A stretch of 33,837 nt of DNA from a virus. A program made the translations under genes and the position numbers. The notes below the pieces were generated by a model that made no database searches, was not told the origin of the DNA, and worked only from the letters and a program-made list of their open reading frames with translations. Positions 1 through 33,837 of the stretch are shown piece after piece (within the stretch, counting starts at the first letter, position 1; every line of letters begins with the position of its first letter). The stretch covers positions 1 through 33,837 of IMG/VR virus record IMGVR_UViG_3300046411_000516; one strand, 5' to 3'.

Positions 1-137
1 CAATTGATGATCTTGTTAATTTACACAAAGAATCAATTAAAGAGCAACAAGACAAAGTTAAAGAGATTGAAGATAAATATGGTAAAGGTTCTTTAAATAT
101 TGATACTGGCGAAATCACTCCTTTAGAAGAAGAATAA
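1..137 (+). CDS. C-terminal end of a small coiled-coil protein (partial)
   Basis: An open frame enters from the window edge and stops with TAA at 135-137, two bases before the next ATG. The visible 44 residues are charged and helical (KESIKEQQDKVKEIEDKYGK) and end in a short tail with GSLNIDTGEITPLEEE. I recall similar KYGxGSLNxxTGEhxP endings on small proteins near fibre genes of marine Bacteroidetes phages, but cannot verify this here. It is tightly coupled to the tail-tube gene downstream. Function unknown; the start lies outside the window. Confidence 0.7.
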   Translation, partial: IDDLVNLHKESIKEQQDKVKEIEDKYGKGSLNIDTGEITPLEEE

Positions 138-138
138 A

Positions 139-606
139 ATGGCTGTTATAAATGCCACTAGCTTTCTGTTATTAAAAGATACAACAGTTGTAGGGCATTC
201 TAAAAGCACTAGCTTTAATATTAATGTAGATTTACCAGATGCTACTACCAAAGAAAGTTTAGGGTGGCAAGAGGTTATACCAGGTGTTAAATCTGGAACA
301 ATTAATTGTGAATGTTTAACTGATTATTCTGACACTTTAAATTTTGAGCAGTTAGCCGATATGGTGCTAACTAAGGAAAAGGCAACTTTTATTTTTAAAG
401 ACAATGTAAATCCTAAATTAATAGTTAGAGGTGAGGGGTTTGTAAGCTCAGTTGATGAAACAGCTCAGTTTGAAACTGCTACTAGTTTTAACTTAGAAAT
501 AAACCTTACTGGTGTATTTACAATAACAGATCCTAGTGAGGGTAGAACTTGGGAAAACATCTTTGAAAAGTGGGAGGATATATCAGATAACTGGGAAGAT
601 GTATAA
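139..606 (+). CDS. Tail tube (major tail) protein, TP901-1-like, copy 1
   Basis: This 155-residue protein resembles the TP901-1-type major tail protein family, which polymerises into the tail tube. The core pattern is GHSxSxSF, then DLPDATTKES, then GWQEVIPGVKSG, then a second half rich in short beta-strand segments. The same pattern recurs in the next gene, so the two are paralogues. The last ~20 residues are an extension with tryptophans spaced exactly seven apart (WENIFEKWEDISDNWEDV), absent from copy 2. It begins two bases after the upstream stop and sits two genes upstream of the chaperone/tape-measure block, as expected for a tube gene. Which copy is the main tube subunit cannot be told from sequence. 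Confidence 0.8.
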   Translation: MAVINATSFLLLKDTTVVGHSKSTSFNINVDLPDATTKESLGWQEVIPGVKSGTINCECLTDYSDTLNFEQLADMVLTKEKATFIFKDNVNPKLIVRGEGFVSSVDETAQFETATSFNLEINLTGVFTITDPSEGRTWENIFEKWEDISDNWEDV

Positions 607-618
607 TTTTTTTATTTG

Positions 619-626
619 TATATTTG
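619..626 (+). promoter_or_regulatory. Bacteroidetes-type -7 element (TATATTTG)
   Basis: TATATTTG fits the TAnnTTTG consensus known for Bacteroidetes housekeeping promoters. It lies in the 49-base gap between the two tail-tube genes, 30 bases before the second ATG. No clear -33 TTG is seen. It could give the second copy its own transcription. Confidence 0.5.
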
Positions 627-655
627 TCTAAGATTAATAATTAAAAAATATATAA

Positions 656-1078
656 ATGGCTACAACAGGCGTATTTAATGGAACAGATTTACTACTTAAA
701 TTAACAGATGGAACAACAATAGCAACATCTACTACTATTGGACACTCAACATCTTGTACTCTTACACTATCAAATGATTTGCCTGAGGCAACTACAAAAG
801 ATAGCAATGGATTCCAAGAAGTTATTGCTGGTGTTAAAAGTGGTGAGATTTCTTTTGAAGGATTAATTGCTTATGATGACAATGCTAATCCAGTTGATTT
901 TGCTGATATTTTAATTGCTAGGAGAGCTGTATCATGGGAATTTGGAACTGCTGAAACTGGCGATGCTGTGTACTCTGGATCTGGGTTTTTAAATTCAGTT
1001 GAGATGAGTGCTGAAATGGAATCTCCAGCAACTTATAGTGGATCAATTACTGTAAATGGTGCAATCACTAAATCATAA
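656..1078 (+). CDS. Tail tube (major tail) protein, TP901-1-like, copy 2
   Basis: This 140-residue protein is a paralogue of the preceding one, with GHSTSCTL, DLPEATTKDS, GFQEVIAGVKSG and an ISFEGL strand at matching positions. It lacks the heptad-tryptophan tail of copy 1 and ends in SGSITVNGAITKS. The family forms the tail tube around the tape measure. A TATATTTG element sits just upstream, so it may be expressed at a higher level and be the major tube subunit, with copy 1 as a minor or tip-proximal variant; that assignment is inference. Confidence 0.82.
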   Translation: MATTGVFNGTDLLLKLTDGTTIATSTTIGHSTSCTLTLSNDLPEATTKDSNGFQEVIAGVKSGEISFEGLIAYDDNANPVDFADILIARRAVSWEFGTAETGDAVYSGSGFLNSVEMSAEMESPATYSGSITVNGAITKS

Positions 1079-1148
1079 TTTTAGTAATTCTTAATAAAAA
1101 TTAAAGGGGTATGGATTGAGGAAACTATACCCCTATAAATATATAAAT

Positions 1149-1535
1149 ATGGCAAACAAAAAAAGAGGTTACTATACCTTAAAAATAGGTGGGAAAATGC
1201 GAACTATGCATTTTTCAATGAATTTCTGGTCAAACTTTACTGAATTTTTACAAGTACCTTTAGACAAAATAGGTGATGTTTTTAGTGGTGGTATTTCAAT
1301 AAAAGCAATTATTGGTTTAGTTTATTCTGGTTTATTAGCACATGATCAAGAACAAGGCAATGAAATTGATTACAATGAATTTAAGGTTGGCATGTGGTTA
1401 GAAGATTTTGATGCTGATAAATTAAATGATGTTGTTGAATCAATGATGCAATCAAGAATACTTGGTAATGATTTAAACATGGGTGTTGCTAGAAATATTA
1501 AAAAAACTACAAAACCAACTAAAGAGGGAAAGTAA
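1149..1535 (+). CDS. Tail assembly chaperone, gpG-like (pre-frameshift product)
   Basis: This 128-residue protein lies between the tube genes and the tape measure, exactly where siphophages encode the G / G-T tail assembly chaperones that coat the tape measure before tube polymerisation. I chose the ATG at 1149 (MANKKRGYYTL) over an in-frame ATG at 1116 because the latter lies in a run resembling a leader, and MAN fits the start style of neighbouring genes. The last codons read GAG GGA AAG TAA: a G GGA AAG heptamer ends directly at the stop codon, making this the shorter product of a -1 frameshift pair. No database family is recognised from sequence alone; the role rests on position and the frameshift signal. 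Confidence 0.75.
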   Translation: MANKKRGYYTLKIGGKMRTMHFSMNFWSNFTEFLQVPLDKIGDVFSGGISIKAIIGLVYSGLLAHDQEQGNEIDYNEFKVGMWLEDFDADKLNDVVESMMQSRILGNDLNMGVARNIKKTTKPTKEGK

Positions 1536-1864
1536 GTAGCCAACTTGATTGGGATTCTCTATTAGATTTTTATATTGGTCAGGTTGGCATAACTCCAGAT
1601 TCTTTTTGGAAAAATACTTGGAAAGAAAATCATTTACTTGGTGAATCCTACATGATCAAAACCAACTTACAATGGGAGCAAACCAGATATTTAGCTGCTA
1701 TGCTTTACAATGTAAATTGTGATAAAAAAGGTCAAATGATTACACCAGATAAATTATTCCCTTTGCCACAAGATGTGTATTTAGGCAAAGGAAAACCAAA
1801 GTCAACTAAAGAGCAATTTTTAAAATTTAAAAACAAAGTAGATAAAAGTAAGCTACCAAAATAG
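1149..1864 (+). CDS. gpG-T-like tail chaperone fusion made by -1 programmed frameshift
   Basis: A -1 shift at 1526-1532 fuses the 128-residue chaperone to a second open frame running from 1532 to the TAA at 1862-1864, giving about 238 residues. The frame between the shift site and the first ATG of the second frame (1652) is free of stops and looks protein-coding: QLDWDSLLDFYIGQ, then VGITPDSFWKNTWKE, then a region around WEQTRYLAAML. This hydrophobic/aromatic pattern resembles gpT-type chaperone tails, which contact the tape measure and tube subunits. Starting only at 1652 would discard that region. The fusion is inferred from sequence; its efficiency is unknown. Confidence 0.72.
1526..1532 (+). 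other. Programmed -1 frameshift slippery site GGGAAAG
   Basis: The heptamer reads G GGA AAG in the zero frame, the X XXY YYZ form. It is identical to the lambda G/GT slippery sequence as I know it. TAA follows immediately, which should favour pausing and slippage. Confidence 0.8.
1539..1588 (+). promoter_or_regulatory. Possible frameshift-stimulating stem-loop
   Basis: GCCAAC at 1539-1544 is perfectly complementary to GTTGGC at 1583-1588. The spacer from the slippery heptamer is six bases, typical for stimulatory structures. The loop is long (38 bases) and the stem short, so a pseudoknot or no stable structure are both possible. Confidence 0.35.
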
Positions 1865-1877
1865 GTGGCTTATTTTT

Positions 1878-1896
1878 TTTGTATTTTTACATAAAA
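1878..1896 (+). promoter_or_regulatory. Shared 19-base upstream element before the tape measure
   Basis: TTTGTATTTTTACATAAAA is identical to 15861-15879 before the portal gene, and the second half recurs at about 22533-22546 before the connector operon. In each case the start codon follows within 7-10 bases. It is a likely late promoter or 5' leader element. Confidence 0.5.
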
Positions 1897-1903
1897 ATAA
1901 TTC

Positions 1904-4207
1904 ATGGCTAAATTAAGATTAGATTTACAGCTAACTGGGTTCAAACAAGCATCTGGAAAACTTAAACAATTCGGCAACAAAATGAAGTCGATTGGTGCTA
2001 GTATGCAAAAGTTTAGTTTACCATTGGCTATCGCTGGTGGTGCTGCTATAAAGATGGCATCCGATTTTGATAAAAATATAACTAAAATAAAAGCTCTTGT
2101 TGGTACTGCTGGTGAAGATCTAAATAAGTTTTCTGAGGCATCTAAAAGGATGGCTAAAGAAACTGGTATCTCATCTTCTGAAACTAGTAATGCAATGTTC
2201 TTTATTGCATCGGCTGGTTTAGAGGGTGCTGAGGCAATAGCAGTTTTAGAAGCTGCATCAAAAGCTAGTGCTGCTGGTTTAGGTGATGTGGCACAAGTTG
2301 CTGATTTAGCAACATCTGCAATGAATGCTTATGGTAGTGGAAGTTTATCGGCAGAAGCAGCAACAGATGTTTTAACTGCTGCTGTTAGAGAGGGTAAATT
2401 AAATAGTGAGGAACTAGCTGGTGCTATGGGACAAGTATTGCCAGTTGCATCAAATATGGGTGTTAGTTTTAATGAGGTTGGTGCTGCAATGGCTGCAATG
2501 TCAAGAACTGGTACAAATGCAGCTTCTGGAGCAACCCAATTAAATAGTATTTTATCTGGCTTACTAAAACCAACAAAACAAGCTGAGGATGCATTGAAAT
2601 TGATGGGATTATCTAGTGCTGGTTTAAAACAACAAATTAAAGATGAGGGATTACTTAGTGTTTTAGAAACTTTAAAAACAGAGTTTGATCAAAATAGTGA
2701 TGCTGCTGCTCAAGTGTTTCCAAATATTAGAGCATTAAGAGGGGTTTTAGATTTAACTGGTAAAAGTGCAAAAACCACAAAAGAAATATTTAATGAATTA
2801 AATGCATCTCAAGGAGCAACAAAAAAAGCATTTGATGATACTGCTCAAAGTGCAAGTTTTAAATTAAAGAAAGCATTAAATAGTGCTAAACAATCATTTT
2901 CTGAAATGGGATCTGTATTGCTTACATCATTGTTGCCAGCTATACAAAACATTACTAAAGTTATAACTAGTTTATTTACATCATTTCAAAATTTAGATGG
3001 CACTATACAACAAATGATTATAGGTTTAGGTGTTTTAGTTGTAGCATTGCCAACCTTATTAACTTTATTTGGTAGTTTAACTAGTATTCTAGGAGCTTTA
3101 TTATCTCCTATTGGTTTGATTGCTGCTGGATTGGCTGGTATTGCTTATATAATAAGCACCAATTGGAATGAAGTTGCTCCAGTTTTAGTTGGTTTATATA
3201 ATAGATTTGTTGATTTATATAATTCATCTATTGGATTAAGGTTAGCAATACATGGCATTGGAGCTATATTTAAAAGTGTATTTGTAGGTGCTAAAGTTTT
3301 AGTAAAACAATTTTTAAATGTTTTTGGCACTTTATGGAATGTAATAAAAGAATTTTCTGAAAAAGGATTAAAAGGTAGTTTTTCGGATGTTCTTGCAATG
3401 GGATTTGCAAAAGGAGAAAAAATAGCACAAGATGGAGCAGAAGAAATTGGTCAAACATTTGTAGATGGATTTACAGATGCATTAGGTTCTAAATTAGAGC
3501 ATAAAACAGTAGATCAATTAAATACAGCTTTAACAAATGCTGGTGAAAAAGCTAAAGGTTTATACACTAACTTTTTGAATCAAATAGGTATTGGTTCTGG
3601 TGGTGGTGGTGGTGGTCAATCAGAAGATGAAGCTGGTGGTGGTGGTGAAATAAAAGCTGTTCAAGATATAGATAAGGTAGAGAAAAAAACTGATCAACTT
3701 AAAGAAAAATTTTTAAACCTAGCATTAACATCAAATATGGTTGGTGAAGAAATTAGTAGTGCATTTATGAATGCTTTTTCATCAATGATGGAGGGCGAAA
3801 ACTTTTTTAAATCATTAATAAAAGGATTAGTTGCCTTAATTAAAAAGTTAATAGCAGCAGCAATTGCAGCTTTTGTACTATCTACATTGCTAGGTGGTAT
3901 AGGTATAGGTGGCATAGAAAGTGGCACAAAAGGTTTTAAAAAATTATTTGGATCATTATCTGGTTTAGGCAATATTACTAAAATGGCATCTGGTGGTATT
4001 GTAAGTTCACCAACTTTAGGATTAATGGGTGAATATCCTGGTGCAAGAAGCAATCCTGAGGTTATTGCACCACTTGATAAATTAAAATCATTAATTGGTG
4101 ATAGGGGTACATCACAAGTTCAAGTAGGTGGTCAATTTACTTTAAAAGGTCAAGATTTAGTGGTAGCATTACAAAGAGCAAACAACAATAGAAATAGAGT
4201 TATATAA
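1904..4207 (+). CDS. Tail tape measure protein, TP901 type
   Basis: This 767-residue protein sets tail length and is threaded through the tube. The N-terminal ~60 residues are basic and helical. Residues ~80-280 carry the TP901 core (KETGISSSETSNAMFFIASA, LATSAMNAYG, EELAGAMGQVLPVASNMGVS). Hydrophobic, probably membrane-inserting segments occupy ~370-416, and a glycine-rich linker with runs of five to six Gly lies at ~565-582. A second hydrophobic helix pair is at ~640-670. The C terminus (MASGGIVSSPTLGLMGEYPG) is typical of the family and likely contacts the tail tip. It follows the chaperone pair, and its TAA overlaps the next ATG (TAATG). Confidence 0.92.
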   Translation: MAKLRLDLQLTGFKQASGKLKQFGNKMKSIGASMQKFSLPLAIAGGAAIKMASDFDKNITKIKALVGTAGEDLNKFSEASKRMAKETGISSSETSNAMFFIASAGLEGAEAIAVLEAASKASAAGLGDVAQVADLATSAMNAYGSGSLSAEAATDVLTAAVREGKLNSEELAGAMGQVLPVASNMGVSFNEVGAAMAAMSRTGTNAASGATQLNSILSGLLKPTKQAEDALKLMGLSSAGLKQQIKDEGLLSVLETLKTEFDQNSDAAAQVFPNIRALRGVLDLTGKSAKTTKEIFNELNASQGATKKAFDDTAQSASFKLKKALNSAKQSFSEMGSVLLTSLLPAIQNITKVITSLFTSFQNLDGTIQQMIIGLGVLVVALPTLLTLFGSLTSILGALLSPIGLIAAGLAGIAYIISTNWNEVAPVLVGLYNRFVDLYNSSIGLRLAIHGIGAIFKSVFVGAKVLVKQFLNVFGTLWNVIKEFSEKGLKGSFSDVLAMGFAKGEKIAQDGAEEIGQTFVDGFTDALGSKLEHKTVDQLNTALTNAGEKAKGLYTNFLNQIGIGSGGGGGGQSEDEAGGGGEIKAVQDIDKVEKKTDQLKEKFLNLALTSNMVGEEISSAFMNAFSSMMEGENFFKSLIKGLVALIKKLIAAAIAAFVLSTLLGGIGIGGIESGTKGFKKLFGSLSGLGNITKMASGGIVSSPTLGLMGEYPGARSNPEVIAPLDKLKSLIGDRGTSQVQVGGQFTLKGQDLVVALQRANNNRNRVI

Positions 4208-6213
4208 TGGCATATGGTGTTAAATACAGATTAGAGTTTTCTGATGATTTAGAAAATGGTAAAAAAATAGAAATATTAAAAAACAATTATACTGGTAGTG
4301 TTTTAGATCTTGTTGGAACTAGTGATCCATGCACTATAACTTGGGAAAGTGATGATAATATTTATTCACCAATAAAAGGATCACAATGTACACTTAATTT
4401 CTTTGTTACTGATACAGTAAATTATGATGATTTTTATGAATCAGATGAAAGGGAATATCAAGTAAAAATATCTTACAAAGATTCAAGTGATGTTTATCAA
4501 TTATATTGGATTGGTTGGCTTGTAGTTGATCAGTTTAAGGAAGCTGTTACAACTAAACCATTTCCAATAACATTAACTGCTTATGATGGATTAGGAACAT
4601 TAGGTGGTTTTGATATGCCTTTAGATACATCAAGTTCATCTATTCAAACTGGTAGGTGGTGGATTTATAATAGTTTAAATAATATTGGTTTAGAATTAGA
4701 TATTTATGTTAGCCAAGATATTTTTATTAGAAATCCTAGCTCAACATTATATTCAATCTATGATATAATGAATATAACACCATATGATTTACAAAAACAA
4801 AAATTAGATATAAATAATGCCAAGCATGTTTTAGAGCAAATACTTAAAATAACAAATGCAAGAATTTTTCAATCATTCGGCAGATGGTATATAATCAATA
4901 ATTCTAGTTATAGTGGTCAAGCTGTCAAAGATGCTAGTTCATCAACAGCACAAGGTGGTACTATACCAACTGGCATTAGAGCATCAGAAGCATCTAGCTT
5001 AGTTACCAATGGAACTGAGTTGCCAAAGTTTGTCGTTTATAATTATCAAGGTATATATCAATCAACATCAAATATTAATGTCTTGTATAAGCTGCCAACT
5101 AATTTGACACCTTTAGATAATAATTTAACTAAAGAGTATTTGCGACCACTTAAAAGATTTGATATAACTCATAATGTGTCTCAATATCTAAAAACTAATT
5201 TTACTGTTTTAGGAAATAGTGGTTTTGAAAATGGTTTAGCTAACTGGTCAACTTATACATCTACAAGCACAACATCGCCTGGTACTTTGTCAAGTGAATT
5301 TTCTAAACAAGGAAATAATAGTTTTAAAAATGATCAAACACAAACTAGCACAAACACAAGAAAAACATTATCATATACGCAAGGTTATGGTGCAACCAAT
5401 AACCCAAACAGAGGACATACATTAAAAATTAATTCATATTTTGAAAGTACATCATCATATTCTAGTACAACTGAATTTAGTTTTAGATGGCAAGTTAGAA
5501 TAGAAGATGAATCACCAATACCACCAACTGATCCAACATATTATTGGAATAATAGTTCAGAAAGCTGGACAACTACTGCAACTATAAATACTCAAGTTGC
5601 TGATCATGCAGATGCTTGGGAAGAATTTAGTTATGATTTAGGTAGTTTCCCATATACTGGCACATTGTACATTGATTTATATGAACCTAGAACATCTGTT
5701 AGTGGTCATTTAGAAGCTATATATTATGATAATATTACAATGAATATGGACATAAAAGATGGCAATAAAAGAACACCAATATTTGCATCTATTGATGGGT
5801 TTCAATATTCAAGAATTAAAACATCAACCAATGATACTGGTACTTTAGAATTAAGTGATTTACAATTATCAAGCAATAATTATAGAAATACAAACATATT
5901 TCAAGCTATACGACCAAGAGATGATAATGCTAGTTTTGTAAAATCACTAGAACAAATTATATCACAACAAGTTATAAATGATTTTAGAAATCATTTAATA
6001 AGATATGAGGGCAAGTTATATAATTTAGAAAATAAACCTATGGGTTTACATAATAAAATATGGATTGATTTTGGTGCTACTGTTTTAAGAGAAGATGTTA
6101 GTTGTATATTGGATTCAATGACTTATAATCTAAAACGAAATACATATGATGTAATTATGCATATACCAAATCAAGATGATGATCAATCTAGTACATTTAA
6201 AGTAAAATTTTAA
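4207..6213 (+). CDS. Baseplate/distal tail protein with a CBM-like inserted domain
   Basis: This 668-residue protein is translationally coupled to the tape measure. Its place directly after the tape measure is that of the Dit/Tal-type tail-tip proteins, and its first ~330 residues are beta-rich (LEFSDDLENGKKIEIL, YWIGWLVVDQF). At about residues 336-512 a separate module begins with GFENGLANWSTY and ends near YYDNITMNM. This is the signature layout of a carbohydrate-binding jelly-roll domain (CBM4/9-like) and is rich in Ser/Thr and aromatics. The C-terminal part (PRDDNASFVKSLEQIISQQV onward) returns to the tail-protein style. It probably closes the tail tip and contacts the cell surface glycan. 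Exact family unassigned. Confidence 0.65.
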   Translation: MAYGVKYRLEFSDDLENGKKIEILKNNYTGSVLDLVGTSDPCTITWESDDNIYSPIKGSQCTLNFFVTDTVNYDDFYESDEREYQVKISYKDSSDVYQLYWIGWLVVDQFKEAVTTKPFPITLTAYDGLGTLGGFDMPLDTSSSSIQTGRWWIYNSLNNIGLELDIYVSQDIFIRNPSSTLYSIYDIMNITPYDLQKQKLDINNAKHVLEQILKITNARIFQSFGRWYIINNSSYSGQAVKDASSSTAQGGTIPTGIRASEASSLVTNGTELPKFVVYNYQGIYQSTSNINVLYKLPTNLTPLDNNLTKEYLRPLKRFDITHNVSQYLKTNFTVLGNSGFENGLANWSTYTSTSTTSPGTLSSEFSKQGNNSFKNDQTQTSTNTRKTLSYTQGYGATNNPNRGHTLKINSYFESTSSYSSTTEFSFRWQVRIEDESPIPPTDPTYYWNNSSESWTTTATINTQVADHADAWEEFSYDLGSFPYTGTLYIDLYEPRTSVSGHLEAIYYDNITMNMDIKDGNKRTPIFASIDGFQYSRIKTSTNDTGTLELSDLQLSSNNYRNTNIFQAIRPRDDNASFVKSLEQIISQQVINDFRNHLIRYEGKLYNLENKPMGLHNKIWIDFGATVLREDVSCILDSMTYNLKRNTYDVIMHIPNQDDDQSSTFKVKF

Positions 6214-6239
6214 ACTTTTTTCTTTTCCTTGTTTGCTGC

Positions 6240-6274
6240 GAAACCCCTTTAGTGCCTAACACTTTAGGGGTTTC
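6240..6274 (+). terminator. Strong symmetric hairpin terminating the tail operon
   Basis: GAAACCCCT pairs with AGGGGTTTC (9 bp), then a TT/TT internal loop, then AGTG pairs with CACT around a five-base loop. Only ATTTTG follows downstream, so the U-tract is weak on this strand. The upstream stretch CTTTTTTC could serve in neither orientation with certainty. Position after the tail-tip gene and before an early promoter supports a transcription boundary. Confidence 0.7.
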
Positions 6275-6296
6275 ATTTTGTAAATAAATTAAAATA

Positions 6297-6329
6297 ATTC
6301 TTTTATTTAAAAATATTTTTTTATTTTTG
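6297..6329 (+). promoter_or_regulatory. Early promoter module 1 (ATTCTTT ... TATTTTTG)
   Basis: TATTTTTG at 6322-6329 fits TAnnTTTG. ATTCTTT starts 25 bases upstream at 6297 and is preceded by AAATAAATTAAAATA. The same arrangement, at 25-26-base spacing, occurs at 13977/14003 and 20773/20798. It would drive the early gene block starting at 6346. Confidence 0.6.
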
Positions 6330-6345
6330 TATAAAAATTTTATAT

Positions 6346-6531
6346 ATGATATTTGAAATTCATTTTAGGAATGAGCTTAAACGACTAGGTTTAAAGCGAT
6401 ACCAAATCTGTACAATATTAGGTTGTACTATGCCAACATTGAAAAGCAAGATAGAGAATCCAGGTCGGCTTACTGTTGATGACATTACTAAACTAAAAAA
6501 TTCTGGATTTGATGTAAATCGTTTAATTTAA
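6346..6531 (+). CDS. Small helix-turn-helix DNA-binding protein
   Basis: This 61-residue protein is compatible with a single Cro/CI-like or phage-type HTH. Helices are suggested by FRNELKRLGL, YQICTILGCTMPTLKSKIE (turn at the Gly-Cys pair) and TVDDITKLKN. It is the first gene after early promoter module 1, a usual place for an early transcription regulator. It is too short for a full CI repressor and no lysogeny genes accompany it, so control of early/late switching or its own promoter is more plausible. Targets unknown. Confidence 0.55.
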   Translation: MIFEIHFRNELKRLGLKRYQICTILGCTMPTLKSKIENPGRLTVDDITKLKNSGFDVNRLI

Positions 6532-6543
6532 TACTTTTAATTT

Positions 6544-7032
6544 ATGAAATCAGTAAACATTAAGGGAAAAGAATATATCACAGTCAATGAGAGATTAATA
6601 TTCTTTAGATCCCAGCCACAATATAAAGGGTGGCGAATATCTGAGGAAGTTGTTTCCTTAGATGACAAAGAGGGGTTATTTAAAGTAACCATAATAAATC
6701 CAGATGGATTTGAAATGGCAGTTGCTCATGCCCAAGAATATAGAGATTCAAGCTATATTAATAAAACATCATTTGTTGAAAATGGTTTTACTAGTGCTTT
6801 AGGTAGGGCATTAGGTTACTTGGGTATTGGTATTGATACTGCAATAGCATCAGCTGATGAGGTTCAAACAGCTGTAAACAATCAACCAAAAGATGACAGA
6901 TCTTGGTTGAATGAAACTCAATTAATTGCAACACTTAAAGGCACAAAAGAACAAGCTGAAAAGGTGGTTGCTAATTATAAGATGAAAAAAGAATATAGAA
7001 CCAAAATAAATAATCAATTTAATTTAAAATAA
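6544..7032 (+). CDS. Probable single-strand annealing/recombination protein
   Basis: This 162-residue protein has a beta-rich N-terminal half (ITVNERLIFFRSQ, WRISEEVV, FKVTIINPDG) followed by the segment around NGFTSALGRALGYLGIGID and IASADEVQTAV. That A/G-rich helix resembles the 'ETSAIGRALAxxGYG...IASxEE' signature I know from phage ssDNA-annealing proteins of the Erf/Rad52-like group. It lies beside an SSB-like gene and a RecE-type exonuclease, the classic exonuclease-annealase-SSB recombination set. The C-terminal ~50 residues are basic and helical. Family assignment is from memory of motifs and is moderately secure. Confidence 0.6.
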   Translation: MKSVNIKGKEYITVNERLIFFRSQPQYKGWRISEEVVSLDDKEGLFKVTIINPDGFEMAVAHAQEYRDSSYINKTSFVENGFTSALGRALGYLGIGIDTAIASADEVQTAVNNQPKDDRSWLNETQLIATLKGTKEQAEKVVANYKMKKEYRTKINNQFNLK

Positions 7033-7036
7033 TAAT

Positions 7037-7300
7037 ATGGAAGCAAATGAAAAAATTTTTACAGAGGGTTTAATTGTTAAAAGAAATGACAATGCACCTG
7101 ATTTTGTAATTGGTAACCTTAGTGTAAAGGTTGATGAGTTTAAACCTTTTTTAGATAAGCACACTAAAAATGGTTGGGTTAATATAGATTTAAAAAGATC
7201 TCAAAGTGGTAAATACTATGGTGAGATAAATACTTGGCAACCTAAACAAGAATCAAAAGCTAGTGAACCCAGTCAAGCTAGTAATGATTTGCCATTCTAA
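7037..7300 (+). CDS. Single-strand DNA-binding-like protein with DLPF tail
   Basis: This 87-residue protein has a compact beta-rich core (NLSVKVDEF, WVNIDLKRSQSGKYYGEIN) followed by a Ser/Gln-rich disordered linker and the terminal residues NDLPF. A short acidic tail ending in Pro-Phe is the protein-interaction tip of bacterial SSB proteins. The core is shorter than a bacterial OB domain (~110 residues) and no clear SSB motif is seen, so this may be a reduced SSB or a protein borrowing the SSB tip to bind replication partners. It begins four bases after the annealing-like gene. The primase-helicase at 11088 also ends in a VPF tip. Confidence 0.5.
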   Translation: MEANEKIFTEGLIVKRNDNAPDFVIGNLSVKVDEFKPFLDKHTKNGWVNIDLKRSQSGKYYGEINTWQPKQESKASEPSQASNDLPF

Positions 7301-7311
7301 ATTTAATTATT

Positions 7312-7491
7312 GTGGCATTCAAAAGTAATACACAACCCATTGAGGGTGAAACATTTGATCACTTTAGAACTAAATCTAAACAGATCAATAGTGCAATACA
7401 TCTTCTAGTTAAGTACAATTATAAAGTCATTGACATGGAAAATAATTGGATCGGAAAAGATAATATTGAGAATTTAGATATTCCTTTATAA
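7312..7491 (+). CDS. Small hypothetical protein with GTG start
   Basis: An open frame of 59 codons starts with GTG at 7312 (read as Met) and stops with TAA at 7489-7491. The product (FKSNTQPIEGETFDHFRTK, then INSAIHLLVKYNYKVIDME) has natural amino-acid balance and fills the gap between the SSB-like gene and a terminator. No ATG is available upstream in frame. I recall similar short 'HLLVKYxYKVxDxE' proteins in related phages but cannot confirm. No function is assigned. Confidence 0.55.
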   Translation: MAFKSNTQPIEGETFDHFRTKSKQINSAIHLLVKYNYKVIDMENNWIGKDNIENLDIPL

Positions 7492-7514
7492 CACTGGCAA
7501 ACAAAGGGAATTTG

Positions 7515-7546
7515 AAAGGGCATGATTTATTTCATGCCTTTTTTTT
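7515..7546 (+). terminator. Rho-independent terminator
   Basis: AAAGGGCATGA pairs with TCATGCCTTTT (one G-U pair) around a six-base loop, followed by a run of T. It closes the annealing/SSB transcription unit. Confidence 0.85.
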
Positions 7547-7609
7547 ATAATTAATTTGAATTATTAAAAATATTTTTTTAAATTTAAAATTCATTTTAAA
7601 ATTTATATT

Positions 7610-7825
7610 ATGAAAGTAAATAAAGTTTACAAAGTTTATCGACCAATGCGAGTTTGGTTTAGGGACATGGCAAAATTATTTAATGACATTTTTAATCCAG
7701 GTCAATCAACACATTGGTATATAAGAGTATTAGAAAAAGTAGAAACTGAAAAAGAAAAAAAGAAAATTATTGCAAACATTAAAAAAACAGCCGAACAAAG
7801 AATAAAAGTTTATGAAAGTAATTAA
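7610..7825 (+). CDS. Small basic hypothetical protein
   Basis: This 71-residue protein is rich in Lys/Arg and aromatic residues in its N-terminal half (VYKVYRPMRVWFRDMAKLF) with a charged helical C-terminal half (EKEKKKIIANIKKTAEQR). It follows an AT-rich ~60-base leader after the terminator and overlaps the exonuclease gene by 14 bases, suggesting translational coupling. No family recognised; a DNA-associated accessory role is only a guess. Confidence 0.6.
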   Translation: MKVNKVYKVYRPMRVWFRDMAKLFNDIFNPGQSTHWYIRVLEKVETEKEKKKIIANIKKTAEQRIKVYESN

Positions 7826-8567
7826 AGATAGTAACGATCAATATCATTCGCATAGTAGTATAAGTGCTAGTGGTTTAAAAACGATATATAAGAAATCTGT
7901 ATATCATTTAATTAATCAACAATTTAAAGAAACTCCAGCAATGGCACTTGGAACTGCTGTTCATCAAGCATTACTAGAGCCAGATGATTTTTATGACATT
8001 TATCATGTCATTGAAAAAATTAACAAAAGAACTAAAGCTGGAAAAGAGGAATATGAAAAGCAATTAAAATTAGCTGATGGAAAAATTATTTTAGAATCAG
8101 ATACACATGAAATAATTAAATCTATTCTTGGCAATTATAGACAACATGAGTTAGCTCAAAAATATTGTAAAGGTGAAATTGAATTATCTCACTATACACA
8201 ATATGAGGGTATTGATGTTAGGGTGCGACCAGATTGCATTAATAGAATATCTAATTTTATTAGTGATGTAAAAACTTGCCAAGATAATTCACCAGAGGCA
8301 TTTAAAAGAGATATTTATAAGTGGGCATATCATTTACAAGCTGCATTTTATATGGATATGTGTGGTGTGGATACTTTTAAATTTATAGCAGTTACAACTA
8401 CTCATCCTTATACAGTTGAGGTTTATACATTAAGTGATGAGATTATTGAGTTTGGTAGAAATGCTTACAAACAAGCATTTTCAAAATGGAAACTTTATTT
8501 AGAATCTGGTATTATGCCAGGTTATCATTGGTATAAATACGACAAAGATGGATCATATATATTATAA
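7812..8567 (+). CDS. RecE-type PD-(D/E)XK exonuclease
   Basis: This 251-residue protein carries the motif order of the RecE/DUF3799-like exonuclease group. It has GTAVH with H51, an acidic residue in GEIELSHY (E124 region), PDCI with D141, ISDVKTC with D152 and K154 as the D-X-K pair, and HLQAAFY (Q176, Y180) as motif IV. Such enzymes resect dsDNA ends 5' to 3' to make 3' ssDNA for the partner annealing protein. The annealing-like and SSB-like genes lie just upstream, supporting a recombination role. It overlaps the next gene by 20 bases. Confidence 0.82.
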   Translation: MKVIKDSNDQYHSHSSISASGLKTIYKKSVYHLINQQFKETPAMALGTAVHQALLEPDDFYDIYHVIEKINKRTKAGKEEYEKQLKLADGKIILESDTHEIIKSILGNYRQHELAQKYCKGEIELSHYTQYEGIDVRVRPDCINRISNFISDVKTCQDNSPEAFKRDIYKWAYHLQAAFYMDMCGVDTFKFIAVTTTHPYTVEVYTLSDEIIEFGRNAYKQAFSKWKLYLESGIMPGYHWYKYDKDGSYIL

Positions 8568-9021
8568 TACTAAAACTGAAAAATATAGAGAGATAGTTGA
8601 AAAACATACTAATCTAAAAATAGATAAACTTACTAGGGAGTTTGATTATGTATTTGCTAGATCTTGTTATTATTATTTATGTAGAAAATTTGGTGAGATG
8701 AGCTTTGCAAAAATTGGCAAATCGGTTAACAAGAATCATGCAACTGTTATGCATAGTTTAAGAGAATTGCCTTATATTATTAAGCATGATGTTGTTAGGA
8801 GTAATTTATACAATAGAATTGTTAAAGAGGCAAAAAAAAACCATATAGAAACAGAGAATGGCAAAAGCATTGAAAAGTTAGTTAGTGATCATAATTTTTA
8901 TTTATTGCAATGTGAACATTTAAAAACTAGATTACAACAATTAGATAGAAAGTATAAAAAAATCTTTCAAGAAAATCAAGAAATGAAACGAGTTATTTAC
9001 ATTATGGCTGATACTGACTAA
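8548..9021 (+). CDS. DnaA domain-IV-like DNA-binding protein
   Basis: This 157-residue protein has a segment at ~30-75 that matches the DnaA origin-binding domain: FARSCYYYLCRKFGEMSFAKIG followed by KNHATVMHS, corresponding to the DnaA signature (hTTVxHA type) in its helix-turn-helix. The AAA+ ATPase part is absent. The C-terminal ~70 residues are a charged helix (LKTRLQQLDRKYKKIFQENQ), probably a coiled coil. Stand-alone DnaA C-terminal domains in phages may bind DnaA-box-like sites in phage or host DNA for replication or control. It overlaps the exonuclease gene. Confidence 0.7.
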   Translation: MDHIYYNTKTEKYREIVEKHTNLKIDKLTREFDYVFARSCYYYLCRKFGEMSFAKIGKSVNKNHATVMHSLRELPYIIKHDVVRSNLYNRIVKEAKKNHIETENGKSIEKLVSDHNFYLLQCEHLKTRLQQLDRKYKKIFQENQEMKRVIYIMADTD

Positions 9022-9029
9022 ATATTTTT

Positions 9030-9037
9030 TAATTTTG
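9030..9037 (+). promoter_or_regulatory. Bacteroidetes-type -7 element (TAATTTTG)
   Basis: A perfect TAnnTTTG lies in the gap after the DnaA-like gene, 12 bases before the VRR-NUC ATG at 9050. The leader would be very short. Confidence 0.45.
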
Positions 9038-9049
9038 TAAAAAAACTTT

Positions 9050-9421
9050 ATGAAAAGGAATCCATATGCAAAGTATTTAGGAAAAGAGGACATTTTACAA
9101 AACCAAGTAATGAGATATATAGGTTTAAAATATCCAGGTACACTTTACACCCATGTAGCTAATGAGGGTAAAAGAACTAGGTTTGAACAATATAAAATGA
9201 AATACTTAGGCACTAAAGCTGGGATTCCTGACATAATGATTTTTGATCCAAACAAAACTAAGAATGGTTTAGCCATTGAATTAAAAGCTGGGTATAATAA
9301 ACCTACTGAAAATCAAAAAAAGTGGCTTAAAGAGCTTAAAAAAAAGAATTGGGTAGCTGTTTGGAGTAATAATTTAGATGAATGCATTGAAATAATAGAT
9401 AACTATTTTAACAACAAATAA
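9050..9421 (+). CDS. VRR-NUC domain nuclease
   Basis: This 123-residue protein is a nearly pure VRR-NUC domain, a PD-(D/E)XK nuclease found alone in many phages. Key features are an N-terminal helix with EDILQNQVMRYI, then GTKAGIPDIMIF with D61, then LAIELKAGYNKPTENQKKWL with E77 and K79, and a final strand VAVWSNNLDE. Stand-alone phage VRR-NUC proteins are thought to cut branched or structured DNA, which would fit recombination or replication intermediates. TAATG overlap joins it to the next gene. Confidence 0.85.
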   Translation: MKRNPYAKYLGKEDILQNQVMRYIGLKYPGTLYTHVANEGKRTRFEQYKMKYLGTKAGIPDIMIFDPNKTKNGLAIELKAGYNKPTENQKKWLKELKKKNWVAVWSNNLDECIEIIDNYFNNK

Positions 9422-9672
9422 TGGCTAGATCAAAAAAAATATATTTTGAGGAAGAAAATCAAAAGGTAAGATGGACACAATCTAGCTCAGATGGGTTTAA
9501 ATATGATTATAAGTTTATAGGGGTTGCAAGTGAAGCTGAGTTTGATCTGCTTATGGAACTACTTTGGTTTATGTATGAAGATGGCGATATAACTTACAAT
9601 CAATTTTTTGACACTTTTAGAGAGCTGAAAACATTTTGCGATGGAATTAAAGGTTTGGTTGACAAACAATAA
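9421..9672 (+). CDS. Small acidic hypothetical protein
   Basis: This 83-residue protein is coupled to the VRR-NUC gene by a shared A (TAATG). It begins with a basic segment (MARSKKIYFEEENQKVRW), then an acidic, aromatic helical half (FDLLMELLWFMYEDGDITYNQ). No motif recognised. Its tight coupling suggests it works with the nuclease or replication genes. Confidence 0.6.
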   Translation: MARSKKIYFEEENQKVRWTQSSSDGFKYDYKFIGVASEAEFDLLMELLWFMYEDGDITYNQFFDTFRELKTFCDGIKGLVDKQ

Positions 9673-9695
9673 TTTTATTACTTAGCGACTTATTT

Positions 9696-10547
9696 ATGAA
9701 ATACAATAAGATTTTAAAACCTAAAAAGTTTGACCACTTTACTATTATACCTAGCTACATATTTAGGCATAAAGGCATTTCAGTTGGTGCTACTGGTTTG
9801 TATGCTTATTTATTTTCTCATACAGCTGAACAAGAAATAACAATCCAATTTATTTGTAATCATTTTAAAGAATCAAAAGGTGCTATTGCTAGAAAATTAA
9901 ATGAGCTAATTGATGCTGGTTTTGTGATTAGAGATAGAGTTACTGACAAAGGTAAATTTAAGGGTTATAATTATACACTTAAAGCTAAACCAAAAACCAA
10001 AAAACCAGAACCCCAAAAACCGAAACCCCAAAATGAACCACAAAGTAATATTAATATATATAATGATAATAATATAAAGAGTAATATTACACAAACTGAG
10101 AAAATGCAAAAAGCATTCCCTCATTTTGTTGCTTTATTTGATTCTAGGTATCACCCAAAAACTCAAACACAAATTAAAAATTGGAAAGTGTGTTTAGATA
10201 GGTGTGTTCGTATTGATAAGTATAGTTTAGATGAAATTTATTTAGCTGTAAAAAATGCTAGACAAAGTGATTTCTGGAAAAATAATTTTCTAACATTAAC
10301 TAAACTTAGAAACCATGATAAAAATGGTATTATGTACATCCACAGATTTATTGAAAACAATAAAAAATACAATAAGCCAAAATGTTTTTATAAAATAAAA
10401 GGTATTCAAGAATATAAATTATATAATGATCCTGATGGCTCTGAAAGATTAGGTGCTATAACTAAATACAATAAACTTAATGAATTTAATTTATCACAAT
10501 TTTTAAATAGAGATGAGATTGAACAGCTTAAAAGTTTTATTAAATGA
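9696..10547 (+). CDS. Winged-helix/DnaD-like replication organiser
   Basis: This 283-residue protein has two parts. Residues ~15-90 look like a winged helix (IIPSYIFRHKGISVGATGLYA, FKESKGAIARKLNELIDAGF), common in phage replisome organisers. A Lys/Pro/Gln/Asn linker (~98-130) with KPEPQKPKPQ follows. The C-terminal half includes FWKNNFLTLTKLRNHDKNG, resembling DnaD/phage-replication-protein-O C-terminal regions that end in an 'FW..N.l.l.kL' motif. It likely binds the origin and loads the helicase encoded two genes downstream. The next gene overlaps by four bases (ATGA). Confidence 0.72.
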   Translation: MKYNKILKPKKFDHFTIIPSYIFRHKGISVGATGLYAYLFSHTAEQEITIQFICNHFKESKGAIARKLNELIDAGFVIRDRVTDKGKFKGYNYTLKAKPKTKKPEPQKPKPQNEPQSNINIYNDNNIKSNITQTEKMQKAFPHFVALFDSRYHPKTQTQIKNWKVCLDRCVRIDKYSLDEIYLAVKNARQSDFWKNNFLTLTKLRNHDKNGIMYIHRFIENNKKYNKPKCFYKIKGIQEYKLYNDPDGSERLGAITKYNKLNEFNLSQFLNRDEIEQLKSFIK

Positions 10548-11053
10548 CAATTGGCAAAGTATATAAATTAGATAAATACGAACAAGCTATTGTAAAGCTA
10601 TCAGCTGAGCAAAGGCACAATAATAAAATTAAAACTGGTTGGGATGGTTTAAAAACAGTTAATGAAAAATCAATGCTAGAATTAAATATAGTTGGTTTTG
10701 GTGGTGAGTTTATATTTGCAAGGGAAAATAATTTATATCCAGATTTTAAAATACATAATACTAGCAAGGTTTTAAAAACAGATGACTATGATCACCAATG
10801 GCTAGGGCATAGTGTTGATGTTAAAGTAAATAGAAAAGATCATCCACTTATGATACCAGAATATGCAAATACCGATTGTAAAATATTTGCTTTGTTTACT
10901 TGTAATTATCCTAACTATACTTTTGAGGGTTTTAGTTTAAACAATATTGTTTTTCAAGATTGTAATAAAAAAATGACTAGAGTAAAATCTTATGTTATTG
11001 AAAAAAAGAACTTATTAAGTTACAAAGAATTAATTTTCTTATTGAATATTTAA
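10544..11053 (+). CDS. Possible PD-(D/E)XK-like protein
   Basis: This 169-residue protein contains GFGGEFIFARENNLYPDF, with a conserved-looking Glu in a helix, then QWLGHSVDVKVN, where DVK fits a D-X-K core, then a strand CKIFALFTC. This order (E helix, then D/xxK strand, then another strand) is typical of the PD-(D/E)XK nuclease fold. No specific family is recognised. It lies between a replication organiser and the primase-helicase, so a role in DNA processing is plausible. Confidence in the gene is high, in the fold moderate. Confidence 0.5.
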   Translation: MTIGKVYKLDKYEQAIVKLSAEQRHNNKIKTGWDGLKTVNEKSMLELNIVGFGGEFIFARENNLYPDFKIHNTSKVLKTDDYDHQWLGHSVDVKVNRKDHPLMIPEYANTDCKIFALFTCNYPNYTFEGFSLNNIVFQDCNKKMTRVKSYVIEKKNLLSYKELIFLLNI

Positions 11054-11087
11054 AATAAATTTATATATTTAAAAAATATTTTTATTT

Positions 11088-12773
11088 ATGAATCACTATA
11101 ATGACTTGTTGGCTCTTGGTATTAACTTAAAAAGATCAAATGGATCTGTTAAAACCAAATGTCCAAAATGTTCACATACTAGAAAAAATAAATCAGATGA
11201 TTGTTTATCGGTAAATATTGATGAGGGGTTATATAATTGTCATCATTGTGGATGGGGTGGCAATGTAGGTATAAAGTTTAAGAAAAAAGTTGAGTATGTT
11301 TTACCACCAAAAGTCAATTCCAACATTGCCGAAAGGGTTATTAAATGGTTTGGCAATAGAGGCATTACTGAGCCAACTTTAATTCATTGGAAAATTGGCG
11401 AATCACTTGAATATATGCCACAAGTTCAAGCTAAAAGAAGATGTATCAATTTTAATTATTACAGAAACAATGAAATTGTAAATGTAAAATATAGAGATGG
11501 GGAAAAGAATTTTAAATTAGTTTCTGGAGCTGAGCTTATATTTTATGGCATTGATAATATAAAAGAATTAGATAGATGTTATATAGTTGAGGGTGAAATG
11601 GATGCACTAAGTTTACATGAAGCTGGTTTGTATAGTGTATGTAGTGTTCCGAATGGTGCGAGTAAAGGATCTCAAAAACTAGAATATTTAGATAATTGCT
11701 ATCAATATTTTAAAGATAAAAAAGAGATAATACTTTGTACTGATAATGATGATGCTGGTTTGCAATTAAGAAATGAATTGGCTAGAAGATTTGGAAAGTA
11801 TAGATGTAAGTATGTTGAGTTCGGTAATTATAAAGATGCTAATGAGGTTTTAATTGAAAAAGGAGCAGAGACACTTAGAAATATAATTAAACAAGCTAAG
11901 GATTTTCCATTAGAGGGTGTGCTTAATTTAGATAACATTTGGCAAGATGTTTTAAATTTTAATGAAAATGGTATAACAAATTATTCAATAGGTTTACCAG
12001 GAGCTGATAACTACTTTAAGTTAGCATTTGGGGAATGGAGTGTATTGTCGGGCATACCCAATTCGGGAAAATCTGACATTTTAGATCAAATACTTTGCAA
12101 TGTTGCATTAGAACATGATTTTAGATGTGCAATGTTTTCACCTGAGAGTTTTCCTTATGAGGGACACATAAAAAGAATAGCAAATAAATTAAATGAAAAA
12201 AATTGTAATAGCGATGATTTAAACAATACAAAAGATTTTATTGAAGATCATTTCTTTTGGATTAAGATTGATTTAGAAAACTTAACCTTAAAAGGCATTT
12301 TAAATGCATTTAGGGAGCTTGTATTTCAAAAGGGTATAAATGTATGTGTTATAGATCCCTGGAATATGTTAGATCACTCAGCTCAAAGAGATCATAGTTA
12401 TATAGGCAAAATACTAAGTCAAATAACACAATTTTGTCAACAAACAAACACCCATTTGTTTTTAGTAGCACACCCAAGAAAAATTGAAAGTGAGGGTGGT
12501 GTATATAAAAAACCTACTCTTTATGACATTTCTGGTAGTGCTGATTTTTTTAACAAGGCATATAATGGCTTAATTGCTTATAGATGCATAGGGCAAAAAA
12601 CAAAATATAAAAGTGATGTTGTTAGAGTTCATGTGGAAAAGGTTAAAAGAAAAGAGAATGGACAACTAGGCGATTTTGAGATAGCTCCAGATTTTGATAA
12701 TGGGGGTATTTACAAAGAGATATTTCAAGGTGAAAAGAAAATACAAGTAATAAAAGATAATGTACCATTTTAA
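11088..12773 (+). CDS. Bifunctional primase-helicase (T7 gp4-like)
   Basis: This 561-residue protein has three modules. A zinc-binding element has CPKC (25-28) and CHHC (51-54). A TOPRIM domain has the VEGEMDAL acidic motif (E168/E170) and CTDNDDAG (219-224), followed by KDANEVL. A RecA-like DnaB-family helicase has Walker A GIPNSGKS (322-329) and Walker B VCVIDPWN (D423), then an ISGSADFFNKA stretch typical of the C-terminal hexameric helicase. It makes primers and unwinds DNA at the phage fork. The C terminus ends in DNVPF, resembling an SSB-type tip. No phage DNA polymerase is seen in the window, so it probably recruits the host polymerase. Confidence 0.9.
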   Translation: MNHYNDLLALGINLKRSNGSVKTKCPKCSHTRKNKSDDCLSVNIDEGLYNCHHCGWGGNVGIKFKKKVEYVLPPKVNSNIAERVIKWFGNRGITEPTLIHWKIGESLEYMPQVQAKRRCINFNYYRNNEIVNVKYRDGEKNFKLVSGAELIFYGIDNIKELDRCYIVEGEMDALSLHEAGLYSVCSVPNGASKGSQKLEYLDNCYQYFKDKKEIILCTDNDDAGLQLRNELARRFGKYRCKYVEFGNYKDANEVLIEKGAETLRNIIKQAKDFPLEGVLNLDNIWQDVLNFNENGITNYSIGLPGADNYFKLAFGEWSVLSGIPNSGKSDILDQILCNVALEHDFRCAMFSPESFPYEGHIKRIANKLNEKNCNSDDLNNTKDFIEDHFFWIKIDLENLTLKGILNAFRELVFQKGINVCVIDPWNMLDHSAQRDHSYIGKILSQITQFCQQTNTHLFLVAHPRKIESEGGVYKKPTLYDISGSADFFNKAYNGLIAYRCIGQKTKYKSDVVRVHVEKVKRKENGQLGDFEIAPDFDNGGIYKEIFQGEKKIQVIKDNVPF

Positions 12774-12782
12774 ATAATAATT

Positions 12783-13418
12783 ATGAAGATTTTAAATTTA
12801 TATGCTTGTCTTGGTGGCAACCGATACAAGTGGGGTGATGAACATGAAATTACAGCTGTTGAGTGGGATCCTGAACTTGCTAGATTATATCAAGAGAGGT
12901 TTCCAAATGACAAAGTTGTTGTAGATGATGCTCATCAATATTTGTTAGATAATTATCAAGAGTTTGATTTTATTTGGAGTTCACCACCTTGTCCAACTCA
13001 TAGTAGATCAAGGTTTGCTAGAAGAAGCACAACTAAACCTGTTTATCCAGATATGAAATTATATCAAGAAATTTTGTTTTTACAAAAATGGTTTAAAGGT
13101 AAATATGTTATTGAAAATGTTATACCTTATTATGAACCATTAGTTCCAGCTAAAAAAAAAGGTAGGCATTTATATTGGACAAATTTTATTTTACCAAATT
13201 CTCTTAATGAAAGAAAATGTAATATAATGGAATCTAAAAATGAAGTTGATAAATGGTGTAAATTTCATGATTATGATTTTAGAAAATATAAAGGCAAACA
13301 AAGTGTACAAAAAATTGCTAGAAACCTTGTTGACTATCAAGCTGGAAAAACAATATTAGATACTGTAATGGGAATTAGACACAAAAATGATATAACACAA
13401 ATTGAATTAGAATTATGA
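12783..13418 (+). CDS. DNA (cytosine-5) methyltransferase, solitary and short
   Basis: This 211-residue protein shows C5-methyltransferase motifs: motif I LNLYACLGGNRYKWG (S-adenosylmethionine binding), an acidic strand AVEWDP, motif IV WSSPPCPTHSRSR with C70 as the catalytic cysteine, and motif VI YVIENV. Then comes GRHLYWTNF, and a C-terminal RNLVDYQAGKTILDTVMG replaces motifs IX-X. It is shorter than typical bacterial enzymes (~300-400), so the target recognition region is small. No restriction partner is present, so it most likely protects phage DNA from host restriction or marks it for packaging or regulation. The next gene overlaps by four bases. Confidence 0.83.
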   Translation: MKILNLYACLGGNRYKWGDEHEITAVEWDPELARLYQERFPNDKVVVDDAHQYLLDNYQEFDFIWSSPPCPTHSRSRFARRSTTKPVYPDMKLYQEILFLQKWFKGKYVIENVIPYYEPLVPAKKKGRHLYWTNFILPNSLNERKCNIMESKNEVDKWCKFHDYDFRKYKGKQSVQKIARNLVDYQAGKTILDTVMGIRHKNDITQIELEL

Positions 13419-13753
13419 ACCAAAAAGAATTTATTGAAACAAAAAAATATATCCTTGAAAAAGCATTGGATATAATGAATGCTAAACAACCAGAATACAC
13501 AAACAAAAGTATTGATGTATTACACAACTTTAAATCAACTGCTGAAAGTATAGGTATAACCCCTATGGAAGTTTGGGCAGTATTCTTTAATAAGCACATA
13601 CAAGCTATTTTAAGCCATGCTGGTGATCCACATTTGCATCAAGCTGAGCCAATTGATAGTAGATATGCAGATGCTTTAAATTATTTATTTTTAGGTTTTG
13701 CAATGCTTGTTGAAGATTCTAGTAAAAAAGACATAATATCTGGCACAGAATGA
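13415..13753 (+). CDS. Putative all-alpha NTP-pyrophosphatase-like protein
   Basis: This 112-residue protein is predicted all-helical. The pattern YTNKSIDVLHNFKSTAESIG, then MEVWAVFFNKHIQAIL, then EPIDSRYADALNYLFLG resembles short phage proteins related to MazG/DUF1599-like nucleotide pyrophosphohydrolases. In that fold a final (D/E)xxxDxxNY helix supplies metal ligands. Such enzymes clean non-canonical dNTPs or tune nucleotide pools. Similarity is remembered, not computed. It is coupled by ATGA overlaps to the methyltransferase and to the following gene. Confidence 0.5.
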   Translation: MNQKEFIETKKYILEKALDIMNAKQPEYTNKSIDVLHNFKSTAESIGITPMEVWAVFFNKHIQAILSHAGDPHLHQAEPIDSRYADALNYLFLGFAMLVEDSSKKDIISGTE

Positions 13754-13962
13754 ATAAATACTTAAAAGCACAATCCTGGTGTTTAAAAAACAATATAAAG
13801 GTTTACATAGTTCCCATTAAGGGCAAAAAAAAATGCTATGTTGAAATAAATGATGATGGTCAATTAATTAGATCTCCTAAAACCTATGCATATCAAAAAG
13901 ATGCAAGTAATAAAATATGGGATTTGTATTTGTATTTATATGAAAAAAAGCAAAATAATTAA
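13750..13962 (+). CDS. Small basic hypothetical protein
   Basis: This 70-residue Lys/Tyr-rich protein (KVYIVPIKGKKKCYVEIND) overlaps the preceding gene by four bases and ends the replication operon. No motif is recognised. Its beta-strand-like alternation in the first half and charged helical end suggest a small folded domain. Confidence 0.55.
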   Translation: MNKYLKAQSWCLKNNIKVYIVPIKGKKKCYVEINDDGQLIRSPKTYAYQKDASNKIWDLYLYLYEKKQNN

Positions 13963-13976
13963 AATAAATTAAAAAA

Positions 13977-14010
13977 ATTCTTTGTAATTAAAAAAATATT
14001 TGTATATTTG
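13977..14010 (+). promoter_or_regulatory. Early promoter module 2 (ATTCTTTG ... TATATTTG)
   Basis: TATATTTG at 14003-14010 is a perfect TAnnTTTG. ATTCTTTG starting at 13977 provides a TTTG at -33 with 18 bases between the elements. The preceding AAATAAATTAAAAA block is shared with modules 1 and 3. It drives the small gene at 14039. Confidence 0.7.
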
Positions 14011-14038
14011 AGTATAATTAATAACAAAAACTTATAAC

Positions 14039-14239
14039 ATGATAAATTTAAATAACCTTTACAACGAATCTTTTAAAAAAACAATTGAAACATTAATTGG
14101 AACTGATAATGAAATGGAATTTATTAATTTTAATGAATCTCATGAAAAAATTGCTTTACAAATGGGATTAACTGTATATAATTGTGGTTCATCAATAATT
14201 ATTAAAAGTGAGCCATGTGATATAAATGCATGGGCATAA
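14039..14239 (+). CDS. Small acidic hypothetical early protein
   Basis: This 66-residue protein (MINLNNLYNESFKKTIE, then ALQMGLTVYNCGSSIIIKSE) is transcribed alone from promoter module 2 and stopped by the terminator at 14287-14315. A single-gene unit with a strong promoter is typical of early host-takeover proteins, but no family is recognised. The C-terminal half could be a small beta-hairpin. A structured 3' UTR follows. Confidence 0.6.
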   Translation: MINLNNLYNESFKKTIETLIGTDNEMEFINFNESHEKIALQMGLTVYNCGSSIIIKSEPCDINAWA

Positions 14240-14242
14240 AAA

Positions 14243-14281
14243 CCTAATATAAAAAGCCAGGTGGAAGCTATTGGCATTAGG
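14243..14281 (+). ncRNA. Structured 3' UTR element
   Basis: CCTAAT (14243-14248) pairs with ATTAGG (14276-14281), and GCCA (14256-14259) pairs with TGGC (14272-14275), leaving a seven-base A-rich bulge and a purine-rich apical loop containing GTGGAAGCTAT. It sits between a stop codon and a terminator. It may be a small RNA end or an mRNA stability element. Confidence 0.35.
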
Positions 14282-14286
14282 TAATC

Positions 14287-14315
14287 AAAGGGGGTTTTAC
14301 AACTCCCTTTTTTTT
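14287..14315 (+). terminator. Rho-independent terminator
   Basis: AAAGGGGG pairs with CTCCCTTT (one G-U) around an eight-base loop and runs into eight T residues. It separates the 14039 gene from the packaging operon. Confidence 0.82.
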
Positions 14316-14318
14316 ATG

Positions 14319-14326
14319 TAATTTTG
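14319..14326 (+). promoter_or_regulatory. Bacteroidetes-type -7 element before the terminase genes
   Basis: A perfect TAATTTTG ends four bases before the TerS ATG at 14331. A start site at the usual distance would give a leaderless or nearly leaderless mRNA. Confidence 0.55.
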
Positions 14327-14330
14327 TTAA

Positions 14331-14690
14331 ATGGCAAATAGACAAGTTTCGACACATAAAAAAAGATTAATGCTCAAAGCATTGGAAAAAAGTTTATCAG
14401 TTGTTACAACAGCTTGTAAGCAAGTTGGCATTGATAGGCAAACACATTATAATTGGCTTAAAAAGGATGAGAAATATGCAGCAGATGTAAAAGACATTGA
14501 GAATGTTACACTAGATTTTGCAGAGAGCCAATTACATGAACAAATTAGAGAGGGCAATGTTACAGCTACAATATTCCTACTAAAAACAAAAGGTAAAAAG
14601 AGAGGTTATATCGAAAGGCAAGAAATACAACATGATAGCTCTATTGAAAGCAAACTAATTGAATGGACACCAGCCAAAGACAAAGAGTAA
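14331..14690 (+). CDS. Terminase small subunit
   Basis: This 119-residue protein has an N-terminal helix-turn-helix (LEKSLSVVTTACKQVGIDRQ, then THYNWLKKDEKYAADV), typical of small terminase subunits that bind the packaging site. A helical oligomerisation region (DFAESQLHEQIREGNVTATI) and a TKGKKRGYIERQE end follow, as in phBC6A51-like TerS proteins. It overlaps the large subunit gene by 28 bases, the usual TerS-TerL coupling. Confidence 0.82.
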   Translation: MANRQVSTHKKRLMLKALEKSLSVVTTACKQVGIDRQTHYNWLKKDEKYAADVKDIENVTLDFAESQLHEQIREGNVTATIFLLKTKGKKRGYIERQEIQHDSSIESKLIEWTPAKDKE

Positions 14691-15844
14691 AAGAGTTTTG
14701 CAACAAACAATTTTATGAAGCTGTAAACTCTGATAAAAGGTTAAACATATTTCAAGGGGGTACAAGATCTGGTAAATCTTGGAGCTTGATGCAATATTGT
14801 TTGTATCTAATGACTACTGAGAAAGAGCCACTTACAATAAGCATAGTTAGAAAAACACTCCCAGCACTTAAAAGATCTGTTCTAAGAGATTTTTTACATA
14901 TATCTAGGCAATTAGGTATTTATTGGAATGGAGTGCATAACAAGTCAGAAAACACATTTGAGTTTAATGGGCATACTTTAGAGATGTTTAGTGCTGATGA
15001 TGCACAAAAGATTAGGGGGAGTTCAAGAGATATACTATGGATTAATGAGGGCAATGAATTGTTTTTTGAAGATTATCAGCAATTAGTAATGCGAACCAGG
15101 AAAAAGATTTACATTGATTTCAATCCATCTGATCCAGTTCATTATTTATATGATCTAGCAGAGAGAGATGATGCCAACTTATTTATCTCAACATACAAAG
15201 ACAATAAGTTTTTGCCTAAAGAGTTAGTAGATGAGATTGAAAGGATTAAAGAACGAGATCCTGACTATTGGAGAGTATATGGTGAGGGACAAAGAGCAGT
15301 ATTTAGTGAAAAGCAAATATTTAAAAACTGGAATTATATTCCTTATGCAGATTTTCCACAAATAGATGATGAAGTGCTGGGATGTGATTTTGGATTTTCC
15401 CAAGATTGTCTAGGGATTGTAAAAGTTGGTAGGCATAACAACAACCTATACATTCATGAGTTGATTTATAAAAAGGGCATGACTAATAGAGATATTGCCG
15501 AGTTTATAAAAGCACAAAAGCTAAATGATATGTTAATGTATTGTGATAGTGCTGAGCCAAAAAGTATTGAGGAACTAAGGCAAATGTCAGTATGGGCAAA
15601 ACCAGCTGTAAAAGGTCAAGGTTCTATTAATGCTGGTATATCATTACTAAAAGAATTTGATATATATGTTAGTGAGGAATCAATGAATATTTTAAAAGAA
15701 CAACAAAGCTACATTTATGATGAGCTAAAAGATGGCACAATAATCAATAAACCAAAACCTAATCAGAACGACCATTTGTTAGACAGTATTCGTTATTGTG
15801 TTTATTCAAGGTGGCGAAATCGTAATGACTTTTTTGTTGTATAA
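14663..15844 (+). CDS. Terminase large subunit
   Basis: This 393-residue protein is the packaging motor. The N-terminal ATPase has Walker A QGGTRSGKS (31-39, K38), Walker B ILWINEG (124-130, catalytic E129) and a coupling-type segment IDFNPSDP (151-158). The C-terminal RNase-H-like nuclease has acidic residues D242 (GCDFGF), D295 (MYCDSAEP) and D374 (HLLDSIRY), the expected metal-binding triad. It drives DNA into the prohead and cuts concatemers. The length is at the short end of the family (~400-450) but all core motifs are present. Confidence 0.93.
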   Translation: MDTSQRQRVKEFCNKQFYEAVNSDKRLNIFQGGTRSGKSWSLMQYCLYLMTTEKEPLTISIVRKTLPALKRSVLRDFLHISRQLGIYWNGVHNKSENTFEFNGHTLEMFSADDAQKIRGSSRDILWINEGNELFFEDYQQLVMRTRKKIYIDFNPSDPVHYLYDLAERDDANLFISTYKDNKFLPKELVDEIERIKERDPDYWRVYGEGQRAVFSEKQIFKNWNYIPYADFPQIDDEVLGCDFGFSQDCLGIVKVGRHNNNLYIHELIYKKGMTNRDIAEFIKAQKLNDMLMYCDSAEPKSIEELRQMSVWAKPAVKGQGSINAGISLLKEFDIYVSEESMNILKEQQSYIYDELKDGTIINKPKPNQNDHLLDSIRYCVYSRWRNRNDFFVV

Positions 15845-15860
15845 TAAAAGAATTTATTAT

Positions 15861-15879
15861 TTTGTATTTTTACATAAAA
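15861..15879 (+). promoter_or_regulatory. Shared 19-base upstream element before the portal gene
   Basis: TTTGTATTTTTACATAAAA is identical to 1878-1896 before the tape measure. A near-consensus TATTTTG overlaps its start (15858-15864). The portal ATG follows 10 bases later. Confidence 0.5.
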
Positions 15880-15889
15880 TTTTATTTTA

Positions 15890-17932
15890 ATGGCATCATT
15901 CTTTGACCGATTCAGAAACCTATTGACCAAAAATGCTCAACAAACAGCACAAGAATATAACAAAGCTATTTATAACTGGCTAGGAGAAAGCATAGTTTGG
16001 AATCCAGAAAACGACACAACTTACATTAATGAGGGATACAGAAAAAATGCAACTGTATATTCATTAGTAAATATCATAGCAAAAGCAGCATCATCTATAC
16101 CATTTCAAGTTTATGAAAAGGTAAATGACAATGACTACAAAAGGTATAAATCAATGACTAATGGTACATTTGATACAACTGTATTACACAAAGCTGATTT
16201 CTTAAAAAAGAAAGCATTAGTTGAATTACAAGATACCGACTTGCATAAATTACTAGATCGACCAAATCCAGCTCAATCTTATGCATCTTGGATTACTGAG
16301 CTTATTGCATTTGGTAAATTAACTGGTAACAGATACATATATGGTATTGCACCAGAAACTGGCAATGGTGCTGGTAAATACAAAGAACTATATGTTTTGC
16401 CTAGTCAAATAGTTGAGATTATTTCTGGTGGTATTATGCAACCAGTAAAAGAATATGCAATTGAGTATAATGGTCAATATAAAATGCCAGCTGATTGTAT
16501 ATGCCACATAAAAGATTTTAATCCTTACTATGATGGATCTGGTTCACACCTTTATGGTCAATCACCACTTAGAGCTGGTTTAAGATCAATGACAACAAAT
16601 AATGAAGCTGTACAAACTGGTGTTAAGTATTTACAAAACCAAACAGCTAGAGGTGTGCTTATGAGTGATGAGGGTGATCTTAATGAAGTTCAAGCACAAC
16701 AATTAAAAGATAAGTTTAGAAAAAACTTTCAAGGTTCTGATAATGCTGGTGATATAATTATAACACCAAAGAAATTGTCTTGGGTAAACTTTGGATTAAA
16801 TGCAAGTGATGTTAGTTTAATTGAACAATACAATGCATCTATAAAAGATCTTTGTAATATCTATAATGTTCCAGTATCACTTTTAAATAATACAGAATCA
16901 AGTACGTTCAATAACGTAAAAGAAGCTAAAAAAGCATTATATCAAAATTGTGTTATTCCTGAGTTAAATAAAATAGCTGATGAACTAAATAGATGGTTAG
17001 CACCTAAGTATGGTGAAAAATTATGTATTGAGTTTGATTATAGTTCAATACCAGAATTACAAGAGGAAACTGAAAAGGTTGTAAATCAAATGTCTCAAGC
17101 ATGGTGGTTAACTCCAAATGAAAAGAGAGCTGCAATGTCTTATGGTACTGATGAGGAAAATGAAATACTTAATGAATACTACATACCAGCTAACTTAATT
17201 CCAACATCTGGAACTGATATTGATATTGAAGATCCACAACCAGCACAAAGTGATGAGGAAGTTGAAAAGATGTTTTTAAAAGCTGAGGTTTCTGCTAGAA
17301 CCGAAAAGGCATTAAAAAAAAAAGTAGAAGATCATAATTCATCAGTTGAGGCAGCATCAAAAAAAACTAGTTTAGGCACTCTAAAAGCTGTATTTAAAAG
17401 AGGTGTTGGTGCTTATAACACAAATCCTAGTAGTGTACGACCAAATGTATCTAGTGCCGATCAATGGGCAATGGCTAGAGTTAATTCATTTTTATATGCA
17501 TTAAAGAATGGCAAATATAGAGGTGGTAAACATGATACTGATTTATTGCCAGAGGGACATCCAATGAGTTCTAAAAAAGAAATGTTTACAGAAATTGAAA
17601 TTAAAGCAACTTATAATGACTATCCACAATCAGCATCTAATAATGCTAAAAGAATGATTGAATGGAGAGAAAAGCATGGTCGAGATGAAGTTAGAGGTGG
17701 TACTGAGGTTGGTTGGAAAAGAGCAAGTCAATTAGCAAATAGAGAAAAATTATCTGAATCTACAATAGCTAGAATGGCACAATTTAATAGACACAGAGAG
17801 AATGCAACCATTGATCCACAATATAAAGATACTCCCTGGAAAGACAGAGGTTATGTAGCTTGGAACTTATGGGGTGGTACATCTGGTGTAAACTGGGCAA
17901 TAAAGAAAATCAAACAAATTAGAGATGAGTAA
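15890..17932 (+). CDS. HK97-type portal protein with two extra C-terminal domains
   Basis: This 680-residue protein is much longer than a usual HK97-type portal (~400-450). Residues ~1-450 carry portal features: YRKNATVYSLVNIIAKAASS, LLDRPNPAQS, HIKDFNPYYDGSGSHLYGQS and SLLNNTESSTFNNVKEAKKA. Residues ~497-545 (AVFKRGVGAYNTNP, QWAMARVNSFLYALKNGKY) and ~567-680 (YPQSASNNAKRMIEWREKHG, then TPWKDRGYVAWNLWGG) are two domains I know mainly from other phage head proteins or as separate small proteins. The portal forms the DNA gateway and docks terminase. It overlaps the next gene by eight bases. Confidence 0.88.
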   Translation: MASFFDRFRNLLTKNAQQTAQEYNKAIYNWLGESIVWNPENDTTYINEGYRKNATVYSLVNIIAKAASSIPFQVYEKVNDNDYKRYKSMTNGTFDTTVLHKADFLKKKALVELQDTDLHKLLDRPNPAQSYASWITELIAFGKLTGNRYIYGIAPETGNGAGKYKELYVLPSQIVEIISGGIMQPVKEYAIEYNGQYKMPADCICHIKDFNPYYDGSGSHLYGQSPLRAGLRSMTTNNEAVQTGVKYLQNQTARGVLMSDEGDLNEVQAQQLKDKFRKNFQGSDNAGDIIITPKKLSWVNFGLNASDVSLIEQYNASIKDLCNIYNVPVSLLNNTESSTFNNVKEAKKALYQNCVIPELNKIADELNRWLAPKYGEKLCIEFDYSSIPELQEETEKVVNQMSQAWWLTPNEKRAAMSYGTDEENEILNEYYIPANLIPTSGTDIDIEDPQPAQSDEEVEKMFLKAEVSARTEKALKKKVEDHNSSVEAASKKTSLGTLKAVFKRGVGAYNTNPSSVRPNVSSADQWAMARVNSFLYALKNGKYRGGKHDTDLLPEGHPMSSKKEMFTEIEIKATYNDYPQSASNNAKRMIEWREKHGRDEVRGGTEVGWKRASQLANREKLSESTIARMAQFNRHRENATIDPQYKDTPWKDRGYVAWNLWGGTSGVNWAIKKIKQIRDE

Positions 17933-18758
17933 TGGAAAATGGAGAGATGCTTTTGAAAAACAAAGGAGAATAACCGAAAAAAGAAATATCTCAAGATTTA
18001 CTAAGTATTATCAAAAAGAGTATAACAAAGGAGTTGACAATGTTTTAGAAACTGGCAACACTAACTACCAATATTTATTCACAGTAGATTTTTTTGACAA
18101 ACTATATAATGAGTTGTATCAAGATACATCAATGCATTTTGCTAAATGGTATGCTAGAACTTTCGACAAATACATTAAAAAGGGTGTTGATAGTAAAGAG
18201 TATGTTACTCAATGGCAATCTGCATTTGGCTTATATGCTAAACAAGTAGCAGCAACAAATGTTGTTCTAGTAAGTGGTACTGCAAAAAAAACATTAATTA
18301 AAATAACACAAAGATTGTTTGCTGATCCTGAGTTTATGGGTTTAGGTTATGATGCAAAAGCTAGAATACTAAAAAAACAATTTACTAAATATTCAAGGTA
18401 TCAAGCACAAAGATTAGTTAGAACAGAAACTACTAGAGCTGCAAACTATGGAGTTGAGCAAAGTGCCTTAACTGTTTTTCCTGGTGAAAACTTGATTAAA
18501 GAATGGTCAACATCATTAGATGGCAGAGAGAGAGAATGGCATGCTGTTGCTAATGGGCAAAAGGTAAAACACAAAGATTCTTTTATTGTAGGTGGCGAAG
18601 CTATGATGCGACCAGGAGAGGGTTCAGCTAGAAATGTGGTAAATTGTAGATGTTCAGTTATTTATTATCCAGATCAATCAAATCAACCCAGCTCATCAAG
18701 TAATCTACTATTTAATATTGGTGTTGGTTTAGCAATCAATGAGCTAACAAAGGATTAA
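17925..18758 (+). CDS. Mu gpF / SPP1 gp7-like head morphogenesis protein
   Basis: This 277-residue protein is mostly helical in its N-terminal two-thirds. Its C-terminal region has the family signature: RLVRTETTRAANYGVEQ, then WSTSLDGREREWHAVANGQ, then SARNVVNCRCSVIYY with the paired cysteines. It is a minor head protein associated with the portal and ejected or involved in DNA entry in SPP1. The position between portal and protease is the standard one, and the end of the portal gene overlaps its start. Confidence 0.87.
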   Translation: MSNGKWRDAFEKQRRITEKRNISRFTKYYQKEYNKGVDNVLETGNTNYQYLFTVDFFDKLYNELYQDTSMHFAKWYARTFDKYIKKGVDSKEYVTQWQSAFGLYAKQVAATNVVLVSGTAKKTLIKITQRLFADPEFMGLGYDAKARILKKQFTKYSRYQAQRLVRTETTRAANYGVEQSALTVFPGENLIKEWSTSLDGREREWHAVANGQKVKHKDSFIVGGEAMMRPGEGSARNVVNCRCSVIYYPDQSNQPSSSSNLLFNIGVGLAINELTKD

Positions 18759-18788
18759 AAATTATTTTAGTAATTTTACAAAAAATAT

Positions 18789-19475
18789 ATGTATATGGAA
18801 TTTATTTATAAAGCAGCTCCTTTAGGCGACATTATTTCTGATTTTGATGAAAAGAATGGTATCGTAAAAGGTTATGGTTCTTACTTTGATAATAAAGATA
18901 GCGACCAAGACATCATTAGAAAAGGAGCATATCAAAAGACAATACAAGAAAATGGTTCAAGGGTTAAGTATTTATATCAACATGATATGATGCAACCAAT
19001 AGGTAAAATGAAGGAGCTATATGAAGATGACAAAGGTTTAGTATTTGTTGCCGAAGTGCCTAAAACACAACTTGGAACTGATGTTATTGAACTTATGAAA
19101 GCTGGTGTAATTACTGAAAACTCTGTTGGTATAATGCCAATAGTTAAAGAAGAAAAAGGTGATTATAGAGAAATAAAAGAAGTTAAACTATATGAAATTA
19201 GTGCTGTTACTTTAGCAGCAAATGATCAAGCTAAGATATTAGATGTCAAAGGCACAACTAATATTGATCAAGTTTACAAAAGATATGATAATATTTGTAA
19301 GCTACTTAGAAAAGGCAATATCTCAGAAGATATGGGATATGCTCTAGAATCCGAAATTATCAAACTCAAAACATATTTCATCAATGCCACTCAGCCAGTT
19401 GAGGAAACTACTGAGCCGACAGAAAAAAACCATGAGATTGATGTTTATAAATACTTGTTAAATAATCTTAAATAA
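18789..19475 (+). CDS. Prohead protease (HK97 U35-type)
   Basis: This 228-residue serine protease belongs to the HK97 prohead protease family. It shows GIVKGYGSYFDNKDSDQD, H65 in YLYQHD, and S112 in ITENSVGI, the expected catalytic His and Ser, with KLYEISAVTLAANDQAK following. It cuts the capsid delta domain during maturation. The first ~170 residues are the protease; the rest is helical and probably scaffold-like. The start could instead be the ATG at 18795; both fit. Confidence 0.88.
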   Translation: MYMEFIYKAAPLGDIISDFDEKNGIVKGYGSYFDNKDSDQDIIRKGAYQKTIQENGSRVKYLYQHDMMQPIGKMKELYEDDKGLVFVAEVPKTQLGTDVIELMKAGVITENSVGIMPIVKEEKGDYREIKEVKLYEISAVTLAANDQAKILDVKGTTNIDQVYKRYDNICKLLRKGNISEDMGYALESEIIKLKTYFINATQPVEETTEPTEKNHEIDVYKYLLNNLK

Positions 19476-19486
19476 TTCTTACTAAA

Positions 19487-20686
19487 ATGGAAGAAAATGT
19501 AAAAAAACAGCTTGACCAAATTGGGGATCTTATAGATGCTAAATTGGAAAAAGCTCATGGACAAGCACTAGAAAGTGCTACTGGTAAGGCAGATGAAATG
19601 CTAAAAAGCGAAATTTCTAACCTTGCTAACAAATTTAATGAGAGATTAGATGAAATGGAAGTTGCTAACAAAAAACACTTTGAAGCAAAAGCTAATGAAA
19701 ATCTAACTTTCAAAGGTGGCTTAGTTAAGTCAATCAATGAGGGTGCTATTGAAAACCTTGTAAAAGGGAACTCAAGATCTGCATCTTTTGAAGTTAAAGC
19801 TGACATGACTGTTGGTGCTGACTTTACTGGCGAAGTTATCCCAGCTGATAGAGTACCAGGATACAAATTTGATCCTACTCGACCAGTACACATTAGACAA
19901 TTAATCCCACAAGGATCAACTAGCTCTGATGTTGTAAGATTCGTAAAAGAATCAGGATATTCAAATGGAGCAGCAACTGCTGCTGAGGGTTCTACTTTAG
20001 GACAATCTGATTTCGACATGACTGCATCTGACAGCAATGTTAGAAAAATTGGAACATACTTTAGAATTTCTGAAGAAATGTTGGCAGATACTCCACAGCT
20101 TACTAGCTATATTTCAGCTAGAGCACCAGAAAAATTATTAAATGTTGAGGATACTCAAATTTTATCTGGAAATGGAACTGCACCTAATTTATCTGGTATT
20201 ATTACAGATGCTGCTGACTTTGACACATCTTCTGGTGGTCAATTCTATCAATCAGTAGAATCAGCTAATGAGTTTGATGTACTTGTTGCATCTTTAAACC
20301 AATTAGCTTTATCTAACTACCAAGCTAGTTACATACTATTACACCCAACAGATTTCCACAAAATCTTATTATTAAAAGATAGCCAAAACAACTATCTTAA
20401 AGATCAAGTGTATTCTGGGTTACAACCAAACTTTATGGGAGTGCCAGTTATAATCAATAATGCGATTTCAGCTGGATCATTCTTATGTGGTAACTTTAAT
20501 GTTGGTTCACAACTTTGGATAAGAGACAACGTAAATGTTGAGTTCTTTAGAGAAGATGGAACAAACGTAAGAGATGGTTTCGTAACTGTAAGAGTAAGCG
20601 AGAGAATAGCATTGACAAACTACTTGCCAAATGCATTCGTAAATGGATCATTCTCAACTGCAAAAGCAGCTTTAGAAACTCCATAA
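19487..20686 (+). CDS. Major capsid protein, HK97 fold
   Basis: This 399-residue protein begins with a ~95-residue coiled-coil delta domain (EENVKKQLDQIGDLIDAKLE, NKFNERLDEMEVANKKHF), the internal scaffold removed by the protease. The body has typical HK97 patterns: GEVIPADRVPGYKFDP, HIRQLIPQGSTSSDVVRFVK, RKIGTYFRISEEMLAD, GNGTAPNLSGI, YSGLQPNFMGVPVI and VRVSERIALTNYLPNAFV. It builds the icosahedral shell. A strong terminator follows directly. Confidence 0.93.
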   Translation: MEENVKKQLDQIGDLIDAKLEKAHGQALESATGKADEMLKSEISNLANKFNERLDEMEVANKKHFEAKANENLTFKGGLVKSINEGAIENLVKGNSRSASFEVKADMTVGADFTGEVIPADRVPGYKFDPTRPVHIRQLIPQGSTSSDVVRFVKESGYSNGAATAAEGSTLGQSDFDMTASDSNVRKIGTYFRISEEMLADTPQLTSYISARAPEKLLNVEDTQILSGNGTAPNLSGIITDAADFDTSSGGQFYQSVESANEFDVLVASLNQLALSNYQASYILLHPTDFHKILLLKDSQNNYLKDQVYSGLQPNFMGVPVIINNAISAGSFLCGNFNVGSQLWIRDNVNVEFFREDGTNVRDGFVTVRVSERIALTNYLPNAFVNGSFSTAKAALETP

Positions 20687-20706
20687 TAATTACTTTTATT
20701 ATAATT

Positions 20707-20733
20707 AAAGGGGTGTTTTTCACCCCTTTTTTT
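20707..20733 (+). terminator. Strong terminator after the capsid gene
   Basis: AAAGGGGTG pairs perfectly with CACCCCTTT around a TTTTT loop, followed by further T residues. It ends the head operon before the accessory cassette. Confidence 0.88.
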
Positions 20734-20772
20734 ATGGGGTAAACTCAAATAAATTAAAAATAAATTAAAAAA

Positions 20773-20805
20773 ATTCTTTTAAAATCAAAAAAAATTATAT
20801 ATTTG
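20773..20805 (+). promoter_or_regulatory. Early promoter module 3 (ATTCTTT ... TATATTTG)
   Basis: TATATTTG at 20798-20805 with ATTCTTT beginning 25 bases upstream, preceded by AAATTAAAAA. It matches modules 1 and 2 and drives the accessory cassette. Confidence 0.65.
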
Positions 20806-20826
20806 TATAAACAAAAAATTATTACA

Positions 20827-21069
20827 ATGAAAAAATTTATTAAAGAAATTGAAAGAGAAAACAAAGAATGGAATGAATCTGTATTCATTCAATTTAGAAC
20901 AAACAGAGATGATGTAGGTCATATTGCTAAACAATTTCCTAGCTGGAATAATCAAGGCGAATGGGTTATAGAGTTTAATTGTAGATGTGTACATATATCT
21001 AAAACATTAGATTCAGCTGTTAAAAAACTAGAACAACTTGGTGTAAAACAACAAAACTTATTTTTTTAA
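20827..21069 (+). CDS. Small hypothetical protein (first gene of the accessory cassette)
   Basis: This 80-residue protein begins at ATG 20827; the in-frame region upstream overlaps the promoter and is not counted. It is charged (KKFIKEIERENKEWNESVF) with alternating hydrophobics (GEWVIEFNCRCVHISKTLD) suggesting a small alpha-beta fold, and ends in QNLFF. No family recognised. First gene behind an early-type promoter inserted in the late region. Confidence 0.62.
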   Translation: MKKFIKEIERENKEWNESVFIQFRTNRDDVGHIAKQFPSWNNQGEWVIEFNCRCVHISKTLDSAVKKLEQLGVKQQNLFF

Positions 21070-21071
21070 TT

Positions 21072-21185
21072 ATGTTCGATATGTATAAAAAATTCTTAAA
21101 ACAAGATCCAGACAACTGGAAGTGGTTGATTGCAATCCATGTGGTGCTATATACTTTATGTTTAATCTTAATGCTAGATATATGA
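21072..21185 (+). CDS. Tiny single-pass membrane peptide
   Basis: This 37-codon frame starts two bases after the previous stop and overlaps the next gene by four bases (ATGA). Its product is a charged head (FDMYKKFLKQDPDNWKW) followed by a membrane helix of about 18 residues (LIAIHVVLYTLCLILMLD). The coupling on both sides supports translation. It could be a membrane-targeted host-takeover or superinfection peptide, which is inference. Confidence 0.55.
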   Translation: MFDMYKKFLKQDPDNWKWLIAIHVVLYTLCLILMLDI

Positions 21186-21478
21186 ATTATAAGAACTTAA
21201 AATTAAAAGATGCTTTTAAATTAGCTATGAATGATATGACAGATGAATTATGTTTGGCATGGCAACCAGTAACTGATTATGTTATTGATAATACACTAAA
21301 TGATCTAGCAGTTAAGTTTAGTAAAAATTGGCTAGAGCATGATAGGATTCTTTATTCTAGTGTTGACTGGAAACAGCCAGTTTCAAGAACATATCTTGAT
21401 ACTAAAGAGCAAAGACAATTAAATAAAGAGTTAGGTATAACTAAAAGTAATGAGATAATAAATTGGTATAAAAATTAA
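21182..21478 (+). CDS. Hypothetical protein of the accessory cassette
   Basis: I chose the ATG at 21182 (MNYKNLKLKDAFKLAMND), which overlaps the stop of the membrane peptide, rather than an upstream GTG/ATG whose reading frame would run through that gene. The 98-residue product has a helical N-terminal half (DMTDELCLAWQPVTDYV) and a polar C-terminal half (RTYLDTKEQRQLNKEL). No motif recognised. Confidence 0.58.
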   Translation: MNYKNLKLKDAFKLAMNDMTDELCLAWQPVTDYVIDNTLNDLAVKFSKNWLEHDRILYSSVDWKQPVSRTYLDTKEQRQLNKELGITKSNEIINWYKN

Positions 21479-21487
21479 TTTAACAAC

Positions 21488-21578
21488 AGGGGGTGTACAA
21501 AGAAATCATAGTGGATAGCTATAAGGTGTACAACTTTTAACCACTACAACGGAGCAAGAGAGCCAACAGTCACCCCCT
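21488..21578 (+). ncRNA. Possible structured RNA with switch-like repeats
   Basis: AGGGGGTG (21488-21495) pairs perfectly with CACCCCCT (21571-21578). Inside, TAGTGG (21509-21514) pairs with CCACTA (21541-21546), capped by a small AT-rich hairpin. The nonamer GGTGTACAA occurs twice (21492-21500, 21525-21533), so the closing stem and the second copy could compete. There is no gene in this 117-base gap and no U-tract, so it is not a simple terminator. No known RNA family recognised. Confidence 0.45.
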
Positions 21579-21595
21579 AAATTAAAAGAAAAATT

Positions 21596-21736
21596 ATGAG
21601 TTCAAAAGCAAGATTTAATCACACAATAAAAAAAGCAAAAGAGCAAGGCAGATTTGAAAGATCTGAAAAACAAAAGCTCAACAACTTATTTGGTATAATG
21701 GCAAATGTCCAAAAAGATTTATTTAAAAATGAATAG
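21596..21736 (+). CDS. Small basic hypothetical protein
   Basis: This 46-residue frame (MSSKARFNHTIKKAKEQGRF, then EKQKLNNLFGIMANVQKDLF) follows the structured RNA and overlaps the next start by eight bases. It is strongly basic in its first half and helical throughout, suggesting nucleic acid or protein binding. No family recognised. Confidence 0.55.
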   Translation: MSSKARFNHTIKKAKEQGRFERSEKQKLNNLFGIMANVQKDLFKNE

Positions 21737-21884
21737 AAACTATTTAAAGCACTTTTTAGCAATCCTTTTGTTCTTTTTAATGTTTAGGGCAATAGAAATG
21801 TCAAACGACTTGTTAACAGCCATTATATTAGGTATTTTAGGTATATCAGTATTAGCAAACAATAATCATGAACAAGGGAGATAA
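21729..21884 (+). CDS. Small two-segment membrane protein
   Basis: This 51-residue frame has two hydrophobic stretches, HFLAILLFFLMFRAI and LTAIILGILGISVLA, separated by a short polar turn (EMSNDL), so it may be a membrane hairpin. The C terminus is polar (NNNHEQGR). It overlaps the genes on both sides. It resembles a tiny holin-like or host-membrane-acting protein, but nothing ties it to the lysis block 3 kb away. Confidence 0.55.
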   Translation: MNRNYLKHFLAILLFFLMFRAIEMSNDLLTAIILGILGISVLANNNHEQGR

Positions 21885-22029
21885 TAAATTAGTCATTTTA
21901 GACACCGACACAATAATAGCTAGTTCTATTGAAAGGAAAGCATGGGATAATTTACCAGCAATAAAAAAACTTAGAGTGTTTAAACATATGGATGCTATAA
22001 GACAAATAATACAATCACACCCATTGTAA
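21868..22029 (+). CDS. Small hypothetical protein
   Basis: This 53-residue frame overlaps the membrane gene by 17 bases. It begins NKGDNKLVILDTDTIIASS and ends IRQIIQSHPL. The LDTDT segment recalls the first acidic strand of PIN or HAD folds, but the protein is far too short for either and the match is weak. It is followed by a terminator. No function assigned. Confidence 0.5.
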   Translation: MNKGDNKLVILDTDTIIASSIERKAWDNLPAIKKLRVFKHMDAIRQIIQSHPL

Positions 22030-22068
22030 TTTATAGTTTTTGTTTTGTTTTAATTTGTGATTGTGAAA

Positions 22069-22100
22069 AAGCCAGTTGTTAATTCAGCTGGTTTTTTTTT
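22069..22100 (+). terminator. Rho-independent terminator
   Basis: AAGCCAGTTG pairs with CAGCTGGTT (one G-U) around a six-base loop, then nine T residues. It ends the tiny-gene group of the cassette. Confidence 0.83.
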
Positions 22101-22111
22101 ATTTTTAGTAA

Positions 22112-22486
22112 ATGACACATAACCAAAAAGGGTGCTTTGCTGAATATCACTTTGCAGCAACTGCCATCTCTTTAGGTTACAATGTTTGTACTCCATTAAT
22201 GAACTCTAGTTACTACGACTGCATACTTGAAAAGGATGGCAAGATGTTTAAAATTCAAGTTAAGTATTTAGGAAAAGATAGATTAAGGCGAGGCAACAGT
22301 ATGCAAATAACTCTTAGGCGAACTGGTTTACCATCTTATGAAAAAAAGTATGTTGACTATTTTGCATTATATGATGAATCTAATAATGGCTTTTTTATAA
22401 TACCAAATCTAGGGCAAACTAGCTTAAAGATTAATATTAATGGTAAGTATAAAAATAATTTCAATAACTTTGCATTGATTTCATAA
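22112..22486 (+). CDS. PD-(D/E)XK endonuclease-like protein
   Basis: This 124-residue protein matches the pattern of small PD-(D/E)XK endonuclease-like proteins (similar to the group I intron endonuclease fold). It has KGCFAEYHFAATAISLGYNV with the helical Glu, then SSYYDCILE with Asp, then MFKIQVKYLG with the Q-X-K core, then a later strand YFALYDE. Residues E11, D36 and K50 or so would form the site. It stands alone between two terminators. It may be a homing-like, anti-host or DNA-processing nuclease; no intron or target is visible. Confidence 0.6.
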   Translation: MTHNQKGCFAEYHFAATAISLGYNVCTPLMNSSYYDCILEKDGKMFKIQVKYLGKDRLRRGNSMQITLRRTGLPSYEKKYVDYFALYDESNNGFFIIPNLGQTSLKININGKYKNNFNNFALIS

Positions 22487-22493
22487 ATAAGTT

Positions 22494-22532
22494 AAGGTGC
22501 TGCTACTTAAAAACTAGTGGCACTTTTTTTTT
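22494..22532 (+). terminator. Rho-independent terminator
   Basis: AAGGTGCTGCTA pairs with TAGTGGCACTT, with one bulged G and two G-U pairs, around a nine-base loop, then a T-run. It isolates the accessory cassette from the connector operon. Confidence 0.75.
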
Positions 22533-22546
22533 ATCTTTACATAAAA
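22533..22546 (+). promoter_or_regulatory. Partial copy of the shared late upstream element
   Basis: The stretch TATCTTTACATAAAA matches the 3' part of the 19-base element at 1878 and 15861 with one change. The connector operon ATG at 22556 follows nine bases later. Confidence 0.4.
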
Positions 22547-22555
22547 ATATTAGTT

Positions 22556-22765
22556 ATGAAAATTAAATTATTAACTCAAATCAAAAAAGGTGGTCAAATT
22601 TATAAAGAGGGGGATATTATGGATATTGAAGATCACAAAATCGACAAATGGATCAAAATGGGTTGGGGTGAATTAATCGTAAAAAAGGAAAAGAAAATTA
22701 AAAAAGAAACTAAAGAACTAAAGATTGATTCTAAACAAACTAAAGATGAGACAAATAAAGATTAA
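22556..22765 (+). CDS. Small Lys-rich protein at the head of the connector operon
   Basis: I use the ATG at 22556 (MKIKLLTQIKKGGQIYKEGD) because the earlier in-frame GTG at 22517 lies inside the terminator. The 69-residue product has a short folded-looking start (GQIYKEGDIMDIEDHKIDKW, like a small SH3/'DUF' beta module seen in phage proteins) and then a Lys/Glu-rich disordered tail. It overlaps the connector gene by 20 bases. Possibly a head-completion accessory protein. Confidence 0.6.
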   Translation: MKIKLLTQIKKGGQIYKEGDIMDIEDHKIDKWIKMGWGELIVKKEKKIKKETKELKIDSKQTKDETNKD

Positions 22766-23255
22766 TTCCACTACTGGATCTGAGATTGTATTGACTGCTA
22801 CTGCAAAAGATTATATCAGAGTTAGCACATCAGCTGATGATAATATAATTGCTAGAATGATTACACAAGCTAGAATTTGGTGTGAGAATTATATATCTAG
22901 GGACATTGTAGCAAAAAATAGAACTTACTATATTCCAGAAACTAATGGCACATTTGATTTGCCTTTTGCTCCAGTTGCAAGTATATCAAGTATTACAAGT
23001 GATGGAACTGCTATTGATTATACTGTACTTGGTTTAGACAATGAAACTATTGAACTTGATGGGGGATCTGCCGACAAAGTAAAAGTTACATATGTAACAA
23101 GTGGTTTAGATGATTCTTTATTAGAACAAGCTATAATGCAGTTGGTATCAACTTATTATGACAATAGAGCTGATTTTATTATTGGTAAAAACATAGCTGA
23201 AGTTCCAACAAATGTTAGAGATATTTTAAACTCATATAAATCAATGTTTTTATAA
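22746..23255 (+). CDS. Head-tail connector, gp6-like
   Basis: This 169-residue protein starts at ATG 22746 (MRQIKINSTTGSEIVLT). It resembles gp6/gp15-like head-tail adaptors: an N-terminal helical bundle (AKDYIRVSTSADDNIIARMI, ARIWCENYISRDI) with a beta-strand insertion (PETNGTFDLPFAPVASISSI) and a final helical region (LLEQAIMQLVSTYYDNRADF). Such adaptors bind beneath the portal. It shares one base with the next ATG. Confidence 0.8.
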   Translation: MRQIKINSTTGSEIVLTATAKDYIRVSTSADDNIIARMITQARIWCENYISRDIVAKNRTYYIPETNGTFDLPFAPVASISSITSDGTAIDYTVLGLDNETIELDGGSADKVKVTYVTSGLDDSLLEQAIMQLVSTYYDNRADFIIGKNIAEVPTNVRDILNSYKSMFL

Positions 23256-23587
23256 TGGATGCTGGAAAATTAGACACTAGGATTGGTATATATAGATTAA
23301 ACCAAAGTGCTGATGGGTATGGTGGTTTTACATCTTCACCTAGTTTGCTTACTACTTTGTGGGCAAATGTTGAATATGTAAGTGGCGAAATGAAAACAGA
23401 AAATGGTAGCAGAAAACAAGAAAAAAAAATAAAATTAATATTTAGAGATAAAGCACTTGACAATCCAAGTAATTACTTTGAATATTATTTACAAATAGAT
23501 GGCAACTCAAATAAATATAGAATTATAAATTTGTTTGAAAGTACACCAGATTTTTATACAACAATAGAAGCTGTAAGTTTTTCATAA
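23255..23587 (+). CDS. Head-tail joining / head closure protein (gp16-like)
   Basis: This 110-residue beta-rich protein begins KLDTRIGIYRLNQSADGYGG and contains LWANVEYVSGEMKTENG and IDGNSNKYRIINL. These are hallmarks of the phage head-tail joining (SPP1 gp16-like head-closure) family. It seals the connector and provides the tail docking surface. TAATG overlaps link it to both neighbours. Confidence 0.82.
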   Translation: MDAGKLDTRIGIYRLNQSADGYGGFTSSPSLLTTLWANVEYVSGEMKTENGSRKQEKKIKLIFRDKALDNPSNYFEYYLQIDGNSNKYRIINLFESTPDFYTTIEAVSFS

Positions 23588-23943
23588 TGAAAAGTAAATT
23601 AAAATTTAATAAAGCTGATTTAAATAATGTCAATAAAATATTGACTGACTTAGATATTGTTGTAAAAAATGCTGATCAAGTTGATATTGCTAGAGCAAGT
23701 GCAAATATTGTAAAAGAACAAAAGTTAAAAGCTCCAGTTGATACTGGTGCATTAAAAGCTGCCATAAATTATAGTAAAGAGGGAAGTGGTGTTGCTATTG
23801 TATCTGAAATGGAATATTCAAGTTATGTTGAGTATGGAACTAGCAAACAAAAACCACAACCATATTTCTTTAATCCAGCTAGGGTTGTATTTAGAAATTT
23901 TGTTAAAAAATTAGAATCAAAACTAAATAGAAAAATAAGATGA
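23587..23943 (+). CDS. HK97 gp10-like tail completion protein
   Basis: This 118-residue protein has the family's APVDTGALKAAINY motif and SSYVEYGTSKQKPQPYF, the most recognisable marks of the HK97 gp10 group. The N-terminal part is a charged helix. It takes part in the head-tail interface or tail completion. Overlap with the next gene is four bases (ATGA). Confidence 0.87.
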   Translation: MKSKLKFNKADLNNVNKILTDLDIVVKNADQVDIARASANIVKEQKLKAPVDTGALKAAINYSKEGSGVAIVSEMEYSSYVEYGTSKQKPQPYFFNPARVVFRNFVKKLESKLNRKIR

Positions 23944-24377
23944 GAGAGCCAATGCAATATATAAGAAAAGCTATAATTGAAGCCATAGGCACTCAAAGCA
24001 TAAGTGGTCAACCAGTACAAGTTACAAATAGGGTGTCCAGGAGTTTTGATCCCCCATACATTTGGGTGTATAGTGTTGCTACAAATGAGATTGACCAAAA
24101 CCAACAATCATTCACTAGTGAAGTCATTACAAGGGTAGAAGTTGTTACTAAATATCAAGGCGATTCTGGTGGTGATTTAGTTGCAAATCAGTTAGTAAAT
24201 ACTTGCTTATCTTTGCTAAGAACTAGAACAAGTGGATATTTCGATTTGTCTAGTGATAATTTTAAAGTATATGGATGTAATGTCGAAAGTGTTAATTATA
24301 GTCAAGAGGATACAGATGGTGGAACTTACTTTAAAGGTGTTATAGAATTATCAAATAGAGTTGAACAATTAAATTAA
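23940..24377 (+). CDS. Tail terminator (DUF3168-like)
   Basis: This 145-residue protein starts REPMQYIRKAIIEAIG and has PYIWVYSVATNEIDQNQQ, then TRVEVVTKYQGDSGGDLVA and a strand YFKGVIELSNRVEQ. Size, order and the 'R.ai..a' start fit DUF3168/tail-terminator proteins, which cap the tube and join the head. It is the last gene of the connector operon. Confidence 0.78.
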   Translation: MREPMQYIRKAIIEAIGTQSISGQPVQVTNRVSRSFDPPYIWVYSVATNEIDQNQQSFTSEVITRVEVVTKYQGDSGGDLVANQLVNTCLSLLRTRTSGYFDLSSDNFKVYGCNVESVNYSQEDTDGGTYFKGVIELSNRVEQLN

Positions 24378-24385
24378 ATTAAAAA

Positions 24386-24664
24386 ATGAGTAAAGTATCT
24401 GAAAATACAGAGTTAACACTAGATCTAAAGACAATTGGAATTATTGTAGCTGGAGCAATATCTTTAGCTGGTATGTATTTCACATTAAATGCTGAAATTG
24501 AATTAGCAAAGCAATTGCCAGAGCCAAGCATATCAAGAACTGAGTATGACTTAAAGGATCAATTAATTAGAGAAACTATTGAAAATACTGCTGAGCAAGT
24601 TCAAGAAAACTCAAATAAACTAGATAAAATAGATGAAAAGCTATATGAAATTATACAAAAATGA
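24386..24664 (+). CDS. Membrane-anchored coiled-coil protein (holin/spanin-like?)
   Basis: This 92-residue protein has one membrane helix (KTIGIIVAGAISLAGMYFTL, ~15-34) followed by a charged helical tail (RETIENTAEQVQENSNKLDK). It opens the lysis region and overlaps the next gene by four bases. Such single-pass plus coiled-coil proteins in this position have been annotated as holin-like or inner-membrane spanins in related phages. Which applies cannot be told from sequence. Confidence 0.6.
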   Translation: MSKVSENTELTLDLKTIGIIVAGAISLAGMYFTLNAEIELAKQLPEPSISRTEYDLKDQLIRETIENTAEQVQENSNKLDKIDEKLYEIIQK

Positions 24665-25002
24665 AAAAATTAGTTGCCCTAATTGTGTTCTTTGCATTTG
24701 TAACAAGTAATGCACAAGATTTAACAATTATACACATTAATGCCAAATGGAATCAAAAAAATAACTACAAGTATGTTAAAGATTTAAATGGTGTTAAAAT
24801 TCAATATGGTTATTTAGAAGATCAAGCTCCCTCAATAAAACAAAACATAAAAGCAGTACCAACATTAATATTAATGAAAAATGGGCGACCAGTTTATGTT
24901 TGGAATGCTGATATATCTTTAAAGTTAAAAGTTGATCCATATGATGTTCAAGAAGTTATAAATAAGCAAAGAGGATTATACAAAAGAACATCAACAAATT
25001 AA
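24661..25002 (+). CDS. Secreted thioredoxin-fold protein lacking redox cysteines
   Basis: This 113-residue protein begins with a clear Sec signal (KKLVALIVFFAFVTSNAQ, cleavage probably after the AQ). The mature part follows the thioredoxin order: strand LTIIHINAKWNQKNNYKYV, where the CxxC would be replaced by NQKN, then ...SIKQNIKAVPTLILMKNGRP, where AVP supplies the cis-proline. No cysteine remains at the active site, so disulfide exchange is unlikely. It lies between a membrane protein and the endolysin, suggesting a periplasmic binding or chaperone role in lysis or superinfection control. Confidence 0.65.
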   Translation: MKKLVALIVFFAFVTSNAQDLTIIHINAKWNQKNNYKYVKDLNGVKIQYGYLEDQAPSIKQNIKAVPTLILMKNGRPVYVWNADISLKLKVDPYDVQEVINKQRGLYKRTSTN

Positions 25003-25005
25003 TAA

Positions 25006-25473
25006 ATGAAAATAAGCGAACACATATCGTACAAAGAAGCTACAAGAAGTGTTACAGCATTACGTTTAGGCATAGATAATACACCAAATGAGTATCAGCT
25101 CCAAAATATGGAGATCATTGCTAAAAACGTATTTGAGCCACTTAGAAAAGCTGTTGGTGGTGCTATAAAGATTAATTCTTTTTTCAGATGTGAGGATTTA
25201 AATAAAGCAATTGGTGGTTCAAGCAGATCTCAACATTGTCAAGGCAGAGCAATGGATCTGGATGACACTTATGGATATTGGACAAATGCAGAAATGTATT
25301 ACTATATAAAAAATAATCTTGACTTTGATCAAATAATATGGGAGTTCGGAACAGATGAAAATCCAGATTGGGTTCATGTAAGTTATGTAGATGCTGATTC
25401 TAACAGAAAAAGATGTTTAAAAGCTATCAAGGAAAATGGCAAAACAAAATACATTGATATAACTAATGAATAA
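25006..25473 (+). CDS. Endolysin, M15 peptidase (D-Ala-D-Ala/L-Ala-D-Glu type)
   Basis: This 155-residue protein is a zinc peptidase of the M15 family, like phage Ply500-type L-alanyl-D-glutamate or D-Ala-D-Ala peptidases. Zinc ligands are H77 in SQHCQGRAMDLD, D84 in the same motif, and H124 in DWVHVSY, with D121 as the likely catalytic acid. KINSFFRCEDLNKAIGG gives the usual substrate-binding SxxR region. It lacks a signal peptide and would reach peptidoglycan via the holin. It starts three bases after the thioredoxin-like gene. Confidence 0.9.
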   Translation: MKISEHISYKEATRSVTALRLGIDNTPNEYQLQNMEIIAKNVFEPLRKAVGGAIKINSFFRCEDLNKAIGGSSRSQHCQGRAMDLDDTYGYWTNAEMYYYIKNNLDFDQIIWEFGTDENPDWVHVSYVDADSNRKRCLKAIKENGKTKYIDITNE

Positions 25474-25624
25474 ATTTCAATTTGGAATTATGGAAACTTT
25501 AAGCAATGGCTTATTATTAGGATTTGCTTACTATCCATATGATGATGAAAGTCAATTTTCTGAATTAAATATTTATTTAGTTTTATTTGGTTTACACTTT
25601 AGATTTTATAGTTATGAGCGATAA
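25466..25624 (+). CDS. Small hydrophobic-aromatic protein nested in the lysis genes
   Basis: This 52-residue frame starts at ATG 25466 inside the end of the endolysin and overlaps the holin start by 11 bases. An alternative ATG is at 25490. The product (NGLLLGFAYYPYDDESQFSE, then LNIYLVLFGLHFRFYSYER) is aromatic and may form a short membrane or amphipathic beta element. It fills the gap exactly and both overlaps favour translation. It may be a lysis modulator; no family recognised. Confidence 0.5.
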   Translation: MNKFQFGIMETLSNGLLLGFAYYPYDDESQFSELNIYLVLFGLHFRFYSYER

Positions 25625-26072
25625 AAAGAAATTCAAAGAGACAACAGTAGGAAAATTATTATTTGGTGCTGCATCAATGATTAATCCAACACTAGGAAAA
25701 GTTTTAAATGGTGTTAGCTCACCACAAGAAGCATTAGCACAAATTGGTAAGGCAAAAATATCTAATGAAGATAAAATTAGATTACAACAATTAATTTATG
25801 ACCAACAAAACAAAGAAATAGAATCTATTACTAGTAGATGGAAAGCTGATTCAATTAGCGATTCTTGGCTAAGTAAGAATGTGCGACCACTTGTTTTAGT
25901 TTGGTGTATAGTTGTTTTTTCATTGGCTGGTATATTAGATAGTATTGAAAGTGTGCCATTTCATATAGGTGAAACTTGGAATGATACATTTGAAAAAGTT
26001 ATGATGGCAGTAGTGTTAGCATATTTTGGTGGGCGTACAACAGAAAAAGCAACAAGTATATTTAAAAAATAA
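25614..26072 (+). CDS. Holin of the 3-TM / gene-transfer-release type
   Basis: I use ATG 25614 (MSDKKKFKET). The 152-residue protein has a helical N-terminal region (LFGAASMINPTLGKVL, then SPQEALAQIGK), a conserved-looking SRWKADSISDSWLSKNVRP, then membrane helices LVLVWCIVVFSLAGIL and VMMAVVLAYFGG, ending GRTTEKATSIFKK. This layout fits the PF11351 'holin of 3TMs' group, which lets endolysin cross the membrane. Just two membrane spans are obvious, so the third may be the short amphipathic N-terminal segment. Coupled to the neighbours by overlap. Confidence 0.8.
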   Translation: MSDKKKFKETTVGKLLFGAASMINPTLGKVLNGVSSPQEALAQIGKAKISNEDKIRLQQLIYDQQNKEIESITSRWKADSISDSWLSKNVRPLVLVWCIVVFSLAGILDSIESVPFHIGETWNDTFEKVMMAVVLAYFGGRTTEKATSIFKK

Positions 26073-26203
26073 TGGCAAAAAATATAGTTCAAATATATAG
26101 AGCTAAACAAAAAAAGAAGCGACCAGGCATACACTCAAAGAATGCATCAAAAGGTCAAAAAGGTTACAAAAAAAAGTATCGAGGTCAAGGGAAACAAAGG
26201 TAA
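26072..26203 (+). CDS. Conserved-looking tiny basic protein
   Basis: This 43-residue frame shares one base with the holin stop (TAATG). It is extremely basic: KQKKKRPGIHSKNASKGQKG followed by YKKKYRGQGKQR. I recall very similar 'RPGxHSKxxxSxxKxxKxYKKxYRGQGR' peptides in many marine and Bacteroidetes phages, which suggests selection for function. It looks like a nucleic-acid or ribosomal-type binding tail. No function known. Confidence 0.6.
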   Translation: MAKNIVQIYRAKQKKKRPGIHSKNASKGQKGYKKKYRGQGKQR

Positions 26204-26214
26204 ACGAAATTGCT

Positions 26215-26222
26215 TAAATTTG
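26215..26222 (+). promoter_or_regulatory. Bacteroidetes-type -7 element before the fibre gene
   Basis: A perfect TAAATTTG ends 13 bases before the fibre ATG at 26236. A -33 element is not obvious. The identical TAAATTTG-GTAAAAAA context recurs before the next gene at 33757. Confidence 0.5.
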
Positions 26223-26235
26223 TAAAAAACATTTT

Positions 26236-29200
26236 ATGGCAACATCATATACTGGTTTAAGGGTTCAAGATACTTATAATGCAATAATCAAAATTGGAGA
26301 CAATTCAAACTTAACTGGAACTCCAAAACTTTTAAGTGATGGTTTAGGTAACGATTCACCTTTATATTTATCTGGAACTAGATTAGGTATTGGTATTTCA
26401 CCAGCTTATCAGTTTCATACAAGTGGTAATGCTAAAATTGGAGGTAATTTAATTGTATCTGGTAACCTTACAGTAAATGGTACACTTACATATTTAAATG
26501 TACAAGATTTAGCAGTTGAAGATCCAATAATAAAATTAGCAAAAGACAATACAGCCAATACACTAGACATAGGTTTGTTTGGTAAGTATGTAGCAACTGG
26601 TACAAAATATAAAGGTTTTTTCAATGATGCTAGTGATGACAAGTTTAAGCTATTTATAGGCACTACTGTTGAGCCAACAACAACTGTTGATACATCAGCT
26701 AGTGGATATACAATTGGAACTCTTGTGGCTAATTTAGAGGGCAATGTATCTGGTAATGTAACTGGTAATGTAACTGGTAATGTAACTGGCAATGTAACTG
26801 GTAACTTAACTGGTAATGTAACTGGTGGTACTGTAAGTGGAACAACAGCTACTTTTAGTAGCATTGGTCAATTTGCTGGTGCTATAAGAATTACAGAAAG
26901 TGCAACAGCTCAACGTATTTTGATTGGTAATCAAGATTCTGGTGGAGTAAATAAACCAGCGATTATTATGGGTGCTAATGCTAGTTTATATTTTGGTTAT
27001 GGAGATAGTTGGACAGGTGAGGGTGGTAACATGACAAATATACTTGTTATTAGTTCAGCAGATTCTAGTTCAACTTTTAGTGGTAATATTTTACCTAATG
27101 CTGATTCTACTTATAACATAGGAGCAAACAATAATAAATGGGCAGAGGGATATTTTGATCATTTATATATTGGTGAAACTGGCAATAATCCTAGAATAGA
27201 TATTTATACAGAGGATGAAACTGCTGCAATTGCAGACACTTTTGCTGATACAACAACAGATAAATCATATATATATTTTAATGCTGGTACATCAAGTAAT
27301 GACCCTGGATATATAATGCATGAAACATCTAATAGTGAAACAAATGAGGGTGTTTTACATTTAGTGCCATCTGATGACAATGATTCTGGTGATTATGTAA
27401 GTATTCATGGAACTAATGATGCTGATGCTTTAAGATTACACACAAATGGTTTAATAGAAACTGCAAATGGTATAGGATTACAATTAACATCAGCTAGTGG
27501 CACAATAACTTTAAATGATTCTATTTCTGGTACAACTGGTACGTTTAGTGGTCAAGTAAGTATTCCAGAAACACCAACAGCAGATGCTCATGCAGCATCT
27601 AAAAAATATGTAGATGATAATACTGGTAGTGCTGATGTTGCAAAAAGATTAGAGGTTACAGTAAAAAATGTAAGTGGTGGCTCACTTGCAAAAGGAGTTG
27701 TTGTCCATGCGGCACCAACAGCAACCCCACCAAGTGGCAATGTTATAGAGGTTGTTCCAGCTGATGCTAATGTAGTGGCTAGTATGCCAGCAATAGGTGT
27801 ATTAAATGAAACTATTGCAAATGAGGCAGAGGGTGAAGCTGTAATGTTTGGAGCAGTAAGTGGGATAGATACATCTAGTTTTAGTATAGGAGATGAATTA
27901 TATGTGTCTGAAACTGCTGGTGAATTTACAGCCACAAAACCAACTGCATTTAGTAGTCAAGTACAAAAAATAGCAGTAGTAATAAAATCTCATGCTACTA
28001 ATGGATTAATAAAAGTGTTTGGAGCTGGTAGGGCAAATGATGTTCCTAATAGAGTTGACAGGGATATGAATTTTACTGATGATTCTAAATTAATTTTTGG
28101 CGATGATTCTGACTTATTTATAGTACATAACGATACAAATGGTGTTATCGAAAACGTAAAAGGTGATTTTGTCATACAAAATAAAGCTGATGATAAATCT
28201 ATAATATTTAGATGTGATGATGGTAGTGGTGGTATTATTGAATATTTTAGAATTGATGGCTCTACAAATACAGTACCATTTGGAAGATCACCACACATTG
28301 TAGATAATTTAAAATTATACTTTGGTAACGACACAGCAAATGATGCTAGTATTAAGTGGGATTCTACAGCTAGTCAGTTGTTTATAGATGGATCAAGTAA
28401 ATTTTTAGATGGATTAGATATTGTAGGTGATTTATCTGTAACTGGTAATTTTAAAAATGATTTAATATTTGAAAGAGCATCAACAAGAAAAATAATATTT
28501 AATTCAGATCTTAACTTTGCTAGTGATTTAGCATTTTTATATTTTAATGATAATTCAACTTTTCACAGAACTGGTACTGAAAATGTTAGATTTAGTATCG
28601 GTGCATTTAATGACTTTAGTAATTCATCAACACATTCAGATGCTTTAGATTTACAAGGTGGTGCGAGATTATATTTAAATGCTGGTAACTGGGATAGTGA
28701 ATTAGATTCAGCCATTGGTGATCCATCAACTGGAGCTTATTTAGATGATTACCCAATACAGTTTGCGGTTAATAATGATGTAAAAGTTAAAATTAACGAT
28801 AGTGGTCATTTATATGTTGATAGTGGTGAAATAGTAGTTACTCCATCAACTGGTTATGGTAGAATAGAGATTGGTGGTGCAAGTGGTGGTTATATAGATT
28901 TAAAAGCTCCAGCTAGTGATAATTATGATTTAAGATTTATTACTGGTCAGGGTGGTAACGAAATAACTACTGCTGATGGCGATCTTAAAATAAATACATC
29001 TAACACTCTTGCTTTAACAATAGACACCTCACAAAATGCCACATTTCAAGGTAGTGTAACTGCTGATTCTTTTGTTAAAGATGGAGGTACATCATCACAA
29101 TATTTAATGGCAGATGGTAGTGTTTCAACTACTGCTGGTGTTGATGGCAGTGGTACAGCTAATGATGTTGCAATGTGGTCAGATAGTGATACATTAACAG

Positions 29201-32200
29201 ATGCACCAATAGCTATAAGTGGAAATAATGCAACTTTTGCAGGTAATGTAACGATAGGTGATAATAGTGCTAGTGAAATATTTTTAGCATTTAATTCTTC
29301 ATCAACAGATTTTGCTTTAGGTGCTAATGGTAGTAATTTTATGATTGGCACAAGCTCTGATTTAGATACTGGCAATTTAATAACTTTATCAGGTGCAAAT
29401 AATCGATTAGGAATTGGAACTACATCGCCTGCTTCTTTACTTCACATAAAATCTACTGCTACAACACCTCAAGGTATAACAGTAGAGGGAGGAGACGAAT
29501 CTTTTATTAAATTTTTAACTGGTGCAGTTAAAAACTGGGGATTAATCACCACTAATCTAGCAGCTAGTGATTTTGGAATTTATCAAAGTAATGCAAATGG
29601 GGGTGACCCATTTACGGCAGGAACAGCTAAATTATATTTTGATGGCTCAGGAAACGCAACTTTTGCTGGTGATTTAACTGTTTCTGGTAATAATGTTAGA
29701 TCAAAAATATTTGAAAGCCATGTTGGTCATCCATATTTAGATTCTGATGGTTCAAACAACTATGTAAAGGGTGGTAATAATGGTGTAAATACATTATATG
29801 GTCAGTATAATTATTTTAGATCGCAAGGTCATATAATACCACATTCTGATTCTACTTATGACTTAGGTGGAACATCAAATTATTGGCGAAACCTTTATGC
29901 TATAAATCTTACATTACATGGTACTGCTACTGGAACAACTTATACCTTATATAATGGTACAGCAAATGGTGGTACTGGTACAACAGCAGTTCAATATTAT
30001 GAGTTATATAGTAAATCTGGTGCTGGTGGTCAAGATTACTTGCATTTTGAATTAAAAAGTTTTAATAGCTCTGAATATTCAGCAGAGGTAGAAATTACTG
30101 TACCAGTTTATTCTGGTTTTTCTAGTTCTTATGGAACAATGGATGAGGGTCAAGGGATACAATGTGAAATTAAATATGGTGGATTAGCAACACAAACAAG
30201 TTCTATGATTGAAATTATAGAAACTGCTGATTTAAGCTCAACATCAAGTTTAACAAAGTTATATTTGAAAATACAACCAGCAGCAAATAATACACAAATT
30301 CAAGTAAAAAATTACTCAGATTGTACTATAAAATTTGCAGAGGGTAATTCTTGGTCAACAACAGCTCCATCTAATCAAGCAAGAGCATTTAGTTTTATTA
30401 CAGCAGCTACAAGTATAAATGATTCATTATCTATTAAAAGAGGTGGAGAAGTTGATATTATTGGTGATGGACATTTGTTTATAGGTGAAAACAACACAAC
30501 ACCAAAAGTAGATATGATGTATTTAGATCATCCTAGTGGTGCTGGATGGGATACAAGAATATTTATAGGTAAGTCAAATGATTTGCCTAATGGTGCTAGT
30601 TTTCCAACAACAACTGCTGCTGGTGGTTATGGAATACAATTTCAATCTAATTCAGATGGTGCATTTTTTGGAATAGAAGATTATGGCTCTAATCAATTTC
30701 GACCAGTAATAAACTGGGGTGATGATACTAGTGATACACCAATGACATTTAGGTTTAATGGTAGTAGTATTTTTACAATAGATTATCAAGGTAACATAGC
30801 TGGTAGAAGTGGATATTTTACTGGTAACTCAGGATTACCAGCAACATCAGGTACTAATCAAACAAAATTGTTACGACTTAAAGCATCTAATAATGCTACA
30901 CTTGATATGGGTTGCGACCATACAACTGCAAATGGGTGGTTACAAGTAACAGATGTAACTGATTTATCTCAAGAATATAGTTTACTACTGCAACCTAATG
31001 GTGGATATACAGGAATTGGCTTGACTAATCCTCAGTACCCTCTTCATGTTGTTGACACAATAGGTACTAGAGTATTAAAATTAGGTCATGGAGCTGCTCA
31101 TGCTAGAATTTCAACTGATGATGCAAGTAAACCATTAGATTTACAAATAAACTCACAGAATGCTTTACGAGTTGCTACAAGTAAAAATGTACAAATATAC
31201 AGAGCTGGTAATTCTAATGGTGGTACTTTACTGTTAGGACCACATGGTAGTGGATCAAATAAATGGTCATTTTTAGCTGGTACTCATTACAATCAAGATA
31301 CTGGTAGTGGTAATGGCTCTGGTTCGGCTGGTGTTGCTCTTATTGGTGCTTTTTCTGATAGTTCAGTTAATCGTATATATATAGGGGGTGGACCATATGA
31401 AATAAATGCAGCAACTGAAATTCAATTTTGGACACATACATCAAACACATCTACACTAGGTGGAACTGAGAGAATGAGAATACAATCAGATGGTATCCTT
31501 AAAATTATGCAAGGTAATGCTATTCAAAATGGTGATTATATGCATATCGGAACTGGTTCAGCTAATTATTTGGGTTTAATTGGATTTAACAGAAATACTG
31601 CTACTGGTACTATTTTTAACACAAGTTATGGTGCTTTTCAAATGCATAATCATAATGGGACATTTAGATTTCAAGGTTATAGTGGAGCTGGTAACAATAG
31701 ATTTGAACACGCATTTTATAACGATGGTAATATTTTTATTGATGGTAAAGTAGGTATAAATACTACTACAATAACTAGTTATGGTTCTGGTTATGGTAAT
31801 TTAGATGTATCAGGAACTAGTGGTGGTTATTTAACATTAATAGCAACTAATAATTCAGTTAAAGTAGATATTGCAGCAGAAACAAATGCTGGATATGTAG
31901 GCACAAAAACTGGACATCCTCTTATAATTAGAACTGATGATGCAGAGAGAATGAGGATAGATTCATTAGGTAAAGTAGGTATTAATGTTACAAATCCGAG
32001 TGCTAAATTAAACACAAATATTGCAGTATCAGGTACTTTATTAGCATATCAAAGTGGTACAAGTGCAACTTTTGATGCTGGTGCTAATATTGCAGTTACA
32101 CATGATAGTTCGGCAATAGGTAGTGGTGTGGCTGCTGGTTTACTTTTAGCTAATAATAATAACAGTAATAATGCTATATCACCTTTAATTGCATTTAGTG

Positions 32201-33759
32201 CAAAATCGGCATCTAATGGCTACAACCATACTTATGCTGCTATATATGGTCAGAAAAAAGCAACTGGTGCAGACACAAACTGGAATAAAGGTGATTTAAT
32301 TTTAGCAACATCTAGTGGTACTGGTGTTAATGAAGTAATGAGAATTACAAAAGATTCTAGGGTTGGTATAAATAACAATGATCCACAAGCTACATTAGAA
32401 GTTGGTGGAGCTGGAGCAACATTAAGAGTTGGACCAAGATATGCAACTAATGATAGAGATTTTGTTGATTTAATTGCTGCTGGTACAGACAGTAAAGTTT
32501 TATCAAATAATGAGAGATTTCATATTGAAAACAATTCTGGTCATATAGTTATAAATCCATCGGCTTATGGAGTAGGAATAAAAACCACAGCTCCAATGTA
32601 TAATTTACAAGTTCAGAAATCTAGTCAAGCAGCACCAGCAATTATGATTGGTGGAGCTTATTATGGTGGACCAAGATTACAAACTTATGGATTAGATGCT
32701 GATGCTGGTGCATGGATGGGATTAGGAACTGATATGAGTGGTGCATCTTATGAACATAATGTATATTTTCCTGATCACAACAATAATGGTAGATTAAGTT
32801 TTGGTACATACAATGGCACTACTTATTCTGAAAAAATGAATATTACAAGAGCTGGTTTAATTGGAATGGGTGGTGCTCCAGAAGTAAGATTGCATGTTTA
32901 TGGACAACAATATTTTCAATTTGATACAGTAAGTGGCGAGGGTACTAAATTTGAAAACAATACATCTGGTGGTGCTATACAAATAGGTTTCCAGCAAAAT
33001 GACACAGATGGAATGCACCACAGAGCATATTTGCGTGTAAAAAAAGACAGCAATGGTACTTATGGTGGTCGAATGGATTTTAGAATAAGAAATCATGGTA
33101 CTGCTTCAATACTAACTGCATTAACAATTAGATCAAATAAGTATGTTGGTATAAATAAAGAAAACCCTAGTTATCAGCTTCATGTTGGTGGTTCGGCTGA
33201 AATAGATGGAACATTATATTCTGACAGAGTAGCTGCTGGAATACCAATGCCATCACATATAGTTGATGCTTATTCATCAACAAGTGGTGTTTTTGCTGGT
33301 AGATTTGTATATGCTGGAACAAGTGGCTCAGATTGTGCAATGCTTTTAAGATTAGCTGGTGGATCAACAGCACCTAGTTATGTTGATTTTATTTATGGCT
33401 CTGTACAAACTGGATATATAACAACTAATGGATCATCAACTTTTTATGGATCAGCATCAGATTATAGATTAAAAGAAAATGTAGTTGAATTAAATGGTGC
33501 TTTAGATAGGTTAGATAATTTACAACCAAAAAGGTTTAATTTTACATTAACACCAGAACAAACAGTTGATGGATTTTTAGCACATGAAGTTGCTGATGTA
33601 GTACCAGAAGCTATACATGGTGTAAAAGATGCTGTAAATGAAGATGGTGAAATTATAGCACAAGGTATTGATCAAGCAAAATTAGTACCTTTATTAGTTG
33701 CAGCAGTACAAGAATTAAGAGCTGAGGTTGAATTATTAAAATCTCAAATAAATTCTTAA
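26236..33759 (+). CDS. Giant tail fibre/adhesin with S74 chaperone
   Basis: This 2507-residue protein fills 7.5 kb, over a fifth of the window. It is an almost continuous beta-structured Gly/Ser/Thr/Asn-rich fibre. Recurrent 'LGIGTTSPAxxLHV'-type turns occur many times (e.g. RLGIGISPAYQFHTSG, GIGLTNPQYPLHV, YVGINKENPSYQLHVGGSAE), as in trimeric phage fibres. The C terminus carries the peptidase-S74 intramolecular chaperone: S2408 and K2413 in SDYRLKENV form the Ser-Lys dyad, followed by LQPKRFNF, GFLAHEVADVVPEA and a coiled coil LVAAVQELRAEVELLKSQ. The chaperone guides trimerisation and then cleaves itself off. It surely recognises the host cell. Confidence 0.88.
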   Translation: MATSYTGLRVQDTYNAIIKIGDNSNLTGTPKLLSDGLGNDSPLYLSGTRLGIGISPAYQFHTSGNAKIGGNLIVSGNLTVNGTLTYLNVQDLAVEDPIIKLAKDNTANTLDIGLFGKYVATGTKYKGFFNDASDDKFKLFIGTTVEPTTTVDTSASGYTIGTLVANLEGNVSGNVTGNVTGNVTGNVTGNLTGNVTGGTVSGTTATFSSIGQFAGAIRITESATAQRILIGNQDSGGVNKPAIIMGANASLYFGYGDSWTGEGGNMTNILVISSADSSSTFSGNILPNADSTYNIGANNNKWAEGYFDHLYIGETGNNPRIDIYTEDETAAIADTFADTTTDKSYIYFNAGTSSNDPGYIMHETSNSETNEGVLHLVPSDDNDSGDYVSIHGTNDADALRLHTNGLIETANGIGLQLTSASGTITLNDSISGTTGTFSGQVSIPETPTADAHAASKKYVDDNTGSADVAKRLEVTVKNVSGGSLAKGVVVHAAPTATPPSGNVIEVVPADANVVASMPAIGVLNETIANEAEGEAVMFGAVSGIDTSSFSIGDELYVSETAGEFTATKPTAFSSQVQKIAVVIKSHATNGLIKVFGAGRANDVPNRVDRDMNFTDDSKLIFGDDSDLFIVHNDTNGVIENVKGDFVIQNKADDKSIIFRCDDGSGGIIEYFRIDGSTNTVPFGRSPHIVDNLKLYFGNDTANDASIKWDSTASQLFIDGSSKFLDGLDIVGDLSVTGNFKNDLIFERASTRKIIFNSDLNFASDLAFLYFNDNSTFHRTGTENVRFSIGAFNDFSNSSTHSDALDLQGGARLYLNAGNWDSELDSAIGDPSTGAYLDDYPIQFAVNNDVKVKINDSGHLYVDSGEIVVTPSTGYGRIEIGGASGGYIDLKAPASDNYDLRFITGQGGNEITTADGDLKINTSNTLALTIDTSQNATFQGSVTADSFVKDGGTSSQYLMADGSVSTTAGVDGSGTANDVAMWSDSDTLTDAPIAISGNNATFAGNVTIGDNSASEIFLAFNSSSTDFALGANGSNFMIGTSSDLDTGNLITLSGANNRLGIGTTSPASLLHIKSTATTPQGITVEGGDESFIKFLTGAVKNWGLITTNLAASDFGIYQSNANGGDPFTAGTAKLYFDGSGNATFAGDLTVSGNNVRSKIFESHVGHPYLDSDGSNNYVKGGNNGVNTLYGQYNYFRSQGHIIPHSDSTYDLGGTSNYWRNLYAINLTLHGTATGTTYTLYNGTANGGTGTTAVQYYELYSKSGAGGQDYLHFELKSFNSSEYSAEVEITVPVYSGFSSSYGTMDEGQGIQCEIKYGGLATQTSSMIEIIETADLSSTSSLTKLYLKIQPAANNTQIQVKNYSDCTIKFAEGNSWSTTAPSNQARAFSFITAATSINDSLSIKRGGEVDIIGDGHLFIGENNTTPKVDMMYLDHPSGAGWDTRIFIGKSNDLPNGASFPTTTAAGGYGIQFQSNSDGAFFGIEDYGSNQFRPVINWGDDTSDTPMTFRFNGSSIFTIDYQGNIAGRSGYFTGNSGLPATSGTNQTKLLRLKASNNATLDMGCDHTTANGWLQVTDVTDLSQEYSLLLQPNGGYTGIGLTNPQYPLHVVDTIGTRVLKLGHGAAHARISTDDASKPLDLQINSQNALRVATSKNVQIYRAGNSNGGTLLLGPHGSGSNKWSFLAGTHYNQDTGSGNGSGSAGVALIGAFSDSSVNRIYIGGGPYEINAATEIQFWTHTSNTSTLGGTERMRIQSDGILKIMQGNAIQNGDYMHIGTGSANYLGLIGFNRNTATGTIFNTSYGAFQMHNHNGTFRFQGYSGAGNNRFEHAFYNDGNIFIDGKVGINTTTITSYGSGYGNLDVSGTSGGYLTLIATNNSVKVDIAAETNAGYVGTKTGHPLIIRTDDAERMRIDSLGKVGINVTNPSAKLNTNIAVSGTLLAYQSGTSATFDAGANIAVTHDSSAIGSGVAAGLLLANNNNSNNAISPLIAFSAKSASNGYNHTYAAIYGQKKATGADTNWNKGDLILATSSGTGVNEVMRITKDSRVGINNNDPQATLEVGGAGATLRVGPRYATNDRDFVDLIAAGTDSKVLSNNERFHIENNSGHIVINPSAYGVGIKTTAPMYNLQVQKSSQAAPAIMIGGAYYGGPRLQTYGLDADAGAWMGLGTDMSGASYEHNVYFPDHNNNGRLSFGTYNGTTYSEKMNITRAGLIGMGGAPEVRLHVYGQQYFQFDTVSGEGTKFENNTSGGAIQIGFQQNDTDGMHHRAYLRVKKDSNGTYGGRMDFRIRNHGTASILTALTIRSNKYVGINKENPSYQLHVGGSAEIDGTLYSDRVAAGIPMPSHIVDAYSSTSGVFAGRFVYAGTSGSDCAMLLRLAGGSTAPSYVDFIYGSVQTGYITTNGSSTFYGSASDYRLKENVVELNGALDRLDNLQPKRFNFTLTPEQTVDGFLAHEVADVVPEAIHGVKDAVNEDGEIIAQGIDQAKLVPLLVAAVQELRAEVELLKSQINS
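26740..26823 (+). repeat. Seven 12-base tandem repeats in the fibre gene
   Basis: Seven near-perfect copies of GGTAATGTAACT encode repeated G-N-V-T/S units (NVTGNVTGNVTGNVTG). They differ at 1-3 positions (third-base C, CT in the sixth). Such in-frame tandem repeats can expand or contract without a frameshift. Confidence 0.9.
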
Positions 33760-33764
33760 ATTTG
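33757..33764 (+). promoter_or_regulatory. Bacteroidetes-type -7 element overlapping the fibre stop
   Basis: TAAATTTG begins with the TAA stop of the fibre gene and is followed by GTAAAAAA, as before the fibre gene itself. The next ATG (33779) is 14 bases further. Confidence 0.45.
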
Positions 33765-33778
33765 TAAAAAAATAAATT

Positions 33779-33837
33779 ATGGCTAATACATATCATTGGA
33801 AAATAGTGCAACTAGATGCAAAAATTAAAGAAAACGA
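33779..33837 (+). CDS. Start of a small protein downstream of the fibre (partial)
   Basis: ATG 33779 opens a frame reading MANTYHWKIVQLDAKIKEN that runs off the window. A 'MANTYxWKIxxLD' start is known to me from small proteins next to fibre genes in marine phages, often ~100-130 residues, of unknown function. Only 19 complete codons are visible, so this is a placement rather than an identification. Confidence 0.55.
   Translation, partial: MANTYHWKIVQLDAKIKEN

Follow-up and report, generated by a model that had tools for sequence, protein, structure and literature searches.

The tail assembly chaperones gpG and gpGT of bacteriophage lambda are produced by a programmed -1 frameshift (Levin 1993; Xu 2004, 2013; review PMC5009743). 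The shift takes place at a GGGAAAG heptamer near the end of the G gene, between the tube and tape measure genes, with the zero-frame stop codon 15 nt past the heptamer, and the ratio of G to GT is 30:1. Chaperone frameshifts with the same gene position and logic are found in other phages and in archaeal tailed viruses (the SEA-PHAGES set; HCTV-1, HCTV-2, and HCTV-5). The mean distance from heptamer to stop codon is 26 nt in the SEA-PHAGES set and 36 nt in the Xu set (PMC10885494). A stop codon immediately 3' of the slippery sequence is known from Rous sarcoma virus and barley yellow dwarf virus (PMC4373837), which are unrelated viruses with unrelated genes, translated by eukaryotic ribosomes. 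A search of the accessible literature yielded no tail chaperone site of this kind for flavobacterial phages; one elsewhere is possible.

We analyzed a window of 33,837 nt, which is the whole stretch of DNA under study (IMG/VR record IMGVR_UViG_3300046411_000516). The data point with high confidence to programmed -1 ribosomal frameshifting between the two tail assembly chaperone genes of a virus that resembles siphophages and probably infects a Bacteroidota host. The heptamer, its register, its place near the end of the G-like gene, and its location between tube and tape measure are those of lambda. However, the zero-frame stop codon lies 0 nt from the heptamer, a shorter distance than in lambda or, on average, in the two phage sets, and in this the locus resembles the two eukaryotic viruses. 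We class the site as a further case of the already known frameshift in phage tail assembly chaperones, and not as a homologue of the lambda genes.

The slippery site and its two reading frames

The G-like tail assembly chaperone gene (positions 1149-1535; this and all other listed features are on the plus strand) encodes 128 amino acids from the ATG at 1149, and its last zero-frame codons are GAG GGA AAG TAA. The heptamer G GGA AAG occupies positions 1526-1532 in the zero-frame register, as an earlier sequence-only reading of the window had claimed, and the TAA at 1533-1535 adjoins it. The T-like -1 frame (1526-1864), which reads GGG AAA GTA AGT, comprises 112 codons (GKVSSQ...KLPK) up to the TAG at 1862-1864, and 110 of them lie beyond the GK that is common to both frames. 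Its first ATG is codon 43 (position 1652), about 120 bases past the heptamer. Both the 110 open codons and the stretch before the first ATG had been noted in the sequence-only reading and were found as described.

The closest upstream stop codon in the -1 frame is the TAA at 1520-1522, so the change of frame is confined to about 1523-1532, and GGGAAAG is the sole slippery heptamer in that interval. The locus thus has an X XXY YYZ heptamer in the zero-frame register inside the overlap of the two frames, which is the arrangement of a programmed -1 site. A shift at the heptamer would give a predicted G-T fusion of 128 + 110 = 238 residues, with the predicted junction sequence KEGKVSSQ; a junction peptide would span EGKVSSQLDWDSLLDFYIGQVG. 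A fusion of this length had been proposed before, and the frame geometry and conservation support it as the predicted product.

The GGGAAAG motif was observed twice in the whole window, while 2.98 occurrences were expected, so the motif by itself is no more frequent than chance predicts. Folding of the RNA after the heptamer as a single sequence was moderately special (z -1.65). The motif count and the single-sequence fold are weak evidence and carry no weight in our case. What is above chance is the position of the heptamer, together with its conservation among relatives.

Gene neighbourhood and protein similarity

The G-T pair is placed between the major tail protein and the tape measure protein, as is the lambda pair. 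The gene at 656-1078 encodes a tail tube protein (Pfam Phage_tail_2, 1.9e-18), and that at 1904-4207 a tape measure protein of 767 amino acids (PHROG 1533, 3.6e-70; PhageMin_Tail, 4.4e-31). These matches confirmed the placement given in the sequence-only reading. Two tail tube paralogues stand in tandem in the window (139-606 and 656-1078), both of which match Phage_tail_2.

The G-like protein matched PHROG 2115, a 'tail protein' family (E 1.4e-5). Its AlphaFold model (pTM 0.70) matched structures in BFVD with E values down to 6.8e-6. Most of these matches were unnamed, and several, with E values of 2e-3 to 6e-2, were named tail assembly chaperone. Among predicted viral structures the model also matched the G-like protein of Cellulophaga phage phi18:2, and it had no significant match to a solved structure in the PDB. 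The T-like frame matched PHROG 16333, a family of unknown function, with an E value of 1.7e-6, and this family thereby gains a likely role. The match of the T-like frame to Phage_TAC_6 was weak and below threshold, and its structural model was poor (pTM 0.33). When the two proteins were compared with lambda G and T by hhalign, no similarity was detected, with probabilities of 0.2 and 0.0 percent. The description of the site as lambda-type is therefore right for the heptamer and the arrangement, but does not extend to detectable similarity of the protein sequences.

A separate, sixth T-protein scan was made for comparison with Cellulophaga phages. The genes gp56 and gp57 of Cellulophaga phage phi18:1 have the same gene position as the pair in the window, and the T-like domain is about 30% identical (E 0.02). 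However, T of phi18:1 lies in the +1 frame (equivalently -2), and the overlap contains nine consecutive A. In this phage (L082:3974-4306; NC_021790 30610-30942) the G-like gp56 is overlapped by the T-like gp57, and both are annotated as hypothetical proteins. The overlap is a candidate for a +1/-2 shift or for transcriptional slippage.

At the far end of the window, positions 26236-33759 form one open reading frame of 2507 amino acids, whose C-terminus resembles, by eye, an intramolecular chaperone of the peptidase S74 type.

Conservation of the heptamer and the stop codon

A search of IMG/VR with the T frame matched hundreds of contigs. These contigs come from uncultured viruses, and many of them nearly duplicate one another, so counts are stated per distinct junction and, where possible, on a tree, which was made from the fused proteins with the slip site masked. 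In total, 166 distinct homologous junctions were collected from scans using five different T proteins.

In the first set of relatives, GGGAAAG was kept in 80 of 80 loci. Among the 166 distinct junctions, the heptamer was GGGAAAG in 124, CCCAAAG in 31, and part of a nine-A run (A AAA AAA) in 11. All three classes stand at one alignment position, lead from G into T by -1 in every case (166/166), and keep the zero-frame register X XXY YYZ exactly. All distinct relatives thus have either the same heptamer or a different slippery one at the site, which is what the conservation check suggested with the sequence-only reading had asked for. At least two switches between classes are required on the tree. 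Because the encoded peptide differs from class to class in both frames (GK, PK, or K-rich), it is the slipperiness that is kept and not the peptide, and this wholesale replacement is strong sequence evidence of selection for slipping. The first two codons of the -1 frame were GGG AAA in 81 of 81 aligned GGG-class sequences; in the window, GGG makes up 4.4% of glycine codons, and the zero-frame codon AAG 15.9% of lysine codons. In the nine-A clade (L227:1778-1789, also L237 and L242), GGGAAAG is replaced by exactly nine A, and transcriptional slippage is possible there.

The zero-frame stop codon was directly 3' of the heptamer in 113 of the 166 junctions and 12 nt further on in the other 53; on the tree, it moved between these two positions at least five times. 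A CCC-class contig, L344, has TAG directly after the heptamer. The direct joining of heptamer and stop codon, a central point of the sequence-only reading, therefore holds for the window and is typical of its clade, but is not universal.

A hairpin downstream of the heptamer

The sequence GCCAACT (1539-1545) pairs with GGTTGGC (1582-1588) in a 7-bp stem that begins six nt past the heptamer. This stem contains the complementary pair GCCAAC (1539-1544) and GTTGGC (1583-1588) that had been seen in the window by itself. If the heptamer's initial G is taken as column 1, the two arms of the stem are columns 14-20 and 57-63. Pairing was seen in 93.6% of the cells across 76 distinct sequences, in comparison with at most 51% for slid versions of the stem. 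Cells with double changes numbered 61, against 24 in shuffles, and the covariation score of the stem was 0.381, against 0.215 when shuffled. At the outermost pair, 14-63, 49 sequences had G-C, 46 had C-G, and none had a mixture. On the tree, all six independent contrasts on supported branches agreed for this pair (p 0.031). Pairs 17-60 and 18-59 changed in the same direction and were not significant alone after correction for relatedness, so that only 14-63 reached significance. The fold was also compared with synonymous recodings that preserve the protein; the median z was -2.5, and p was below 0.05 in 64 of 84 cases. The hairpin in the clade of the window is thus supported by compensatory changes. 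A local hairpin, CCAAcuugaUUGG, was considered as a competitor of the long stem and was rejected, because it leaves the covariation at columns 14-63 unexplained.

Neither the L083/L162-186 clade nor the A9 clade has the stem. The fold in the CCC clade is different and in most cases does not clearly surpass synonymous recodings. The putative stimulator is therefore clade-specific and not essential in general. Since several clades keep a slippery heptamer without the stem, the conserved hairpin might be a by-product of codon conservation with no part in slipping, an explanation that is compatible with frameshifting. We consider this improbable, because compensatory changes at pair 14-63 arose in independent lineages and folding exceeded the synonymous recodings in the proportion given above. 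The hairpin would then act as a stimulator of slippage. With its three interchangeable heptamers, two locations of the stop codon, and several types of hairpin, this one family amounts to a natural experiment on how a frameshift rate is set.

Translation of the -1 frame

The data showed that the -1 frame is protein-coding and under purifying selection. The pN/pS ratio was 0.27 in codons 22-42, between the hairpin and the first T-frame ATG of the window, and 0.25 in codons 43-94, within a range of about 0.25-0.31. Conservation of the -1 frame, which had also been proposed as a check, was thus found even ahead of that ATG.

Gene callers would call two open reading frames here, and T might be translated alone, if ribosomes re-initiate after the TAA or the two genes are coupled there; no fusion would then be made. 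Coupling could occur at the TAA, an ATG is present at 1652, and in some relatives T-frame codon 12, 23, or 38 is an ATG. However, 42 conserved T codons stand ahead of M43, 114 of 166 junctions lack any ATG upstream of codon 43, and M43 itself is kept in only 43 of 81 relatives. Independent initiation does not explain a conserved stretch of 42 residues that has no usable ATG, nor does it account for slippery heptamers that are invariant or exchanged only for other slippery heptamers. The start codons and the conservation led us to reject independent initiation of T, and the two-gene explanation is very unlikely.

A change of frame by slippage of RNA polymerase instead of the ribosome has an even smaller chance of being right. 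It would suit the one clade with a nine-A run, a type of run prone to polymerase slipping, but the runs in GGGAAAG and CCCAAAG are only three bases long, which makes transcriptional slippage implausible for the window. The exact X XXY YYZ register in three classes also argues against it, and the downstream RNA hairpin suits ribosomal slipping. A one-base indel in a single contig would give a similar picture, but a decayed or mis-assembled single gene is refuted, with hardly any probability left to it, by an arrangement common to 166 distinct sequences from many metagenomes and by the purifying selection on the -1 frame.

Host and proposed mechanism

The best isolate matches of the terminase were phages of Bacteroides, Phocaeicola, and Parabacteroides, at about 40% identity, and the only relatives of T among isolates were from Cellulophaga phages. 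These matches make a Bacteroidota bacterium the probable host. The contig L083, of the same phage family, was binned with the MAG of a Woesearchaeota archaeon and was the sole match to a genome contig; it gives no usable sign of the host, as this placement is probably a binning error.

The ribosomes of Bacteroidia are blind to Shine-Dalgarno sequences (PMC9976891). With such ribosomes, an upstream Shine-Dalgarno stimulator of the E. coli style is not expected to work, and no Shine-Dalgarno sequence is seen shortly before the heptamer. A hairpin on the downstream side that takes over from such an upstream signal would fit this host.

In the programmed ribosomal frameshift that we propose, the majority of ribosomes would read GGA AAG and then TAA, and release the 128-amino-acid G-like chaperone. 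Other ribosomes, fewer in number, would meet the hairpin (1539-1588) with their leading edge while two tRNAs occupy G GGA AAG; these ribosomes would slip back to GGG AAA and continue in the -1 frame to give the 238-amino-acid G-T fusion. The adjoining TAA may keep the rate of slipping low, so that G remains in excess. By analogy with lambda, G, present in many copies, would bind the tape measure protein, and the scarcer G-T would recruit the tube protein. A more specific proposal, in which the adjoining TAA acts together with the hairpin as a module tuned for Shine-Dalgarno-blind ribosomes, with the TAA-bound release factor in the A site as brake and the hairpin as accelerator, is speculative and improbable. 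If it were true, the ratio of G to G-T, and hence tail assembly, would track the termination speed of the host. These results extend the tail chaperone frameshift to a large group of uncultured phages, which probably infect Bacteroidota.

A hairpin upstream of the G gene

Between the tube and G genes, positions 1105-1134 form a 10-bp hairpin, AGGGGTATGG/CTATACCCCT, with the loop attgaggaaa. It ends 14 nt ahead of the G start, and it is not a standard terminator, since no T-run follows it in the window. Its stem is fully rewritten between clades with the pairing kept, as in AGACACCTAG/CTAGGTGTCT, AGGCACATGG/CTGTGTGCCT, CCCCTGCATCG/TGGTGCAGGGG, and others. The upstream region folded better than 95% of shuffles in 86 of 124 distinct sequences.
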